The position numbers and the translations under genes were made by a program. A stretch of DNA of 64,000 nt. Origin: Georgenia ruanii (GTDB lineage: Bacteria; Actinomycetota; Actinomycetes; Actinomycetales; Actinomycetaceae). The notes beneath the pieces were generated by a model. That model did no database searches. It saw only the letters and a program-made list of their open reading frames with translations, and had not been told where the DNA came from. Of this stretch, positions 1 through 64,000 are shown one piece after another (within the stretch, counting starts at the first letter, position 1; each line of letters begins with the position of its first letter). The stretch is taken from NCBI RefSeq assembly GCF_009193175.1, contig NZ_VUKE01000001.1, positions 249,089 to 313,088 of the forward strand, in the 5' to 3' direction.

Positions 1-5
1 CACAG

Positions 6-75
6 CGCGACCCGGCCGTCTCACCGGTCGCGTGAGATCCCTCTCAGGGCCGGGACGACCGGTCCAGATCCTGAG
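6..75 (+). promoter_or_regulatory. structured leader upstream of metQ (unclassified)
   Basis: Two inverted repeats lie in the 208 bases before metQ. The first pairs cgcgacc (6-12) with ggtcgcg (26-32). The second pairs ctcagg (43-48) with cctgag (70-75) around an inner gccgg/ccggt stem (49-53/59-63). Methionine importers are often under SAM-sensing leaders, but I cannot see the conserved core of the SAM-I or SAM-IV classes, so no riboswitch is claimed. The element could equally be the end of a terminator from a gene left of the window. Confidence 0.3.
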
Positions 76-208
76 AAACTGGGTGTCCGAAGTCGCTCGC
101 GCCGACACACCGGACGACGCTGGACGTCAACGACGCCCGCTGGGGCGTCCCCTCCCCCACACCGCCGGACCGGCCTGCGCGGGCCCGGACACGAACGAAG
201 GACCACGG

Positions 209-1099
209 ATGAAGAACCCCCTGCGTCGGGCCGCCGCTCTGGCGGCGTCGGCCGTCCTTGCCCTCACGCTGGCCGCCTGCGGCGGCGGCGCCAACGCCGA
301 CGCCGCGAAGGGCAGCGAGGACAACCCGGTCAAGATCGGCGTCGTCGGCTCCTCCGATCCCCAGTGGCCGGTCTTCAAGGACCTGGCCGAGAAGGAGGGG
401 ATCTACGTCGACATCCAGAACTTCTCGGACTACAACCAGCCCAACCCCGCCCTCGCCGACGGCGACCTGGACCTCAACCAGTTCCAGCACATCCTCTACC
501 TCGCCCAGTACAACGAGGCCGACAAGCAGGACCTCACCCCGATCGGGGCGACGGCCGTGTACCCGCTGGGCCTGTACTCCCAGAAGCACAAGTCCGTCGA
601 GGAGATCCCCCAGGGCGGCGAGATCGCCATCCCCAACGACGTGACCAACCAGGCCCGCGCGCTCTTCGTGCTCCAGGAGGCCGGCCTCATCACGCTCAAG
701 GACGGCGCCGGCGTCGTGCCGCAGCCGGCCGACATCGACGCGGCGGCCTCCAAGGTCAAGGTCACCCCGGTGGACGCCAACCAGACCGTGGTCGCCCTGG
801 ACTCGGTGGACGCCTCCATCGTCAACAACGACTTCCTCAAGGACGCCGGACTGGACGCCAACGACGCCCTGTTCGCCGACAGCGCCGAGTCCGAGGGCGC
901 CCGCCCGTACATCAACGTCTGGGTCGCCCGCGCCGCGGACGCCGACAACCCCACCTACACCAAGCTGGTCGAGCTCTTCCACGACCCGGCCGTCACCGAG
1001 GCGGTCAAGGACGCCTCGGGCGGCACGGCGTCCATCGCGGACCAGCCGGCCAGCGAGCTGCAGGACATCCTCACGGAGGTCCAGGGCAGCCTGAAGTGA
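209..1099 (+). CDS. metQ: MetQ/NlpA-family methionine-binding lipoprotein
   Basis: Substrate-binding lipoprotein of the methionine ABC importer, expected to capture methionine outside the membrane and deliver it to MetNI. The 296-residue product begins with a charged n-region and a hydrophobic stretch ending in the lipobox LTLAAC, so the mature protein starts at a lipid-modified cysteine near residue 25. The body carries the NlpA/MetQ pattern (VGSSDPQWPVFKDLAEKEG, then DLDLNQFQH). The start is set by AAGGA six bases before the ATG; the frame is open further upstream but that part is not protein-like. metN and metI follow, separated by a strong hairpin. Other NlpA-type ligands, such as other amino acids, cannot be excluded. 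Confidence 0.93.
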   Translation: MKNPLRRAAALAASAVLALTLAACGGGANADAAKGSEDNPVKIGVVGSSDPQWPVFKDLAEKEGIYVDIQNFSDYNQPNPALADGDLDLNQFQHILYLAQYNEADKQDLTPIGATAVYPLGLYSQKHKSVEEIPQGGEIAIPNDVTNQARALFVLQEAGLITLKDGAGVVPQPADIDAAASKVKVTPVDANQTVVALDSVDASIVNNDFLKDAGLDANDALFADSAESEGARPYINVWVARAADADNPTYTKLVELFHDPAVTEAVKDASGGTASIADQPASELQDILTEVQGSLK

Positions 1100-1107
1100 C
1101 GCCGGTG

Positions 1108-1146
1108 TCAGGGCCGACGGCGGGCGAGCCCCGCCGTCGGCCCTGA
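1108..1146 (+). terminator. hairpin between metQ and metN
   Basis: A perfect 17-bp stem (1108-1124 with 1130-1146) and a 5-base loop lie nine bases after the metQ stop codon. There is no T-run. Its position inside the operon suggests partial termination or protection of the metQ mRNA 3' end, giving more binding protein than transporter core. Just downstream an 18-bp unit (gccaccgaccaccacgac) is repeated at 1161-1178 and 1184-1201. Confidence 0.7.
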
Positions 1147-1219
1147 CCCATCGGACGGACGCCACCGACCACCACGACGAGCCGCCACCGACCACCACGA
1201 CCACCGGGACTAACACCGC

Positions 1220-2263
1220 ATGAGCGAGATCATCCGCCTCGAGGGCGTGCACAAGAGCTTTGGCGAGGGGCCGGGGGCCGTGCACGCCGTCGAGGACGTC
1301 ACCCTGACGATCGACCGGGGCGAGATCTTCGGCGTCATCGGCTACTCCGGCGCCGGCAAGTCGACGCTGGTGCGGCTGATCAACGGCCTGGAGACCGTCA
1401 CCTCCGGGCGCCTGGTGGTCGACGGCGCCGAGATCTCCGCGATGCGCGAGAAGCAGCTGCGGGGGGTGCGCCCCGAGATCGGGATGATCTTCCAGCAGTT
1501 CAACCTCTTCCCCTCCAAGACGGTGGCGGAGAACGTGGCCTACCCGTTGCGCGTGGCCGGCTGGGACAAGGCCCGGCGCGAGGCCCGGGTGGCCGAGCTG
1601 CTGTCCTTCGTGGGCCTGGCCGACAAGGCCCGGGCGCGCCCCACCCAGCTCTCCGGCGGGCAGAAGCAGCGGGTGGGCATCGCCCGGGCGCTGGCCAGCG
1701 AGCCGAAGATCCTCCTCGCCGACGAGGCCACCTCCGCCCTCGACCCCGAGACCACCCGCGACATCCTCGGGCTGCTGCGCTGCGTCAACGCCGAGCTGGG
1801 CATCACGATCGTCGTTATCACCCACGAGATGGACGTCGTCAAGTACCTGTGCCGCCGGGTGGCCGTCATGGAGCGTGGCCGCGTGGTCGAGCTGGGCGAG
1901 GTCTACGACGTCTTCTCCCGCCCCCGGCAGGAGGTCACGCGCCGCTTCGTCGGCACCTCCCTGCGCGACCGTCCCAGCCCGGAGGTCCTCACCCGCCTGG
2001 CCGACACCCACCCCGGGACGCTGGTCACCGTCGGCATCCAGGAGGAGACCGGCTCCTCGGCCCGGCTCATGCGCACGCTCGGTGAGCACCAGGTCGACGG
2101 TGCCATCGTCTACGGCGGCATCACCGAGATCGGCGAGCGGCCCTTCGGGTCCCTCACCCTGGCGCTGACCGGGGAGGACGGCGCCATCCGGCAGGCGCTG
2201 GCCGACCTGAGCACGTACACGACCGTGCAGGAGTACCCCGAGCTCAAGGAGCTGCAGCGATGA
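1220..2263 (+). CDS. metN: MetN methionine ABC transporter ATPase
   Basis: ATP-binding subunit of the MetNIQ importer, working as a dimer on the cytoplasmic face. Of 347 residues, the first ~245 form the ABC domain: Walker A GYSGAGKST at 41-49, a Q-loop (MIFQQFNLFP), signature LSGGQKQR, Walker B ILLADEA and the switch histidine in VITHEMD. Residues from about 265 form a C-terminal NIL regulatory domain (VTVGIQEETGSSARL onward), which in E. coli MetN binds methionine and inhibits transport. That domain distinguishes it from generic amino-acid ABC ATPases. The ATG overlaps nothing upstream, and the stop overlaps the metI start by 4 nt, so the two are translationally coupled. Confidence 0.95.
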   Translation: MSEIIRLEGVHKSFGEGPGAVHAVEDVTLTIDRGEIFGVIGYSGAGKSTLVRLINGLETVTSGRLVVDGAEISAMREKQLRGVRPEIGMIFQQFNLFPSKTVAENVAYPLRVAGWDKARREARVAELLSFVGLADKARARPTQLSGGQKQRVGIARALASEPKILLADEATSALDPETTRDILGLLRCVNAELGITIVVITHEMDVVKYLCRRVAVMERGRVVELGEVYDVFSRPRQEVTRRFVGTSLRDRPSPEVLTRLADTHPGTLVTVGIQEETGSSARLMRTLGEHQVDGAIVYGGITEIGERPFGSLTLALTGEDGAIRQALADLSTYTTVQEYPELKELQR

Positions 2264-2922
2264 AGTTCGACTGGGCGGCGAACTGGCCCCAGTTCGCCGA
2301 GGCCTTCGGGCAGACGATCTACATCGTCGCCATCGCCATGGGCGTGGGCGGCCTGGTCGGGCTGGTGCTCGGGCTGGCGCTGTACACCACCCGCCGGGGC
2401 GGGCTGCTGGAGAACACCGTCGTGTTCACGGTGCTCAACGTGCTCGTGAACTTCATCCGGCCGATCCCGTTCGTCATCTTCCTCACGGCGGTGGGCCCGG
2501 TGACGATCGCGATCACCGGCTCGCGCATCGGCACCGAGGCGTTCATCGTGCCGGCGGCGATCATGGCCTCCTTCGCCACCTCCCGGATCGTCGAGCAGAA
2601 CCTCGTCGCCCTCGACCGCGGCATGATCGAGGCCGCGCGCTCCATGGGCGCCTCGCCGCTGCGGATCATCTTCACGGTGGTCATCCCCGAGGCGCTCGCC
2701 CCGCTGATCCTCGGCTACACCTTCATCTTCGTCGCGGTGGTCGACATGTCCGCACTGGCCGGACTCGTCGGCGGCGGCGGGCTCGGTGACTTCGCGCTGA
2801 CCCAGGGCTACCAGCGCTTCGACTGGGCGGTCACCTGGATCACCGTGCTGGTGATCGTCGCGCTCGTGCAGGTGGTGCAGTTCCTGGGCAACTCCCTCGC
2901 CCGGCGGGTGCTGGGCCGGTAG
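2260..2922 (+). CDS. metI: MetI methionine ABC transporter permease
   Basis: Membrane-spanning subunit of the methionine importer. The 220-residue protein has about five hydrophobic segments and the typical permease EAA loop (ARSMGASPLRIIFTVVIPEA, about residues 127-146) that docks on MetN. FIRPIPFVIF near residue 65 and the glycine-rich LVGGGGLGDFAL are also typical of MetI. The start codon overlaps the metN stop (ATGA). It is the last gene of the metQ-metN-metI unit and is followed by a short gap before a gene on the other strand. Length and topology match the family, with no sign of damage. Confidence 0.95.
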   Translation: MKFDWAANWPQFAEAFGQTIYIVAIAMGVGGLVGLVLGLALYTTRRGGLLENTVVFTVLNVLVNFIRPIPFVIFLTAVGPVTIAITGSRIGTEAFIVPAAIMASFATSRIVEQNLVALDRGMIEAARSMGASPLRIIFTVVIPEALAPLILGYTFIFVAVVDMSALAGLVGGGGLGDFALTQGYQRFDWAVTWITVLVIVALVQVVQFLGNSLARRVLGR

Positions 2923-2982
2923 TGCAACGGCGCGGGACGGCGGACCGCCAAGCGCCGCCGCGGCATCAGAAGAGCCGCGGCA

Positions 2983-3171
2983 TCAGAAGAAGTGGTGGGA
3001 GGCGCCGCGCCCGCGGTCGATGTCCCGGGTGGCCTCACGCAGCGCCTGGGCGATCTCCGGGTCGGCGTCACCGCCGCCGTGCGAGGCCTTGTCGAGCCGG
3101 TGACGCAGGCCGACGCGGGCGCCGATCAGCGCCAGCACCACGAGAACGCCGGCGACGATCCAGTACCCCAC
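2983..3171 (-). CDS. small single-pass membrane protein
   Basis: A 62-residue protein with an N-terminal transmembrane helix (WIVAGVLVVLALIGARVG) and a short, charged, cytoplasm-like tail ending in HHFF. The GTG start at 3171 is chosen because GGGAGGA lies about six bases upstream. Longer in-frame versions would add an arginine-rich, non-protein-like extension. I do not recognise a family and make no functional claim. It converges on metI; a 16-bp direct repeat (gccgcggcatcagaag) occurs at its 3' end and just beyond. Confidence 0.6.
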   Translation of the reverse strand: MGYWIVAGVLVVLALIGARVGLRHRLDKASHGGGDADPEIAQALREATRDIDRGRGASHHFF

Positions 3172-3421
3172 GGCTGATCCTCCCTCTCCGGCGACCGGCC
3201 CGACCATGCGCGGGCGGATGTCATGCCGCACTGTCCCACACCCGCCGCGGGCCCGCCCCCGGCCGCGCCGGCCACGCCCCTCGCGCATACCACTATTCGG
3301 ACGGCGCAAACTCACCTAGGGTCGACAGGGCCGGCTCGACGAGGAGCCGACGCCTGGCTCACCGCCGAGCCGGGGTTGAGCTGGCTCAGCGACGAGCCAG
3401 GGACGACAGGGAGAGCACGGC

Positions 3422-4984
3422 ATGACCCTTCAGGCCGAGAGCAGCACCACGACCGAGACCTCCGGCACCACCTACGCGGCCCCCGGCACCGAGGGCGCCG
3501 TCATGCGCTACGAGAAGCGCTACGACAACTACATCGGCGGCGAGTGGGTCCCGCCGGTCAAGGGCCAGTACTTCGCCAACCCCAGCCCGGTCACCGGCGA
3601 GGTGTTCTGCGAGGTGGCCCGCGGCACCGCCGAGGACATCGAGCTCGCCCTGGACGCCGCGCACAAGGCCGCGCCCGCGTGGGGCAAGACCTCCGCCGCC
3701 GAGCGGGCGCGGATCCTCAACCTCATCGCCGACCGGATCGAGGAGAACCGCGAGAAGCTCGCCGTCGCCGAGACCTGGGACAACGGCAAGCCCGTGCGCG
3801 AGACCCTCGCGGCCGACATCCCGCTCGCCGTCGACCACTTCCGCTACTTCGCCGGGGCGATCCGCGCCCAGGAGGGGTCGATCTCCCAGCTCGACGACGA
3901 CACCGTCGCCTACCACTTCCACGAGCCGCTCGGCGTCGTCGGCCAGATCATCCCGTGGAACTTCCCCATCCTCATGGCCACGTGGAAGCTCGCGCCCGCG
4001 CTGGCCGCCGGCAACGCCGTCGTGCTCAAGCCCGCCGAGCAGACCCCGGCGTCGATCCTCTACCTCATGACCCTCATCGGGGACCTGCTGCCCGCCGGGG
4101 TGCTCAACGTGGTCAACGGCTTCGGCACCGAGGCCGGCCGGCCGCTGGCCTCCTCCCCGCGCATCCGCAAGATCGCGTTCACCGGGGAGACCACCACGGG
4201 CCGGCTGATCATGCAGTACGCCTCCCAGAACCTCATCCCGGTGACGCTCGAGCTGGGCGGGAAGTCCCCGAACATCTTCTTCGACGACGTCATGCGCGCC
4301 GACGACGGCTTCCGGGACAAGGCGCTCGAGGGCTTCACGATGTTCGCGTTCAACCAGGGCGAGGTGTGCACCTGCCCCTCGCGCGCGCTCATCCAGGAGT
4401 CGATCTACGAGGAGTTCATCGACCTGGCGATCGCCCGCACCCGGGCGGTCAAGCGGGGCAACCCGCTCAACACCGAGACGATGATCGGCGCCCAGGCGTC
4501 CTCGGACCAGTTCGAGAAGATCCGCAGCTACCTCGACATCGGCAAGCAGGAGGGCGCCGAGGTGCTCATCGGCGGCGAGGTGGACTCCGTGGAGGGCATC
4601 GCCGGCGGGTTCTACATCCAGCCCACGGTGTTCAAGGGCGAGAACTCCATGCGGATCTTCCAGGAGGAGATCTTCGGGCCGGTGCTCGCGGTGACCACGT
4701 TCAAGGACTACGACGACGCCATCCGCCTCGCCAACGACACCCTGTACGGGCTGGGCGCCGGGGTGTGGTCGCGCGACGGCGACGTCGCCTACCGGGCCGG
4801 CCGGGACATCCAGGCCGGTCGGGTGTGGACGAACACCTTCCACCAGTACCCGGCCCACGCCGCGTTCGGCGGGTACAAGAACTCGGGCGTGGGGCGCGAG
4901 AACCACCTCATGATGCTCGAGCACTACCAGCAGACGAAGAACCTGCTGGTCTCCTACGCCGCCGGCGCGCAGGGCTTCTTCTAA
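3422..4984 (+). CDS. NAD(P)-dependent aldehyde dehydrogenase (AldB/ExaC type)
   Basis: Oxidises an aldehyde to the acid using NAD(P)+. The 520-residue protein has the full ALDH fold: cofactor segment ([19 protein letters not shown]), the general-base glutamate in ELGGKSPN (E277) and the nucleophile in [11 protein letters not shown] (C316, with a second cysteine at 318). The CTC motif and the 39-residue spacing from E277 fit the AldB/ExaC group, which acts on acetaldehyde, chloroacetaldehyde and related short aldehydes. The ATG follows gggagagcacgg. The downstream DUF779 gene is the usual neighbour of this group. The exact substrate cannot be read from sequence. Confidence 0.93.
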
Positions 4985-5077
4985 ACCGCCGGCGCGCGGT
5001 GTGCCGGGCGCCCGGGGGCTTCGTCCACGCCTCGGGCGCCCGGGCTCCGTCCCGGCCCCCGATCGGAGGGGACGACG

Positions 5078-5644
5078 ATGTCCACCACGCAACGCCCGGC
5101 CGGGACGCCCGCCCCGGCCGCCACCGCACCGCCCGAGCCGCGCGTGGTCGCCCTGCCGGCGGCGATGGAGCTGCTGCGCACGCTGCGCCTGCGCCACGGG
5201 CCGTTGATGATGCACCAGTCCGGTGGCTGCTGCGACGGCTCCTCCCCGATGTGCTACCCCCAAGGCGAGTTCATCGTGGGCGACCGGGACGTGCTGCTCG
5301 GCGTGCTCGACCTGCGCCTGGACGTCGCCGAGGTGGGCCGCGACGCGCCCGGCGACGCCGACGGCGTGCCGGTGTGGATCTCCGGCCCGCAGTTCGACCT
5401 GTGGCAGCACACCCAGCTCGTCCTCGACGTCGTCCCCGGCCGCGGGGCGGGCTTCAGCCTCGAGAGCCCGGAGGGGGTGCGCTTCCTCACGCGCTCCCGC
5501 GTGTTCACCGCCGCCGAGGCGGCGGCGCTGGCGGCCGCGGGCGCCCTGACCGGCGCCGACTGGGAGGACGGCGCCCGGCCCCCGGCGCCCGGCCGGCCTC
5601 AGGTGGTGGCGACCGTGGCGGAGGCCTGCGCGTTCCCGCGCTGA
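5078..5644 (+). CDS. DUF779 protein, aldehyde dehydrogenase partner
   Basis: A 188-residue cytoplasmic protein of the DUF779 family. The family core is plain: LRHGPLMMHQSGGCCDGSSP with cysteines at 51, 52 and 59, then YPQGEF, IGDRDVLLG-like and WISGPQFDLWQHTQLVLDVVPGRGAGFSLE. Family members sit next to AldB/ExaC-type dehydrogenases in many bacteria, as here (94 bases downstream, same strand). No catalytic role has been firmly assigned; the conserved cysteines suggest a metal or redox function, which is inference. The ATG is preceded by GGAGGGG. The last ~35 residues are proline/alanine-rich and probably flexible. Confidence 0.88.
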   Translation: MSTTQRPAGTPAPAATAPPEPRVVALPAAMELLRTLRLRHGPLMMHQSGGCCDGSSPMCYPQGEFIVGDRDVLLGVLDLRLDVAEVGRDAPGDADGVPVWISGPQFDLWQHTQLVLDVVPGRGAGFSLESPEGVRFLTRSRVFTAAEAAALAAAGALTGADWEDGARPPAPGRPQVVATVAEACAFPR

Positions 5645-5824
5645 CCGCGGCCGCCTTCGGGCGGGCGGCGACGGGTTTCCGGGCGGCGGCGCCCGCCCCA
5701 GGTCAGGCGTCTGTGCGCGCTGTGCCCGATGTCACGCCGCGACGGCGGCCCCCGGCTTGGAGGGCCCCCGACCCGTGCGCTAAAGTCATATCTCGCGCCG
5801 GGATGCCACGCGGCACGGCGCCGA

Positions 5825-5897
<73 letters not shown>

Positions 5898-5905
5898 CAG
5901 ACGGT

Positions 5906-5935
5906 CCCCGTCCTGCTCGCAGGGCGGGGATTTTT
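5906..5935 (+). terminator. intrinsic terminator of tRNA-Lys
   Basis: A 10-bp stem (ccccgtcctg 5906-5915 with cagggcgggg 5920-5929, one G-T pair), a 4-base loop and a run of five T at 5931-5935. This is the only clear T-tract terminator in the window. Confidence 0.9.
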
Positions 5936-5999
5936 CGTGCGGCGGCTTTCGCGCCAGGACCTTGGCCTCCCCCGCTCAGCACTCGTGACCCGTCCTCGT

Positions 6000-6500
6000 T
6001 CACCACAGCGCGGCGGCGAGGGTGGCCCATGCCGCCGCGTCGACCTCCCCGCGGGCCCGGGCCACCACCGTTCCGCCCGGATCGACGACCACGGCGTGCA
6101 CCTCCTCGGTCGACGGGATCTGCAACCGGCGGCGGAACGCGCTGACGTCGGTGTAGACGGGGATCGTGCGCGCGAGGATGTCGGGGTCCCGGCTGGCCGC
6201 GACCATCCCGCTCTCGATGAAGCGGCGCGCCGGCTTCCACCCGGTCGACAGCACGGGGAGCTCGACGACGGCGACGGGCATGGGTTTCGCCGCCCCCCGC
6301 GGGGTGGGCGGCACGCCGGCCGCGACCGCCCGGGTGATCCAGCCGTCGACCACCGGCTGCTGCCAGCGCTGGAAGGCCACCAGCACCAGCGTGCGCTCGG
6401 CCGGCAGCTCGGCGGGAAGGGCGATGCGCTCGCCCAGCAGCGAGCGGCCCTCGAGCGCGGGGAAGGTCGGGATCCGTGCCGCGGCCTGCTGGGTGCTCAT
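6000..6500 (-). CDS. conserved hypothetical protein, thioredoxin-fold-like
   Basis: A 166-residue soluble protein without signal peptide. The order of elements (RTLVLVAFQRWQQPVVDGW, MPVAVVELPVLS, TIPVYTDV, HAVVVDPGGTVVARARG) resembles a thioredoxin/peroxiredoxin-like fold and the ATP10-type proteins, but there is no CXXC or peroxidatic cysteine, so a redox role is not supported. The ATG at 6500 has GGAGG five to six bases upstream; extensions beyond it are low-complexity. It is divergent from the FetB-like gene across 229 bases that contain two copies of cgccgcctcggcgcc. Function unknown. Confidence 0.6.
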   Translation of the reverse strand: MSTQQAAARIPTFPALEGRSLLGERIALPAELPAERTLVLVAFQRWQQPVVDGWITRAVAAGVPPTPRGAAKPMPVAVVELPVLSTGWKPARRFIESGMVAASRDPDILARTIPVYTDVSAFRRRLQIPSTEEVHAVVVDPGGTVVARARGEVDAAAWATLAAALW

Positions 6501-6729
6501 CGCGCCTCCGTCGGTGCTCGTCCCCCGGGTCTCTGCGCCCTGCGCCCAGGGTGCCGCCTCCGCGCCCGACGCGCCACGCTTGTCGCCGCCTCGGCGCCCA
6601 ACCGTCAGGCGCGTCGCCGCCTCGGCGCCGGAGGCGCCAGCGGTGCGCCGGCCCGCGCGGCGACGTACGGTATCTGCGCGCTCCTCGGCACCGGCGTGGT
6701 GTGAGTCGCCGCAGACCGGAGGAGGCCCC

Positions 6730-7557
6730 GTGAGTCCCGAGGACATCGCCCTGCTCGTGCGCACCGCGGTCGGCCTGGCCGTCCTCGTTGCCCTGACCAT
6801 CGGGCTGCAGCACTGGCGGCGCCTGCCGCTCGGGGTCCGCCCGCTCACCGCCGTGCTGCGCGCGACGCTGCAGCTCGGCGTGATCGCCCTCGTGCTGCGC
6901 GGCGTGCTGACCTTCCCCGCCCTGGTCGTCGCGTTCGTCGCCCTCATGCTCACGACGGCGTCCCTCACCTCCGGCGCCCGCCTGCGCGAGCTGTGGGCCG
7001 GGCGCCGGGCAGCCCTGGCCGGCGTGCTCGCCGGGGGCATCGCCGCGACCGGGCTCGTCCTGGCGCTCGGCCTGGTGCCGTTCGACGCGCGCAACATCGT
7101 CGCCGTCGGCGGGATCCTCATCGGCAACTCCATGTCCGCCGCCACCCTGTCCGGACGCAACTTCCGCACCATGGCCCTCGCGCGCGCCGGCGAGGTGGAG
7201 GGCTGGCTCGCCCTGGGCGCCCCGCCGCGCACCGCCTACGCCGACATCGCCCGCCGCGCCGTCCACGAGGCGCTGCTGCCCACCATCGACCAGACCCGTT
7301 CCACCGGGCTGGTCACCCTCCCCGGCGCGTTCGTCGGCGCGCTGTTCGGCGGCGCGAACCCCGTCGAGGCCGCCCGGTTCCAGCTCGTCGTGCTGGCGGG
7401 GATCATGCTCACCCAGACGATCACGGGGCTGACCGTCGCCCGGATCCTCTCCGCCTCCCCCGTCCTGCCCGTCGCGGCCGCCACGCCCGCCGCCGTGCCC
7501 CCGCCCGGGCCGCGCTCGCCGCGCGAGCCGCACCGCCCGCGGGCCCACGGCGGCTGA
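6730..7557 (+). CDS. UPF0014/FetB-family ABC transporter permease
   Basis: A 275-residue integral membrane protein with about seven hydrophobic segments, matching the UPF0014 family whose characterised member FetB of E. coli exports iron with the ATPase FetA. Recognisable blocks are ATLQLGVIALVLRGVL, VGGILIGNSMSAATLSGRNF, EALLPTIDQTRSTGLVTLPG and MLTQTITGLTVARIL. The GTG start follows GGAGGAGG. No FetA-like ATPase is adjacent, so a partner must be encoded elsewhere or the ligand differs. The neighbouring peroxiredoxins would fit a shared role in iron or peroxide stress, but that is inference from position. Confidence 0.85.
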   Translation: MSPEDIALLVRTAVGLAVLVALTIGLQHWRRLPLGVRPLTAVLRATLQLGVIALVLRGVLTFPALVVAFVALMLTTASLTSGARLRELWAGRRAALAGVLAGGIAATGLVLALGLVPFDARNIVAVGGILIGNSMSAATLSGRNFRTMALARAGEVEGWLALGAPPRTAYADIARRAVHEALLPTIDQTRSTGLVTLPGAFVGALFGGANPVEAARFQLVVLAGIMLTQTITGLTVARILSASPVLPVAAATPAAVPPPGPRSPREPHRPRAHGG

Positions 7558-7650
7558 CCGCGTCGCCACCCCGAGCCGCACATAACCGTCCAATCACGTC
7601 CGGTGGTGCGAAGATGGGGACCGAAACCGCCCGACGACCTGGAGCCGAAG

Positions 7651-8148
7651 ATGACGCGCCTGCAGCCGGCCAACCTCGCCCCCGACTTCACCCTGCCGGT
7701 CGCCGGCGGCGGCCAGATCGGGCTCGCCGACCTCCGGGCCCGTGGCGAGCGCGGCGTGATCGTCTACTTCTACCCCAAGGCCGCCACGCCCGGCTGCACC
7801 ACCGAGGCGTGCGACTTCCGCGACAGCCTCGCCGCCCTGGGCGGCGCCGGCTACGCCGTCGTCGGCATCTCGGCCGACCCGCTCCAGGACCTCGAGGCCT
7901 TCGCCGCCGACCAGCGCCTGACCTTCCCCCTCGCCTCCGACCGCGACCACGCCGTCGCCGAGGCCTACGGCACGTGGGGGCCGGTGACCTTCGGTGGTCG
8001 CACCTTCGACGGCGTGCACCGCTCGACGTTCGTCGTCAACCCGGACGGCACCCTGCGCAGCGCCCAGTACGACGTCGACCCCGTCGGGCACGTCGCCGCG
8101 CTGCGCCGCGACCTCGGGATCGACCAGCCCGCCCCCACCCAAGCCTGA
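7651..8148 (+). CDS. Bcp/PrxQ-type peroxiredoxin, copy 1
   Basis: Thiol peroxidase reducing H2O2 and organic hydroperoxides. The 165-residue protein has the AhpC/TSA fold with the PrxQ/Bcp signature PGCTTEACDFRD: peroxidatic cysteine C49 and resolving cysteine C54, the atypical 2-Cys spacing. Other conserved parts are FYPKAATPGC, GISADPLQDL and TFPLASD. The ATG at 7651 is taken because GGAG lies about seven bases upstream and the sequence before it is not family-like. A closely similar gene follows after 12 bases, evidently a tandem duplication. Confidence 0.9.
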   Translation: MTRLQPANLAPDFTLPVAGGGQIGLADLRARGERGVIVYFYPKAATPGCTTEACDFRDSLAALGGAGYAVVGISADPLQDLEAFAADQRLTFPLASDRDHAVAEAYGTWGPVTFGGRTFDGVHRSTFVVNPDGTLRSAQYDVDPVGHVAALRRDLGIDQPAPTQA

Positions 8149-8160
8149 TCGGAGACCCTC

Positions 8161-8637
8161 GTGCCGCGTCTCGCCCCGGGCGACCCCGCCCCGGCCTTCA
8201 CCCTGCCCGCCGCCGACGGCGGCGAGGTCTCCCTCGCCGCGCTGCGCCAGTCCGCCGACCGCGGCGTCGTCGTGTACTTCTACCCCGCCGCCGCCACCCC
8301 CGGCTGCACCAAGGAGGCGTGCGACTTCCGCGACAGCCTGGCCTCCCTCCAGGGCGCCGGGTACGCCGTCGTCGGCATCTCCCCCGACGGCGTGCAGAAG
8401 CTGGCGACGTTCGCCGCCGACGAGGGCCTGACCTTCCCGCTGGCCTCGGACACCGAGCACCAGGTGCTCGAGGCCTACGGCGCGTGGGGCGAGAAGAAGA
8501 ACTACGGGCGCACCTACACCGGGGTCATCCGCTCCACCGTCGTCGTGGACCCGGACGGCGCGGTGTCCCTCGCCCAGTACAACGTCCGCGCCACCGGCCA
8601 CGTCGCCCGGCTGCGCAAGCTGCTCGGCGTGGACTGA
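8161..8637 (+). CDS. Bcp/PrxQ-type peroxiredoxin, copy 2
   Basis: Second thiol peroxidase, 158 residues, GTG start with ggag just upstream, 12 bases after copy 1. Cysteines C49 and C54 fall at the same positions as in copy 1 within PGCTKEACDFRD, and most of the fold aligns block by block (VVYFYPAAATPGC, YAVVGIS, TFPLASD, GHVARLRKLLGVD). The copies differ most after residue 100 (WGEKKNYGRTYTG here, a form typical of Bcp; WGPVTFGGRTFDG in copy 1), so they may differ in partner or substrate. Co-transcription with copy 1 is likely. Confidence 0.92.
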   Translation: MPRLAPGDPAPAFTLPAADGGEVSLAALRQSADRGVVVYFYPAAATPGCTKEACDFRDSLASLQGAGYAVVGISPDGVQKLATFAADEGLTFPLASDTEHQVLEAYGAWGEKKNYGRTYTGVIRSTVVVDPDGAVSLAQYNVRATGHVARLRKLLGVD

Positions 8638-8650
8638 CCGGGGTCAGTCC
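8631..8650. terminator. palindrome spanning both stop codons
   Basis: ggactgacc (8631-8639) and ggtcagtcc (8642-8650) form a near-gapless palindrome that contains the stop codons of the peroxiredoxin gene (plus strand) and of the membrane-protein gene (minus strand). It may act as a compact two-way transcription end. Confidence 0.5.
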
Positions 8651-10149
8651 GACGGCGCCGGGCGCGTGGGCGTCGTCGAGGCCGGTTCCGGCCCGGTCGT
8701 GGGGGGCCCGTCGGTCCCTCCGGGCGGGCCGGTCGGCTCGGCCGACCCCGCCCCTCCGGCCGAGCCCGTCCCACCGGCGTCCGCCCCGGCCGGCGCCTCC
8801 GCCGCCGTCTCGGGCGGCACCGGCGGGTTGCTGAGCACCTCCGCGACCACGAGCACGAGCCCGGCGATCACGACGACGAGGAGCACTTCCCCCGGTGTCG
8901 GCCGGTTGAGGAGGAGGACGACCAGGGCGGCGAGGGCGATCACCACGACGCGGATGACCTGCCGGTACGTGGCGAGCGCACCGCCCACGCGTTCGCCGGC
9001 CAGTCCGCCGGGCGTGCCGCGCAACCGGCGGATGCGGTCCGTGCCGGAGCCGAGCGCCCGGCGCAGGCCGACCGCCGCCGCGGAGGGGCCGGTCAGGTAG
9101 GCCAGCGCCGCGACGATCACCGCGACGACGAAGACGGTGCGCAGCCCGGTGCGCAAGAAACGCACCAGCGTGTCGAACACCGCCGCCGCGGCCCCGCGCG
9201 GGAGCACGTTCGGGTTCACGGCACCGAGATAGACGGCGCGGGCGAACATGATCGCGAGAGCCAGCAGGAGCATCGCTGCCGCGACCCCGAGCCCGACGCC
9301 GACCAGGGCGCGCCGGTGCCGCGGCGCGAGGAGCACCCCCGCCGCGAGCACGACGAGCGTGACGATGGGCAGCGCCGTCCCGAGGGTGCTCAGCACCGAG
9401 AAGGCCGTCTGCGCCGCCGCGACGTTGTGGGCGAGGGTGTCGGACTGGTAGATGACGAACGACTTGTGGATCTCGGGAATCTGCGCGGCGATCGCCACGC
9501 CGCGGTCGACGAGGCGGGTCTTGACGAGGTCGATGAACGGGGCGAGGTCGATGCTGACGGCACCGTTGCTCACCTGCACGGCGCCGCCCTGCTTGCCGGT
9601 CATGACATTGACCAGCGCCTGGTGCACCTGGCGATTGGCCTCGGCCCAGAGCTGCGCGAACTGGGGCGAGGCGACGACGGTGTTGACCTGATCGGTGAGG
9701 AAGCCCTGGACACCGCTGGTGATCGGCGCCGCCAGCCCCTCCACCTTCGCCTGGACGGGCGGGGGCAGGTTGGTCTGGCCGGCCACGGTCGAGAGCATCT
9801 GCGAGGTCACGCCCTGGACGTCGAGCTCGGTGAAGACCGCGGCCGTGATCTGGTCCGCCATCGCCTTCTGCAGCCGCGGGTCGTCGATGACCGGGGCGAC
9901 CGTCTCGACGTAGGCGTTCGTGTTGGTCACCTGGGTGGCCAGCCACGTCGAGACCACGGACAGCGCCGCGAGCACGCACCCCAGCAGGACGACGAGCGTG
10001 GCGCCGACGTTGCGCAGGCGGCCCGGATGGCGGCGCCGCGCGGGCTCCGCCGTCTCGGTCCGGCGTTCGGCACGGAGCGCGGCCACCTCCGCGCGCAGGC
10101 GCTCGAGCTCACCGCGCTCGTCGGCGCCAAGCTGGGGCGTGACGCTCAT
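8644..10149 (-). CDS. large integral membrane protein with N-terminal coiled coil
   Basis: A 501-residue protein. Residues about 8-30 are heptad-like (ERGELERLRAEVAALRAERR), followed by a basic patch and a transmembrane helix (ATLVVLLGCVLAALSVVSTWL). About 200 residues of likely extracytoplasmic sequence come next (NTNAYVETVAPVIDDPRLQKAMADQ...), then four to five further helices, and a Pro/Gly/Thr-rich tail. Proteins of this plan are common in actinobacteria but have no assigned role that I know. It is the most distal of four minus-strand genes running from 11392 to 8644, and shares the region with a SHOCT protein, DUF6325 and an LAL regulator, so an envelope or stress role is possible. Confidence 0.7.
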   Translation of the reverse strand: MSVTPQLGADERGELERLRAEVAALRAERRTETAEPARRRHPGRLRNVGATLVVLLGCVLAALSVVSTWLATQVTNTNAYVETVAPVIDDPRLQKAMADQITAAVFTELDVQGVTSQMLSTVAGQTNLPPPVQAKVEGLAAPITSGVQGFLTDQVNTVVASPQFAQLWAEANRQVHQALVNVMTGKQGGAVQVSNGAVSIDLAPFIDLVKTRLVDRGVAIAAQIPEIHKSFVIYQSDTLAHNVAAAQTAFSVLSTLGTALPIVTLVVLAAGVLLAPRHRRALVGVGLGVAAAMLLLALAIMFARAVYLGAVNPNVLPRGAAAAVFDTLVRFLRTGLRTVFVVAVIVAALAYLTGPSAAAVGLRRALGSGTDRIRRLRGTPGGLAGERVGGALATYRQVIRVVVIALAALVVLLLNRPTPGEVLLVVVIAGLVLVVAEVLSNPPVPPETAAEAPAGADAGGTGSAGGAGSAEPTGPPGGTDGPPTTGPEPASTTPTRPAPSD

Positions 10150-10195
10150 CGCGCCGTCCTTCCTGGGCGTCAGCGGGCCGGGCCGGGCCCGTCCG

Positions 10196-10522
10196 TCAGG
10201 GGCCGAGGATCGCCCGTTTCTGGGTCTCGAACTCGTAGCTGTTGATCACGCCCTGGTCCCGGAGGGCGGCGAGCTCCTTGAGCTGGGCGATCTTGGCGTC
10301 CATGTCGCCGCCGGACGGCTCCGCCGGCTGCGCGGGCATCGGCTGCTGCACCTGCTGCGGCGCGTACTGCTGCTGCGGTGGTGGCGCGTACTGCTGCTGG
10401 GGCTCGTACTGCTGTTCCTGCGCGGCCCAGCGCCCCACCTGCCGGCGCGAGACCCGGTTGGACACGGCGGTCGCGGTGCCGGCCACCACGGCGGTCCTCG
10501 CGACACCTCGGATCAGTCCCAT
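10196..10522 (-). CDS. SHOCT-domain protein with Gln/Pro repeats
   Basis: A 108-residue protein in three parts: a small basic N-terminus (MGLIRGVARTAVVAGTATAV), a Q/P/Y-rich low-complexity middle with repeats of QQYAPP type, and a C-terminal SHOCT domain (IAQLKELAALRDQGVINSYE, then FETQKRAILGP). SHOCT is a short helical domain often at protein ends and thought to mediate oligomerisation. The ATG is preceded by AGGGAAGG. It lies between the large membrane protein (46 bases on) and DUF6325 (38 bases before), which suggests an operon. Confidence 0.85.
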   Translation of the reverse strand: MGLIRGVARTAVVAGTATAVSNRVSRRQVGRWAAQEQQYEPQQQYAPPPQQQYAPQQVQQPMPAQPAEPSGGDMDAKIAQLKELAALRDQGVINSYEFETQKRAILGP

Positions 10523-10560
10523 GGCGCGTTCCCTTCCCTCAGGCCCTGGCCGGTTCGGCC

Positions 10561-11025
10561 TCAGGCCGCCTTCTCGGTCGCGTCGAGCGCCGCAAGCACG
10601 GCCTGGACCGGGATCCGCCCGCTCGCCACGAGCTGGCCGCCCGACCGGCGGACCGCCGAGGCGAACGGCGCTGCCCAGACGTTCTCGTAGACGAGGATCC
10701 CGGCCGAGCTCCCGGGCTCGATGATCTTCGCGACCTCCTCGAGGTCGTCCTGGCCGACCAGCCCCGAGGACGCCCCCTCGAACACGCGGAGGTCCAACCG
10801 CCCGTCCCGGTCGACGTCGCTCAGGCTCATGCCGATCACCGAGCCGTCCTGCTCCTTGCGGACGAAGACGAAGTCGAAGATGCGGATGAGGCCGCGGTCG
10901 ACCAGGTCGACCAGCAGCGGGAAGGCCTCCCCCGTCATGCGGTTACCGGGAAACTCCACCACGATGTAGTCGATCGGACCGGTCTGGTCGAGCTGTTCAC
11001 GCTCGACCTGTTCCCGTTCGTCCAT
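10561..11025 (-). CDS. DUF6325 family protein
   Basis: A 154-residue acidic cytoplasmic protein of the DUF6325 type, related to the DUF1269-like group. Typical blocks are GPIDYIVVEFPGNRMTGEAF, LVDRGLIRIFDFVFVRKEQD and EPGSSAGILVYENVWAAPFA, ending in a small helical segment with LAALDATEKAA. The ATG at 11025 has GGAGGG upstream. Such proteins often neighbour SHOCT proteins in actinobacteria, as here. Their biochemical role is unknown; stress or envelope homeostasis is a guess from neighbours. Confidence 0.8.
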   Translation of the reverse strand: MDEREQVEREQLDQTGPIDYIVVEFPGNRMTGEAFPLLVDLVDRGLIRIFDFVFVRKEQDGSVIGMSLSDVDRDGRLDLRVFEGASSGLVGQDDLEEVAKIIEPGSSAGILVYENVWAAPFASAVRRSGGQLVASGRIPVQAVLAALDATEKAA

Positions 11026-11143
11026 GGTCCGTCCCTCCTGCCCTGGGTCGTGCCGTCGGTGCCGGCACGAGCGCCCCACCGCGCTGGCGCCACGATCCCT
11101 CCGCAGACCGACGCTCCGCGTCGTCTGTCATGGATGAATGGCC

Positions 11144-11392
11144 TCACACCGGCGAGCCGGGCACCGGCAGGTGCACCCGCCGCACCTCGACGACGTCGAG
11201 GCACAGCGCGCGCAGCCGCGCCAGGAGCCCGAACAGCTCCGCCTGGTCGGCGACCGCCCCGACGAGCACCGTCGCAGCCGGCGCCGGCGTCACCGTGACG
11301 GCCCCCAGCTCCTCCAACGCCTCGTCGGGAACCGTGCCGAGCAGGCGGATCTCGTAGACGGTGGAGGCCGAAGGGTCGTGGTGCATGCCCAT
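11144..11392 (-). CDS. small protein with single [YF]EI-type domain
   Basis: An 82-residue protein consisting of one compact alpha/beta unit: VYEIRLLGTVP, then ATVLVGAVADQAELFGLLARL, then CLDVVEVRRVHLP. The same unit occurs twice in the gene at 14383-15018 on the other side of the LuxR regulator, most clearly in its first half (TILTTAPVDQAGLHELLARL). The ATG at 11392 has GGGAGGG just upstream; a second ATG six bases in is possible. It is the first gene of the minus-strand run through DUF6325, SHOCT and the membrane protein. I know of no named family for it. Confidence 0.7.
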   Translation of the reverse strand: MGMHHDPSASTVYEIRLLGTVPDEALEELGAVTVTPAPAATVLVGAVADQAELFGLLARLRALCLDVVEVRRVHLPVPGSPV

Positions 11393-11539
11393 CGGTCCCT
11401 CCCGCCCGGACGTCTCCCCGCACCGTGGGCCGGGCAGGTCGTCCCTCCTACCTTGAGACCTCACCCGCCGTGACACGTCACCCGCGCGGGACGATGGGGG
11501 CACGTCGTCACGGCACCCTCCCCAGTCCTCGACATCTGT

Positions 11540-11566
11540 CGCATAATGGGGTCGAACTGCCAGTTC
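11540..11566 (+). promoter_or_regulatory. possible promoter -10 and operator before the LuxR gene
   Basis: In the 328 bases between the divergent genes, cataat (11541-11546) resembles a -10 box and is followed by gaactg-c-cagttc (11554-11566), a perfect 6-1-6 dyad. The rest of the gap shows no further structure or gene. A role as operator for the LuxR protein is inference. Confidence 0.35.
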
Positions 11567-11720
11567 CCACACGGTGCGTCCCCCTGCCGCTCCAAGAGGT
11601 TCGCCGGTCCACGTGAGTTCGGTGCGTCCCGGCAGGGGGCCGCGGAGGTGCCGCAGGATGGGTGCACGAGACACGGCATCCCCTGCCCCCGGTCCCGGAG
11701 GCGCGACCGGACGGCGCGGG

Positions 11721-14396
11721 GTGACTGACCCGCGACTCACCATCCCGGCGCTGCCGCACGACGCGGTCGACCGGCCTCGGCTGCGCAAGCTGCTCGACGA
11801 GGGCGTCGAGGTGCCTCTGACGCTCGTGAGCGCACCGGCCGGGACGGGCAAGACCGTCCTCGCCGCCTCGTGGGCGGCCCGACGGCCGGCGCCCACGGCC
11901 TGGGTGACGATCGACGACAACGACGTGCGGGACGGCGCCCTGTGGCTCCTCGTCCGCGCGGCGCTGCACCAGCACGGCGTCGACGCTGCCGGCGAGCCGC
12001 CGGGGACCGGAGAGCCGGAGAGCACCCGCCTCTTCCTCACCTCCTTGGCCACCGCGGTCGCCTCCCGCCCCACACCGGTCACGCTCGCGCTCGACTGCGA
12101 GACCGCGCTCCCGCCCGACGCCGCCGCCGGCCTCGAGCTCCTCCTCCGGCGAGCCGCGGGCCGGCTGCGCCTCCTCCTGCTGACCCGGGCGGACCCGCTG
12201 CTTCCGCTCCACCGCTACCGGCTCGAGGGCTCGATCGACGAGGTCCGGATGGCCGACCTCGCCTTCACGACCGGCGAGGCCCGCGTCCTGCTCGGCCGTG
12301 CCGGCGTCAACCTCTCCGCGGCCGCGATGGAGTCCGTCATGGCGCGGACGCGAGGCTGGGCCGCCGGGCTGCGGTTCGCCGCCCTCACCCTGTCCCGGAG
12401 CACCGACCAGGACGCCGCCGCCAGAGCGCTGACGGGCGAGCGCGGGACGGTGGCCGACTACCTGCTCGCGGAGGTCCTCGACACCCAGCCGCCGCAGGTC
12501 CGCGCGACGCTGCTCAGCACGAGCATCGTCGACCTGCTGCGGCCCGGTCTGGTCGAGGTGCTCGCCGGGCCGCGCGCCCAGCACGACCTCGACCGGCTGG
12601 CCAGCGACAACGTCTTCCTCGACGAGATCCCCGAGCACCCGGGGACCTACCGGCTGCACCCGCTCTTCCGCGAGCTCCTGCGGGCCCAGCTGGCCTACGA
12701 GGCCCCCGAGCGAGTGACGGCCCTCGACCGGGTCGCCGCCCGTTGGCTGGCCATCAACGACCTGCCCGTCGAGGCGGTCCGGCACGCGATGGCGGGCGGC
12801 GCCTGGGAGGACGGGTGCCGGTACGCGGTGGATAACCTCGCCGTGGCCCGGCTCCTGACCGAGCGGCCACCGGGCCAGCTGCGCGCCCTGCTCGCCGACC
12901 TGCCCGACGAGGCCGACGGCCCGCACGTGTCGCTCGTGCGAGCGGCGCAGACCATCCTTGCCCACGACCCCTCCGGCGCCGCATGTCACCTGGAGCGGGC
13001 GCGCGAGGTCCTCGCCGGCGCGCCGGCGCCGCCGTCGGCGCAGCTCACCCTCGCCCTGGTCGACGGGTTCCGGGCCCGTCTCGCTGGCGACGCGAGAGCA
13101 GCACTGTCGGCGCTCCGGGGCGCGGAGGGCCTGGTCGAGCAGGTCCCCGACCACACCCAGTCGCGGGACGCGGTCGCCCTCCTCACCTGGGGCAAGGGCT
13201 CGGCGCTGCTGCTCGCCGGCCGGATCGACGCCGCGGTCGAGTCGTTCACGGCCTGCGTCGACCGTGCGGGCCGGGGCGGCCCCGAGACGGGGTGGCCGGT
13301 GATCGACAGCCTGGGCCAGCTCGCCCTGATCGCCGCCATGCGCGGGCGGCTCCAGCGCGCCACCAACCTGGCCGACCGGTCGCTGGCGCTGCGGCACCGC
13401 GCAGCGATCCCGGCCCGGTACGGGCCCTGCGCAGCGGAGATCGCCCTGGCCTGGGCGTCCACCGAGGCCTACGACCTCAGGGCCGCGCGACGCCACCTGG
13501 ACCGGGCGGCCGAGGCGGTCACCGCCGGCGACGACCCCCTGCCGTGGGCGATGTTCGCCGTCGTCACCGCCCGTGCCCGGCGCGCCCGCGGCGACATGGA
13601 GGGTGCCCGGCGGGTCCTGGACGAGGCCATCACGACGGCGCCGCTGCCCGAGTGGATGCGTGACCGCCTCCGCCTCGAGCTCGCGATCCTCGACATCGTC
13701 AGCGGGGAGCCGGCGCGGGCCCTGCGCGTCGTGGCCGACGTGGCCGACGCGGACCTCGTCCCGGAGGCAACGCTCGTGGCGAGCCGGGCCCGGCTGGCGA
13801 GCGGTGCCGAGGTCACCGACCTCGTCGCGATCGACGAAGGCGCCACGCTCGCCACCCGTGTCGACCTCTGGCTCGTCGAGGCCTCTCGCCGACTCGTCCA
13901 GGGGGACGAGCGGGCGGCTCACCGCGCGCTCGGGCGCTCGCTCCGGCTGGCGGCGCCGGAGACGCTCAGGCGCCCGTTCTACGAGGCTCCCGCCGACGTG
14001 CGTCGCCTGCTGCGGGCGAGCGGCGACCTCGCCGGAGAGCACGGGTGGCTCAGCCCGGGCGCGGCCCGACCGTCGGACGGCAAGCGGGGCGAGCGGGCGC
14101 GGCAGGGGCGCGACGCCCGCGCGGTGCCGGGCGCGACACGGCCGGGCAGCCGGGCGCCGGCGGCGCCCTCCCTCGACGGCGGCGGTGACGGCCCGGTCGA
14201 GCCCCTCACGCCGAAGGAGCTGGAGGTGCTCGGGCACCTCGCCGGGCTGCTGACGACCGAGGAGATCGCCGGGGCGATGTTCGTCTCGGTGAACACCGTC
14301 CGGACACACGTGCGCAACATCCTTCGCAAGCTCACGGTGTCCCGGCGCAACGAGGCGGTGCGCCGGGCCCGGGCGCTGCACCTCATTGCCGCGTGA
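11721..14396 (+). CDS. LAL (MalT-type) LuxR-family transcriptional regulator
   Basis: A large ATP-dependent activator of 891 residues. Order of domains: N-terminal STAND-type NTPase with Walker A SAPAGTGKT (about 37-45), ATPase blocks (WVTIDDND, LLLLTRADPLLPLHRYRL, FRELLRAQLAYEAPERV), a helical TPR-like middle, a charged linker near 790-830, and a C-terminal LuxR HTH (LTPKELEVLGHLAGLLTTEE, then VSVNTVRTHVRNILRKL). This is the MalT architecture. The GTG at 11721 is chosen because residues upstream are not family-like; the frame is open to 11574. It stands between genes carrying the [YF]EI-type domain and converges with one of them by a 14-base overlap. Inducer unknown. Confidence 0.88.
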   Translation: MTDPRLTIPALPHDAVDRPRLRKLLDEGVEVPLTLVSAPAGTGKTVLAASWAARRPAPTAWVTIDDNDVRDGALWLLVRAALHQHGVDAAGEPPGTGEPESTRLFLTSLATAVASRPTPVTLALDCETALPPDAAAGLELLLRRAAGRLRLLLLTRADPLLPLHRYRLEGSIDEVRMADLAFTTGEARVLLGRAGVNLSAAAMESVMARTRGWAAGLRFAALTLSRSTDQDAAARALTGERGTVADYLLAEVLDTQPPQVRATLLSTSIVDLLRPGLVEVLAGPRAQHDLDRLASDNVFLDEIPEHPGTYRLHPLFRELLRAQLAYEAPERVTALDRVAARWLAINDLPVEAVRHAMAGGAWEDGCRYAVDNLAVARLLTERPPGQLRALLADLPDEADGPHVSLVRAAQTILAHDPSGAACHLERAREVLAGAPAPPSAQLTLALVDGFRARLAGDARAALSALRGAEGLVEQVPDHTQSRDAVALLTWGKGSALLLAGRIDAAVESFTACVDRAGRGGPETGWPVIDSLGQLALIAAMRGRLQRATNLADRSLALRHRAAIPARYGPCAAEIALAWASTEAYDLRAARRHLDRAAEAVTAGDDPLPWAMFAVVTARARRARGDMEGARRVLDEAITTAPLPEWMRDRLRLELAILDIVSGEPARALRVVADVADADLVPEATLVASRARLASGAEVTDLVAIDEGATLATRVDLWLVEASRRLVQGDERAAHRALGRSLRLAAPETLRRPFYEAPADVRRLLRASGDLAGEHGWLSPGAARPSDGKRGERARQGRDARAVPGATRPGSRAPAAPSLDGGGDGPVEPLTPKELEVLGHLAGLLTTEEIAGAMFVSVNTVRTHVRNILRKLTVSRRNEAVRRARALHLIAA

Positions 14397-15018
14397 CTTC
14401 CGCGGGCCCCGACCTCGCTTCCCCCGGGCGCCGCCACACGTCCGGCGACGCCCGGCTGGGCGCCGGTGTCGCCCGCACGCTCTCGACCTCGGCGCCGGGG
14501 ACGGCGATCGCCCTGAGGACGTCGGAGAGGCTGCCCGCCTCCGCCTCCACCACCACGACGAGGTGCCCTGACACCGTGGTCGCGCGCTGGTGGAGGGCGG
14601 CCAGCACGGCCGGGCTCGGCGCGCCCCCGACGTGGATCTCGTAGGCCACCTGCCCGGAGGGGGGCGCCGCACCGGCGCCGCCGGCCACGCTGACCTCGTC
14701 GAGACCGCGGGCCACGGTCACCTCGCCCAGACCGCCGGCCACGGTCACCTCAGGCAGACCGTCGGCTCCGGCACGCGTGGCCAGAGCCGTCGTCTCGGGT
14801 GGCGCCGCGCCGGCCCCCGCCGCGGGGCCCAGCTCGAGGAGCTCGATGCCGAAGTCCGTGAGCCGCGCCAGCAGCTCGTGCAGGCCGGCCTGGTCGACCG
14901 GGGCGGTCGTGAGGATCGTCTGCGGCGGGAGCTCCACGACCGTCATGCCCGGGCGGCACGCATGCCGGACCGCGTCTGCCGCACCGGTGAGGTGGATCTC
15001 GAACGTCTCCCGGGTCAT
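14383..15018 (-). CDS. protein with two [YF]EI-type domains
   Basis: A 211-residue protein made of two copies of a small alpha/beta unit. The N-terminal copy (about 4-66) reads FEIHLTGAAD ... TILTTAPVDQAGLHELLARL ... IELLELGP. The C-terminal copy (about 120-185) reads YEIHVGGAPS ... LVVVVEAEAGSLSDVLRAI ... VESVRAT. The linker contains three imperfect repeats (LPEVTVAGG, LGEVTVARG, LDEVSVAGG). A single-domain relative is encoded at 11144-11392. The 3' end overlaps the convergent LuxR regulator by 14 bases. Start ATG follows a weak gggcatg context. No known function; association with the LAL regulator is positional. Confidence 0.7.
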   Translation of the reverse strand: MTRETFEIHLTGAADAVRHACRPGMTVVELPPQTILTTAPVDQAGLHELLARLTDFGIELLELGPAAGAGAAPPETTALATRAGADGLPEVTVAGGLGEVTVARGLDEVSVAGGAGAAPPSGQVAYEIHVGGAPSPAVLAALHQRATTVSGHLVVVVEAEAGSLSDVLRAIAVPGAEVESVRATPAPSRASPDVWRRPGEARSGPAEVTRQ

Positions 15019-15330
15019 GCCCACGCGCCTTCTGTTCAAAGATGGTCGCCGGCTCGCGTCGCGGCGCGCGCCGCGGAGCCTTCTTCCCCAGGCTGCGCGC
15101 CACCACGGCACGCCGGATCCCCCGGGCGGGGTGAGTCCGAGGCGTCGGGGGCCGGCGCGTCCGCGCCCCGGGGTGGTCTCACCCGCGTGGGGTGATGCCG
15201 CCCGGTCAGGGCCTCCCGACGATGGTCGTGGCGACAGGCCCGACGATGGTCGTGGCGACGGTCGCGGCACCGGGCCGGGCCGGTCGGGCGAGCGCCGGGC
15301 CGACCGGGCCACCCGAGGGAGGGACCGACC
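15019..15330. other. divergent intergenic region with a 21-bp direct repeat
   Basis: This 312-base gap separates the two-domain gene (minus) from the DUF7144 gene (plus). The unit starting cccgacgatggtcgtgg occurs at 15215-15235 and again at 15239-15259 (24-base period), so both copies lie on the same face of roughly two helical turns, as for a tandem regulator site. Nothing else is evident. Confidence 0.45.
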
Positions 15331-15768
15331 ATGGGCGAGCAGACCACCTCGCAGTACCAGGCCCCCACGGAGCCCCAGCGGGCGCGCGCGTGGGCGGCCG
15401 GCCTCATCACCTTCGCCGGCGTCATGATGATCATGATCGGCGCCTTCCACATCTTCACGGGGCTGGTCGCGCTCTTCGAGCGCACGTTCTACCTGACCAC
15501 CCCGAACTACCTCATCACCGTCAACACCACGACGTGGGGGTGGATCCACATCGCCCTCGGCGTCGTCGTGCTCCTCGCCGGCATCGCCCTGCTCACCGGG
15601 CAGGAGTGGGCGCGCGTGGTCGCCGTGGTGCTCGCCGTGCTCAGCGCGATCGCCAACTTCACGTTCATCCCGTACTACCCCATCTGGTCGCTGACGATCA
15701 TCGCGCTCGACACCTTCGTCATCTGGGCGCTGGTCTCGCACGGCGACGAGTACACGAGCACCGACTGA
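15331..15768 (+). CDS. DUF7144-family four-helix membrane protein
   Basis: A 145-residue integral membrane protein with four helices: GLITFAGVMMIMIGAFHIFT, WGWIHIALGVVVLLAGIALL, VVAVVLAVLSAIANFTFIP and a last helix LTIIALDTFVIWALV. The signature features are FHIFTGLVALF, TWGWIHIALGV and FIPYYPIWSL, as in the actinobacterial DUF7144 family. The start has GAGGGAGGG upstream. It is probably controlled with the neighbouring LAL/DUF6325 genes, since DUF7144, DUF6325 and SHOCT proteins commonly keep company. No transport motif is visible. Confidence 0.85.
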   Translation: MGEQTTSQYQAPTEPQRARAWAAGLITFAGVMMIMIGAFHIFTGLVALFERTFYLTTPNYLITVNTTTWGWIHIALGVVVLLAGIALLTGQEWARVVAVVLAVLSAIANFTFIPYYPIWSLTIIALDTFVIWALVSHGDEYTSTD

Positions 15769-15880
15769 CCCCCGCGCTCGCCGGCCACCGCCCCACGCGT
15801 CCAGGGCGGCGGCTGCCCCCGCGCCCGCCGCGTGGCCGGTCGCCGGTCGTCCGGCGCCGTCCCGATAGGCTGAGGACCGA

Positions 15881-15965
15881 GCGCGAGTGGCGTAACTGGC
15901 AGCCGCGCCAGGTTTAGGTCCTGGTGCCTTCGGGCGTAGGGGTTCGAGTCCCCTCTCGCGCACCA
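15881..15965 (+). tRNA. tRNA-Leu (anticodon TAG), CCA encoded
   Basis: Class II tRNA with a long variable arm. Acceptor GCGCGAG (15881-15887) pairs with CTCGCGC (15955-15961), discriminator A at 15962, encoded CCA at 15963-15965. The anticodon stem CCAGG/CCTGG encloses TTTAGGT. The variable arm is TGCCTTCGGGCG, and the T-arm is GGGG TTCGAGT CCCC. Confidence 0.95.
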
Positions 15966-16005
15966 CCCCGGCGCGCCGGCCGCGCCCTCCCGCGGCCGCG
16001 CACCG

Positions 16006-16650
16006 TCACGTCGCGTGCCGGCCCATGAAGCCGTCGAGCGTGAGGTCGAGCCCGTAGTCGAACTCGCCGGCGTCGTCGAGCTCGCCGAGCAGCGGCCCCA
16101 CCTCCGCGAGGTACGGCAGGATCCTCCCCACCTCCACGGACGACTCCTCCGACTCCGGCCGGCCTGCGGCCGGACCCTCCCCCGCCCGGAAGTAGCCGTT
16201 GATCTCCACCTGGGCCGTGCCGAGGGAGTACGCCGCGAGCGCCCGGTAGGCGCGGGCCGTGTCCCGCGGACCCACGCCGGCGCGCCGCAGCGCCCGAAAG
16301 CCCGCGTTGATGAACGCCAGCGCCGCGAGGGTGCGGGGCGGGTACTCGGCGATGAGCGGGAGCGCATGGGGATGCGCGAGGAGCACCCGGCGCACCCCCC
16401 GCATCAGCACGCGCAGCGTCTCGCGGGGCCCGCCGGCGTCCTCCGGCGCGTCGATCTGGGCGTAGATCGCCTGCGCCACCCCGTCCAGCAGCGCGGCCCG
16501 ATCGGGGAAGTACGAGTACAGCGTCATCGTCGAGACACCCAGCTCCGCGGCGAGCTTGCGCATGCTCAGCCCCTCGATCCCGTCGGCGTCGATGAGCGCA
16601 AGCGCCCGCTGCGCGACGGCGTCCTCGCTCAGCCCGGTCCTCTTCGCCAC
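16006..16650 (-). CDS. TetR-family transcriptional regulator
   Basis: A 214-residue repressor, predicted to control the divergent ABC exporter. The N-terminal HTH is classic: DAVAQRALALIDADGIEGLS then RKLAAELGVSTMTLYSYFPD and RAALLDGVAQ. The C-terminal part resembles the TetR_C domain found with tetracycline- or drug-type TetR proteins (LLAHPHALPLI, GFRALRRAGVG, FDYGLDLTLDGFM). The GTG at 16650 is chosen over an ATG six codons upstream because GAGGAGGGGAC sits directly before it. A clear inverted repeat lies between it and the transporter genes. Confidence 0.93.
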   Translation of the reverse strand: MAKRTGLSEDAVAQRALALIDADGIEGLSMRKLAAELGVSTMTLYSYFPDRAALLDGVAQAIYAQIDAPEDAGGPRETLRVLMRGVRRVLLAHPHALPLIAEYPPRTLAALAFINAGFRALRRAGVGPRDTARAYRALAAYSLGTAQVEINGYFRAGEGPAAGRPESEESSVEVGRILPYLAEVGPLLGELDDAGEFDYGLDLTLDGFMGRHAT

Positions 16651-16678
16651 GTCCCCTCCTCGAACCACTTGACGTCAA

Positions 16679-16712
16679 TGTACAGCGTACGGTTCACTTC
16701 GGACACTGTACA
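16679..16712. promoter_or_regulatory. TetR operator (inverted repeat)
   Basis: tgtacagcgtac (16679-16690) and ggacactgtaca (16701-16712) form an inverted repeat matching at 10 of 12 positions with a 10-base spacer. It lies 29 bases upstream of the tetR start and about 220 upstream of the transporter start, the expected place for autoregulation and control of the divergent exporter. Confidence 0.7.
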
Positions 16713-16933
16713 GAACGGTCTGGCGGGGGGCGACCGGTGCCCTGCGTCACACCGCTCGTCCCGGCGGCGGAGCCGCCTCTACGCCTCACGGCGGAGACGC
16801 CGCGGGGAAGATCCGCCTCGCTGCCGAGCCGCCCCACCCCTGCCCGGCCCTAGTTTTGCGACGGCGCCCGCCCCTCCTGACGGGCGCCCCCCAGACCTCC
16901 GGACATCACCCCCTGCGAAGAAAGAAGCCCTCC

Positions 16934-17698
<765 letters not shown>

Positions 17699-17700
17699 CG

Positions 17701-20214
17701 ATGTTCAAGGTCTCCCTGCGCAGCCTCCTCGCGCACAAGCTGCGCCTGCTCCTCACCGTCCTGAGCGTGACGGTCGGCGTCGCCTTCGTCTCGGGCACCT
17801 TCGTGCTCTCCGACACGATGAGCAAGGCGTTCGACGAGCTCTACACCGGCCTGACCAAGGGCACCGACGTCGCGGTGCGCGCCAAGGCCGCCTACACCGA
17901 CATCACCACCCAGGGGCAGCTCCGCCCCCTCGACGACGACCTCCTCGACACCGTCGCCGACGTGCCCGGTGTGGCCGCGGTCGAGGGCAGCCTCACCGGC
18001 TTCGCCCTCGTCCTCGACAAGGACGGCGAGCCGATCCAGCCCGGCGGCGCCCCCACCCTCGGCGCCAACGCCCCGGCGAACCCGCTGCTCATGGGCAGCT
18101 TCTCCTACCGCTCCGGCGCGGCGCCCACCACCGCGGACGAGGTGGCGCTCGACGCCGCGACGGCCGAGAAGGCGGGCTTCGCCGTCGGCGACGACGTCAC
18201 GATCATCCTCGAGGGCGGCCCGAGGACCTTCACCCTCGCGGGCATCACCGGGTTCGGCGAGACCGACAGCCTGGCCGGGGCGACGATGGCCTCCTTCGAG
18301 ATGGCCACCGCCCAGGAGCTGCTCGGCAAGACCGGCAAGGTCGACCAGATCAACATCGCCGCCGCCGACGGCGTCGATCCCGACGACCTGCGCGCCGACG
18401 TCGCGGCCGTCCTGCCCGCCGGGACCGAGGCGCTGACCGGCGAGAAGCTCGCCGAGGAAGGCTCCGCCGCCGTCCGCGAGGGCCTGGGCGTGTTCACGAA
18501 GGTGCTCCTCGCCTTCGCCGGGGTCTCCCTCCTCGTCGGCTCGTTCGTCATCTGGAACACCTTCAACGTCATCGTCGCCCAGCGCCGCCGCGAGGTCGCG
18601 CTGCTGCGGGCCGTCGGCGCCAAGCGGAGCCAGGTGCTCGGCGGGCTGATCGTCGAGGCCGGCGTCATCGGCCTCGTCTCCTCCGGGCTGGGCCTGGCGG
18701 CCGGCGTCGGCCTCGCCGTCGGCATCCGCGAGCTGCTCGCCTTCGTGGGCATCGAGGTGCCGACCACCTCGGCGGCCGTCGAGCCGCGCACCATCATCGC
18801 CTCGCTCCTTGTCGGCGTCGTCGTCACCGTGATCGCCGCGGTGGTCCCGTCCCTGTCGGCCACCCGCGTCGCCCCGGTGGAGGCGCTGCGCGAGGCCCTG
18901 CCCACGGCCAGCAGCATCGGCACGGTGCGCCGCGTGGTCGGCGTCGTGCTGCTCCTCGCCGGGTTCGGCGGCCTCGTCGCCGCCGCGGCCGTGCGCGACC
19001 AGCCGATGCTCACCGCCGTCGCCGCCCTGGCCGCGTTCGCCGGCCTGGTCGCCGCCGGGCCGCTGCTCGCCCGCGGCATGGCGGGCCTGGCGGGCCACGG
19101 CCGGCAGGGCGGCGGGTGGCGCCTGGCCGCCCGCAACATCGCCCGCGCCCCGCAGCGGGCGGCGGCCACCGCCCTGGCGCTGACCATCGGGCTGACCGTG
19201 GTCTCCGCCGTCGCCGTGACGGCGGAGTCGGCCAAGGACTCCATCGAGGGCATGGTCGGGGGCGGCATGCGCTCGGACCTCATCCTCCAGCCGCTCGGCC
19301 AGGGCAGCGGCATCAGCCCCGAGGTGGTCGACGTGCTGCGCGAGCAGGACGACGTCGAGACCGTGGTGGAGCTGCGCTACTCCGGCGCCCGGGTGGAGGA
19401 CGCCAACACCTTCGTGGCGGGCGTGCCCGCCGCGGGCGTCGAGGAGGTCGCCGACCTGGGCATCGCCGATGGCTCGCTCGCCGACTTCCGCCCCGGGACC
19501 ATGCTGCTCGGCGTCGACCAGGCCAAGGCCTTCGGCCTCGCGCCCGGCGATCCCATCACGGTGACATTCCCCGAGACCGGCGCCGTCGATCTCACCGTGG
19601 CCGCCACCTTCGAGGCCGACGACCTCGTGGGGTCCGCCTACGTGCTCGAGCTCAGCGACTACGCCGCGAACGTCACCTCGCGGCTCGCCGCCTCGATCCT
19701 CGTCGCCACCACCGGCGACGGGAAGGAGTCGGTCGAGGACGCACTGAGCGGGTACCCGAACGTGGTGGTCAAGGACGCGGCCGACCTCACCGCGGACGCC
19801 CGCGCCCAGATCGACCAGATGCTCGGGATCATCACCGCGCTGCTCCTGCTCGCGGTCATCGTCGCCGTGCTCGGCATCGTGAACACGCTCATCCTCTCGG
19901 TGGTCGAGCGGACCCGGGAGCTGGGCCTCATGCGGGCGGTGGGTGCCACCAAGCGCCAGGTGCGTGCGGTGGTGCGCCGCGAGTCCGTGCTCATGGCCCT
20001 GCTCGGCGCCGTCACCGGCGTCGCCCTGGGCACTGCCGCCGGCGTCGCCCTGGCCCGGTCGCTGAGCGACTCGGGGATCACCTCGCTGAGCGTGCCCGTC
20101 CCCACGCTGGCGGTGTACCTCGTCGTGGCGGCCATCGTGGGCGTGCTCGCCGCGGTGGGTCCGGCGCGCCGGGCCAGCAAGGTCGACGTGCTGCGCGCGA
20201 TCACCGTCGAGTAG
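17701..20214 (+). CDS. FtsX-like ABC transporter permease
   Basis: Membrane subunit of the MacB-like exporter, 837 residues. Residues 15-37 form a first helix (LLLTVLSVTVGVAFVSGTFV), then a ~230-residue extracytoplasmic domain, then an FtsX domain of three helices with VAQRRREVALLRAVGAKRSQ (about 292-311). Two central helices follow, then a second extracytoplasmic domain, and a second FtsX domain ending the protein, again with VVERTRELGLMRAVGATKRQ. This duplicated layout is standard for actinobacterial exporters in which one chain carries both halves. Start ATG two bases after the ATPase stop, so coupled translation is expected. Confidence 0.94.
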   Translation: MFKVSLRSLLAHKLRLLLTVLSVTVGVAFVSGTFVLSDTMSKAFDELYTGLTKGTDVAVRAKAAYTDITTQGQLRPLDDDLLDTVADVPGVAAVEGSLTGFALVLDKDGEPIQPGGAPTLGANAPANPLLMGSFSYRSGAAPTTADEVALDAATAEKAGFAVGDDVTIILEGGPRTFTLAGITGFGETDSLAGATMASFEMATAQELLGKTGKVDQINIAAADGVDPDDLRADVAAVLPAGTEALTGEKLAEEGSAAVREGLGVFTKVLLAFAGVSLLVGSFVIWNTFNVIVAQRRREVALLRAVGAKRSQVLGGLIVEAGVIGLVSSGLGLAAGVGLAVGIRELLAFVGIEVPTTSAAVEPRTIIASLLVGVVVTVIAAVVPSLSATRVAPVEALREALPTASSIGTVRRVVGVVLLLAGFGGLVAAAAVRDQPMLTAVAALAAFAGLVAAGPLLARGMAGLAGHGRQGGGWRLAARNIARAPQRAAATALALTIGLTVVSAVAVTAESAKDSIEGMVGGGMRSDLILQPLGQGSGISPEVVDVLREQDDVETVVELRYSGARVEDANTFVAGVPAAGVEEVADLGIADGSLADFRPGTMLLGVDQAKAFGLAPGDPITVTFPETGAVDLTVAATFEADDLVGSAYVLELSDYAANVTSRLAASILVATTGDGKESVEDALSGYPNVVVKDAADLTADARAQIDQMLGIITALLLLAVIVAVLGIVNTLILSVVERTRELGLMRAVGATKRQVRAVVRRESVLMALLGAVTGVALGTAAGVALARSLSDSGITSLSVPVPTLAVYLVVAAIVGVLAAVGPARRASKVDVLRAITVE

Positions 20215-20222
20215 CACCCCGC

Positions 20223-20269
20223 ACGGCGACGACGGCGGGCCCGCACACGGGTGCCGCCGTCGTCGTCGT
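20223..20269. terminator. terminator-like hairpin after the exporter
   Basis: Arms 20223-20238 and 20254-20269 pair with one mismatch (gacgacggcgg core); the 15-base loop contains a further ccc/ggg mini-stem. It lies nine bases after the permease stop codon and has no T-run. Confidence 0.6.
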
Positions 20270-20343
20270 GCAGGACGACGACGGCCGCCCTCGGCCCGCG
20301 AGGCGACGTCGCGCCGGCCGCCGCGGCGCGATAGAAACAGGGG

Positions 20344-20880
20344 GTGAGCGAAATCGCGAGCGGCGACCTCGGCCCCTGGCTGTCGCCCGACGACCTGGCC
20401 ATGGTGCGCCGCAAGGTGCCCATCCTCTATATCGACGCGCTGCCGGTGCGGGTGGACTCCCACGGCGACCTCGAGGAGATCGGGCTGCTGCTGCGCGCGA
20501 CCGCGGCCGGCACGATCTCCCGCGCCCTGGTCTCCGGGCGGGTGCTGTTCCACGAGACGATCCGCGAGGCGCTGGCGCGCCACTTGGAGAAGGACCTCGG
20601 CCCGATGGCGCTGCCCCGGCTGCCGGTCTCACCGGTGCCCTACGCCGTCGGGGAGTACTTCCCCACGCCAGGCAGCCCGTTCTACGACCCGCGCCAGCAC
20701 GCCGTCTCGCTCGCCTACGTCGTCCCGGTGGTCGGGGACTGCCGGCCCAGCCACGACACCCTCGAGCTGACCTGGCTGACGCCCGCCGAGGCGCTCACGC
20801 CCGAGGTCATCGGGGACCTGAGCGAAGGACACGCGAGCCTGCTGCGGCAGGCCCTGGCCCACCTGGGGAGGTTGCGCTGA
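20344..20880 (+). CDS. Nudix-fold protein, DUF4916 type
   Basis: A 178-residue cytoplasmic protein. It fits the DUF4916 group: LSPDDLAMVRRKVPILYIDALPV at the N-terminus and a Nudix-box-like stretch from GRVLFHE to HLEKDLG near residues 61-82. In a working box this stretch would carry REUXEE; here the corresponding residues are RHLEKD, so two of the metal-binding glutamates are replaced and hydrolase activity is doubtful. The C-terminal LTWLTPAEAL is typical of Nudix folds. The GTG start follows aaacaggg. The stop overlaps the start of the DUF3054 gene by one base. Confidence 0.75.
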   Translation: MSEIASGDLGPWLSPDDLAMVRRKVPILYIDALPVRVDSHGDLEEIGLLLRATAAGTISRALVSGRVLFHETIREALARHLEKDLGPMALPRLPVSPVPYAVGEYFPTPGSPFYDPRQHAVSLAYVVPVVGDCRPSHDTLELTWLTPAEALTPEVIGDLSEGHASLLRQALAHLGRLR

Positions 20881-21284
20881 TGGAGACCGATCCGGAGCCC
20901 GTGGCCGACAGCGCCACCAACCCGTGGCGGTGGTTCGCGATCGACGTGGTGTGCGTGCTCGTCTTCGCGCTCGTCGGGATGCTCTCGCACGGCTCGCCGC
21001 TGTCCGGCTACCCCGGCACGGCGTGGCCCTTCGTCGTCGGGCTGGTGGTGGCGTGGATCATCCCCGGCACCCGGGACGTCCCGACCATCCTGTGGCCCAC
21101 CGGGGTCGTGGTCTGGGCCGTGACCACGGTGGTGGGCCTGGCCCTGCGGTGGGCCACCGGCGGCGGGGTGTCCGGCGCCTTCCCGGTGGTCACCGCCGTC
21201 GTGCTGGCCATCCTCCTCATCGGCTGGCGGGTGGTGCCCACGGTCCTCCAGCGCCGGCACGAGCGGCGCGCGCACTACCTCTGA
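20880..21284 (+). CDS. DUF3054 membrane protein
   Basis: A 134-residue integral membrane protein with four helices: FAIDVVCVLVFALVGMLSH, TAWPFVVGLVVAWIIPG, TGVVVWAVTTVVGLALRWA and FPVVTAVVLAILLIGWRVVP. The WRWFAIDVVCVLVFA, SH and GTAWPF blocks match DUF3054, a small family nearly confined to actinobacteria and archaea. Its ATG shares a base with the TGA of the Nudix-like gene, so the two are translationally coupled. Function unknown. A strong hairpin lies downstream between it and rdgB. Confidence 0.88.
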   Translation: METDPEPVADSATNPWRWFAIDVVCVLVFALVGMLSHGSPLSGYPGTAWPFVVGLVVAWIIPGTRDVPTILWPTGVVVWAVTTVVGLALRWATGGGVSGAFPVVTAVVLAILLIGWRVVPTVLQRRHERRAHYL

Positions 21285-21297
21285 GCCGCCCGGGCGA

Positions 21298-21329
21298 CGG
21301 GCCCGCGGACCACCCGGTCCGCGGGCCCG
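21298..21329. terminator. two-way terminator hairpin
   Basis: Perfect 14-bp stem, 21298-21311 with 21316-21329, loop accc, midway between the convergent DUF3054 and rdgB genes. Confidence 0.75.
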
Positions 21330-21337
21330 CCTCGCCT

Positions 21338-21960
21338 TCAGGCCAGCGCGGCGACGACGTGCGGGGCCAGCGCCCGGAACGCCTGGCCGCGGTGGCTGAT
21401 GGCGTTCTTCTCCTCGGCGCTGAGCTCGGCCGCGGAGCGCGTCTCCCCGGCGGGCTGCAGGATCGGGTCGTACCCGAAGCCGCCGGAGCCGCGCGGCGCG
21501 GTCAGCAGCACCCCGGGCATGAGCCCCTCTTCGACGACCTCGAGGCCCGCCGGCGTCACGAGCGCCGCCGCGCAGGCGAAGTGGGCGCCGCGGTGGCGGG
21601 CGGGCACGTCGGCGAGCTGAGCGAGGAGCAGCTCGAGGTTGCCCCGGTCGTCGCCGTGCCGGCCGGACCACCGGGCGGAGAACACCCCCGGGGCCCCGCC
21701 GAGGACGTCCACGCACAGCCCCGAGTCGTCGGCGACCGCGGGCAGCCCGGTCGCGGCGGCCAGCGCCCGGGCCTTGATGAGCGCGTTCTCGGCGAAGGTC
21801 ACCCCGTCCTCGACCGGCTCGGCGGCCCCGAGGTCCTTCGCCCCGACGACCGCGTCGGGGTCGAGCCCGGGCAGCTGCGGGGCGAGGATGTCGCGCAGCT
21901 CGCGCACCTTGTGGAGGTTGTGGGTGGCCAGCACCAGCCGGGTGCCCGCGGGGGCCGGCG

Positions 21961-21964
<4 letters not shown>
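21338..21964 (-). CDS. rdgB: RdgB/HAM1 non-canonical purine NTP pyrophosphatase
   Basis: House-cleaning enzyme that hydrolyses dITP, dXTP and related purine triphosphates to monophosphates, keeping them out of DNA and RNA. The 208-residue protein has the HAM1 pattern: [17 protein letters not shown] at the start, [35 protein letters not shown] and the final [10 protein letters not shown]. The GTG start overlaps the rph stop by 4 nt, and rph-rdgB is a widely conserved pair. Length and all signature motifs are intact. Confidence 0.95.
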
Positions 21965-22740
<776 letters not shown>

Positions 22741-22790
22741 GGCACCGAGGCTACCCGGACCCTCCGACACCCCCGGCGGCGCGTTGTTCT

Positions 22791-22819
22791 TTAGGGCCCC
22801 TATCTATTAGGCTCCCTAA
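22791..22819. promoter_or_regulatory. MarR operator (29-bp nested dyad)
   Basis: A symmetric dyad with outer arms ttaggg (22791-22796) and ccctaa (22814-22819) and inner arms ccta (22799-22802) and tagg (22808-22811) lies immediately before the MarR start codon at 22822. It overlaps the likely -10 region, so binding would block transcription of marR and the MFS gene. Confidence 0.75.
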
Positions 22820-22821
22820 CG

Positions 22822-23322
22822 ATGTCTGAGCCCCAACCTGACGAGCTGCTGCGCCTCGCGGACCAGTTCCGCGCCGTGCTGCGCGACGCCGCCTTCCTCA
22901 TGCGCTCGCTCGACGTCGACAGCGGCGTGTCATCCTCGCACCTGACGATGCTCAACCTGCTCGCCGCGGGCCCCCAGCGGGTCAACGTCGTGGCGCGCCA
23001 CCTCGGGATCAAGGTGCCCAGCGCGACGGAGCAGATCATCCGTCTCGAGAAGGCGGGCCACGTCCACCGCTCCCCCGACCCCTCGGACGCGCGGGCGGTG
23101 CTGGTGCGCCTGAGCGCCGCCGGCGACGAGGTACGGGCGCGGGAGAACCGCCGGCGCAACGAGGCGCTGGCCGTCGAGCTCGGCCGGCTTCCGGCGGCCG
23201 ACCGGGACGCCATCGCGGCGGCCCTGCGGGCGCTCGAGCGGTTCGACGTCTCCCTGGGACAGAGCCTGCGGGCAGGACCCGGTCGCGAGCGGACGACAGA
23301 GGCAGGAACGACCGAGAGATGA
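22822..23322 (+). CDS. MarR-family transcriptional regulator
   Basis: A 166-residue winged-helix repressor, probably sensing a toxic or phenolic ligand and controlling the MFS gene that it overlaps by 4 nt. Winged helix: SSHLTMLNLLAAGPQRVNVV, ARHLGIKVPSATEQIIRLEK, then HVHRSPDPSDARAVLVRLSAAG, which is the usual wing (DxRxxxVxLT). No Shine-Dalgarno sequence precedes the ATG; the bases before it are the operator dyad, so a leaderless or nearly leaderless transcript is likely. Residues 150-166 are hydrophilic and poorly conserved. Confidence 0.93.
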   Translation: MSEPQPDELLRLADQFRAVLRDAAFLMRSLDVDSGVSSSHLTMLNLLAAGPQRVNVVARHLGIKVPSATEQIIRLEKAGHVHRSPDPSDARAVLVRLSAAGDEVRARENRRRNEALAVELGRLPAADRDAIAAALRALERFDVSLGQSLRAGPGRERTTEAGTTER

Positions 23323-24629
23323 AGGACGGCACGGTGGGAACCCTGAACGGCACGGAGGTCGACGACCAGGCGGCGAGGTCGGTCGTCGAGACGCGGACCG
23401 CGGCCGGCGCGAACGCGACCGGCACGAACGCGACCGGCACGATCGGCGAGCAGGAGAAGGCCTCGCTGCGCAGGCAGCCCAAGGCGGTGTGGGCGACGGC
23501 GCTGGCCGCCGCCTTCGCCTTCATGGGGATCGGCCTGGTCGACCCGATCCTGCCGGCGATCGCGGCGAACCTCGACGCCAGCCCCAGCCAGGTGTCCCTG
23601 CTGTTCACGAGCTACTTCACGGTGAACGCCTTCGCGATGCTCCTCACCGGGTTCGTCTCCACCCGCATCGGCGGCAAGCGGACGCTGCTGGTCGGGCTGG
23701 CCGTCATCGTGGTCTTCGCGACCCTGGCCGGGACGTCCGACCACGTCAACGCCCTCGTCGGCTTCCGCGCCGGCTGGGGACTGGGCAACGCGCTGTTCGT
23801 CGCCACCGCGCTGGCCGTGATCGTCGGGGTGGCCAGCGGCGGCGCCTCGACGGCGATCATCCTCTACGAGGCCGCGATCGGCGTGGGCATGGCGCTCGGC
23901 CCGCTGCTCGGCGCCCTGCTGGGCGGGTGGCAGTGGCGCGCCCCGTTCTTCGGCACCGCCACGCTCATGGCCGCGGCATTCATTGCCCTCCTCGCCCTGC
24001 TCCCCACGATGCCGGCGCCGGCGAGGCGGACCCGGTTGCGCGACCCGCTGCTGGCTCTCGGGCACAGGGGGCTGCGCACCGTCGCGGGCAGCGCGATCTT
24101 CTACAACTACGGCTTCTTCACGATCCTCGCCTTCACCCCGTTCGTGCTCGGCATGGACGCCTACGGCATCGGCGCGGTGTTCGTGGGCTGGGGCGTCATG
24201 GTGGCGATCTTCTCGGTGATCGTCGCCCCGCGGCTCCAGTCACGCCTCGGCACGGTGCGCACCCTCGCCGCGGTCCTCGTGCTCCTCGCGCTGGTCATGG
24301 TCGGGTACGCGGCCGCGGCCGGCCGGTCGGTCGGGGTCGTCGTCGCCCTGACCATCTTCTCCGGGGCGCTGCTCGGCGTGAACAACACGCTGTACACCGA
24401 GCTCGCCATGTCCGTCTCCGACGCCCCGCGGCCCGTGGCGTCGGCCGGGTACAACTTCATGCGGTGGCTCGGCGGCGCCGTCGCGCCCTTCGCCGCCACC
24501 AAGATCGGCGAGGTGTTCGGCGCGCCGGTCACCTACCTGGTCACCGCGGTCCTCGTGCTGGTGGGGACGGCGATCGTGCTCGGCGGCCGGCGCTACCTCA
24601 GCGCGCACGCGCCCGCGCCGCTGAGCTAG
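23319..24629 (+). CDS. MFS transporter (drug/proton antiporter type)
   Basis: A 436-residue major facilitator with about 12 helices after a ~45-residue hydrophilic N-terminus rich in Thr/Gly/Asn repeats (NATGTNATGT). The first helix region (AAFAFMGIGLVDPILPAIAA) and the loop TGFVSTRIGGKRTLLVGL (motif A) place it with Bcr/EmrD-like 12-TM drug exporters. It is co-transcribed with the MarR gene (ATGA overlap), the usual arrangement of a repressor with its efflux pump. Substrate cannot be stated. Confidence 0.9.
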   Translation: MKDGTVGTLNGTEVDDQAARSVVETRTAAGANATGTNATGTIGEQEKASLRRQPKAVWATALAAAFAFMGIGLVDPILPAIAANLDASPSQVSLLFTSYFTVNAFAMLLTGFVSTRIGGKRTLLVGLAVIVVFATLAGTSDHVNALVGFRAGWGLGNALFVATALAVIVGVASGGASTAIILYEAAIGVGMALGPLLGALLGGWQWRAPFFGTATLMAAAFIALLALLPTMPAPARRTRLRDPLLALGHRGLRTVAGSAIFYNYGFFTILAFTPFVLGMDAYGIGAVFVGWGVMVAIFSVIVAPRLQSRLGTVRTLAAVLVLLALVMVGYAAAAGRSVGVVVALTIFSGALLGVNNTLYTELAMSVSDAPRPVASAGYNFMRWLGGAVAPFAATKIGEVFGAPVTYLVTAVLVLVGTAIVLGGRRYLSAHAPAPLS

Positions 24630-24661
24630 TCGCTCGGCTCGATCTCGACGGGCGTTCACGA

Positions 24662-24699
24662 CGACGGCGCCACCTCCGCGACCGGAGGTGGCGCCGTCG
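24662..24699. terminator. two-way terminator hairpin
   Basis: Perfect 17-bp stem, 24662-24678 with 24683-24699, loop cgac, between the convergent MFS and ppc genes. Confidence 0.75.
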
Positions 24700-24736
24700 G
24701 GCACGTCGCGTCAGGCACGTGGCGCGCCCCCGGGGC

Positions 24737-27445
24737 TCACCCGGTGTTCTGCAGGCCGGCGGCGACGCCCTTGAGGGTGAGCAGCAGCAGCCGCTGCTGG
24801 TCCTCGACCTCGGTCTCGCTCAGCTCGCGCGAGGAGTCGCGCAGCACCCGCAGGGCGCGCAGCTGCAGCAGGGACAGCGCGTCGACGTAGGGGTTGCGCA
24901 GCTGGACGGCGCGGCCGAGCACCCGGTGCCCCTCGAGCAGCCGGACGTGGTCGGTGATGGCCAGCACCCACTTCGTCGTCAGGTCGAGCTCGGCGAGGAC
25001 CTGCTCGGCCAGGTCGGGCCGGTCCCCCAGCTCGAGGTAGCTGCGGGCGATGCGCGGGTCGGTCTTGGCCAGCGACATCTCGACGTTGTCGATCATCGTG
25101 CCGAAGAGGGGCCATTCGGCGTAGGCGGTGCGCAGCAGGTCGAGGTCGTCGACCTCCTCCAGCGCCGAGCCGAGCCCGTACCAGCCGGTGAGGTTGATCC
25201 GGGCCTGGGTCCAGGCGAAGTTCCACGGGATGGCCCGCAGGTCCTCCAGCGACTCCACGCTCAGCCCGCGGCGGGACGGGCGCGAGCCGATGGCGAGCAG
25301 CCCGATCTCCTCCTGCGGGGTGACCTCGGCGAACCACGGGGCGAAGCCGTCGGCGTGGATGAGCGAGAAGAACCGCTCGCGGGAGGTGGCGTCGAGGTGC
25401 TCGGCCAGCCCGGCGTAGCGGCGGGCCGCCTCGGCGTTGCGCCGCTCGGTCGACGGCGCCGAGGCCATGAGGGTCGCCGCCGCGACCTGCTCGATGTGCC
25501 GGACGGCGATGTCGGGGTTGCCGTAGCGGGCGTTGATGACCTCGCCCTGCTCGGTGACCTTGAACCGCAGGTCCACCGAGTGCGGCGGCTGGGCGAGGAT
25601 CGCGCGGTTGGCCGGGCCGCCGCCGCGGCCCAGCGCCCCGCCGCGTCCGTGGAACTGGGTGAGGCGGATGTCGTTGGCCTCGGCCCACTCCGCGATGCGC
25701 TGCTGCGCCTCGTACAGGGCCAGGGTCGCGGAGACCGGGCCGACGTCCTTGGCGGAGTCGGAGTAGCCGAGCATGATCTCGACCTTCCGGCCGGTCTGCT
25801 CCAGCCGGCGCTGCACCCAGGGCAGGCCGAGCATCTCGTCGAGGATGCGCGGGGCGGCCTGGAGGTCCTCGAAGGTCTCGAACAGCGGGATGACGTCGAG
25901 CACGGGTGCCTGCCCGGGGCCGAGCGCCCGCTCGGCGAGGGTGTAGACGTCGGCGAGGTGCTGCGCGGACTTGGTGAAGGAGACGATGTACCGCCGGCAC
26001 GCCTCGACGCCGTGGCGGGCCTGGACGGCCGCGATGGCCCGGAAGGTCTCGAGGACCTCCTCGGGCGGGACCGCCGGGGCGGTCACCGAGGCCGGGTCGT
26101 CCAGCCACGCCAGGGTCTGCGCGTGCACCTTGGAGTGCTGGCGTACCTCCAGCTCGGACAGGTTGAAGCCGAAGGTCTCCACCCGCCAGATGAGCTCCTG
26201 GAGGTTGCCGTAGGCGGCCCGGGTGGCCCCGGCGGCCGCCAGCGAGTCCTGGACGACGCCGAGGTCGGCGCGCAGGTCGTCGGCGCCGGCGTAGGCGAGG
26301 TCGGCGTCGCGGCGGCGGGTGGCGGCGACGCGCTCGGCGACGACGAGGAGCACCTGGCGGTGGGTCTCGCCCGGTGAGTGCGCGGCGGCCTGGGCGGCGA
26401 GCTCCGGGGAGAGCTGGCGCTGGCGGGCCCACAAGGCGGTGAGATCGGCGCTGGGCGGGGTGAACCGGTCGTCCAGGGTCAGCTCGAGCGCCACCTCGCG
26501 GGCCACCCGCTCGAGTGCAGTGAGGATCCGGTCGGAGGCCTGCGCGGCGGCCTGGCGGGTGATGGTGGCGGTGACGTTGGGGTTGCCGTCCCGGTCCCCG
26601 CCGATCCAGGTGCCCAGGCGCGCGAACGCCGGGGCCAGGGGCGCGCGGCGGCCGCGGTCCTCCCCCAGCAGCCAGTCGTCCAGGCGGCGGTAGACCCGGG
26701 TGAACACGTCGAAGAGCGAGGTGTCGAAGACCGCCAGCGAGGTGCGCACCTCGTCCAGCGGGGACGGGTTGGACGGGCGCAGCTGGGCGGTGCGCCACAG
26801 GTTGTCGATCTCGGCCAGCAGCTGACGACGGTTCTCCTCCAGCGCGCCCGGCCCCCAGCGCGGGTCGTCGCGCTCGGACATCAGCTCGGTGATGCGCCGG
26901 ATGCTGCTCGCCACGGCGTTGCGCCGCGCCTCCGTCGGGTGGGCGGTGAGGACGGGGTGGAACCGCAGGCCCGCCAGGCGGCGCCGGGCCTCCTCCTCGC
27001 CGACCTCGGCGGCCAGGTGGGTCAGCGCGGCGGCCACCGAGTCCGACGGGCGCTGCTCGGTCAGCGACACCTCGCCCTCGCGGGCCCGCAGCGTGCGCAC
27101 CCGGTGCAGCTCCTCGGCGAGGTTGGTCAGGTGGAAGTAGCACGTGAAGGCGCGGGCGACCTCCTCGGCCCGCTCGGTGGTGAAGGACTCCACGACCTCC
27201 GCGGCCGCGGCGAGCTGCTCGCCGCCGGGCTCCTCGAGGGCCGCGATGGCCAGCGCCCGGAGCCTCTCGACGTCCTCGTACAGCCCGGGGCGGCCGTACT
27301 CCCGCAGCACCTCGCCCAGCAGACCCCCGAGCAGGCGCACGTCCCGGCGCATCGCCTCGGGTATCTCGTGCCGGGCGGCCCCACGGGAGCTCTCGGCGGC
27401 CGGCGCGGAGGGCGCGGGTGCGGACGTGGGGTCAACCTCGCTCAT
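24737..27445 (-). CDS. ppc: phosphoenolpyruvate carboxylase
   Basis: Anaplerotic enzyme: PEP + bicarbonate to oxaloacetate + phosphate, feeding the TCA cycle. The 902-residue protein matches bacterial PEPC in length. Key motifs: FHPVLTAHPTEARR with the catalytic histidine, GGDRDGNPNVT, LGYSDSAKDVG and FHGRGGALGRGGGP, and the C-terminal LRNPYVDALSLLQL and LKGVAAGLQNTG, whose last residues close the active site. ATG at 27445 is taken as start. It interrupts the run of RNA and cell-wall genes (murI, MBL, rph, rdgB) that are adjacent in many related genomes. Confidence 0.97.
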   Translation of the reverse strand: MSEVDPTSAPAPSAPAAESSRGAARHEIPEAMRRDVRLLGGLLGEVLREYGRPGLYEDVERLRALAIAALEEPGGEQLAAAAEVVESFTTERAEEVARAFTCYFHLTNLAEELHRVRTLRAREGEVSLTEQRPSDSVAAALTHLAAEVGEEEARRRLAGLRFHPVLTAHPTEARRNAVASSIRRITELMSERDDPRWGPGALEENRRQLLAEIDNLWRTAQLRPSNPSPLDEVRTSLAVFDTSLFDVFTRVYRRLDDWLLGEDRGRRAPLAPAFARLGTWIGGDRDGNPNVTATITRQAAAQASDRILTALERVAREVALELTLDDRFTPPSADLTALWARQRQLSPELAAQAAAHSPGETHRQVLLVVAERVAATRRRDADLAYAGADDLRADLGVVQDSLAAAGATRAAYGNLQELIWRVETFGFNLSELEVRQHSKVHAQTLAWLDDPASVTAPAVPPEEVLETFRAIAAVQARHGVEACRRYIVSFTKSAQHLADVYTLAERALGPGQAPVLDVIPLFETFEDLQAAPRILDEMLGLPWVQRRLEQTGRKVEIMLGYSDSAKDVGPVSATLALYEAQQRIAEWAEANDIRLTQFHGRGGALGRGGGPANRAILAQPPHSVDLRFKVTEQGEVINARYGNPDIAVRHIEQVAAATLMASAPSTERRNAEAARRYAGLAEHLDATSRERFFSLIHADGFAPWFAEVTPQEEIGLLAIGSRPSRRGLSVESLEDLRAIPWNFAWTQARINLTGWYGLGSALEEVDDLDLLRTAYAEWPLFGTMIDNVEMSLAKTDPRIARSYLELGDRPDLAEQVLAELDLTTKWVLAITDHVRLLEGHRVLGRAVQLRNPYVDALSLLQLRALRVLRDSSRELSETEVEDQQRLLLLTLKGVAAGLQNTG

Positions 27446-27795
27446 GCCCGCCAGGCTACCCACGCCCGGCCGGCCCCGGTCGGCCGGGCCGGCGGCTGGA
27501 CCGGGGCGGCGGTCCGCGTCGGCGCCGCCCCACGGCCGTCCCGGCGACCGGCCGGGGAGGCGTCGCGGCGTCGTCGACCAGGACGCCCGCGCTCCGCGCC
27601 CGACCCGGGCAGGACCGCGGTTTCCCCCGGATCGCCGGGGCGCCGTGCCCTGGACGGCCCGAGGATCCCCGGGCCGAGGAGGCCGCCCTGGTCCGGGCCG
27701 CGCCGGGCGTCGGCCACGACACGTCGCGGTCGCGCGTGCGGGGTGGAGTGTGATGCGTCCCTCGTCGACGCCCGGGGTGTGAGCCCGGGCAGGGC
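27446..27795. other. intergenic region, 350 bases
   Basis: Between ppc and the MBL gene, both on the minus strand. It is very GC-rich with many cgg/ccg runs. I see no gene, tRNA, clear promoter or convincing long hairpin. The promoter of ppc must lie in its left part. Confidence 0.5.
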
Positions 27796-28590
27796 CTACA
27801 GGGTCCAGGTGGCGCCGGGCGCGGCGAGGTCGACCGGCCCGGCGTAGACCTCGTGCGCCTCGGCGCGCACGACGTCGGGGTCGGTCCAGGGCTGCAGGTG
27901 GGTGAGGACCAGGCGCCGGACCCCCGCCGCGGCGGCGACCTCACCGGCGCGCCGGCCGGTGAGGTGGATGCCGCGCACGGTGTCGCGCCCCTCCTGGAAC
28001 GCGGCCTCGCTGAGCAGCAGGTCGGCGCCGCGGGCCAGGTCGACGACGCCCTCGCAGGAGTCGGTGTCGCCGGTGTAGGCGAGGGCCACCTCGCCCGGGC
28101 CGCGGTCGCTCGGCCCGGTGACCCGGATGCCGTAGGCGGGCACGGGGTGGCGTACGGGGAAGACCTGCAGGCGCATCGGCCCGACCTGGACCGCCCGGCC
28201 CGGGTCGTGCTCGAGGAAGGTGAACTCGCCGGCGTAGTCCTCGGCGGCGTCGTCCCCGCCCACGGCACGCACCCGCTCGAGCGCGCCGGCGGGGGCGTGC
28301 ACGGCCAGCGGGGCGAGGGCGCCGTCGGGGTGCCAGCGGCGGTAGACCTGCATGCCGATGATGTCGACCATGTGGTCGGCGTGCAGGTGCGACAGCGCGA
28401 GCACGTCGACGTCGGCGGGGTCGATGTGGTTCATCAGGGCGCCCATGGCGCCGGGGCCGAGGTCGAGCACCACGGACCAGGTGCGGGTGCGGCCGTCGGC
28501 GCCGCGGCCGTCGGCCTGCACGAGGTAGCACGACGCCGCGGACGCGGGCCCGGACATCGAGCCCGAGCAGCCGACGACCGTGAGCCTCAC
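27796..28590 (-). CDS. MBL-fold metal-dependent hydrolase (RNase Z/phosphodiesterase-like)
   Basis: A 264-residue metallo-beta-lactamase-fold enzyme. The metal ligands are visible: [11 protein letters not shown] (HxHxDH), the third-region [25 protein letters not shown] (Asp bridging the metals) and the final histidine in IHLTGR. The N-terminal [13 protein letters not shown] is as in RNase Z-like phosphodiesterases. In actinobacteria this gene usually follows murI and precedes rph, suggesting RNA or cyclic-nucleotide phosphodiesterase activity. Its start overlaps the murI stop by 4 nt. Confidence 0.88.
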
Positions 28591-29411
28591 CGCACGCCCT
28601 CCAACTGGTCGGCCGGCTGGACGGCGGCGACCTCCGGGCCGAGGAAGCGGCGCGCCAGCCGGGCGAAGGAGCCGGGGTCCCCGGTGGCGAGGAAGCGGTG
28701 CTCGGGCGGGCCGGCGTCGACGTCGCGGGCCAGGTCGTGGGCCACCAGGGTGCGGTAGACGTCCTTGGCGGTCTCCTCCGCGGAGGAGACGAGCGTGACG
28801 TCCTCGCCCATGACGTAGCTGATGACGCCGGTCAGCAGCGGGTAGTGGGTGCAGCCGAGGACGAGGGTGTCCACGCCGGCGTCGCGCACCGGCGCGAGGT
28901 ACTCCTCGGCGGCGCGCAGCACCTCGGGGCCGGAGGTGACCCCGCGCTCGACGAACTCCACGAACTTCGGCGCCGCGGCCATGGTCAGCTGCAGCTGCGG
29001 GGCGGCGGCGAAGGCGTCGCGGTAGGCGCCGGAGTCGATGGTGGCGCGGGTGCCGATGACACCGACCTTGTTGGTGCGGGTGGCGGCGACGGCGCGGCGC
29101 ACGGCCGGCCGGATGACCTCGACGACCGGCACGCCCGCGTCGATGGCGTACCGCTCGCGGGCGTCGGCCAGCACCGCGGCGGAGGCGGAGTTGCAGGCGA
29201 TGACGAGCATCTTCACGCCGGAGAGGACGAGGCGGTCCATGACCTCCAGCGCCAGCGCCCGCACCTGGGCGATGGGCTTGGGCCCGTACGGGGTGTTGGC
29301 CGTGTCGCCGATGTAGAGGATCGACTCACCGGGCAGCTGGTCGATCACCGCGCGGGCGACGGTCAGGCCGCCCACTCCGGAGTCGAATATCCCGATAGGT
29401 GAATCGTCCAC
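28587..29411 (-). CDS. murI: glutamate racemase
   Basis: Converts L- to D-glutamate for peptidoglycan stem peptides, cytoplasmic. The 274-residue protein begins with [20 protein letters not shown]; the two catalytic cysteines are C73 (VIACNSASA) and C187 (LGCTHYPLL), and GDTANTPYG is intact. I use the GTG at 29411, 12 bases after the DUF2017 gene, because the family start is at this residue; an in-frame ATG at 29477 would add 22 residues and overlap the upstream gene. The stop overlaps the MBL gene by 4 nt. Confidence 0.95.
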
Positions 29412-29422
29412 AGCGCCCGAGC

Positions 29423-30112
29423 CTAGTGCGGGCGCCGACGCCGCCGCATCGAGTCCAGGAGTGACTCCTGCCACCATGTCAAGGCGGCGTACATGGTCGC
29501 CAGGGCGTCGGTGACCTCTTCGTCGTCGGTGCGCTCGCGCCGGCGCAGCCGCCCGGGTCGGCGGGCGCGGGTGTAGACCTCCTCGGCGTCGTCCTCGTCC
29601 TCGATGCCGAGGCGGGAGGCGAGCACGAGCCGCACGTCGGTCAGGGCCGCGAGCCAGGCGCCCTCCTGCCCGGTGCGCACGACGACGGCGTCCTGCGGGC
29701 CGGTCGGCACGCACAGCTCGCGCCACACCGTCTCCAGCCGCGAGACCTTCCCGGTGCGCAGCGCGTCCTCGGTCAGCGACCGCAGCTCGGCGGACAGGGC
29801 GGGGTCGTCGTGGCTCATCGGCGGCAGCAGCCGGGCCAGGGCGGGGTCCTTCGGGGCGTCGGGGGCGTCGTCGCCGGCGGGGTCGAAGTCGAGCGCGGCG
29901 AGCACGGCGTCGTCCCCGGTGAGGCGGCTGCCCTGGGCGTAGAGCAGGTCGGGCAGCGGCGAGCCGGGCCGGGCCGGGGCGCCCGAGCCGGCCTCCGTCA
30001 GGCGGGTGCCGAGCAGCTCGGCGGTGTCGGCGACCAGCCGCGCGACGACGGTGCGCTCGGCGGGCTCGAGCCGGGCGGCGTGGCCGCCGGGGACCGGGAC
30101 GAAGGCGTGCAC
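29423..30112 (-). CDS. DUF2017 protein
   Basis: A 229-residue cytoplasmic protein of DUF2017, a family restricted to actinobacteria and almost always found directly after clpS, as here: its GTG start comes immediately after the clpS TAG. Conserved pieces: [40 protein letters not shown] and [18 protein letters not shown], ending [14 protein letters not shown]. The middle (30-80) is variable and Gly/Pro-rich. The constant pairing suggests a role in ClpS-ClpCP proteolysis, which is inference. Confidence 0.9.
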
Positions 30113-30442
30113 CTACTGCCCCTCCTGGTCGAGGGTGGCCCACAGGCCGTAGGAGTGCATCGCCTGCACGTCCACCTCCATCTGCTCGCGGGCGCCGTGG
30201 GAGACCACCGCCCGGCCCTGGGTGTGCACCTGCATCATCAGCCGGGTCGCGGTGGGCTCGTCGTAGCCGAAGTAGGTCTGGAAGACGAACGTCACGTAGC
30301 TCATGAGGTTCACCGGGTCGTCCCAGACGATCGTGCGCCAGGCCCGGTCCGGCACCGCCGCCGGGGACGACGACGTCGCCTCCTGCTCGGCCGGGGCGGA
30401 GACGGTGCCGGGTCGGGGCAGCACGGCGGGGGCGGGACTCAC
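30113..30442 (-). CDS. clpS: ClpS, Clp protease adaptor
   Basis: Adaptor that hands N-degron substrates to ClpAP/ClpCP. A 109-residue protein: the first ~32 residues are a Pro/Ala/Ser-rich, probably flexible tail, followed by the ClpS core [20 protein letters not shown], then [20 protein letters not shown] and [26 protein letters not shown] and the HxxG/MH region that form the N-end-rule pocket are present. The start is uncertain: GTG at 30442 (GGAGG only two bases upstream) or GTG at 30451. Confidence 0.93.
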
Positions 30443-30577
30443 GTCCTCCACTGTAGGGAGTCGGCTCGGCCGGGCGTACCACCGCGCCGCGCGCCGGCGC
30501 CGGCCGCGTCCGTGCACGGGGCGTTCGCGCCGCGGCCGCGTCTGCGCGCCGCCCGCGCGCGCCACTACCGTGGGCCC

Positions 30578-31945
30578 ATGCCACCTGCCAGCACCGCGCT
30601 GCTCACCGACATGTACGAGCTGACCATGATCGAGGGCGCCATGCGCTCGGGCACCGCCCAGCGGCGCAGCGTGTTCGAGGTGTTCACCCGCCGCCTGCCC
30701 GGCGGGCGCCGCTACGGCGTGGTCGCCGGCACCGCCCGGGTGCTCGACGCGGTCGAGGCGTTCCGGTTCGGGCCCGCCGAGCTCGACTACCTCGCCGGGG
30801 CGCGCATCGTCGGCGACGAGACGCTGGACTTCCTGCGCGAGTACCGCTTCCGCGGCTCGATCCTCGGCTACGGCGAGGGCGAGTGCTACTTCCCGGGCTC
30901 GCCGATCCTCACGGTCCAGGGCACCTTCGCCGACGCCGTCATCCTCGAGACCGTCATCCTGTCCATCCTCAACCACGACAGCGCCGTCGCCGCCGCGGCC
31001 TCCCGGATGACGACCGCCGCGCACGGCCGGCCATGCCTGGAGATGGGCGCACGCCGCACCCACGAGTGGGCGGCGGTGGGCGCGGCCCGGGCCGCCGTCG
31101 TCGGCGGGTTCGTCGGCACGTCCGTGCTCGAGGGCGGCCGGTCCTACGGGATCCGCGCCATCGGCACCGCGGCGCACTCCTTCACCCTCGTGCACGACGA
31201 CGAGGAGGCGGCCTTCGCCGCCCAGGTCGCCACCATGGGGCCGGGCACCACGCTGCTGGTGGACACCTACGACGTGCCCCGCGGCGTCGAGCGGGCGGTG
31301 GCCGCGGCCCGCGCCGCCGGCGGCGAGCTCGGCGCGGTGCGCCTGGACTCCGGCGACCTCGTCGCGCAGGCGTTCACCGTGCGCCAGCAGCTCGACGACC
31401 TCGGCGCGCCGAGCACCAGGATCACCGTCACCTCCGACCTCGACGAGTTCGCCATCGCGGCGCTGGGCGCCGCCCCCGTCGACTCCTACGGGGTGGGCAC
31501 CAGGCTCGTCACCGGCTCGGGCCACCCCACCGCGGAGCTGGTCTACAAGCTCGTCGCCCGCGAGGACGCCACGGGCCGGATGGAGGAGGTCGCCAAGGCC
31601 TCGGCGGCCAAGGCCTCCGTCGGCGGCCTCAAGATGGCCGGTCGGATGCGCGACGGTGAGGGCCGCGCCGTCGAGGAGCTCGTCGTCGCCTGCGGGAGCG
31701 TCGAGCAGGGGCTCGCCGAGCTCGAGCGCGTCGGCGCCCGGCCGCTGCAGGTGCCGCTGGTGCGCGACGGGCAGATCGTCGAGGAGCACCGAGGCCCGGA
31801 CGCGCTGGCCGCGGCGCAGCGCCGCCACCTCGCCTCGCGCGCCGAGCTGCCCTACGACGCCTGGCGGCTGAGCGAGGGCGAGCCGGGCATCCCGACCCGG
31901 ATGATCGACCTCGAGAAGGCGGACGAGCCGGAGTTCATGGTCTGA
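30578..31945 (+). CDS. pncB: nicotinate phosphoribosyltransferase
   Basis: Salvage enzyme joining nicotinate and PRPP to nicotinate mononucleotide (Preiss-Handler NAD pathway). The 455-residue protein begins [20 protein letters not shown], the family N-terminus, and has [61 protein letters not shown]-type [11 protein letters not shown] and VTSDLDEF. It is divergent from clpS, an order frequently kept in actinobacteria. There is no strong ribosome site upstream of the ATG; a short or absent leader is possible. Confidence 0.95.
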
Positions 31946-31970
31946 CTCCCACCGCCCGGCTGCCGCTGGC

Positions 31971-32014
31971 GCCGACCGCCCCGCGGCCCCTGGCCGACCG
32001 CCCCGCGGCCCCTG
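31971..32014. repeat. two perfect 22-bp tandem copies
   Basis: The unit beginning gccgaccgccccgcggcc occupies 31971-31992 and is repeated exactly at 31993-32014, just after pncB; a degenerate third copy follows. It looks like replication slippage in a GC-rich spacer. Confidence 0.8.
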
Positions 32015-32084
32015 GCCGACGGCCCGGCCGCCCGGCGGCCCGGCGCCGATCGCCCCGCGGCGTCGCCTGGGCGGACCGCGCAAC

Positions 32085-32126
32085 GACGACGGCGCGGCCT
32101 CCCACGTGGGAGGCCGCGCCGTCGTC
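32085..32126. terminator. 42-base perfect palindrome, two-way terminator
   Basis: 32085-32105 and 32106-32126 are exact reverse complements (21 bp each, centre ac/gt). It sits between the convergent pncB and small membrane-protein genes. Confidence 0.8.
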
Positions 32127-32134
32127 CGCTCGGG

Positions 32135-32290
32135 TCAGACCCGTGTCTTGCCGCGGTTGACCAGGGTCATGATCAGCGAGATCACCACGAGGGCGATACC
32201 GATCCAGATGAGCACCTTCGCCGCCGAGACCGCGACGCCGAGGATGAGCATGACGACGCCGACGATGATGAGGATGAGCCAGAGGGACAT
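32135..32290 (-). CDS. 51-residue two-helix membrane protein
   Basis: Very hydrophobic small protein with two helices (LWLILIIVGVVMLILGVAVS and LIWIGIALVVISLIMTLV) and a short basic tail (NRGKTRV). The ATG at 32290 has AGGAGG seven bases upstream, which fixes the start. Small proteins of this kind are common in actinobacteria near stress-induced genes, but I cannot name a function. It is isolated: pncB converges from the left, and a 222-base gap without obvious genes lies to the right. Confidence 0.7.
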   Translation of the reverse strand: MSLWLILIIVGVVMLILGVAVSAAKVLIWIGIALVVISLIMTLVNRGKTRV

Positions 32291-32512
32291 GTGGTCCTCC
32301 TTCGCTGAGCAGACCGGCACCGTGCCGGCCAGGACGTGTTTCGCCTGCTCAGAGGGTGGCAGCGCTCGGGCCGGTGCGCATCCGGAAGGGTCTTGACCGT
32401 CGTTCGAGGTCCGTGCTAGCGGTACCGTCCGCTCACCGGTTTCCTGCCGACTCGGACGCGGGTGGCCCCGGTCAGGGCCGGCGAGGTGAGGGTCGGCGAG
32501 GGCGTCGGCGGC

Positions 32513-34345
32513 TCAGCTGCGGCCGACGAACCACTTGCGCAACAGGCTGATGCGCGCCTCGATCTCCTCGGTGCGCGCCAGCGCCACCTCCGGCCCGCCG
32601 CATCGGCTGCGCAGCTCGGTGTGCACCACCCCGTGCGGCTTGCCCGAGCGTCGCGACCACGCCGAGACCAGGGAGTTGAGCTCCTTGCGCGCGGCGGCGC
32701 GGCGACGGTGGTCGTCCACCCCGGCGTTCTGGTGCCGGGCGGCCTGCGCCTTGGCCTGCCGCTTCTGCGCCTTGACCTGCTCGGCCTGGCGGGCGCGCAG
32801 CAGCGCGGTCACCTGTTCGGGGTCGAGCAGCCCGGGCAGGCCCAGGTACTCCTGCTCCTCGACGGAGCCCACCTCCGCGCCGGTGCCGAACTCGCCGCCG
32901 TCGAAGAGGACCTTGTCGAAGGTCGCCTGGGCCTCGAGCGCCTCGAAGCCGGGCAGGGTGAGCTCGCCGGAGGCCTTCTCCTCCCGGTTGGCCGCGGCGA
33001 CCAGGGCGTCCTCGGGCATGAAGAACGTGCCCTTCTCCTCGGCGGTCTTCACCCGGTCGAGGGCGTGGTCGCGCTCCACCTCGAGCTCGTTGGCCAGGCC
33101 GAGCAGGTGGGCGACGGAGGGCAGGAACACCGAGGCCGTCTCGCCCCGGCGGCGGGCCCGCACGAACCGGCCCACGGCCTGGGCGAAGAACAGCGGGGTG
33201 GCCGTCGCGGTGGCGTAGACGCCGACGGCGAGGCGTGGGACGTCGACGCCCTCGGAGACCATGCGCACCGCCACCATCCACCGCTGCTCCCCGGCGGCGA
33301 AGTCCTCGATGCGCTGGTTGGCGCCCTCGTCGTCGGACAGGACGACGACGGCGGGCTCGCCGGTGATGGAGCGCAGCGTCTTGGCGTAGGCGCGCGCGGC
33401 GTTCTGGTCGGTGGCGATGACCAGCCCGCCGGCGTCGGGCACGGAGCGGCGCACCTCGCTCAGGCGCTGGTCGGCGGCGGAGAGGACGGCGGGGATCCAC
33501 TCGCCCTTGGGGTCCAGCGCGGTGCGCCAGGCCTGGTTCATCATGTCCTTGGTCAGCGGCTCGCCGAGCTGGGCGGCGACCTCGTCGCCGGCGCGGGTGC
33601 GCCAGCGCATCTGGCCGGAGTAGCTGAGGAAGATGACCGGGCGCACGACGCCGTCGCGCAGGGCGTCGCCGTAGCCATAGGAGTAGTCGGCCTTGGAGCG
33701 GCGGATGCCGTCGCCGTCGCGCTCGTACTCGACGAACGGGATGGCGGCGGTGTCCGAGCGGAACGGGGTGCCCGTCAGCGACAGCCGGCGCCGGGCCGGC
33801 TCGAACGCCTCCCGCACGGCGTCGCCCCAGCTCAGGGCGTCCCCGCCGTGGTGGACCTCGTCGAGGATGACGAGCGTGGGCTCGGCGGTGGTGCGGTTGT
33901 GGTGCAGGGCGGGGTTGGCGGCCACCTGGGCGTAGGTGAGCGCGACGCCGTCGAAGCTGGCGCCGTGCCGGCCCTGGGCGTTCTTGAAGTTCGGGTCGAT
34001 CTGGATCCCGACCCGGGCGGCGGCGTCGGCCCACTGGGTCTTGAGGTGCTCGGTGGGGCACACCACCGTCACGCGCCGCACGATCCCCCGGGCCAAGAGC
34101 TCGGTGGCGATGCGCAGCGCGAAGGTCGTCTTGCCGGCGCCGGGGGTGGCGACGGCGAGGAAGTCCCGGGGCTCGTTGTCCAGGTAGAGCTGGAGGGCCT
34201 CGGCCTGCCAGGCGCGCAGGCGCGACGCCGTCCCCCAGGCCGCGCGCGCCGGGAAGGCGGGCGAGAGCTGCTCGGCCGCGGCCGTGGAGACGACCGTGGG
34301 ACCGGTGGGGGGCGTCGACGTCCTGCGCTGGTGCGGGGCGCTCAC
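32513..34345 (-). CDS. DEAH-box superfamily II helicase
   Basis: A 610-residue ATP-dependent helicase or translocase. Motif I ATPGAGKTT at 65-73, motif Ia CPTEHLKTQWAD, motif II DEVHH at 162-166, motif III LTGTPFRSD, and C-terminal RecA domain motifs with VSEGVDVPRLAVGVYATATA (V) and QAVGRFVRARRRGE (VI). The basic C-terminal ~90 residues (KAQKRQAKAQAARHQNAG) may bind nucleic acid. It resembles the large actinobacterial DEAD/DEAH proteins with a ResIII N-domain that lie beside DUF3039. The start overlaps the DUF3039 stop by 4 nt. Its role (DNA repair or RNA metabolism) is not established. Confidence 0.9.
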   Translation of the reverse strand: MSAPHQRRTSTPPTGPTVVSTAAAEQLSPAFPARAAWGTASRLRAWQAEALQLYLDNEPRDFLAVATPGAGKTTFALRIATELLARGIVRRVTVVCPTEHLKTQWADAAARVGIQIDPNFKNAQGRHGASFDGVALTYAQVAANPALHHNRTTAEPTLVILDEVHHGGDALSWGDAVREAFEPARRRLSLTGTPFRSDTAAIPFVEYERDGDGIRRSKADYSYGYGDALRDGVVRPVIFLSYSGQMRWRTRAGDEVAAQLGEPLTKDMMNQAWRTALDPKGEWIPAVLSAADQRLSEVRRSVPDAGGLVIATDQNAARAYAKTLRSITGEPAVVVLSDDEGANQRIEDFAAGEQRWMVAVRMVSEGVDVPRLAVGVYATATATPLFFAQAVGRFVRARRRGETASVFLPSVAHLLGLANELEVERDHALDRVKTAEEKGTFFMPEDALVAAANREEKASGELTLPGFEALEAQATFDKVLFDGGEFGTGAEVGSVEEQEYLGLPGLLDPEQVTALLRARQAEQVKAQKRQAKAQAARHQNAGVDDHRRRAAARKELNSLVSAWSRRSGKPHGVVHTELRSRCGGPEVALARTEEIEARISLLRKWFVGRS

Positions 34346-34716
34346 TCCCCGCTTCCCGAGGAGGCGTTGTCACGGCCACGGCCGCGACCGAAGGGCCAGC
34401 CGCGGCCCTTGCCTCCCTCGCCCCCGCCGGGGTTCATGCCCTCGTAGATGGCCTTGCACGTGGGGCAGACCGGGTACTTCTTGGGGTCGCGCCCCGGCGT
34501 CCAGACCTTCCCGCACAGCGCGACGACGGGCTGCCCGGTCACGGCCGACGCGGTGATCTTGTCCTTGCGCACATAGTGGGCGTAGCGCTCCTCGTCCCCC
34601 GGGGAGACCTGCTCGCGCAGCTCCTCGCGCTCGAGCACACCGGTCCCGGCGGCCGGCTGCGTGGACGGCGAGGCGGGCTGGGGGCCGGTGGGCTGGTCGG
34701 GGGTCGTCGAACTCAT
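34342..34716 (-). CDS. DUF3039 protein with putative zinc site
   Basis: A 124-residue protein of the actinobacterial DUF3039 family. Order: Pro/Thr-rich N-terminus (1-25), LEREELREQVSPGDEERYAH, the segment TASAVTGQPVVALCGKVWTP, and YPVCPTCKAIYEGM. H47, C68, C84 and C87 could bind zinc. The glycine-rich tail (GGGEGGKGRGWPFGRGRGR) is likely flexible. The family usually precedes the helicase gene to which it is coupled here, suggesting a joint role in nucleic-acid metabolism. Ribosome site weak. Confidence 0.9.
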   Translation of the reverse strand: MSSTTPDQPTGPQPASPSTQPAAGTGVLEREELREQVSPGDEERYAHYVRKDKITASAVTGQPVVALCGKVWTPGRDPKKYPVCPTCKAIYEGMNPGGGEGGKGRGWPFGRGRGRDNASSGSGE

Positions 34717-34820
34717 GGCAGTCAGTCTAAGCACGCCCGCCCTGCTGACGTCCGTGTGTCGTGGGGCGTGTGGCGCGCCCCTCGGCCGGCGCGCGTCGGA
34801 CCCTCCGCCGGCCGGCCGGC

Positions 34821-35603
34821 TCACAGCCCCTGCCAGGCGGGCTTGCCCGCGAAGACCTCGCGGTAGTAGGCGCCCAGCTGCAGGCGGGAGGCGGCGGCGT
34901 CGTCGACGAGGACGGTGGCGTGCGGGTGGTGCTGCATGATCGTCGCCGGCCACATGGCGCTGACCGGGCCCTCGACGAGGTGGTGCACGGCCTCGGCCTT
35001 GCCGGCGCCGGTGGCGACGAGGACGAGGTGGCGCGCGGACATGATCGTCGCCAGGCCCTGGGTGAGGCAGTGGCGCGGCACCCGGCCGACGTCGCCACCA
35101 AAGAAGCGGGCGTTGTCCGCGCGGGTCTGGGTGGTCAGGGTCTTGAGGCGGGTGCGCGAGGCCAGCGAGGAGCCCGGCTCGTTGAACCCGATGTGCCCGT
35201 CGGTGCCGATGCCCAGCAGCTGCAGGTCGACCCCGCCGGCGGCGGCGATGGTGGCCTCGTAGGCAGCGCATGCGGCGGGCAGGTCGTCGGCGGTGCCGTC
35301 CGGGCCGTGGACGGCGCCGGGGGCGATGTCGACCCGCGCGGCGAAGTCGCGGTCGATGACGTTGCGGTAGCGCTCGGGGTGGTCGGCGGGCAGGCCCACG
35401 TACTCGTCGAGCATGAACGCCCGGGCCCGGGCGAAGGAGAGGCGTCCGGCGGCGCAGCGGCGGGCGAGCTCGTCGTAGACCGCCTGGGGGCTGGACCCCG
35501 TGGCCAGGCCGAGGACGGCTTCCGGCTTGGCGGCCAGCAGCCCCTCGACGGCGTCGGCGACCAGCGCCGCGATGACCCCGGGGGGCTCGATGACGACCTC
35601 CAC
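34821..35603 (-). CDS. nagB: glucosamine-6-phosphate deaminase
   Basis: Converts glucosamine-6-phosphate to fructose-6-phosphate and ammonia, the entry of amino sugars into glycolysis. The 260-residue protein has LGLATGSSPQAVYDELARR, the catalytic Asp in MLDEYVGL (D66) and GIGTDGHIGFNEPGSS with D135, H137 and E142. The GTG at 35603 is set by GGAGGAGG upstream. It stands alone, without nagA or an amino-sugar transporter in view. All key residues are present. Confidence 0.94.
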   Translation of the reverse strand: MEVVIEPPGVIAALVADAVEGLLAAKPEAVLGLATGSSPQAVYDELARRCAAGRLSFARARAFMLDEYVGLPADHPERYRNVIDRDFAARVDIAPGAVHGPDGTADDLPAACAAYEATIAAAGGVDLQLLGIGTDGHIGFNEPGSSLASRTRLKTLTTQTRADNARFFGGDVGRVPRHCLTQGLATIMSARHLVLVATGAGKAEAVHHLVEGPVSAMWPATIMQHHPHATVLVDDAAASRLQLGAYYREVFAGKPAWQGL

Positions 35604-35736
35604 GCCTGCCTCCTCCTCGTCCGTTGATCCCTGTCCCGCTCGACGGCCCGGTCCCGCGGTCCCCCGCCCCGCTCGCACGCCTGGTCGTCCCGTCCCCCTC
35701 CCGGCACGGGCCGCGGCACGGGCCGCGCCGGGGATA

Positions 35737-35773
35737 CGGGGACGGGCAGGGCCCGCGGCCCTGCCCGTCCCCG
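35737..35773 (-). terminator. terminator of the HU gene
   Basis: Perfect 17-bp stem, 35737-35753 with 35757-35773, 3-base loop, 16 bases past the HU stop codon. Confidence 0.75.
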
Positions 35774-35789
35774 GCGCGTCAGCGCGACG

Positions 35790-36071
35790 TCACTTGGCGA
35801 CGGCCTTCTTCAGGGCCGAGCCGGCGGAGATCTTGACGCCGTAGCCCGCGGGGATCTGGATCTCCTCGCCGGTACGGGGGTTGCGGCCGGTACGGGCGGC
35901 GCGCTCGACACGCTCGACGCTCAGCAGACCGGTCACCTTGACGGGCTCACCCTTGCTCAGGGAGTCGACCAGGACCTCCTGCAGCGCCGACAGAGCGGCG
36001 TCGGCCTGCGACTTGGTGAGCGAGGAGCGCTCGGCGACGGCGGCGACGAGCTCGGTGCGGTTGACGGACAT
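35790..36071 (-). CDS. HU-family DNA-binding protein
   Basis: A 93-residue nucleoid protein. The short form (no lysine/alanine-rich tail) is complete: MSVNRTELVAAVAERSSLTK, DAALSALQEVLVDSLSKGEP, VKVTGLLSVERVERAARTGR and NPRTGEEIQIPAG, with the DNA-intercalating proline in NPRTG. Start ATG at 36071 with GAGAGGG upstream. It differs from mycobacterial and Streptomyces HupS by lacking the C-terminal basic extension. It lies divergent from the aldo/keto reductase over 284 bases that are less GC-biased and hold the promoter; no other structure stands out. Confidence 0.95.
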   Translation of the reverse strand: MSVNRTELVAAVAERSSLTKSQADAALSALQEVLVDSLSKGEPVKVTGLLSVERVERAARTGRNPRTGEEIQIPAGYGVKISAGSALKKAVAK

Positions 36072-36355
36072 GGAAACCCTCTCGTTCGGTTCGGGCGCTG
36101 CGTTTCGGCGCCGCTGCGCCCAGACATTACGCACCGGTCGGCGAAGTTGTCGCTTTCACGCGCCGATTTTCCGGCGTGTCCACGCGGTTTGCGAGCCTTC
36201 GCGGCCCCGTCGGAGGCTTCCGGGCGCCACTTCGGCAGCACCTGCCGCCAAACCGGCGCGCCGCGCCCGGCCGCGGCGCGTCGCGCCGAGCGGGGCAGGA
36301 TGGTGCCTCGCTCGGAAAGTGACGGCGCGGCGTTGGTCGCGCGAGAGGAGACGAC

Positions 36356-37351
36356 ATGGAGCAGCGCACGCTCGGCCGCACCGGCCGGCAGGTCTCGGTG
36401 GTGGGGCTCGGAACGTGGCAGCTCGGGGCCGACTGGGGCGAGGTGGACGAGGCCACCGCCCGGGGCGTGCTGGCCGCGGCGGCGGAGGCCGGCGTGACCT
36501 TCTTCGACACCGCGGACGTCTACGGCGACGGGCGCAGCGAGCTGATCATCGGCGGGTTCCTGCGGGACAACCCCGGCCTGGGCGTCACAGTGGCCACGAA
36601 GATGGGGCGGCGGGTGGCGCAGGTGCCGGCGGCCTACCACCTCGAGGCGTTCCGGGCGTGGACGGACCGCTCCCGTCGCAACCTGGGCGTCGACCGGCTC
36701 GACCTGGTCCAGCTGCACTGCCCGCCCTCCGCCGTGCACGCCAGCGACGCCGTCTTCGAGGCGCTGGAGGCCCTGGTGACGGAGGGGCGCATCGCCGCCT
36801 ACGGCGTGAGCGTGGAGACCAGCGCCGAGGCGCTTGCGGCCATGGCCCACCCGAACCTCGCGACGGTCCAGATCATCCTCAACGTCTTCCGGCGCAAGCC
36901 GCTCGAGGAGGTGCTACCGACGGCCTCCGCGCGCGGGGTCGGCATCATCGCGCGCGTGCCGCTCGCCTCCGGGCTGCTCACCGGCCGGTACCGCCACGAC
37001 ACCCGGTTCGCCGCCTCCGACCACCGCAGCTTCAACCGCGACGGCAGCGCCTTCGACGTCGGGGAGACCTTCGCGGGGGTGGACTACGACACCGGCGTCG
37101 ACGCCGCGCAGGAGTTCGCCCGGCTCGTCGCCGACCTCGGCCCGGCGGGCGCCACCCCGGCGCAGGTCGCCCTGCGCTGGGTGGTCCAGCAGGCCGGGGT
37201 CAGCACGGTGATCCCGGGGGCCCGCACGCCCGAGCAGGCGCGGCGCAACGCCGCGGCCGCCGCGCTGCCGGCGCTGTCGCCCGAGCTCCTCGCCGCCGTC
37301 GAGGAGCTTTACGACGCGCGCATCCGCGAGCAGGTGCACGCCCGCTGGTGA
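36356..37351 (+). CDS. aldo/keto reductase
   Basis: A 331-residue NAD(P)H-dependent oxidoreductase with the (alpha/beta)8 AKR fold. The catalytic tetrad region is visible: FFDTADVYGDGRSE (Asp, Tyr), VATKMGRR (Lys) and LVQLHCPP (His). The cofactor loop VIPGARTPEQARRN is near the C-terminus. It begins MEQRTLGRTGRQVSVVGLGT, like the YajO/PdxI and IolS-type families. AGGAG lies before the ATG. Stop is one base from the convergent CoA-transferase stop. Substrate unknown. Confidence 0.92.
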   Translation: MEQRTLGRTGRQVSVVGLGTWQLGADWGEVDEATARGVLAAAAEAGVTFFDTADVYGDGRSELIIGGFLRDNPGLGVTVATKMGRRVAQVPAAYHLEAFRAWTDRSRRNLGVDRLDLVQLHCPPSAVHASDAVFEALEALVTEGRIAAYGVSVETSAEALAAMAHPNLATVQIILNVFRRKPLEEVLPTASARGVGIIARVPLASGLLTGRYRHDTRFAASDHRSFNRDGSAFDVGETFAGVDYDTGVDAAQEFARLVADLGPAGATPAQVALRWVVQQAGVSTVIPGARTPEQARRNAAAAALPALSPELLAAVEELYDARIREQVHARW

Positions 37352-37352
37352 G

Positions 37353-38828
37353 CTACCACTCCAGGGCGGCCGAGCCGTACGGCGCCGGCGGGGCGGGGTA
37401 GTCCAGCGGCGCACCGTCGACGGCGAGGGGCGGGGGCACGTACTCGAGGTCGCCGAAGGCCGAGGCGCACCGGCGCAGCGGCGGGGGCGCCGCATCGGCC
37501 CCCGGCGTCGCCCCGGGCTCGGCTGGCGGTTCCTCCCCCGCCGGCGCGCCCAGGCCCAGCAGCTCCGCGGCGACGCGGGCGAGGGCGACCCGGGCGACAC
37601 CGCCGCCGCGGTCGGCCCGCCCGGCGAGCAGCCGCATGACGGCGGCGGCCACGAGGTAGCCGGTGGCGAAGTCGAGGGCCTGCACCGGCAGCGCGCCCGG
37701 CCGCCACGCCGGGCCCTCCTGCGCCGCCCGGTCCTGTCTCCCCGCCGGGCCCCCTACCCTCGTCCCGTAGACGTGGGCGATGCCGGTGGCGACCTGCACG
37801 ATGCTGTCGAAGCCCCGCTCCCGACCCCATGGACCGGTCGGCCCCCACGCGGACAGCTCCGCGACGACGAGGCCGGGCCGGCGGGCGAGGACCGCCTCGG
37901 CGTCCAGGCCGAGCCCGGCGAGCGCACCGGGTCGGTAGCCGGTGACGAGGACGTCCGCGGCGGCGAGCAGATCGTCCAGCCGGCGCCGGGCCGTCGGGTC
38001 GGTCAGGTCGGCCACGGCCGAGCGCTTGGCGAACCCGGTGTCGAGGTGCTGGTCGGGCAGCTCGGGGTTGTCCGGCGGGTCGATGCGCAGCACGTCGGCC
38101 CCCAGGGCGCCGAGGAGCCGGGTGGCGGTCGGGCCGGCGAGGACCCGGGTGAGGTCGAGGACGCGCAGCCCGGCGAGCGGCGGCCCGTCGGTGCTCGCCA
38201 GCGCCGGTCCCGGCGCCTCGGTGCGCGCGACGTCGACCAGCGGCTGATCGGGAACGAGGCGGCCGTGCTCGTGGGCGCGCCACTGCGCGGGGGTGCGCAG
38301 CGCCGCGGCGACGCCGCCGGCGGCGCGCACCCGGGTCTCCACGGTGTGGGCGGGCAGGGCCGCCACGGCGGCGGCCACCGCGGCGCGGGCGGCGCCGTCG
38401 TCGGCCTGGTCGGCCGGCACGCCCAGGGCGGCGAGCAGCGCCCGACGGTGGTGGGGGTAGTTGGCGTGCACGCGCACCCAGCCGTCGGCCGCGGGGTAGA
38501 ACGTCGACAGCGGTGCCCACGCCTCCGGGGCGCGGCCGGCGACCCGGAGGTGGCGGAAGTCGTCGAACGCGGCGGCGACGTGCCGGCTGTCGAGGGACAA
38601 CCGGTGGGGGACGCCGCGACGGTCCGCGAGCGCGGCGGTGGCCCGGGCGGCCTCGCGGACACTGCCCACCGCGAGGGCCTCGACGTCGAGCGGGCCGCCC
38701 CAGATGCGGCGCGGACCGGTGACCGTGACGACTGCGGCGGCGTCGTCGGACCGGAGGGCCGGGGCGCTCGACAGCTCCGGCCACTGCGCCGTCGGCTCCG
38801 GGCGGCCCGGCGTGTCGTAGGTGGTCAT
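37353..38828 (-). CDS. CaiB/BaiF-type (family III) CoA-transferase
   Basis: A 491-residue CoA-transferase-like protein. The usual family start (LRVLDLTRVLAGPTATRLLG) appears only at about residue 221 and is followed by GADVLRIDPPDNPELPDQHL, FAKRSAVADLTDP, DVLVTGYRPGALAGLGL and WGPTGPWGRERGFDSIVQ. The first 200 residues contain pieces normally found later in the family (LSTFYPAADGWVRVHANYPH, AQWRAHEHGRLV), so the chain seems permuted or fused with a half-domain. Substrate unknown; fatty-acid or bile-acid-like acyl-CoA exchange is possible. Confidence 0.85.
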   Translation of the reverse strand: MTTYDTPGRPEPTAQWPELSSAPALRSDDAAAVVTVTGPRRIWGGPLDVEALAVGSVREAARATAALADRRGVPHRLSLDSRHVAAAFDDFRHLRVAGRAPEAWAPLSTFYPAADGWVRVHANYPHHRRALLAALGVPADQADDGAARAAVAAAVAALPAHTVETRVRAAGGVAAALRTPAQWRAHEHGRLVPDQPLVDVARTEAPGPALASTDGPPLAGLRVLDLTRVLAGPTATRLLGALGADVLRIDPPDNPELPDQHLDTGFAKRSAVADLTDPTARRRLDDLLAAADVLVTGYRPGALAGLGLDAEAVLARRPGLVVAELSAWGPTGPWGRERGFDSIVQVATGIAHVYGTRVGGPAGRQDRAAQEGPAWRPGALPVQALDFATGYLVAAAVMRLLAGRADRGGGVARVALARVAAELLGLGAPAGEEPPAEPGATPGADAAPPPLRRCASAFGDLEYVPPPLAVDGAPLDYPAPPAPYGSAALEW

Positions 38829-38838
38829 GGCGCCTTGC

Positions 38839-39102
38839 TTACACCACGTCCCGCCGCCGGAACACCACCGCCGCGAGCGCGCCGAGGGCCGCCAACCAAA
38901 GGGCCGCGCCGGCGGCGGCGGCCGGCGCGATCCCGAGGCCGGGGGCGAGCACCTTCGAGCCGTACACCCGCAGGCGCCGGGGCTCGAAGGTCAGCCACGC
39001 GGAGCGCTCATTGAAGGGGCGGTATCGATGCGCTACGCCATGCCGGCGGAACTCGATACCCGCTGCATTCCACGGGGCAAGAATGGTCTGCACGTCGGCC
39101 AC
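38839..39102 (-). pseudogene. remnant of an ABC-2 transporter permease
   Basis: An 87-codon frame with a hydrophobic last helix (AAALWLAALGALAAVVFRRR then DVV), the typical end of ABC-2 permeases, preceded by RSAWLTFEPRRLRVYGSKVL, which resembles the first cytoplasmic segment of the same family. The ~200 middle residues with the other five helices are missing, so an internal deletion is likely. The N-terminal ~28 residues and the DNA right of about 39010 have lower GC and look unrelated. No intact partner ATPase is nearby. Alternatively it is an unrelated small membrane protein. Confidence 0.45.
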
Positions 39103-39194
39103 GGAAGCACGTGCGTGACAGCAGCGAACCCTTGGGCTCTAAAATCTGCTGGCACGGCGCACTGCGTGATTGGAAAGCCGATACGGAGGATTCC

Positions 39195-39608
39195 ATGCAG
39201 GTGACACACATTGGCGCGGCATTCGCGGTGACGAACCCGACCGCGGCGGGCGCCTGGCTCACTCAGAACCTTGGCTTCCGGGTGCTGGTGGACCTCGGCT
39301 GGTACGTGAGTACCCAGCACCCAGACCGCGAAGACTTGCGCGTTGACTTCGTCCAGCAGGACCACGAAACGTGGCCGCGGCCGGCCGAACCAGTCCGCGG
39401 GGCGATGCTCGCCTTCCTGGTCGCGGATGTCGACAGCCAGCACGCGCAGATGGTGGCCGGAGGCGTCACCGTCCTCAAGCCGCTCGTGACAGAGCCCTGG
39501 GGCCAGCGCCGGTTCCAGGTGGCCGGGCCCGAAGGACTTGTTGTGGAAGTCGTGCAGCCCGTCGACCCGGATCCTGAATGGATGGCGGCGCAGAGCCTGA
39601 CCATCTGA
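39195..39608 (+). CDS. VOC-family (glyoxalase/bleomycin-resistance fold) protein
   Basis: A 137-residue protein with one pair of betaalphabetabetabeta modules: VTHIGAAFAVTNPTAAGAWL, then DLRVDFVQQDHE, LAFLVADVDSQHAQMVAGG and GQRRFQVAGPEGLVVEVVQP. Potential metal ligands are H5 (THIGA) and E-containing VVEVVQ. Such proteins act as dioxygenases, isomerases or drug-binding proteins; no subfamily is recognisable. GGAGG five bases before the ATG. Lower GC than the flanking core genes, suggesting later acquisition. Confidence 0.85.
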   Translation: MQVTHIGAAFAVTNPTAAGAWLTQNLGFRVLVDLGWYVSTQHPDREDLRVDFVQQDHETWPRPAEPVRGAMLAFLVADVDSQHAQMVAGGVTVLKPLVTEPWGQRRFQVAGPEGLVVEVVQPVDPDPEWMAAQSLTI

Positions 39609-39713
39609 GCCATTCTCCGCAAGGAAGCAGGGAACCTACTCAGCCGTTGACCTGGCTGCGTTGACCTGGGACGTGGCGGCCGGCAGACGCCAGCCCCACG
39701 ACGTCGGATCCGC

Positions 39714-40508
39714 TCAGCGACGCCAGAGGTACGGCGTCGTCGTGGACACCTTCAGAAGGCCAGATCTTTCCAGGATGGGTCGCGAGTACTCCGTGGAGTC
39801 GCTGTTGATGAGGGTCTTGCCCATGCGGAGCGCCGAACGGGCCCGGGCCGCGGTCAGGGCGCGATAGATCCCGCGACCCCGCCACTCCCTGAGCGTCACG
39901 CCTCCCCAGATGCCCGCAAAGTCCGTCCCGGGGACCGGCTCGAGGCGCCCGGCGGAGACGATGTGCCCGGCTGCCTCGGCGACCCAGAGCTCCATGCCGT
40001 CATCACGGGCGAGCCGGACGAGCAAGGCGGTGGCCATCGCCTCTGCCTCGACGGCAGAGTCACCAAAAGCCTGCGCGCTCATCGCGCTCATAGCGCGAAC
40101 GTCACTCTCCTCGGCGGCCCGCCGCAGCCTGACGCCGTCCGGCAGAGGAACGTCGACCGCAAGTCGCTGCGCGGGGCCGATCATGATCGATTCCTGCTCC
40201 TCTGGGACGAACCCGTGCCGAAGGAGGCTCTGGTGCAGTCCCGGCGCGTCGTCGTGCGCCCGCGTCTTCCATTCCACCCGCCCGATTTCGGGGTCCGCTC
40301 GGTAGTGCGCGAGCGCTGCGCGCACCAGCCGATCGATCGCGCCGGCATCGGCTCCGCCGAGGTCTTGGTAGGTAACGAAGCCGCGGCCACCTGCGAACGT
40401 CACGAGCCGCACCGGACCAAGAGCGGTCACCTTGACCGCGCTCGGTGTCTCCGCTTCGGTCCGCAACTGTTCGTCGTACGACGCGAGTAGGCGACTGCGT
40501 TCATCCAC
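39714..40508 (-). CDS. GNAT-family N-acetyltransferase
   Basis: A 264-residue acetyl-CoA-dependent transferase. The C-terminal half (about 140-264) is a GNAT domain: VRLRRAAEESDVRAMSAMSA, VAEAAGHIVSAGRLEPVP, and the acetyl-CoA loop VTLREWRGRGIYRALTAARA. The N-terminal half (LVTFAGGRGFVTYQDLGG ... HYRADPEIGRVEWKTRAHDD) is found with this subfamily. The start is uncertain; I use GTG at 40508 because upstream codons are unlike protein. It reads divergently from a VOC gene. The acceptor is unknown. Confidence 0.82.
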   Translation of the reverse strand: MDERSRLLASYDEQLRTEAETPSAVKVTALGPVRLVTFAGGRGFVTYQDLGGADAGAIDRLVRAALAHYRADPEIGRVEWKTRAHDDAPGLHQSLLRHGFVPEEQESIMIGPAQRLAVDVPLPDGVRLRRAAEESDVRAMSAMSAQAFGDSAVEAEAMATALLVRLARDDGMELWVAEAAGHIVSAGRLEPVPGTDFAGIWGGVTLREWRGRGIYRALTAARARSALRMGKTLINSDSTEYSRPILERSGLLKVSTTTPYLWRR

Positions 40509-40804
40509 ACGCGCATAGTGGCTGAGTTCGTGTCCGGGCTGCCAGCCGATTTCGGTGGACCACGGCAGGGCGCGACAACTGAAAAATGACCGCCCTCCCG
40601 CCTCGCAGGCGCGCCAATGAGAAACACCCATGGGGTTTCCGGGAGGAGCGGGTGCCGAGATGTGCACCGTAGCCCACATTCGCAACAATTCCATGGAGCT
40701 GGCGGTGATATCACGTCGGCCCAGTGGATGGGGCGCCGGGTGGGCGTCCGTCGGCGGCGCGTGGGTAGTTGCCGGCCGCGGCCCGTCGGACCAGGCTGAC
40801 CCGC

Positions 40805-41215
40805 GTGACCTCCTTCGTCTCGCACACCACCATCGACTGTGCCAACGCCTACGACCTGAGCGAGTGGTGGAAAGGGCTCCTGGGCTACGTCGACCTCGCG
40901 GACGACCCGAACAACCCGGGCGACGAGGAGTGCATGATCGTCGACCCGGACGGCGGGCACCGGCTCTTGTTCATCGAGGTTCCGGAGGACAAGGTCGTCA
41001 AGAATCGCATCCACCTCGACCTCCGGCCCCGGGCCGGCACCCGGGACGAGGAGGTCGACCGGGTTCGCCGGCTGGGTGCGCGAGAGCTGGCGGACCGTCG
41101 TGGGCAGTACGGTCCCGGAACGGGATGGGTCGTCTTCGCGGACCCGGAGGGCAACGAGTTCTGCGTCCTGATGTCCCCGGAGGAGCGGGCCGCCGCCCTG
41201 GCGGGCTCGGAGTAG
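40805..41215 (+). CDS. VOC/glyoxalase-like protein
   Basis: A 136-residue VOC-fold protein: FVSHTTIDCANAYDLSEWWK, GYVDLADDPNNPGDEECMIV, RLLFIEVPEDKVVKNRIHLD and GTGWVVFADPEGNEFCVLMS. The ligands H7, H70 (NRIHLDL) and E-containing GNEFCVL are in place for a metal. The NRIHLDLRP and ADPEGNEFC motifs are typical of actinobacterial glyoxalase-like domain proteins of unknown substrate. GTG start preceded by a weak site. Not closely alike in sequence to the VOC protein 1.6 kb to the left. Confidence 0.87.
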   Translation: MTSFVSHTTIDCANAYDLSEWWKGLLGYVDLADDPNNPGDEECMIVDPDGGHRLLFIEVPEDKVVKNRIHLDLRPRAGTRDEEVDRVRRLGARELADRRGQYGPGTGWVVFADPEGNEFCVLMSPEERAAALAGSE

Positions 41216-41300
41216 CGCGACGCAGCACGGCGAAGTCCCGCCATCGTGAGGGCCGGGACGCTCGTGACCTCGGCGACGAGACACCGACGCCCCGGGCGAC

Positions 41301-42326
41301 CTACCCCAGGTGCCGCGCGAGCACGGCGACGAGCGCGTCGACGTCCTGCTCGGTGGTGTCGAAGGAGGCGACGGCGCGCACCACCGCGGCGCGGGCGTCC
41401 CAGGCCAGCACCGGCGCCTCGGCCACGACGGCGGGAAGCTCCGCCGGCGGGACGGGGATGAAGACGGCGTTGGCCTCGACCGGGTACACCGGTGCGACGC
41501 CCAGCTCCCGCAGCCGCGCGGCGAGCAGGTCCGCGGCGGCGTTGGCGTGGGCGGCGTTGCGCCGCCACAGGTCGTCGGTGAGCAGGGCGAGCAGCTGGGC
41601 CGAGACGAAGCGCATCTTCGAGGCCAGCTGGGTGGCGGCCTTGCGCAGCCGGTTGACCGGCTCGGCCAGGTCGGGCGCGAGGACGATGACGGCGTCGCCG
41701 AGCAGCGCCCCGTTCTTCGTCGCGCCGAAGGAGACGACGTCGACGCCGGCGTCGGTGGTCAGGGCCCGCAGGCTCGTCCCGAGGCGGGCGGCGGCGTTGG
41801 CGAGGCGGGCGCCGTCGACGTGGACCCGGGCCTGGCGCGCCCGCGCGAAGGCGGTGAGCTCGCCGAGCTCGGCGACCGTGTAGGTGGTGCCCAGCTCGGT
41901 GCTCTGGGCGACGGTGAGCGCGGCGGGCCGGGCGTGGTGGACGGTGCCGTCGTCGGCGTCGAAGGCCGGGGCGAGCAACGCGGGGGTGGCCTTGCCGGCC
42001 ACGGCGGGGACGGTGACCAGGCGCATGCCGCCGACCAGCTGCGGCGCGGTGGACTCATCGGTGACCATGTGCGACTCGGCCGTCGCGACGGCCGCCTCCC
42101 ATGGCCGCAGCAGCGCCTTGAGCGCGAGGACGTTGGCGCCGGTGCCGTTGAAGACGGGGAAGACCTGCGCGTGCGGGCCGAACAGGTCCCGGACCCGCTC
42201 CTCCAGCGCCGCGGTGATCGGGTCGGCGCCGTAGGAGGGCGCGTGGCCCTCGTTCGCGGCGGCCAGGGCGGCGAGCACGGCGGGGTGCGCGCCGGAGGAG
42301 TTGTCGGAGAGGAATCCACGCGTCAT
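41301..42326 (-). CDS. threonine aldolase-family PLP enzyme
   Basis: A 341-residue pyridoxal-phosphate enzyme of fold type I, threonine aldolase/beta-eliminating lyase group, cleaving L-threonine or L-allo-threonine to glycine and acetaldehyde. It begins FLSDNSSGAHPAVLAALAAA; PLP-binding parts are FNGTGANVLALKALL, the Asp in HVDGARLANAAA (D171) and the Schiff-base lysine K204 in SFGATKNGALLGDAV. The final ~25 residues (VASFDTTEQDVDALVAVLAR) complete the small domain. Real start ATG at 42326. Confidence 0.92.
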   Translation of the reverse strand: MTRGFLSDNSSGAHPAVLAALAAANEGHAPSYGADPITAALEERVRDLFGPHAQVFPVFNGTGANVLALKALLRPWEAAVATAESHMVTDESTAPQLVGGMRLVTVPAVAGKATPALLAPAFDADDGTVHHARPAALTVAQSTELGTTYTVAELGELTAFARARQARVHVDGARLANAAARLGTSLRALTTDAGVDVVSFGATKNGALLGDAVIVLAPDLAEPVNRLRKAATQLASKMRFVSAQLLALLTDDLWRRNAAHANAAADLLAARLRELGVAPVYPVEANAVFIPVPPAELPAVVAEAPVLAWDARAAVVRAVASFDTTEQDVDALVAVLARHLG

Positions 42327-42390
42327 GGACGTATTCTCTCCGTCGGCGCGGCGGCCTCGAACCGGGGGCGGCGACGGATGTCCGGCCGGC

Positions 42391-42475
42391 GGCTCCGAGC
42401 CCCGGGCACGGCGGCTCCGGGCCCCGGGCACGGCGGCTCCGGGCCCCGGGCACGGCGGCTCCGAGCCCTGGGCCA
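42391..42475. repeat. 22-bp GC-rich tandem repeat, almost four copies
   Basis: The unit ggctccgggccccgggcacg-gc lies at 42391-42412 (one change), 42413-42434, 42435-42456 and partly at 42457-42475, in the 253-base gap before the GH92 gene. There are no spacers. Each unit holds the palindrome gccccggg-c. Confidence 0.85.
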
Positions 42476-42579
42476 GCGACAGCACCGTCCGGTGTTGGCA
42501 TTTCCGTCACGACACGGACAGGTTCCGGCCATAGTGTGCCGCCAAGTGACATGCGGGACACCGCGAAAAGGGGGCGCTC

Positions 42580-44811
42580 ATGACTGGTGCGGTCGACCCG
42601 TTCATCGGGACCGAGCCGACCGACCTGCCCACGCCCGTCGGGCTGGCCGCGACGTGGTGGTCGCCCAAGCCGCAGATCGGCAACACCCATCCCGGGGCGA
42701 CCTTCCCCCTCGGCATGGTCTCCGCCTGCGCCTACTCCGGCGCCTACCCCACCGGCTACGGCCGCTACGAGCTGAGCACCGAGGGGGTGCCCGCGCCGAT
42801 CCACGACCGCCAGCTCGCCTCCGGCCTCACCCACTTCCAGCAGTCCGGCACCGGGGCGATCCGCAAGTACTACAACTACTTCCGCGTCTCGCCGATGCTC
42901 GAGCCGCTCGACGCCCTCGGCACCTCCTGGGCGCTGCACGAGGAGGAGGCCGCGCCGGGCTGGTACGCCGCCACGCTGGACACGGGCATCCGGTGCGAGG
43001 TGACGGTCGGCCCCAAGAGCGCCGTCCACCGCTACACCTTCCCCCGCCACCGCGACGCCCGGCTCGTCGTCGACTTCTCCCACGGCGGCCTGCAGATCCC
43101 CTTCGGCAGCACCGTCCCGCTGCGCGCGTACCTGCAGTCCGTCGGGCCGGGGGCGGCCCAGGGCGAGACCGTCGTCGAGGGCGCGCCGCTCGCCGTCCAC
43201 GTCGAGTGCGACGCCGACCAGTGGCGCCAGCTGCTGTGGTACGACCGGCGCCTCATGCCCGGCGGCACCCGGCTGGACTTCGACTCCATCCGGCCCACCA
43301 CCCTGCGCCCGTTCGGCCTCATGTGGGCCGGCCCCACCCGGGCCGGGCAGAGCGTGGAGCTGCGCTTCGGTTTCTCCCTGCGCGGGGCCGAGCAGGCCCG
43401 CGACAACCTCTACCGTGACTGCGGGCCCGGGCCCACCAGCTTCGCCGACCGCCGGGAGGCGACGACGCGGGCGTGGCGCGAGCACCTCGACCTCGTGCGG
43501 GTGGACGCCCCCAACCCCGAGCGCAAGACCGTGTTCTCCACCGCCCTGTACCACTCCCTCGTCAAGCCGTGCCTGGCCCCGGCGGAGAGCCCCTTCTGGC
43601 CCGGGCCGGGCCCGTTCGCCTTCGACGTCAGCACCATGTGGGACATCTACCGCACCCAGCTGCCGCTGCTGACCGCGCTGGTGCCCGAGCGCGCCGTCGA
43701 GCTGGCCCGCGCGCTGCTGACCGTCTGCGAGGAGGAGGGCAACCTGCCCATCGGCTACCGGATGGCCAAGGGCGCCGACCGGTTCAGCCGGCAGGGCAGC
43801 GCCCTCGCGCACACCCTGCTCGCGGACCTCTGCGAGCTCGGGCTGCCCGGCATCGACTGGGACTGGGCGCTGGCGCTGATGCACATCGACCTGCGCCGCG
43901 ACTACGGCGAGGACTTCCTCCTGCGCGGCCTGGCCCACCCGATCAGCCACACCCTCGACCTGGCCATGGGGTACTGGTGCACCGCGAAGGTGGCGCGCCA
44001 CGTGGGCGACCGCACCCTGGCGGAGGAGCTCGAGCGGCTCGCCGGCCACTGGGTCAACGCCTTCGACCCCGGCACGGGACTGCTGCACGACTCGACCTTC
44101 TACGAGGGCGGGCGGTGGAACTACTCCTTCCGGCTCGTGCACGACATGGCCGCCCGGATCGGCCTGGCCGGCGGCGACGCGGCGTTCGTCGCCCTCCTCG
44201 ACCGGTTCTTCGGGTTCGGGGCGGCGCCGGTGCCCCTGCCCGGCGTGCACCCCGGCGCCGAGGAGCTGGCCCGCGGCTACGCGCTCGACCGGTTCGAGGG
44301 GCTCAACAACGAGCCGGACATGGAGGCCCCGTGGGCCTACCAGTACGCCGGTCGCCCGGACCGGACGGCGGAGGTGGTCCACGCCGTCGTCCACCAACGC
44401 TTCGGCACCGGCCGCGGCGGCCTGCCCGGCAACGACGACTCCGGCGGGCTGAGCTCGTGGTACGTGTGGGCCTCGCTGGGGCTGTTCCCCGTGGCCGGCC
44501 AGAACCTCGTGCTGGTCAACGCGCCGGCGCACGAGCACGCCGAGATCACCATCGGCCCGGAGGTGCTCAGCATCGACACGACCGGGTTCGTCCCGCCCGA
44601 GCCGGACGGGCCGGCGCAGTACGTGCGCGACGTGCGCCTGAACGGCGCCCCGCTCGAGCGGGGCTGGCTCACCGGGGCCGAGCTGCGCCGCGGCGGCCGG
44701 CTCGAGATCGCGCTGGGGCCGACCCCGACCGGCTGGGGATCGACGCCGCGCCCGCCGTCGCACCCCGGCAGAATCACCCCGACCACCCCCGCATCGGAGG
44801 TACCCGCATGA
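42580..44811 (+). CDS. GH92-family glycosidase (alpha-mannosidase type), no signal peptide
   Basis: A 743-residue exo-acting, calcium-dependent glycoside hydrolase of family 92, most members of which are alpha-mannosidases. N-terminal beta-sandwich begins VDPFIGTEPTDLPTPVG with IGNTHPGATFPLGMV; the (alpha/alpha)6 domain holds FSTALYHSLVKPC, MWDIYRTQLPLL (about 353) and the catalytic block GLNNEPDMEAPWAYQY (about 574) and GNDDSGGLSSWYVWASLGLF (about 616). There is no signal peptide, so it would act in the cytoplasm, which is unusual for GH92. Its stop overlaps the glycosyltransferase start by 4 nt. Confidence 0.92.
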   Translation: MTGAVDPFIGTEPTDLPTPVGLAATWWSPKPQIGNTHPGATFPLGMVSACAYSGAYPTGYGRYELSTEGVPAPIHDRQLASGLTHFQQSGTGAIRKYYNYFRVSPMLEPLDALGTSWALHEEEAAPGWYAATLDTGIRCEVTVGPKSAVHRYTFPRHRDARLVVDFSHGGLQIPFGSTVPLRAYLQSVGPGAAQGETVVEGAPLAVHVECDADQWRQLLWYDRRLMPGGTRLDFDSIRPTTLRPFGLMWAGPTRAGQSVELRFGFSLRGAEQARDNLYRDCGPGPTSFADRREATTRAWREHLDLVRVDAPNPERKTVFSTALYHSLVKPCLAPAESPFWPGPGPFAFDVSTMWDIYRTQLPLLTALVPERAVELARALLTVCEEEGNLPIGYRMAKGADRFSRQGSALAHTLLADLCELGLPGIDWDWALALMHIDLRRDYGEDFLLRGLAHPISHTLDLAMGYWCTAKVARHVGDRTLAEELERLAGHWVNAFDPGTGLLHDSTFYEGGRWNYSFRLVHDMAARIGLAGGDAAFVALLDRFFGFGAAPVPLPGVHPGAEELARGYALDRFEGLNNEPDMEAPWAYQYAGRPDRTAEVVHAVVHQRFGTGRGGLPGNDDSGGLSSWYVWASLGLFPVAGQNLVLVNAPAHEHAEITIGPEVLSIDTTGFVPPEPDGPAQYVRDVRLNGAPLERGWLTGAELRRGGRLEIALGPTPTGWGSTPRPPSHPGRITPTTPASEVPA

Positions 44812-46094
44812 CCCAGCCCGACCGCCGCCTGGTCATCGTCGTGCGCGCCGACCCCGTCATCTGCGGCCACTCCGGCGAGGCCCGCAACCTCGCCGAGGCC
44901 GCCCTGGACCGCGGGTTCGACGAGGTGCGCATCGTCACCTGGCCGATCGACCGGCTCGAGGCGGCCGGGCTGCCGCTCAAGCCGCTGGATCGGGTGCTGC
45001 CCTACCGGGAGGGGATCGTCGTCGAGCGGCCCGCGCCGGTCGGGGACTACAAGGTGCCGGACGGGCGCTACCTCGCCGGCCTCACCGGCCGGCTCGTCGA
45101 GCTCTTCACCGACGGCGTGCCCACGGTGTGCCTCTCGCTGTACCTCAGCCCGCACACGGTCGCCGTCGCCGACGCCGTGCGCGTCGCCCGCGACACCGGG
45201 CTGCCGGTCGACGTCACGACGATCGCCGAGGCGGTCGGCTCGGACGTGACCAACGTGGTCCGCGCGTGCGTGGAGGAGGACCGCTTCGGTGCCGCGGCGC
45301 ACGTGCTCTCGAGCTACCTGAGCCAGGACGTGTGCCTGGCCGTCTCGGAGTACACCCGCGACCTCATCGTGGCCGAGGCCGCCCACATCGACGCCCGGCA
45401 CGGCACCGACTTCGCCCGGCGCTGCCGCGAGCGCATCGGCATCTCCTACCCCGCCATCGACACCGGCGCCTACCTCGACCTCGACCCGGGCGCGGTCGAG
45501 GCGCACCTGGCCCGCCGCGGCCTGGAGGCGGGCGGCTACGTGCTGTTCCTCTCCCGGCTGGCGCGCGCCAAGGGGGTCGACGACCTCATCGCCGGTTTCG
45601 CGCGCAGCCGCGCCCGCGACCACGTGCGGCTGGTCGTCGCCGGCCGCGGGCCCGAGGCGGCCGAGCTGCGCGCGGCGGCGGCGGCCTCCGGGGCGGCCGA
45701 GCGCATCACCTTCCTCGACGACGTCTCGGACGAGGAGAAGCCCTACCTCATGGCCGGCAGCGCCGCCTACGTGCTGCCGAGCAAGCCGCGGCCGGAGTTC
45801 GTCGAGACGTTCGGCATCGCGCTGGTGGAGAAGATGCTCGCCGGCGGCGGCCCGGTCATCACCACGGACACCGGCGGGATCGGCGAGGCCGTCGCGGACT
45901 GCGCGCTCATCGTGCCGGTGGAGGACCCCGGCGCCCTCGCCGCGGCCCTGGACCGCGCCGTGCTCGACCTCTCCCCCGCCGAGCGCGTGGCCTGGGAGCG
46001 GCGGGCCCGGGCCCACGCGCTGCAGTTCGACCGGGCCGAGGTCTTCGACCGGATGTTCGCCCGGCTGCCCCAGGAGGTGGCCGAGGTCGGCTGA
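44808..46094 (+). CDS. GT4-family glycosyltransferase
   Basis: A 428-residue glycosyltransferase of the GT-B fold. C-terminal domain: YVLFLSRLARAKGVDDLIAG, LVVAGRGPEAAELR, ITFLDDVSDEEKPYLMAGS and the EX7E motif in EFVETFGIALVEKMLAGG, as in GT4 enzymes that use NDP-sugars. The N-terminal domain (VVRADPVICGHSGEARNLAE) is typical of a subgroup found beside sugar metabolism genes. GGAGG seven bases before the ATG. Coupled to the GH92 gene, suggesting synthesis and trimming of the same glycoside; donor and acceptor unknown. Confidence 0.9.
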   Translation: MTQPDRRLVIVVRADPVICGHSGEARNLAEAALDRGFDEVRIVTWPIDRLEAAGLPLKPLDRVLPYREGIVVERPAPVGDYKVPDGRYLAGLTGRLVELFTDGVPTVCLSLYLSPHTVAVADAVRVARDTGLPVDVTTIAEAVGSDVTNVVRACVEEDRFGAAAHVLSSYLSQDVCLAVSEYTRDLIVAEAAHIDARHGTDFARRCRERIGISYPAIDTGAYLDLDPGAVEAHLARRGLEAGGYVLFLSRLARAKGVDDLIAGFARSRARDHVRLVVAGRGPEAAELRAAAAASGAAERITFLDDVSDEEKPYLMAGSAAYVLPSKPRPEFVETFGIALVEKMLAGGGPVITTDTGGIGEAVADCALIVPVEDPGALAAALDRAVLDLSPAERVAWERRARAHALQFDRAEVFDRMFARLPQEVAEVG

Positions 46095-46182
46095 CCGTGG
46101 CGTGTCCTCACGGGCTGAGAGCAGCATCTCCGCACCGAGTGACGCGCAGGTGTGGCGGGCGACGGGAACGTCCCGATACCCT

Positions 46183-46339
46183 CGACGGCGGAGGGGAGTA
46201 CTCCCACTCGGTGGCAGCCGTCAGCACAGCGGTTGACGACGTCCGCTCGGCGCCACCAGTCCCACGGCCGCACGCCACGCGGCCGCGCGGGGCGGAAGAG
46301 ACCTCCGGTACCTGATCGACCCGACGTACCGGAGGACCT
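46183..46339 (+). ncRNA. yybP-ykoY (Mn2+) riboswitch controlling terC
   Basis: The two conserved ends of the yybP-ykoY aptamer are present: gaggggagta at 46191-46200 and cggaagagacctccgg at 46293-46308, with variable hairpins between. The aptamer P1 can pair cggagg (46189-46194) with cctccg (46302-46307). The alternative hairpin pairs 46302-46311 with 46326-46335 and would hide the ribosome site ggagg (46331-46335) of the downstream GTG start. So Mn2+ binding is expected to free translation of the TerC gene. Confidence 0.85.
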
Positions 46340-47374
46340 GTGGACGTTTCCGCGCTCGCCTGGATCGTGCTCGGCGGCATCATCGTCGCGATGATCGCCG
46401 TCGACCTCATGGGGCACGTGCGCAAGCCGCACGCGCCCAGCCTCAAGGAGGCGACCTGGTGGTCGCTCGCCTACATCGCCATGGCCGTCGTGTTCGGCTT
46501 CATCGTCTGGGCCGCCTGGGGCTCGGGCTACGCCGGCGAGTACTTCGCCGGCTACGTCACCGAGAAGAGCCTCTCGGTGGACAACCTGTTCGTCTTCGTC
46601 ATCATCATCGCGGCGTTCAAGGTGCCGCGGGAGTACCAGCAGAAGGTGCTCATGTGGGGCATCGTCATGGCCCTGGTCATGCGCGCCCTCTTCATCGCCG
46701 TCGGCGCGGCGGTGATCAGCGAGTTCGCCTGGGTGTTCTACCTGTTCGGCGCCTTCCTCATCTACACCGCCTACGCCCAGGCCAAGCAGGGCGTGGAGAA
46801 GCCCGAGCACCACGACGCCGACGAGTACCACGAGAACGCCCTGGTCCGCGGCGTGCGCCGCGTCTTCCCGGTCACCGACGGCTTCGAGGGCGGCAAGCTG
46901 TTCCACCGCGAGGGCGGCACGCGGTACCTCACCCCGCTGCTGATCACCATCCTCGCCATCGGCACCGCCGACCTGATGTTCGCCGTCGACTCGATCCCGG
47001 CGATCTTCGGCCTCACCCAGGAGCCGTACCTGGTGTTCGCGGCGAACGCGTTCTCCCTGCTGGGCCTGCGCCAGCTGTACTTCCTCATCGACGGCCTGCT
47101 CGACCGGCTCGTCTATCTGCACTACGGCCTGGCCGCGATCCTCGGCTTCATCGGCGTCAAGCTCGTCATCCACGCCCTGCACGAGAACGCGGTGCCGTTC
47201 ATCAACGGCGGCCAGCCCTGGCACGGGCTGCCCGAGCCGACCATCGCCGTCTCGCTGGGCTGGATCGTCGGCGTCCTGGCCGTCACGGTCGTGGCGAGCC
47301 TCTGGAAGAACAAGAAGGACGCCCGGCTCGCCGCCACGGCGGGGGCGCCGGAGGCCGAGCGCGGCGGCCACTGA
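46340..47374 (+). CDS. TerC/Alx-family membrane transporter
   Basis: A 344-residue integral membrane protein with about nine helices, of the TerC family, members of which (Alx, MeeF) export manganese. Acidic motifs within helices are clear: TEKSLSVDNLFVFVIIIAAF and TADLMFAVDSIPAIFGLT, with the paired NLF/D residues. A long loop (HHDADEYHENALVRGVRRVF) separates the halves. GTG start preceded by ggagg inside the riboswitch expression hairpin. Riboswitch control indicates a role in Mn homeostasis rather than tellurite resistance. Confidence 0.93.
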   Translation: MDVSALAWIVLGGIIVAMIAVDLMGHVRKPHAPSLKEATWWSLAYIAMAVVFGFIVWAAWGSGYAGEYFAGYVTEKSLSVDNLFVFVIIIAAFKVPREYQQKVLMWGIVMALVMRALFIAVGAAVISEFAWVFYLFGAFLIYTAYAQAKQGVEKPEHHDADEYHENALVRGVRRVFPVTDGFEGGKLFHREGGTRYLTPLLITILAIGTADLMFAVDSIPAIFGLTQEPYLVFAANAFSLLGLRQLYFLIDGLLDRLVYLHYGLAAILGFIGVKLVIHALHENAVPFINGGQPWHGLPEPTIAVSLGWIVGVLAVTVVASLWKNKKDARLAATAGAPEAERGGH

Positions 47375-47408
47375 TCCCGTCGCACTGGCCGCACGGCGCT
47401 GCCCGCCC

Positions 47409-47453
47409 CGACGGCGAGGGCCGCCTCCCTCGCGGAGGCGGCCCTCGCCGTCG
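47409..47453. terminator. two-way terminator hairpin
   Basis: Perfect 20-bp stem, 47409-47428 with 47434-47453, 5-base loop, between the convergent terC and NCS1 permease genes. Confidence 0.8.
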
Positions 47454-47464
47454 TGCGGTGCGGG

Positions 47465-48964
47465 TCAGGCCATCGTCTCCGTGCCGCCGGCGGTGTCCGC
47501 GACCGGCGTGGCCGCCGGGGCGGCCGCGAGGGCGCCCTCGGTGTACTTCGCCGCGGCGATCGGACCAAGCGCGGCGTACACGGCCGCAGCGGCGACCCCG
47601 CCGGCGAGCCAGCTCAGGTCGACGCCGCCCATCGCCGTCGCGATCGGCCCCTGGAAGGCCGGCAGCAGGCCGTACATGAACAGCCAGGTGCAGAACACCC
47701 CCACGAAGAACGCCACGTAGGCCGCCCAGTTCAGGTCCGGGAGACGGCGGGTGCCGGGCGCGTCGAACAACCGGTCCACCCGCACGGCCTGGCGCTCGAT
47801 GCGGTAGTAGTGCACCAGCATGATGCCGCCCCAGGTCGCCACCCAGGCGACCAGCCCGATCAGCCAGGTGTCGAGCACCTCGGCGAAGTTCTCCTGGAAG
47901 ATGAAGAAGATCACCACGAGCATGGCCAGCACGCCGACCAGGACGCTGAGCGTGCGGCGAGGGATCTTGACGTCCAGGGCCTGGGTGGCCACGGAGAAGG
48001 TATAGATGTTGAGGATGTTCGTGGCGATCGGTCCGTGCAGGACCAGCAGCAGCACCGGGATCGCCAGCGCCCCGTAGTTCTCCACGATCAGCTGCCCCGG
48101 GTCGACGGTGCCGTTCTTCGTGGCCAGCGTGGCCCCGAGCACGCCGAGCCACACCACGGGGAGGAACTGGCCCAACGTGCTGGCCAGGTAGAGCTTGTGC
48201 CGGGGCATGGTGCGGCTGACGAAGCGGGAGTAGTCCGCCGCGTAGGTGAACCAGGTGATCCCCCAGCCGATGCCGATGGCCGTCATGATGGCGGTCATCG
48301 CGGCCAGCCGGGACCCGCCGGTGAGGATGGCGCCGTCGGGCCCGGCGTAGGACCAGTCGATGTCGAGGAAGAACCACGCCACCACGGACATCAGGATCAG
48401 GATCGCGATGGTCGGCGGGACGGTCCACCGCTCGAAGGCCGCGATCGCCCGGTATCCCTTCCAGGAGATCGCCACCTGGACGGTCATGAGGAACGCCGCG
48501 ACGAGGATCTTGGCGGCGTAGTTGTGCGCGGCCGGGTCGACGAGGCCGATCTTGCCGAGCAGCGCCATGACGAGGTCGAGGATGATCCACGTGTTGACCG
48601 CGCTCCACCCGATGGAGAGCGCGGCCTGGATGCACGCCGGCAGGTAGTTGCCGCGCCGCCCGAACGCCGCCCGGGAGAGCACCATCCCGGTCACCCCGGT
48701 CTTCTGGCCCATGAGGACGAAGAGGCCGAAGAGCGCCATCCCGATGAGGTTGCCCAGGATCAGCACGATGAGCGTGTCGGCCAGCCCGAGCCCGAGGCCG
48801 ACGCCGAGGGCACCGAGCACCCAGTTGATCGGCGCGATGTTGGCGCCGCACCAGATCCAGAACTGCCCCGAGACCCTGGTCGTGCGGGCGCTCTCGGGGA
48901 TGGGTTGGAGCTGTTGCTCAAGATCGTGGATAGATGCCGAGTCATGCGAAGACGTCGTCGTCAT
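47465..48964 (-). CDS. NCS1-family nucleobase/cytosine permease
   Basis: A 499-residue transporter with 12 helices of the nucleobase:cation symporter-1 family (purines, cytosine, allantoin, hydantoin). Typical: PIPESARTTRVSGQFWIWCG near the start, WVLGALGVGLGLGLADT, GQKTGVTGMVLSRAAFGRRG and NTWIILDLVMALLG, and AADYSRFVSRTMPRHKLYLA in the middle. The short Ala-rich tail is likely cytoplasmic. It is divergent from a PucR-type regulator across 136 bases bearing tandem CACGTG repeats, so purine or related substrates are likely. Confidence 0.92.
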   Translation of the reverse strand: MTTTSSHDSASIHDLEQQLQPIPESARTTRVSGQFWIWCGANIAPINWVLGALGVGLGLGLADTLIVLILGNLIGMALFGLFVLMGQKTGVTGMVLSRAAFGRRGNYLPACIQAALSIGWSAVNTWIILDLVMALLGKIGLVDPAAHNYAAKILVAAFLMTVQVAISWKGYRAIAAFERWTVPPTIAILILMSVVAWFFLDIDWSYAGPDGAILTGGSRLAAMTAIMTAIGIGWGITWFTYAADYSRFVSRTMPRHKLYLASTLGQFLPVVWLGVLGATLATKNGTVDPGQLIVENYGALAIPVLLLVLHGPIATNILNIYTFSVATQALDVKIPRRTLSVLVGVLAMLVVIFFIFQENFAEVLDTWLIGLVAWVATWGGIMLVHYYRIERQAVRVDRLFDAPGTRRLPDLNWAAYVAFFVGVFCTWLFMYGLLPAFQGPIATAMGGVDLSWLAGGVAAAAVYAALGPIAAAKYTEGALAAAPAATPVADTAGGTETMA

Positions 48965-48990
48965 GGCGCAGGCCCTTCAGGAGTGAGATC

Positions 48991-49030
48991 GACACGTGAA
49001 CAGAATCCTGGACACGTGCGCAGAATCTTC
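48991..49030. promoter_or_regulatory. tandem 20-bp repeats with CACGTG (PucR site)
   Basis: gacacgtgaacagaatc (48991-49007) and gacacgtgcgcagaatc (49011-49027) are the cores of two adjacent 20-base units matching at 16 of 20 positions. They lie on the same helix face between the divergent NCS1 permease and PucR genes, close to the permease side. Probable regulator binding sites. Confidence 0.65.
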
Positions 49031-49100
49031 CGGGTTGTGAAGCACGCCACACAAGACCCACACTGTCCCCCATGAATCGCCACATGGCTGACATTTCGTC

Positions 49101-50618
49101 ATGCCCCTGACGCTGGAGGCCGTGCTACGCCACCCGAGCCTCGCGCGCGGCGAGCCCCGGGTGCTGGCCGGCGCCGGCGGCCTGCAGCGCCGGGTCCGGT
49201 GGATCCACTCCAGCGAGGTCCTGGAGATCGCCGCCCTGCTGCGCGGCGGCGAGCTGCTGCTGACCGGCGGGGGGATGCTCGGGGCGGCGTCGGAGGAGGA
49301 CCAGCGGCGATACGTGCGCGAGCTGGCCGAGCGGCGGGTCGCGGGCGTGGGCATCGAGACGGACCGCGGGCTGCCGGAGGTTCCGCCGCCGCTGCTGGCC
49401 GAGGCCGAGCGGCTGGGCTTCCCGGTGGTCGAGCTCCGACGGCGCATCCCGTTCGTCGACGTGGCCGAGGCGGTCAACGCCGAGCTGGTCAACGCCTCGG
49501 TGGTCCGGCTGCGCTTCGGCGGCGAGCTCGCGCACGCGCTCTCCGCGCTGCTCGCGCAGGGCCGCGACGCCCACGCGCTGCTGGACCTGGTGGTCCGGCG
49601 CACCGGCGCCGGGGCCGCCCTCTACGACAGCCGCGGCGGCCTCATGATCCAGCTGCCCGCCACGGCGGACGAGCAGCCGGACGAGCAGGACGAGCCGCCG
49701 CCGGCCGTCGCCGGGCTGACCTCGCGGATCACCGTGCGCGGGGCGCACGCGGCCACCCTCGTGCTCACGCCCGGCCCGGACAGCGACCTCGACCTCCTGG
49801 GCGTCGCCGGCGAGCGCGCCAGCGAGGCGCTCGGGCTGGCGCTGCTGCGCACCCGCCCGCCCTCCACCCGAGAGCTCGCCGGCAGCGAGCTCGCGCGGTT
49901 GGCGTCCGGGGGGCCGCAGGAGCGCCGCCGCCTGACGCAGCTCGCGCAGATCGTGGGGATCGACCCGGCCGACCCGGTCGTGGCCCTCGCGCTGATCACC
50001 CCCGCCACGAGCACCGGGCTGCCGGGGCTCGACGGGCTCCTCCAGCGCCACGGGCGCGTCGCGATGGACGCCTCCGAGACACAGGTGCGCATCGTGATGT
50101 CGCTGCCCGACCGGCACGGCGCGGCCCGCAGCCGGCACGCCCTCGCCGCCCGCCTCACGGCGTGGGTGCAGGAGCTCGAGGCGGTGGGCGTCGGGGTGGG
50201 CCCGATCGTCCCGGACCTGGCCGCGGTGGCGACCTCCATGGAGGCGGCCGAGGCCGCCGTGCGGGACCGACCCACCTACGGCCCCGGCTGGGCGGTCGAC
50301 GCGACCACCGCCGCCGTCGAGCACCTGCTGGACGCGCCGGGCCTGGACGCCCGCCGGGAGCTGTTCGTCCGCGGCCAGCTGGCGATGCTCCTCGCGCTGC
50401 GCCCGGTCGAGGGCGAGACGCTCATGCACACGCTCGAGACCTATTTCGACTGCGGGTGCAACAAGACCCGGACCGCGGAGCTGCTGCACCTGCAGCGCCA
50501 GTCGCTCTACGGGCGGCTGGACCGCGCCTTCGGGCTCCTGGGCGGCGACCCCACCGGGACGGACCGCGCCCTGCCGCTGCACCTGGCCCTGCGGCTGCGT
50601 CAGCGCCGCGGCGCGTGA
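49101..50618 (+). CDS. PucR-family transcriptional regulator
   Basis: A 505-residue regulator of purine or nucleobase catabolism. The N-terminal PucR domain (about 1-125) has LTLEAVLRHPSLARGEPRVL and VRWIHSSEVLEIAALLRGGE; a GGDEF-like/CdaR middle follows; the C-terminal HTH of the PucR/CdaR type spans ETLMHTLETYFDCGCNKTRT, AELLHLQRQSLYGRLDRAFG. ATG is preceded by a weak site (ggctgacatttcgtc). Divergence from the NCS1 permease gene marks that gene as its target. Ligand unknown. Confidence 0.9.
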   Translation: MPLTLEAVLRHPSLARGEPRVLAGAGGLQRRVRWIHSSEVLEIAALLRGGELLLTGGGMLGAASEEDQRRYVRELAERRVAGVGIETDRGLPEVPPPLLAEAERLGFPVVELRRRIPFVDVAEAVNAELVNASVVRLRFGGELAHALSALLAQGRDAHALLDLVVRRTGAGAALYDSRGGLMIQLPATADEQPDEQDEPPPAVAGLTSRITVRGAHAATLVLTPGPDSDLDLLGVAGERASEALGLALLRTRPPSTRELAGSELARLASGGPQERRRLTQLAQIVGIDPADPVVALALITPATSTGLPGLDGLLQRHGRVAMDASETQVRIVMSLPDRHGAARSRHALAARLTAWVQELEAVGVGVGPIVPDLAAVATSMEAAEAAVRDRPTYGPGWAVDATTAAVEHLLDAPGLDARRELFVRGQLAMLLALRPVEGETLMHTLETYFDCGCNKTRTAELLHLQRQSLYGRLDRAFGLLGGDPTGTDRALPLHLALRLRQRRGA

Positions 50619-50638
50619 CCAGGCGCAGGAGACACCGA

Positions 50639-50664
50639 GGGCCACCGCTGGGCAACGGTGGCCC
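50639..50664 (+). terminator. hairpin between PucR and the small membrane gene
   Basis: 9-bp stem gggccaccg/cggtggccc (50639-50647, 50656-50664) with an 8-base loop, directly before the ribosome site of the next gene. It could be an attenuator or a 3' end of the pucR mRNA. Confidence 0.5.
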
Positions 50665-50681
50665 GCAGAGGAGGAGGAATC

Positions 50682-50849
50682 ATGGGCCGATCAGCAACCA
50701 CCGTGCTCTACGTGCTCGCGATGGTCGTCGTCGTGGTCGGCGCGGACGTCCTGTTCTTCAGGAACCATTTCTGGGCGCGGCTGATGGCGAACGTCGGCAT
50801 CGTGCTGGTCTTCGGGGCCTTCTACGTCAGGTTCCTGGCGCGTCCGTGA
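50682..50849 (+). CDS. 55-residue two-helix membrane protein
   Basis: Small hydrophobic protein: first helix TTVLYVLAMVVVVVGADVLF, a short turn FRNHFWARL, second helix MANVGIVLVFGAFYVRFL. A very strong ribosome site (GGAGGAGG) precedes the ATG, which argues that it is expressed. No family is recognised. It lies at the end of the conserved gene block; the DNA to the right has lower GC. Confidence 0.7.
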   Translation: MGRSATTVLYVLAMVVVVVGADVLFFRNHFWARLMANVGIVLVFGAFYVRFLARP

Positions 50850-51177
50850 GCGCAGCCCCCTCGGCTCCGCTGCGTGCGGCTCACCGTCGCGGCGGCGGTC
50901 CACGGCACAGAAACGCAACCGTGCTCGCCCGGGGCCTCCCCGGAGCGGGCGGTCGGCTCTCCTGGAGGACAGGAGCGACGGAGCAGCGACAGGTGAGTGT
51001 CAGGACGACACTCACCTGTCTGGCTGGTGGAGGCTTATAGGAATCTCGACGTGTCTTCGCTGCGCCGATGTCGTTCGCCAGCGCGCAGCGGTACGCGCGC
51101 CGCTGTGGGCTAAGTGTCTTCCGGCCAGCCGGCCATCGGCGGCTCGCGTCTGTGAGGGGGTGTGAGCCCCTTCGGAC
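50850..51177. other. intergenic region with a 14-bp perfect hairpin, left edge of the accessory region
   Basis: gacaggtgagtgtc (50988-51001) and gacactcacctgtc (51007-51020) form a perfect hairpin with a 5-base loop. Right of it GC falls and codon bias weakens. It could be the terminator of the preceding gene. No tRNA, att-like repeat or integrase is seen here. Confidence 0.55.
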
Positions 51178-53124
51178 TTATTCGAGGACGCGGTTCATGC
51201 GTTGGATGAGCGCTTCGAAGTTGTCCAGAGTGGTCTCGCTGAGCCCGTCGATCCTCTTGGGGTCGCGGAGGAGCACCTCGGCTGGCTTGTAGTGGTCGAA
51301 CTTGCCGTGAAGTTGCTGCAGGCGGTGAACGATGCGGTCTCCGCCGCCCAGGTTCTCCTCCTTGACGCGACGCCCGAACGCCGTGTTGTAGAGGGGAAGA
51401 TAGTCCTCGACTGTGAACAGGTCCTCGATGTCGGCATGCTTGGCGTCGATGATGTCCCCGACCCGGATAAGGCGGTTCTGTTGGATTCGGCCGGCTTCCA
51501 TCGCTGCCTCGAGACGGTTTGTGCCCTCGGTGCCGGAGTCGACGAGGACGGTGACTTCGAGTTCCCGGCCGATGAGCGCGACGAACGCCGGGATGTTCGA
51601 GGAACTGCCTGCGGGAAGGATGCGCAACCGCTCGTCGAGCCTGCTCCGTCCTTGGTTGCCGAGGTGACGGCTGATGAGGTCGAGGTAGAGAAAGTCGCTA
51701 GGACCCTCGACGAGGAGGTTGTGGCTTCCGATGAAGAGGTGCTGTGCGACGTCGTAGCCGAGGGCGGCCTGGAGTGGGAAGAGGCTGTCTGCGTCGACCG
51801 TCAGTGCTTCTTGGCTCACGACGGAGCCCACCTTGGGTCCCTGGTCTTCGACGATGCGGATGCGGCGGAGGTTGCCCGTCTCGACCATGAAGGGTGAGTG
51901 CGTCGTGTAGATGACGGGGGCGACGGCGGCGAGGCGTTCGTTGATGAAGCGCAAGAGGTCCGCCTGTGCTCGGCCGTGCAGGGTGAGGCCGGGTTCGTCG
52001 AGGAGGATCACGAGGTTGTCGTTGCGTGATTCGAACTCGGTGAAGGCGGCGAGGAATGAGAAGAACCAGCGGAAGCCGCTCGACCGTTGCGAGAAGTTGT
52101 TCGTGAAGTGGTGCCGGGTGTCTTCGACGCGGATGTCGAGGATGTTCTTGGTGACGCGCGCGTGCCCCTGGGGGTCGTTCTCGATCGTCCGGTCGATGTC
52201 GAACCGCACGCGCAGGCTCGGATTCTGCTTCCAGTACTCGAACACCTGCTCGGTGAGGTCGTTGCTGACGGCTTCGAGTTCCGCTCGCCGGTCTTCATAG
52301 TTGTCTGAGGACAGCGCTTGCGGTGTGGTCTCTGCGAGAGCGAGCAGCGAGCGTGCCGTCTGGTCCGATGTCGACCCTGTTTCCTGCGGCTGCTCTTGCG
52401 CCAGTCTGAGCAGGTCGATCCTGCCGTCAAGGACGCTGTACTCGCCGAAATAGAAGAAGTGTGGCAGGTAGGCGCTGAGCATATTGCTGATGGCCTTGTC
52501 CAGCGTCGCATCGCCCACAAGGTCGGCAACAGCGTTCGTCACCCGCGCCAACGCCTCCTTCCGATCTTGGGCGCCCTCGCGAACCTCGCCCTCGTCCGGA
52601 TCACCCGCGTCCGCGTCGCCCTCGTCGGCGAGGTCTCGAACGCGCGCCTGGAGGTCGTCAAAGGTGCGTGCTTCCCCGACTGCCACAGCGATGTCCTCTG
52701 GCAAGTCCAGCCTTTGGACGAGCGCCTCCACTGCGTTCGGTTCTGAGGCTGGGACGTCCCACCATTGCGTGACGTCGTCGTACTTGCGGTAGACGGCGAC
52801 CTCATCATGCGTCAGGACGCCCTCACCGAACTCTTGGGCAATCATTTCCTTCTCGGCGTCATCAAGGGTAAACACCGCCTCGATCGGCCGGACGTCGCCG
52901 ATGATGTCCGCACGCCGGTCCTTTGCCAGCATCCATCGGGGGTAGTCGTGCTGGGTCACAAACGTTGATCCGTCGACCGGCTTGAGTCGGTGGAGCGCAG
53001 TAAGGACGGCCGTCTTGCCCGCCTCGTTCATGCCCACGAGGCACGTGACATCTGTCTCCACATTGATGGAGCCGGTGTCAATGATGTTACGGAAGTGCCG
53101 CACTCGGAACCGAGCGAGTCGCAT
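51178..53124 (-). CDS. OLD-family ATPase with TOPRIM nuclease domain
   Basis: A 648-residue protein with an SMC-like ATPase at the N-terminus and a TOPRIM domain at the C-terminus, as in OLD (overcoming lysogenization defect) nucleases. Walker A GMNEAGKT at 31-38; an acidic, low-complexity insert near 165-195 (DEGDADAGDPDEGEVREG); Walker B LVILLDEPG at about 370 and the following YTTHSPFM; TOPRIM blocks LLVEGPSDFLYLDL (about 473) and VTVLVDSGTEG (about 526). OLD proteins occur in phage defence, for example GajA, but no GajB-type helicase is adjacent. GC is well below the core genes. Confidence 0.9.
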   Translation of the reverse strand: MRLARFRVRHFRNIIDTGSINVETDVTCLVGMNEAGKTAVLTALHRLKPVDGSTFVTQHDYPRWMLAKDRRADIIGDVRPIEAVFTLDDAEKEMIAQEFGEGVLTHDEVAVYRKYDDVTQWWDVPASEPNAVEALVQRLDLPEDIAVAVGEARTFDDLQARVRDLADEGDADAGDPDEGEVREGAQDRKEALARVTNAVADLVGDATLDKAISNMLSAYLPHFFYFGEYSVLDGRIDLLRLAQEQPQETGSTSDQTARSLLALAETTPQALSSDNYEDRRAELEAVSNDLTEQVFEYWKQNPSLRVRFDIDRTIENDPQGHARVTKNILDIRVEDTRHHFTNNFSQRSSGFRWFFSFLAAFTEFESRNDNLVILLDEPGLTLHGRAQADLLRFINERLAAVAPVIYTTHSPFMVETGNLRRIRIVEDQGPKVGSVVSQEALTVDADSLFPLQAALGYDVAQHLFIGSHNLLVEGPSDFLYLDLISRHLGNQGRSRLDERLRILPAGSSSNIPAFVALIGRELEVTVLVDSGTEGTNRLEAAMEAGRIQQNRLIRVGDIIDAKHADIEDLFTVEDYLPLYNTAFGRRVKEENLGGGDRIVHRLQQLHGKFDHYKPAEVLLRDPKRIDGLSETTLDNFEALIQRMNRVLE

Positions 53125-53382
53125 TTCTACCCCTTTGTGTGGCTGCCACGATCGAGCAGGAGATTCTGACCGTCAGTGTACGTATTGGCGCCGACAACCC
53201 TTGGGGCTCAATAGGCGGCCCAGCACTCCCCTCACCCCATGCAACCGGATTGCACCAGGGCCGAATGGGGTCGGATACGCGGCCCTACCGACCCGCGAGG
53301 GCGACGATGCCCACGTCCTGACTCAGAGGGGAGCAGAGGGGAACCAACGATGAGATGCTCGCAGTCCAGAGAGGAGTGTTCG

Positions 53383-53787
53383 ATGACGATGCCGCCACGA
53401 CCTGAAGTTCCAGACGCCCACGGCGCGCCGTTACAGGAGGCACGCCAGGCGGTCCTTGATGCCGTCGACCTTATGGATAACGCTGAGGTCGCTGCCCTCC
53501 TGGGCGTTGGTGATCTCGGTGGCGTGGTTGGGCTTCTCGGCCTGCCCCTTGGTGAGGTGGTCCGGTATCCGACGTTCCAGTTCGACGTCACCGCCAAGAC
53601 TCTTCGACCGGTCGTGCGCGCCGTGAACGAACTGCTCGATCCGAAGGGCACCGACGGCTGGGCCGTGGCGTCCTGGTGGGTCAGGTCGGATGCGCGCCTC
53701 TACGGGGCGTCCCCGGTATCGCTACTGGGGACCGAAGAGGAGCCGCACCTGTTCGTCATGGCGCAGGGCGACATCGAAGGATTCTGA
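53383..53787 (+). CDS. MbcA/Xre-type antitoxin-like protein
   Basis: A 134-residue protein. The C-terminal ~75 residues resemble the DUF2384/MbcA fold of Xre-RES type antitoxins: EVVRYPTFQFDVTAKTLRPV, VRAVNELLDP, DGWAVASWWVRSDARLYGAS and SPVSLLG. The N-terminal segment (AVLDAVDLMDNAEVAALLGV) may be a helical DNA-binding part. The ATG has GAGGAG seven bases upstream. Antitoxins of this type normally stand beside a RES-domain toxin; the downstream gene does not look like one. Identification is by motif recall and is moderate. Confidence 0.6.
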   Translation: MTMPPRPEVPDAHGAPLQEARQAVLDAVDLMDNAEVAALLGVGDLGGVVGLLGLPLGEVVRYPTFQFDVTAKTLRPVVRAVNELLDPKGTDGWAVASWWVRSDARLYGASPVSLLGTEEEPHLFVMAQGDIEGF

Positions 53788-53840
53788 TTGACGACGGCGA
53801 ATGAGCCTGCGGTTCCGGTTGCCCCGGGCCGACTGTCGGA

Positions 53841-54389
53841 ATGGAGTGCAGCGTGATCCTGGATTCGTGGGTCGAGGCGCCTGGGCAGGAACGCACGGAC
53901 GTCAACAGTGTGGTCCGCGCGCTGCATCGCGGGATGCCGGGTTGCCGGGTCATCGAGGTCGAGGAGAGCAGCGCCCAGACGTGCGTCTGGGCGGCCGTCG
54001 TGTACTCGGGTCCGGGGCCTCTTCCGCTGTGCCTGGGCCTGTTCGTCGAGCGCACGTTCGTTCCCGCCGACGGCGACTCGTCGCTGCTGCCCGCCGACAG
54101 CGGCCAGGGGCTCAACATCGTCGTGTTCGCCAGCGAGAACCCATGGGACCCAGAAAGCGCCTACCCGGTGAGACCTGGCGGCGCGCCCCGTGTCGCGGCC
54201 GCATGGCTTCGCGAGGTTGGCCTGGCCGACCTTCCCACCGATAGCGAGCAGCGCCGGGTCGCCGCAGCGCTCCTGCCCGGCGTCGTTAAGCCCCAACTGG
54301 CACTGCTGTGGGCCGAGGCGACCACGACGGACCTCGCAGCGCTGCCCGAGGAGTGGATCCAAAGCCTCCACGAACGCACCGGCGGATAG
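53841..54389 (+). CDS. unknown protein downstream of the antitoxin-like gene
   Basis: A 182-residue soluble acidic protein: ILDSWVEAPGQERTDVNSVV, CVWAAVVYSGPGPLPLCLGL, NIVVFASENPWDPESAYPVR and LLPGVVKPQLALLWAEATTT. I recognise no family. It has no signal peptide or membrane segment. A GTG at 53853, four codons in, has GGAG six bases upstream and may be the true start. It follows the MbcA-like gene by 53 bases on the same strand, so they may form a two-gene unit in which this is the unknown partner. Confidence 0.55.
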   Translation: MECSVILDSWVEAPGQERTDVNSVVRALHRGMPGCRVIEVEESSAQTCVWAAVVYSGPGPLPLCLGLFVERTFVPADGDSSLLPADSGQGLNIVVFASENPWDPESAYPVRPGGAPRVAAAWLREVGLADLPTDSEQRRVAAALLPGVVKPQLALLWAEATTTDLAALPEEWIQSLHERTGG

Positions 54390-54428
54390 GCGCCCCGCTC
54401 AGGGAACGGCTGGCAGCGAGATGACGGC

Positions 54429-54551
54429 CTACTCCCTCGACGCGGCGATCTCGGCGTTCAACTGCTCGAGCAGTTCCTCGAACCCACGGCGCACCTCCGG
54501 CGACATGCGACGCGTGGTCGGCTTGGCAGGCCGTGGGGCCTGGACGACCAC
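54429..54551 (-). CDS. possible short protein (up to 40 residues)
   Basis: A small minus-strand frame whose last 25 codons read like protein: MSPEVRRGFEELLEQLNAEI then AASRE, a charged helix. The frame continues upstream through VVVQAPRPAKPTTRR to a GTG at 54551 and beyond without a clear ribosome site. If real, it would be a tail or a leader peptide. The remaining bases up to 54882 show no gene. Confidence 0.3.
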   Translation of the reverse strand: MVVQAPRPAKPTTRRMSPEVRRGFEELLEQLNAEIAASRE

Positions 54552-54882
54552 GACGACCGTGCCGGCGGATCGCCTGCCGCTCGCCCGTAGTCCGTTCGGA
54601 GCGTGCCCGTGCTCGGGCCCGAGCAGTCCGGCTCGCCCTCTCGTTCATGCCTGCCTGCCTTTCGTACCGGTAACCCGCGCGTCAACGAAGTGGCCGAACG
54701 ACGGCACGTTTTAGGTAATCACTGTGCCGCATCGCCGTTTTTCCGGGCGCTCGGCGCCTCAGGTTGCTCAGATGAAGACCTGGGCGCCCGGCTCCTCCAG
54801 CGCCGCGAGCGACCGCCGAACAGACACCTTATGGGGATATCAGGTGGAGCCGCCGGTGGACCCGTCTTATCCCCCTCGACAG

Positions 54883-55086
54883 TCAGCGAATGGTGTCGAG
54901 TTCCGGCACCAAGGGCTCAGGGACGAGGCGTCCGATGAGCCTCGGCATCTCTTGCTCAAGGGCAATCCGAGTGAGCAGGCCCTCCCGGATCGTCCCGAGG
55001 TCGTCGCGCTGCGCCACAGCCCGGTAGAGGACGCGGAGGAAGGCCTCGCGGGACTGGCCCTGTTGGGGGTACCACGTGAGTGCCAT
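54883..55086 (-). CDS. 67-residue hypothetical protein
   Basis: A short soluble protein beginning MALTWYPQQGQSREAFLRVL, mostly helical (YRAVAQRDDLGTIREGLLTR, IALEQEMPRLIGRLVPE). AGAGGAAGG lies about six bases before the ATG, supporting expression. I do not recognise a family. It has the size and helix content of small accessory proteins of mobile DNA, but nothing more specific can be said. The gap to its right (55087-55612) has no gene. Confidence 0.5.
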   Translation of the reverse strand: MALTWYPQQGQSREAFLRVLYRAVAQRDDLGTIREGLLTRIALEQEMPRLIGRLVPEPLVPELDTIR

Positions 55087-55440
55087 CGCGACCTTCCTCT
55101 TCTGCGGTTACAGCATAGGAAATCAGGAGACAGCGACAGGGAAGGTACGTGTGTGCGTCAGTGAGCCGTGTGAACGCCGCGGGAGCGCTTAGGCACGAGG
55201 CCCCTACTCACGACCATGGCGCTCTCCTCCTTGAGAACGTGTACCGGTTGACTTCCTCGGTGAGCCTGCCACGACCAGCCCACATCGAGGGACGTTAGGC
55301 TGCCAGATTGGGTTCACCGAAGACACTTAACCACCTCCGAACCACAAGATGTAGTGGCCACCACCGCGACACGCCACGACATGTTGTGTGCGGGTGAAGG
55401 ACAGATGTCAGGGGTATAGGGCATTCTTGGAATGCACAAC

Positions 55441-55491
55441 GACCCCGGCTGGCAAGTTGCCAACCGTAAAGGTCGACGGCCAACCGGGGTC
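55441..55491. repeat. inverted repeat in a 525-base gap
   Basis: gaccccggctggc (55441-55453) and gccaaccggggtc (55479-55491) match at 12 of 13 positions over a 25-base loop. It stands in 55087-55612, where I see no gene. It may be a terminator, an RNA structure or a trace of a mobile element. Confidence 0.6.
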
Positions 55492-55612
55492 GGGATGGTT
55501 CTTGGGGAAGAACTTCCGTTCACCCTACTGCGGACGGTCGCGGTGCGCGGCATAAGGAGCCGGGCAGCGCGTCTGATCAGCAGCGGCCGGGTGCAGGACA
55601 GGAGGCAACACC

Positions 55613-55804
55613 ATGGTGGAGCCGATCAAGCCGGGCACGCCGGCGCCGGGTTCGGGGCAGTGGGAGATCGTGGGGCCGCGCGGCGGCCGCACGGGCGAGG
55701 AGCGCACGGCCGTCCTCGGCAAGCCGCTGCCGCCCACCCCGAAGCCCGGCCAGGGGTACATCTTCGTCGACCCCAGCCGTAACGGCGCGGGCCGGGGCAA
55801 GTAG
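55613..55804 (+). CDS. YjzC-like small protein
   Basis: A 63-residue protein with the YjzC-family order: IKPGTPAPGSGQWEIVGPRG, GRTGEERTAVLGKPLPPTPK and GQGYIFVDPSRN. Proteins of this kind (Pfam YjzC) are short, of unknown function, and found in Bacillus and many accessory regions of actinobacteria. AGGAGG seven bases before the ATG supports the start. Nothing suggests damage. Confidence 0.65.
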   Translation: MVEPIKPGTPAPGSGQWEIVGPRGGRTGEERTAVLGKPLPPTPKPGQGYIFVDPSRNGAGRGK

Positions 55805-55854
55805 CCCCTCGGTGCTCACCTGAGGAACAGCCCCGGCCGCTCTTGCTGCTGGGG

Positions 55855-56290
55855 CTGTTCCCGTTCCCAGGCTTGACGACCATCAGGTCCCACGACGGGC
55901 CAACTACATCGCGGCGATCAACGCCTTCCTTGACCACCTGGCTGCCCGCCAGATCTTGCGCATCGATCGCTCCCGACCCGGACGCGCTGAGCCGCTCATC
56001 ACCATCCGGGCGCACATCATCGCCAAGCCGACTGGGCCCCGACAGGTGAACCCTTCCCGGCCAGCCTCGTCCGCCCAAGACGAAGCCCACCGGAAGGCGC
56101 GGGCCGCCCGGTGGGCCGCTCGCAAGGCCGGGCTGCTGCCACCGGTGCAGCCTGCCCCACGACCGCCCGTCTACCGCAAGCCCGTCGCGACAGACACCCG
56201 GTCCCTCCCGTTGCGGGGCCGCGCTGCATCGTCTGTGGTGGCGCGCTCAGTGAAACGCTCGCCAACCATGGCCGGCACGTCGGCTGCTGA
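55855..56290 (+). pseudogene. frameshifted gene with C-terminal zinc-finger segment
   Basis: One frame reads protein-like from about 55860 to 56190 (RANYIAAINAFLDHLAARQI, LITIRAHIIAKPTG, EAHRKARAARWAARKAGLLP). Another frame then reads RCIVCGGALSETLANHGRHV and GC before a stop at 56287-56289, a plausible CxxC...H...C zinc site that would end the same protein. A frameshift near 56170-56220 is needed to join them, so the gene appears broken. No start codon with a good ribosome site is visible. From 56290 to 56537 I see nothing. Confidence 0.4.
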
Positions 56291-56537
56291 GCAGCGTCGC
56301 AGTCGCGACATGGCGACCTCCCCCTCACCTCCGCGCGTGTCCATACCCGCGCACCGAGGCCGGAGACCTCACCTGCCGGAGCCGACTGGCGTCCGGGCTC
56401 CGCAAGTCCGCCCAAGGCCCGCATCGTCGGGCGCCCGACGGGAAGACGGGATGCGGGCCATCCGATAACGGGGAGGCGGCCTCCTCGACTAGACGTCGGA
56501 ACCTGTCCGTAGGCTCGGTTCGAGAGAGAGGAACTCC

Positions 56538-58319
56538 ATGCCCAACCACGCCCTTTCCCCGTCAGTCATGCTCGCCACCTCCATGCACGCGCAACCGGGC
56601 GTATACGCCGTCCTGCTCGGCTCTGGTGTGTCGACCGGCGCTGGTGTCCCCACGGGCTGGGGCGTCGTACAGGACCTCGTGAGACGCGCTGCGGCAGCAG
56701 CCGCACCGGGCGACTCTGGTTCACTCCAACAGGCCCAAGAGGACCCAGAGGCCTGGTGGGCCGACCACGGAGAAGGCGACCTGGGGTATGCCTCGCTGCT
56801 ACAGACCCTTGCTCCTACCGCCGCTGCCCGGCAGGGCCTCCTCGCTCGCTTCTTCGAACCCTCCAATGAGGACCGAGACGCAGGGATCAAGGTGCCCAGT
56901 CGGGCCCACCACGCCATCGCTCAACTCGTGAAACGAGGTCTCGTTCGCGTCATCTTGACCACCAACTTCGACCGACTCATGGAGCAGGCACTCGACGCGG
57001 CAGGGATCGCCCCGCAGGTCATAACTCGCCCGGAAGCCGTGAACGGCATGGCCCCATTCGCTCACGCCGAAGCCACTGTCATCAAACTCCACGGCGACTA
57101 CAAAGACCTCGGCACGCGCAACACGCCCGAGGAACTCGACGACTACCCCGACGAGTGGAACACGCTCCTACGGCAAGTCTTCGACGAGTACGGCCTCATC
57201 ATCTCCGGCTGGTCAGCCGACTGGGACACCGCCCTCGTCAACGCCCTCGAGACATCCCCGAACAGGCGATACCCGCTGTACTGGGACAGCCGCAGCAGCA
57301 AGAGCGGAACAGCCCAACGCGTCCTCGGATACCGCAAGGGATTGGTGATACGGGGGGCAGGAGCCGACGAACTCTTCGATGATCTCGTCGCGAGCGTCGA
57401 CGCGCTCGAGCGGCTGTCCCAGCCGCCGCTCACCACTGCCATGGCAGTGGCACGGGTGAAGCGATACCTCCCTGACCCCGTCCACCGCATTGACCTACAC
57501 GACCTGGTTATGAACGCGGCCAACGAGGTCGCCGACCACATTGCCGCCCAGCCTTTGAACGGCCTCGACGCCGCCCAGGCCCAGGGGATCTACGAGGGTT
57601 ACCGAGAGGCTGTTGCACCGCTCATCCACATGCTCACGACCGGTGTGTGGCATGACCAAGACGGCATCCACGACAGCCTCTGGATAGACGTGCTCCAACG
57701 GCTCGTCGACGCCGGCACAACGCCGATCTCCTCGGCTATCCGCTGGCTGGACCACGCCCGACTCTGGCCTGGGCTCCTGGCCATGACCGCGATGGGTGTC
57801 GCCAGCGTCCGGCGCGATCGAGAACCGCTCATCATCCGCCTCGCCACCGAAGTGCGAGGACGTGGACGGATGGGCACCGCTGACCCAACGGAGGCTGCAC
57901 AACTCATGCACCCAAACCGGGTGCTGGCGGCCGACTTGGTTAACAACATGCCACGATGGGAAGGGCAACGCTGGCTCTACCCAGCCAGCCACCTGCTCAA
58001 GGCTGACATCCGCAGGTTCTTCGAACCCTTCATCCCGCTCGACGCGGACTACGTGGAGGCCTTCCACGGATACGAGTACCGCCTCGGGCTGATCCAAGAG
58101 CACTCGAAGGGCCTCGGCAGATATCGCGCGTTGAGCGGCGAGTACGCACACGAAGACAGGTGGTCCCACGAGGGCGTGCCGTTCGCGGAAGTCGCGTTCC
58201 GTCAGGCCGGCGAACGAAGCCGCGACTGGCCATGGCCGGCCCTGCTCCAGACCGAAGACCTGGACATCGTCCTGACTCAGCACCGAGAGGTGCTCGCACA
58301 CTACCGGGACCGCTTCTGA
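56538..58319 (+). CDS. SIR2-domain protein (probable defence NADase)
   Basis: A 593-residue protein with an N-terminal SIR2-like domain and a ~300-residue C-terminal region of unknown type. SIR2 motifs: GSGVSTGAGVPTGWG (28-42), TTNFDRLMEQAL (about 140-151) with the catalytic Asn and Asp, and KLHGDY (183-188). Such standalone SIR2 proteins deplete NAD+ during phage infection, stopping growth of the infected cell (DSR, Thoeris and related systems). Here there is no visible TIR or Argonaute partner. GAGAGGAA precedes the ATG. A strong hairpin follows. Confidence 0.88.
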   Translation: MPNHALSPSVMLATSMHAQPGVYAVLLGSGVSTGAGVPTGWGVVQDLVRRAAAAAAPGDSGSLQQAQEDPEAWWADHGEGDLGYASLLQTLAPTAAARQGLLARFFEPSNEDRDAGIKVPSRAHHAIAQLVKRGLVRVILTTNFDRLMEQALDAAGIAPQVITRPEAVNGMAPFAHAEATVIKLHGDYKDLGTRNTPEELDDYPDEWNTLLRQVFDEYGLIISGWSADWDTALVNALETSPNRRYPLYWDSRSSKSGTAQRVLGYRKGLVIRGAGADELFDDLVASVDALERLSQPPLTTAMAVARVKRYLPDPVHRIDLHDLVMNAANEVADHIAAQPLNGLDAAQAQGIYEGYREAVAPLIHMLTTGVWHDQDGIHDSLWIDVLQRLVDAGTTPISSAIRWLDHARLWPGLLAMTAMGVASVRRDREPLIIRLATEVRGRGRMGTADPTEAAQLMHPNRVLAADLVNNMPRWEGQRWLYPASHLLKADIRRFFEPFIPLDADYVEAFHGYEYRLGLIQEHSKGLGRYRALSGEYAHEDRWSHEGVPFAEVAFRQAGERSRDWPWPALLQTEDLDIVLTQHREVLAHYRDRF

Positions 58320-58332
58320 CAGAACGACCACC

Positions 58333-58379
58333 CCGCGCTAGAGAGTGACGGGCGGGGATCACGTCACTCTCTAGCGCGG
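58333..58379 (+). terminator. terminator of the SIR2 gene
   Basis: 18-bp stem, 58333-58350 with 58362-58379 (core gcgctagagagtgacg), 11-base loop, 13 bases after the stop codon. From here to 58559 no gene is seen. Confidence 0.75.
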
Positions 58380-58559
58380 TGGGGTCCGAGGACGACAGCC
58401 CGACAGCAGGCAAGCAGGGCAGGAGCGGCCGCATGGCAGCCAAGGAGAGCGCAGTAGGGAAGTTCGGCGACCCAATTGCGATGCGCCTGGAAGGCTCAGA
58501 AGTACGGTGTCGAACCGAGGCAGGGCCTTTCGCCCATGAACTCGTCTGGAGCGGGTCCC

Positions 58560-59174
58560 TTAGTGCTCCTCGAGAACGATCTCAGCAAGATTCTCTCGGT
58601 CCGGTCCGGTCGGGTAGCGCAGCAGCAACCTTCCGTCTTCCCTCATGACTTGGTAGTCGCCGGGGGAGAACGGGTCCCACTCGGCACGACTGTGCCCCAT
58701 AGGACGACTGAACCGATAACGGATGCCGTCAGGGGATACATAGAGATCGTAACTGACGTCCCCGAGTGCTGGACCTCTCTCGACCAGCCAGTGGCGATCG
58801 CTCATTGACGTTTCGAGACGGTAGTAGTTGCCGAAGTTCGTGATGAAGAGCGCCAAGACGCCGGCCACAGCACCAGCACCCCACAGGATGACGACAAGCA
58901 CCGTGAAAACGACCTTGTCCGTGCGACCGGTCGGAGACGCACCAGTGGCGGCGAGACGGCCGGCGGTAAGAAGCAGCCCGGAGATGGCCACGACAAGGAC
59001 GGCCCAAGCGGCAAGATCGACGACATAGTCGTGACCGTCGACGATGATCTTCCACCCATCGGAGCGAGACTTGATGAGGAGCCCGACGACGACCGAGCCG
59101 ACTGCAGTGAAGGACGCCCACACCCTGAGGTGAAAGCGCATCCGTCGCTGTGGCGGGGTCGTTCCAGAAGCCAT
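58560..59174 (-). CDS. membrane protein with C-terminal soluble domain
   Basis: A 204-residue protein. Three helices (LRVWASFTAVGSVVVGLLIK, LAAWAVLVVAISGLLLTAGR and VVFTVLVVILWGAGAVAGVL ALFI) take up the first ~115 residues. The ~90-residue tail (YRLETSMSDRHWLVERGPAL, YDLYVSPDGIRYRFSRPMGH) is soluble and ends in EIVLEEH. TGAGGAAG precedes the ATG at 59174. No family is known to me. Convergent with the SIR2 gene. Moderate GC. Confidence 0.6.
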   Translation of the reverse strand: MASGTTPPQRRMRFHLRVWASFTAVGSVVVGLLIKSRSDGWKIIVDGHDYVVDLAAWAVLVVAISGLLLTAGRLAATGASPTGRTDKVVFTVLVVILWGAGAVAGVLALFITNFGNYYRLETSMSDRHWLVERGPALGDVSYDLYVSPDGIRYRFSRPMGHSRAEWDPFSPGDYQVMREDGRLLLRYPTGPDRENLAEIVLEEH

Positions 59175-59567
59175 GGCTTCCTCAATTCGTGGCCGGGTGT
59201 CCAACGTATTGGGCGCGGCGCCATGTCTATCGGAAGGGAATGTGAGATTTTCGTGAGGGTAGAGCACGCATGCTCGGGATGACGGCGTGCCCGCGCTGGA
59301 CGGTCGGTTGTACCGGGCTCGTTTGCGGGTTGAGAGGCATTCGGCTGGACGGGCCAGGCATCACCCGATGACGACGGGCGCGTACCGAAGCAGTGGAGGG
59401 CATTCGGGCCATTCCGAACCGGGCGTGCGGACGCGCCCAACTTCAACACAGTGGCGAGGCGTCGTCACCATTGGATCGGAACGGACGGTGACGCCACCCA
59501 CACTCTTGAAAGATCAGTTAGTTTTATGGCTATTCCGTTTGGCGCAACGACGCGGGCAGGAGATGAC
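59175..59567. other. divergent intergenic region with weak promoter candidate
   Basis: 393 bases between two divergent genes. ttgaaa (59506-59511) and ctattc (59530-59535), 18 bases apart in an AT-rich patch, are the best promoter-like pair for the lipoprotein gene. No other feature or reading frame with gene-like content is evident. Confidence 0.3.
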
Positions 59568-60134
59568 ATGGGTCGAAGGACGACGTTCATTTCGTTGGCG
59601 TGCGCCGTCGCGTTCATCTCTCCGGCCTGCACCGCGGCGCCGGACACCAGCGCGGCGAGCGCTCCCGACCCGACCCCTGTCGTGAACCAGCCCGCCCCCT
59701 CCTCTCCGGCGCCCGCTCCGAGTGCCTCCTCGCCAGCGCCGACTCCGAGAGCCCCAGCGGCTGAGGGCGGCGATTGCCCCGACTTGGAGTTCGCGGAACC
59801 CGGGGATCCCGAACAGGTGAGCGGCTGGAAGCAACAGATTCCCGTTGATGGTGGCCCACGCCAGTACGCAAACGGCACGGTCACCCTGGACGATGAAGGA
59901 ACGCCAGTTGCCTACACCGTGGCTCCCGGCGATATAGGCGCATTCATCGCCGCACGGCTGTGCGTCAACCTCGCCTACCTGAATGCGATCAACGGGGTGC
60001 GCCGAACTACGACACTCAACCTGCATCCCGGTGACACGCTCAACCTCGACGCGCACACGATCCTCTCGGTGGGGGACGAGCGGGGCCTAGTCCTTCAGAA
60101 CCCAGTCCCGTCGCCCATCCCGCCGCAACGGTAA
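59568..60134 (+). CDS. secreted LysM-like protein
   Basis: A 188-residue exported protein. Signal sequence RRTTFISLACAVAFISPAC, whose cysteine (residue 21) might be lipidated although the lipobox is not canonical. A long Pro/Ala/Ser linker follows (about 22-60). The C-terminal ~60 residues read like LysM (PVAYTVAPGDIGAFIAARLC, LNAINGVRRTTTLNLHPGDT, LNLDAHTIL), which binds peptidoglycan. AGGAG six bases before the ATG. Probably a wall-bound protein of the accessory region. Confidence 0.7.
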   Translation: MGRRTTFISLACAVAFISPACTAAPDTSAASAPDPTPVVNQPAPSSPAPAPSASSPAPTPRAPAAEGGDCPDLEFAEPGDPEQVSGWKQQIPVDGGPRQYANGTVTLDDEGTPVAYTVAPGDIGAFIAARLCVNLAYLNAINGVRRTTTLNLHPGDTLNLDAHTILSVGDERGLVLQNPVPSPIPPQR

Positions 60135-60310
60135 GCAAGACGCCGACCTGTCCCCATGAGCGCCCTTGAGGGGCACGACGGGGTACGGTCCTCACCCCGC
60201 CGAACGGGCGGCAGCGGGCCCTCATCTACTCTTCTACCAACTTTCATAAGCAGGACGAGTTCGATCAGACGTGCACAGTGAGAACTTCTCCACCGCCTGA
60301 GCGGTCCTGC

Positions 60311-60457
60311 TTACCCGCGTACCCGCGTGATGCGGTCCGGGGAACCGCGCAAGAACCGCACCCTGTCGCGAGTCCGCCCGATCCGCTTGCCGGTGTCCGG
60401 CAACACCCAGTGAGACCGCACGATCGTGCCATCCCGCAACCAGTCCGGGCGTTCCAC
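60311..60457 (-). CDS. possible 48-residue protein
   Basis: A frame just after the gene at 60471-60845: VERPDWLRDGTIVRSHWVLP, DTGKRIGRTRDRVRFLRGSP then DRITRVRG and a stop. The residue composition (Trp, Asp, Arg spacing) is that of a real, DNA- or RNA-binding-like peptide. GTG start at 60457 without clear ribosome site; translational coupling to the preceding gene (stop at 60471) is conceivable. It could also be the tail of a decayed gene. To its left, 60135-60310 shows no gene. Confidence 0.35.
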   Translation of the reverse strand: MERPDWLRDGTIVRSHWVLPDTGKRIGRTRDRVRFLRGSPDRITRVRG

Positions 60458-60470
60458 CGGGGCGCAGCAG

Positions 60471-60845
60471 TTAGCGTTCGAGCCACTTCGCGGCCAGCAT
60501 CCTGTAGGTCTCCGGCTCCTCGATAAGCCCGAAGACCGTCAACCCGTCGCTGCTGAACTCATGACTGTCGAGCAGATGGTCGTCTCCCCATTCACCCTGT
60601 AGTGCCCGGCATCCCCGGTCGTCGTCCCAGTAGCCGATCTGCAACGTGCATTGCCCGGGCGGGACAGCCACCCCGGGAACGTCGGTCATGACCACCAACG
60701 GACGAATGGCCGTGATCACCTGGAAAGAGTCCGGAGCCACATCGTGGACAGCCCAGCGGGAGAAGTAGGCGGTGAGGGCGAGGAGGAAGTTCCGCTCCGC
60801 CTCTGTGCGCGCAGCGTCCCCCGTGAGCGCTCGCACGTTCCCCAT
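60471..60845 (-). CDS. hypothetical protein
   Basis: A 124-residue soluble protein: NVRALTGDAARTEAERNFLL, ALTAYFSRWAVHDVAPDSFQ, VITAIRPLVVMTDVPGVAVP, CTLQIGYWDDDRGCRALQGE and FSSDGLTVFGLIEEPE. I know no family, though such small alpha/beta proteins are frequent as immunity or accessory proteins. The start is uncertain; ATG at 60845 is used, with a weak ggcgag site. No neighbour explains it. Confidence 0.5.
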   Translation of the reverse strand: MGNVRALTGDAARTEAERNFLLALTAYFSRWAVHDVAPDSFQVITAIRPLVVMTDVPGVAVPPGQCTLQIGYWDDDRGCRALQGEWGDDHLLDSHEFSSDGLTVFGLIEEPETYRMLAAKWLER

Positions 60846-61428
60846 CTCGCCAACGTAGAGCACAGCGCCACCACATGATCCGTGACAACCAACGACTCGG
60901 GATATCGGGCCGTACCGGTGAGCCATTCTCAAGAGAGAGTGGTGCATCGCTGGCTGCCAGGACCGCGCCACCACCGACTCACCCCGTGGCGACGGCTCAG
61001 GGCCCCTCGCCTCGGGCAAGGTAACGACGGCTTACCCCCGCGCCGGGAGTTCGCCCACAGCACGAGAGCCCGCCGCGGCGCGACCCGCGTCCGCGCTCTC
61101 CGACCCGGCGAAGAGGGCCTGACGACCGGCCGTGCTCGTCGGCGTTGCGATCCGGCAAGCAGCCGGAAATCAACCACCTCGAGGATGGGGCCGAAGCGCA
61201 ACGCTCTCTCGGCGGATTTCGCCAAAGCCCACTCGCGTAGTGCGGCGATCTGGGATCGGAGCGCCGCCCGGGAGGCCAGAAGTACTCTCAAGTGCGCTGC
61301 CGCAGCGACTGCCGGGTCTGCTCACAACTCGGCTGACAGAACGGCAGGGGTGGGGACATTCCACTCTTGTCTCCACCGTCACCCGACAGTTCTTCTCGCT
61401 TTGGTTATATTTGCCTCGATGGAAAGCA
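60846..61428. other. 583-base region without supported genes
   Basis: Reading frames exist on both strands but none has family-like sequence, consistent codon bias or a ribosome site. A minus-strand stretch near 61150-61290 (ALREWALAKSAERALRFGPI) reads briefly like protein and may be a remnant. Confidence 0.4.
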
Positions 61429-62409
61429 TCATCTGGCTCCCTTGTGTTGGAGCCACTCCGCGGCTTCGCGCACCTCGTCGCCTCTTACGGTGGTCACGTC
61501 TGGGGTGATCGGTGCGTCGTGGGCGATGCTGTGTGGCGCGCGCATGTATCCGGTGGAGATGACGATGAAGGCGCCGTCTGGAAGTGGCACGGTGTCGTTG
61601 GCCGTGGTGAATCCGCCGGTGGGCTGGCCGAAGGAGCGTGTGTTGGGCTGAGCCATCAGTGCGAACAGGGTCCCTTCCGCTGCACTGGCTGTGAACCCTG
61701 ACTGCAGGACAGCGATCGGTAGCGCGTGATCGACGTGGAGGTCGACAAGGCCCGACGTGTAGGGGTCGCCATTCCAAACCAAGTATTCCCGGAGGCTGCG
61801 CTTGGTCACCCGATCGACCTCCCCGTCCGGGTAGGCCACCTCAAGCAGGTCTGCGTTGTTCAGCAGAGGTGACAGCGCGAGGAGCATGGGGGCAAACCCT
61901 CCGCCCGTATTCGCGGTGAGGTCGATGATCCAGCCGCGCGTCACTTCGTCCTGGTGAGTCATGATCCCGGCGACCGCGTCGTGAACGTAGGTAGCGAAAA
62001 GCCGTTGATCCAGGGCGGTGATGGCGGGGACGGTGACGATTCCGATGCCGTCTTCCACGCGCACCGTCGGTGCGACGAACTCGGACGCGCTGGTACCAAA
62101 GGCCGCGATGAAGCCGCCCGCTGTGGGCGGCTCGAAGTGGCTGTGGTGACCGCCGGCCGTTCTCGTCAGGATGGCGAGGATCCGGTACACGTCCCGCGGT
62201 TCGACCGCATCGGTGGCTTCCCGCGACGCGGCACGGAGAACGTCGTGCCACTGCTCGCCTTCGGCGTAGATGCCTTGCTCGAGTACCGGCAGAACTGCCG
62301 CCAGATATTCTCGGGCGTCCTGCCGCGGCGTGCTGGTGGTCGCGAGGAGCCCTGCCGACACGGCGCACGCGGCGGCAGCGAAAACCTTGCGTCCTTTGCT
62401 GCCGCTCAT
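61429..62409 (-). CDS. S41-family peptidase, nisin-resistance-like
   Basis: A 326-residue exported protein with an N-terminal signal/anchor (KVFAAAACAVSAGLLATTST). The C-terminal half is an S41 domain: GWIIDLTANTGGGFAPMLLA and the catalytic serine S242 in SGFTASAAEGTLFALM, followed by FGQPTGGFTTANDTVPLPDG. The TASxAE motif, the GQPTxGFTTAN segment and an upstream histidine cluster (HHSHFEPP, 88-95) resemble the nisin-resistance protein NSR, where a Ser-His pair cleaves lantibiotics, more than C-terminal processing proteases. No PDZ domain is seen. Lantibiotic cleavage is inference. Confidence 0.78.
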   Translation of the reverse strand: MSGSKGRKVFAAAACAVSAGLLATTSTPRQDAREYLAAVLPVLEQGIYAEGEQWHDVLRAASREATDAVEPRDVYRILAILTRTAGGHHSHFEPPTAGGFIAAFGTSASEFVAPTVRVEDGIGIVTVPAITALDQRLFATYVHDAVAGIMTHQDEVTRGWIIDLTANTGGGFAPMLLALSPLLNNADLLEVAYPDGEVDRVTKRSLREYLVWNGDPYTSGLVDLHVDHALPIAVLQSGFTASAAEGTLFALMAQPNTRSFGQPTGGFTTANDTVPLPDGAFIVISTGYMRAPHSIAHDAPITPDVTTVRGDEVREAAEWLQHKGAR

Positions 62410-62677
62410 CGACAGACAATTCTACAGGATCGCTATTGTGTGCGCGGCCTTCCGAGCCATGTAGCGGCCGCGGAGGGTTGCGTCGATCGCGCCGGGAGTG
62501 CCTCGACCGGTCATCATGACGATGCGGTGCTCATCTCCGCTGTCACCGGAAATGCGTCTTCCCTGTGCCCTGATATCACCGGCTCAGTGCCATCCTCGCG
62601 GGGCCATTCCTCTGGGGAACGTCAGTGGGAGCCGATAGGCTCGGACTTCTTTTTAGTGCCGGGAAGGGGCAAGCCGA

Positions 62678-63112
62678 ATGGTAGGAAAGGTTGCTTTGCA
62701 ACTGGCTCGCGTTCTCGTGCTGTTGGCCCTGTTGCGCGCCACGGAGTGGTATGTCACCAGCCGGCCCCAACCGCCCGGCGAGATGGGGGACCTGTGGCGG
62801 CCGTGGGTGGTGGCCTCCGTGATCAGCGCCCTGTTTGTGGCGGTGATGCTGGCGGGGCGCCGATACCGGCACTCCTGGGTCGTGTTGGTTGTAGAGACCG
62901 TTCTCGCGGCCGGGCTTGCGTTCATTTTGCCGGTGCAGTGGATGGTCTGGTTCGGGGTGGGCGGCTGGCGCAACGCCATGGCCAGCGGCTTTGTGCAGCC
63001 ATTGGCGATGGCGTGGCTCGGTGTCGCCATCGCGGTGGGGGTCCGCCAATTCCGAGCGGCAAGAGCGGTAGCCACCGGCCCTTCCCAGACGGACGCGGCC
63101 GCGTCGGCATGA
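62678..63112 (+). CDS. four-helix membrane protein
   Basis: A 144-residue membrane protein: ALQLARVLVLLALLRATEWY, PWVVASVISALFVAVMLAGR, SWVVLVVETVLAAGLAFILP and FVQPLAMAWLGVAIAVGVRQ, with a short Ala-rich tail. GGAAGGGG precedes the ATG. I recognise no family. It is divergent from the S41 peptidase gene across 268 bases in which no other feature is clear. Confidence 0.6.
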   Translation: MVGKVALQLARVLVLLALLRATEWYVTSRPQPPGEMGDLWRPWVVASVISALFVAVMLAGRRYRHSWVVLVVETVLAAGLAFILPVQWMVWFGVGGWRNAMASGFVQPLAMAWLGVAIAVGVRQFRAARAVATGPSQTDAAASA

Positions 63113-63149
63113 ACCCCTATGGGCCGCGATAGTGCCCATCCGCGGGATG

Positions 63150-63480
63150 TAAGGCTCTTCGCTGTCGCCCCGACACCTACCCCGGCGTCGTGGTCCACGC
63201 CGGGGTCCTTGCACAACTCCCCTTACCTGGCCTGCGGGTGCGACGCGTGCGACGACACCGCGGCGTCGCAGGCCGACGAGATCAGGTCTTCGCTGTCGCG
63301 GCGGGCGGGTACCGCGAGGGAGTGCGAGGGCGGCACCATGGGTCGATATGGCGCTGCGGGCGCCCCCGACGGGTCACGTTACGGAAGCAGCAGCACGCGG
63401 TTGTGCGCTGCCGCCCTGGTCGCGGGATGGCGCCGCCTGAGGTCCTTGCGGCACGGCTGGGGCCCCTGGCCCATGCGCGG
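63150..63480 (+). pseudogene. broken gene with CGCDAC motif (DUF6226-like)
   Basis: Three stretches in two frames make sense together: DTYPGVVVHAGVL (from about 63173), then HNSPYLACGCDACDDTAASQ and ADEIR in a second frame, then VFAVAAGGYREGVRGR back in the first. The order GVVVHAGVL-H...CGCDACDD...VAAGGY is that of the actinobacterial DUF6226 family, as I recall it. One extra T near 63210 (ccttgcac for cctgcac) and a second shift near 63285 break it. Either the gene is dead or the sequence has errors. Confidence 0.5.
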
Positions 63481-63517
63481 AGACTCCCAAAGACAGTGAC
63501 CCCCGTACGGTGGGTCG

Positions 63518-64000
63518 ATGGCGACGATCGTTTCCGCACCGGCCGACCTGCTCGTCGCGACGAGCGACGGCATTGACGTGCGTTTCGCCGGCATCGTTCT
63601 GCGCGCCAGGTTCCCCTCCCGACCTGGATACCCGCGGGGCGGCACAGGCCTGGGGGTCAGGTTGGCGGGGGTGCGGGGACCTGAGACCCAGCGTCGCGAC
63701 AATCTGTTCCTGGACGCCCGCGAGATGTGGGCTGAGCGCCTCAAGACCGAAGGACCAGACGCCGCCGCCGGCCCGCCGACGATGCCCGGCGTTCCCGTGC
63801 TGGAGCGGGTGCAAGCCACCGTCAGTGACGACATCGACACCGCGTACCGGCTGATCGCCGGCCGAGTGGCCGGGGACGGTACCGAGTGGGACGCGGCATG
63901 GATCTATGCCCCCGCACCGCCCGACACCGCCGGCAGGCTGACGCTCCAGTTCACGTTGGACGGGGCGCCGACGGGCAAGGAATGCGAGATCCGGCTCCAC
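63518..64000 (+). CDS. hypothetical protein, cut by the window end
   Basis: At least 161 codons from ATG at 63518 with no stop before the window edge. It begins MATIVSAPADLLVATSDGID and continues with LFLDAREMWAERLKTEGPDA, VLERVQATVSDDIDTAYRLI and WDAAWIYAPAPPDTAGRLTL, ending FTLDGAPTGKECEIRLH. It is codon-biased and soluble. No family is recognised. Its ribosome site is weak (ggtggg). Confidence 0.6.
   Translation, partial: MATIVSAPADLLVATSDGIDVRFAGIVLRARFPSRPGYPRGGTGLGVRLAGVRGPETQRRDNLFLDAREMWAERLKTEGPDAAAGPPTMPGVPVLERVQATVSDDIDTAYRLIAGRVAGDGTEWDAAWIYAPAPPDTAGRLTLQFTLDGAPTGKECEIRLH

Follow-up and report, generated by a model that had tools for sequence, protein, structure and literature searches.

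In Actinoplanes sp. SE50/110, the MalT-like regulator ACSP50_3915 activates about 40 genes, and 17 start sites are preceded, at a distance of 34.4 nt, by the motif TCATCC-5nt-GGATGA, at promoters which need the MalT-like activator by experiment (PMC7567727). As the 3' end of the motif lies about 34 nt 5' of the transcription start, the corresponding -10 falls about 23 nt downstream of it. The maltose-regulated region of this organism comprises 51 genes, including arginine and amino-acid genes, and 24 of the 51 products are unannotated (PMC7567727). In Escherichia coli, MalT consists of a STAND ATPase, a TPR region and a LuxR helix-turn-helix; the core of its half-site, GGA(T/G)GA, overlaps the -35 (as quoted in PMC7567727), and a passage of PMC10427625 places its activity under the control of protein partners.

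A locus of Georgenia ruanii (GCF_009193175.1, NZ_VUKE01000001.1, positions 249,089 to 313,088 of the forward strand; this 64,000-nt stretch is hereafter the window) resembles these systems in part. As in Actinoplanes (PMC7567727), a MalT-type LAL activator lies among its putative targets, which are mostly unnamed and membrane proteins, and a TCATCC-N5-GGATGA-type dyad is found at the -35 region, the three candidate promoters of the window fitting both the dyad and the -10 distance, as do most of the dyad-bearing YEI promoters described below. A class II glutamine amidotransferase gene, which is a target in Actinoplanes (PMC7567727), is likewise preceded by the dyad in the Georgenia ruanii genome. 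In contrast, the Actinoplanes region is much larger. With E. coli MalT the regulator shares its three-part architecture and the window dyads share the core overlapping the -35, whereas E. coli MalT boxes are repeats of this core and the window sites an inverted dyad, and maltose genes are absent from the Georgenia cluster. MalT-type regulatory units are known; the companion family of small proteins in this one, YEI, is undescribed.

Table 1. Genes, domain units and candidate promoter elements of the YEI/LAL cluster (window positions).
Feature	Position	Strand	Basis
YEI-1: single YEI protein, a-type, 82 aa	11144..11392	-	ORF, start with ribosome-binding site, family profile, predicted fold
YEI-2: double YEI protein, 211 aa (a-type half, low-confidence linker, b-type half)	14383..15018	-	ORF, profile, predicted fold
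YEI-2 half 1, a-type unit	14830..15003	-	family profile, subtype models
YEI-2 half 2, b-type unit, diverged	14470..14643	-	family profile, predicted fold, subtype models
LAL (MalT-type STAND) LuxR regulator, about 891 aa	11721..14396	+	Pfam, NCBIfam; start from gene call
DUF6325 protein, 3' of YEI-1, same direction	10561..11022	-	Pfam PF19850 2.6e-13
SHOCT protein	10196..10522	-	Pfam PF09851 2.9e-7
TM501: predicted membrane protein, 501 aa, without Pfam family	8644..10149	-	Pfam scan
DUF7144 membrane protein	15331..15768	+	Pfam PF23636 1.2e-46
Candidate operator O1, TCGTCCCGCGCGGGTGA, facing YEI-1, between the divergent YEI-1 and LAL genes	11478..11494	-	
-10-like hexamer CAAGGT, 23 bp 3' of O1	11450..11455	-	
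Candidate operator O2, TCACCCGCGTGGGGTGA, towards DUF7144	15179..15195	+	
-10-like hexamer GACGAT, 23 bp 3' of O2	15218..15223	+	
Candidate operator O3, TCACCCCGCCCGGGGGA, with a single mismatch, facing YEI-2	15118..15134	-	
-10-like hexamer CAGCCT, 23 bp 3' of O3	15090..15095	-	

The first-pass annotation of the window had named the neighbours of the YEI genes correctly, the LAL regulator, DUF6325 (50.7 bits, Pfam cut-off 23.4), SHOCT (30.5, cut-off 27) and DUF7144 (158, cut-off 27) all being matched by profile, and both YEI ORFs lie where it had placed them. The regulator carries a Walker A sequence (GTGKT) in its N-terminal ATPase, a borderline match to the MalT-like TPR region (PF17874, E 1.7e-10, 41.2 bits against a cut-off of 45, reaching 45.5 bits with neighbours in frame) and a C-terminal LuxR helix-turn-helix (PF00196, GerE, E 2.1e-13). 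Its match to the NCBIfam MalT model (E 1.5e-64, residues 54-606, 218 bits) is under the equivalog cut-off of 537, making it a relative rather than an orthologue. TM501, which recurs beside DUF6325, SHOCT and LAL genes in other genera, is the probable last gene of the YEI-1 operon.

The three YEI units are genuine members of one domain family. The first half of the double protein is indeed closest to the single copy (local alignment 69 versus a shuffle mean of 25.1, z 8.9, 0/2000 shuffles), and subtype-model scores assign both to an a-type. The motif order which the annotation had attributed to all three units holds for these two, but not for half 2 (YEIHVGG...AGSLSDVLRAI...EVESV), which retains [YF]EI[HR][LV]xG and the final E-V strand and lacks the T-x-L strand and DQxxLxxLLxRL. 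Pairwise, half 2 resembles the other units no better than chance (z 1.7 and 1.4); by profile it is a family member (domain E 8e-13, and 2e-11 in another profile search), of a second subtype, b (26.6 bits with the b-type model versus 5.7 with the a-type model). Elsewhere each subtype can have a gene of its own, the two overlapping or lying next to each other: this is so in Georgenia sp. SYP-B2076 and in Kribbella, Nocardioides and Intrasporangium. Predicted structures differing between the units, named in advance as contrary evidence, were not seen: AlphaFold2 gives all three a common fold, the single copy being predicted as strand-helix-strand-strand-helix-strand (pLDDT 77, pTM 0.49) and both halves of the double protein with the same order of elements (pLDDT about 95 and about 78, around a low-confidence linker).

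YEI is a near-constant genomic companion of MalT-type regulators in several phyla. Because a profile-guided genome scan from closer relatives favours a subfamily with the motif LGLELxEVRR, linkage statistics were taken from a phylum-wide sample chosen otherwise, where YEI is present in 43 of 246 genomes. A LAL gene (E<1e-20) occurs within 6 kb of 49 of the 55 YEI units, as opposed to 0/20 control regions, within 1.5 kb of 42, and upstream on the same strand in 38, although YEI loci share descent and these counts overstate independence. The association is also seen on plasmids from Deinococcota (two Deinococcus), Chloroflexota (Ca. Chlorohelix) and Cyanobacteriota (Acaryochloris), where YEI lies within 4 kb of a gene annotated by NCBI as 'LuxR C-terminal-related regulator', which is immediately upstream on both Deinococcus plasmids and that of Ca. 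Chlorohelix. No LAL-YEI fusions were found among the retrieved loci. YEI homologues do adjoin LuxR genes, and the opposite observation, which had been set beforehand as speaking against the module, was not made; DUF6325, SHOCT and DUF7144 genes are frequent beside YEI but not constant.

A dyad, TCAYCC-N5-GGRTGA, with a 16-bp variant in another clade, is found upstream of YEI genes. It occurs in 56 of 120 YEI upstream regions versus 162 of 2738 control windows (p 3e-33), an enrichment that is partly circular, as the dyad was first noticed at YEI promoters; the circularity does not touch the -10 spacing, the genome-wide rarity or the published motif. In 34 of 47 cases [TGC]ANNNT begins +23 or +24 after the dyad, with at most 3/47 at any other offset. 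Strict dyads are rare, with 6 in the Georgenia ruanii genome (reversed control, 0), and across 11 genomes 24 of 60 sites lie within 10 kb of YEI (0.36 expected). In a second order, YEI is present in 6 of the 7 genomes with at least three strict TCATCC-N5-GGATGA sites versus 49/249 overall, which is supportive with small numbers. The window contains just three dyads with promoter geometry (O1 to O3), one each for the YEI-1 operon, YEI-2 and DUF7144, with 0-1 departures from the consensus, all with a -10-like hexamer at +23 and all with counterparts in G. thermotolerans (L033:7872, L033:4093 and L033:4153, respectively, for O1, O2 and O3). Dyad and spacing match the published MalT-like motif and the recognition helix of the regulator changes together with the dyad variant, so that LAL most likely controls YEI genes directly, and the LAL of the window would bind O1-O3. 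The proposal of one module with YEI as target of the regulator is well supported by LAL linkage and by a MalT-type dyad at a constant distance from the -10.

The cluster is probably a self-contained regulated unit with YEI as the switch's partner or main output. With moderate confidence, we favour a local LAL-driven unit in which YEI is the probable dedicated partner and the membrane proteins are the output. Activated by a signal, LAL would bind dyads of GGRTGA half-sites that overlap the -35 or lie immediately 5' of it, and recruit RNA polymerase to three promoters, driving the YEI-1/DUF6325/SHOCT/membrane-protein operon, the a+b double gene YEI-2 and the DUF7144 gene. YEI, a small protein with a predicted ferredoxin-like fold, would be produced under LAL control. 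Its retention next to LAL genes across several phyla most likely reflects a role as dedicated partner, in which it may touch LAL and feed back on its activity, by analogy with MalY and similar proteins acting on E. coli MalT. MalY is a larger, different protein rather than a 60-residue ferredoxin-like domain. An action of YEI on the regulator, also raised by the annotation, is plausible; more tentatively, YEI could serve a widespread MalT-type STAND class in at least four phyla as its dedicated co-regulator, either an anti-activator or a signal subunit, one unit of the a/b duplicates binding the regulator and the other reading the signal.

YEI might instead be output only, a LAL-activated effector making no contact with LAL, such as a small stress protein of the cytoplasm or the envelope; its promoters bear the dyad just as DUF7144, DUF6325, ion-channel and DUF308 genes do. 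Target and regulator inherited together would keep YEI near LAL. We consider this somewhat unlikely, as YEI accompanies LAL more consistently than other target genes do, also in Deinococcota, Chloroflexota and Cyanobacteriota, where no DUF6325 or DUF7144 is annotated nearby. The 'stress or envelope' role advanced for the module is suggested just by which types of gene follow the dyad, namely those for an ion channel, DUF308/HdeD, PLD, PLDc_N-SHOCT, DUF2252 and DUF2254.

The domain is unnamed, as initially described, with no family in Pfam, NCBIfam, PHROGs or PADLOC above noise (nothing in Pfam for 50 YEI members against 24736 models), no profile match to any PDB chain and no relative on viral contigs. 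Toxin-antitoxin and defence readings were dropped, a PADLOC match of note being absent and the promoter architecture fitting ordinary regulation. The predicted beta-alpha-beta-beta-alpha-beta, ferredoxin-like fold recalls, in size and order of elements, the ACT/RAM domains of Lrp, IlvH and HisG, and a and b units, whether fused in a double protein or encoded side by side, could make an ACT-like dimer, so that YEI might bind a small molecule and present the signal to LAL. Such a ligand-binding sensor is doubtful: Foldseek and VIA-align return generic ferredoxin-like matches only (S6 permutants, HMA, Lrp/IlvH), which are neither strong nor specific (Foldseek E no better than 4.5e-3, Z<8) and were not taken as evidence of family; ACT is matched in Pfam by 0/50 members at E 0.1, the likeness being of common fold only, without sequence similarity; and no known ligand-site motif was found in YEI.

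That a different regulator binds the dyad, LAL linkage being incidental, is very improbable: many YEI-LAL pairs, including those whose LAL has a TVKGHNR helix, carry neither dyad, but in Actinoplanes promoters with this motif require a MalT-like LAL (PMC7567727), 16-bp dyads (TCACCAC-type) pair with the recognition helix NT[VLM]RTHT in 8/8 cases as opposed to 0/33 for 17-bp dyads, and 4/4 strict sites of Georgenia sp. SYP-B2076 lie inside the LAL/YEI cluster. A chance resemblance of three small ORFs beside an ordinary LuxR gene, to which the pairwise scores of half 2 alone would lend themselves, can practically be dismissed given the family profile, the predicted fold and the conservation of the domain in several phyla.

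Regulators of the LAL/MalT type are numerous, and most have neither a known signal nor known targets. A near-constant small neighbour together with a promoter signature (dyad, 23-24 bp, -10) makes local LAL targets predictable from sequence in many genomes, and connects orphan membrane proteins, DUF6325, DUF7144 and SHOCT among them, with a single regulator. YEI also allows the idea of a dedicated protein partner for these STAND switches to be tested directly; if it is a co-regulator, it would be a previously unseen component in the control of MalT-type switches.

No curated family describes the small domain with the signature [YF]EI[HR][LV]xG, here called YEI, which a search across the phylum recovered in 43 of 246 genomes (gene calls outside the window are codon-bias calls, except where a record's annotation is cited). 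In the neighbourhoods of all clear hits, a MalT-type STAND LuxR regulator (LAL) lies within 6 kb of 49 of the 55 YEI units, within 1.5 kb of 42, and upstream on the same strand for 38, whereas the 20 control regions taken in those genomes have none; p-values are descriptive, as the sequences have common ancestry. In a second set, from another order, 11 of the 13 YEI regions fetched include a LAL gene, and on annotated plasmids of Deinococcus (two), Ca. Chlorohelix, Acaryochloris and Streptomyces every YEI is less than 4 kb from a "LuxR C-terminal-related transcriptional regulator", the YEI genes being annotated "hypothetical protein" or absent from the gene table. On the Deinococcus plasmids (L189:4501-4707 and L190:4501-4698), YEI lies immediately 3' of the LuxR regulator and is missing from the gene table used.

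In pairwise comparison the single-unit protein YEI-1 and the first half of the double protein YEI-2 are close relatives (z 8.9), whereas the similarity of the second half to either is within chance; that half nevertheless fits the family profile, scoring highest with the model of "b" units. AlphaFold2 predicts a common beta-alpha-beta-beta-alpha-beta order for all three, with high confidence for the first half (about 95) and moderate confidence for YEI-1 (77) and the second half (about 78). Since a and b units are separate consecutive genes in Kribbella, Nocardioides and Intrasporangium, and the counterpart of YEI-2 is split into two genes in Georgenia sp. SYP-B2076, the most plausible reading of YEI-2 is a fusion of such an a-b pair, joined by a linker that is predicted with low confidence. 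This linker contains a short G-L-x-E-V-[TS]-V-A repeat; the in-frame repeat at 14690-14800 (GLPEVTVAGGLGEVTVARGLDEVSVAGG) is partly missing in G. thermotolerans, the nearest named relative (94% identity across the YEI unit).

The cluster spans about 8.6-15.8 kb of the window. Its first four genes are probably one operon transcribed right to left, as all are on the minus strand with small gaps, and two gaps are divergent (YEI-1/LAL and YEI-2/DUF7144).

Features of the YEI/LAL cluster and its borders, left to right
Feature	Position	Strand	-10	Remark
Two neighbouring homologous peroxiredoxin-like genes	7603-8637			Named by eye from sequence; tandem, convergent with the probable YEI-1 operon
501-aa membrane protein		-
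SHOCT		-
DUF6325		-
YEI-1 (single)	11144-11392	-
O1, candidate operator	11494-11478		CAAGGT	For YEI-1
LAL regulator	11721-14396	+
YEI-2 (double)	14383-15018	-
O3, candidate operator	15134-15118		CAGCCT	For YEI-2
O2, candidate operator	15179-15195		GACGAT	For DUF7144
DUF7144		+
tRNA-Leu-like gene	about 15882-15966			By eye; DUF7144 on one side, TetR regulator on the other

An inverted repeat is conspicuous upstream of YEI genes, reading TCACCACATGTGGTGA in one clade and TCAYCC-N5-GGRTGA in that of the window. Of 120 YEI upstream regions (including those of b units, which are intra-operon and mostly lack it), 56 carry such a dyad, versus 162 of 2738 control windows, an enrichment that is partly circular because the dyad was recognised at those promoters. 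The strict 17-mer is rare, with six sites in the 4.4-Mb genome of G. ruanii and four in SYP-B2076, and the reversed pattern has none in either; the 16-bp variant has a single site in G. ruanii, ahead of a second YEI/LAL pair. All four SYP-B2076 sites are inside the LAL/YEI cluster, ahead of YEI-1, YEI-2, DUF7144 and a DUF2254 gene that is transcribed divergently from the LAL.

Three findings are free of this circularity: the -10 spacing, the change of recognition helix and a literature match. In Actinoplanes sp. SE50/110, Droste et al. (2020) reported a region of 51 genes where TCATCC-5nt-GGATGA precedes 17 start sites, with 34.4 nt between the motif's 3' end and the start site; deletion and overexpression showed that the region's MalT-like regulator activates about 40 of the 51 genes, none of them for maltose use, and the authors pointed out the motif's resemblance to the E. 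coli MalT box (PMC7567727). From that distance a -10 is expected about 23 nt past the dyad, and 34 of 47 promoters have a -10-like hexamer 23 or 24 bp 3' of the dyad, while other offsets hardly ever have one; in the 16-bp class the fixed spacing was apparent before the published distance was taken into account, both classes being tested afterwards. The LAL recognition helix changes with dyad type (8/8 vs 0/33, counts from related rather than independent loci), and two additional 16-mer loci, L181 and L184, are consistent with this co-variation. Many YEI-LAL pairs have neither dyad. LALs with a TVKGHNR helix go with another block of conserved sequence in the corresponding position (ACTT-GGTGT, then CAAYACC, then TAYGCT; roughly AACACTTCGGTGTCTGTNCGYCAAYACCG...TAYGCT), found upstream of YEI in L082, L090, L092, L095, L096, L108 and L111, perhaps a third operator type with the same layout.

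Across the whole 64 kb, only O1, O2 and O3 combine a dyad of no more than one mismatch with a -10 at the right distance, and all three have counterparts in G. thermotolerans; no -10 was found at that distance from O1 towards the LAL gene. Elsewhere the dyad stands ahead of DUF6325, DUF7144, DUF2252, DUF308/HdeD, PLDc_N-SHOCT, ion channel, phospholipase D and other genes, kinds that do no more than hint at an envelope or stress role for the module. Outside the window, candidate distant regulon members in the G. ruanii genome are the dyad-plus-minus-10 promoters at C33:21992-22008 (two-way, between glycosidase-like and transporter-like genes), C2:165276 and C11:127667, with look-alikes in G. thermotolerans (C24:2706, C28:189212 and C42:44298). 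One strict dyad of G. ruanii (C2:166589) is followed directly by the gene for a class II glutamine amidotransferase, a kind of gene that is also among the MalT-like regulator's targets in Actinoplanes (PMC7567727).

Family, predicted fold, linkage, dyad, spacing and co-variation are computational results, and activation of dyad promoters by a MalT-like LAL is an experimental one from a relative. We infer that the window's LAL would activate the YEI-1, YEI-2 and DUF7144 promoters. The main rival holds that YEI is output only, with no partner role. YEI, however, stays with the LAL across phyla while other targets vary by clade, a constancy expected for part of the switch and not for its output. 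This argues, with less support than for activation of the targets, that YEI may be the LAL's partner. E. coli MalT is known to be kept inactive by protein partners (PMC10427625), which would make feedback on LAL activity by a small protein a natural mechanism for YEI; in a variant of the partner role, YEI may sense a ligand.
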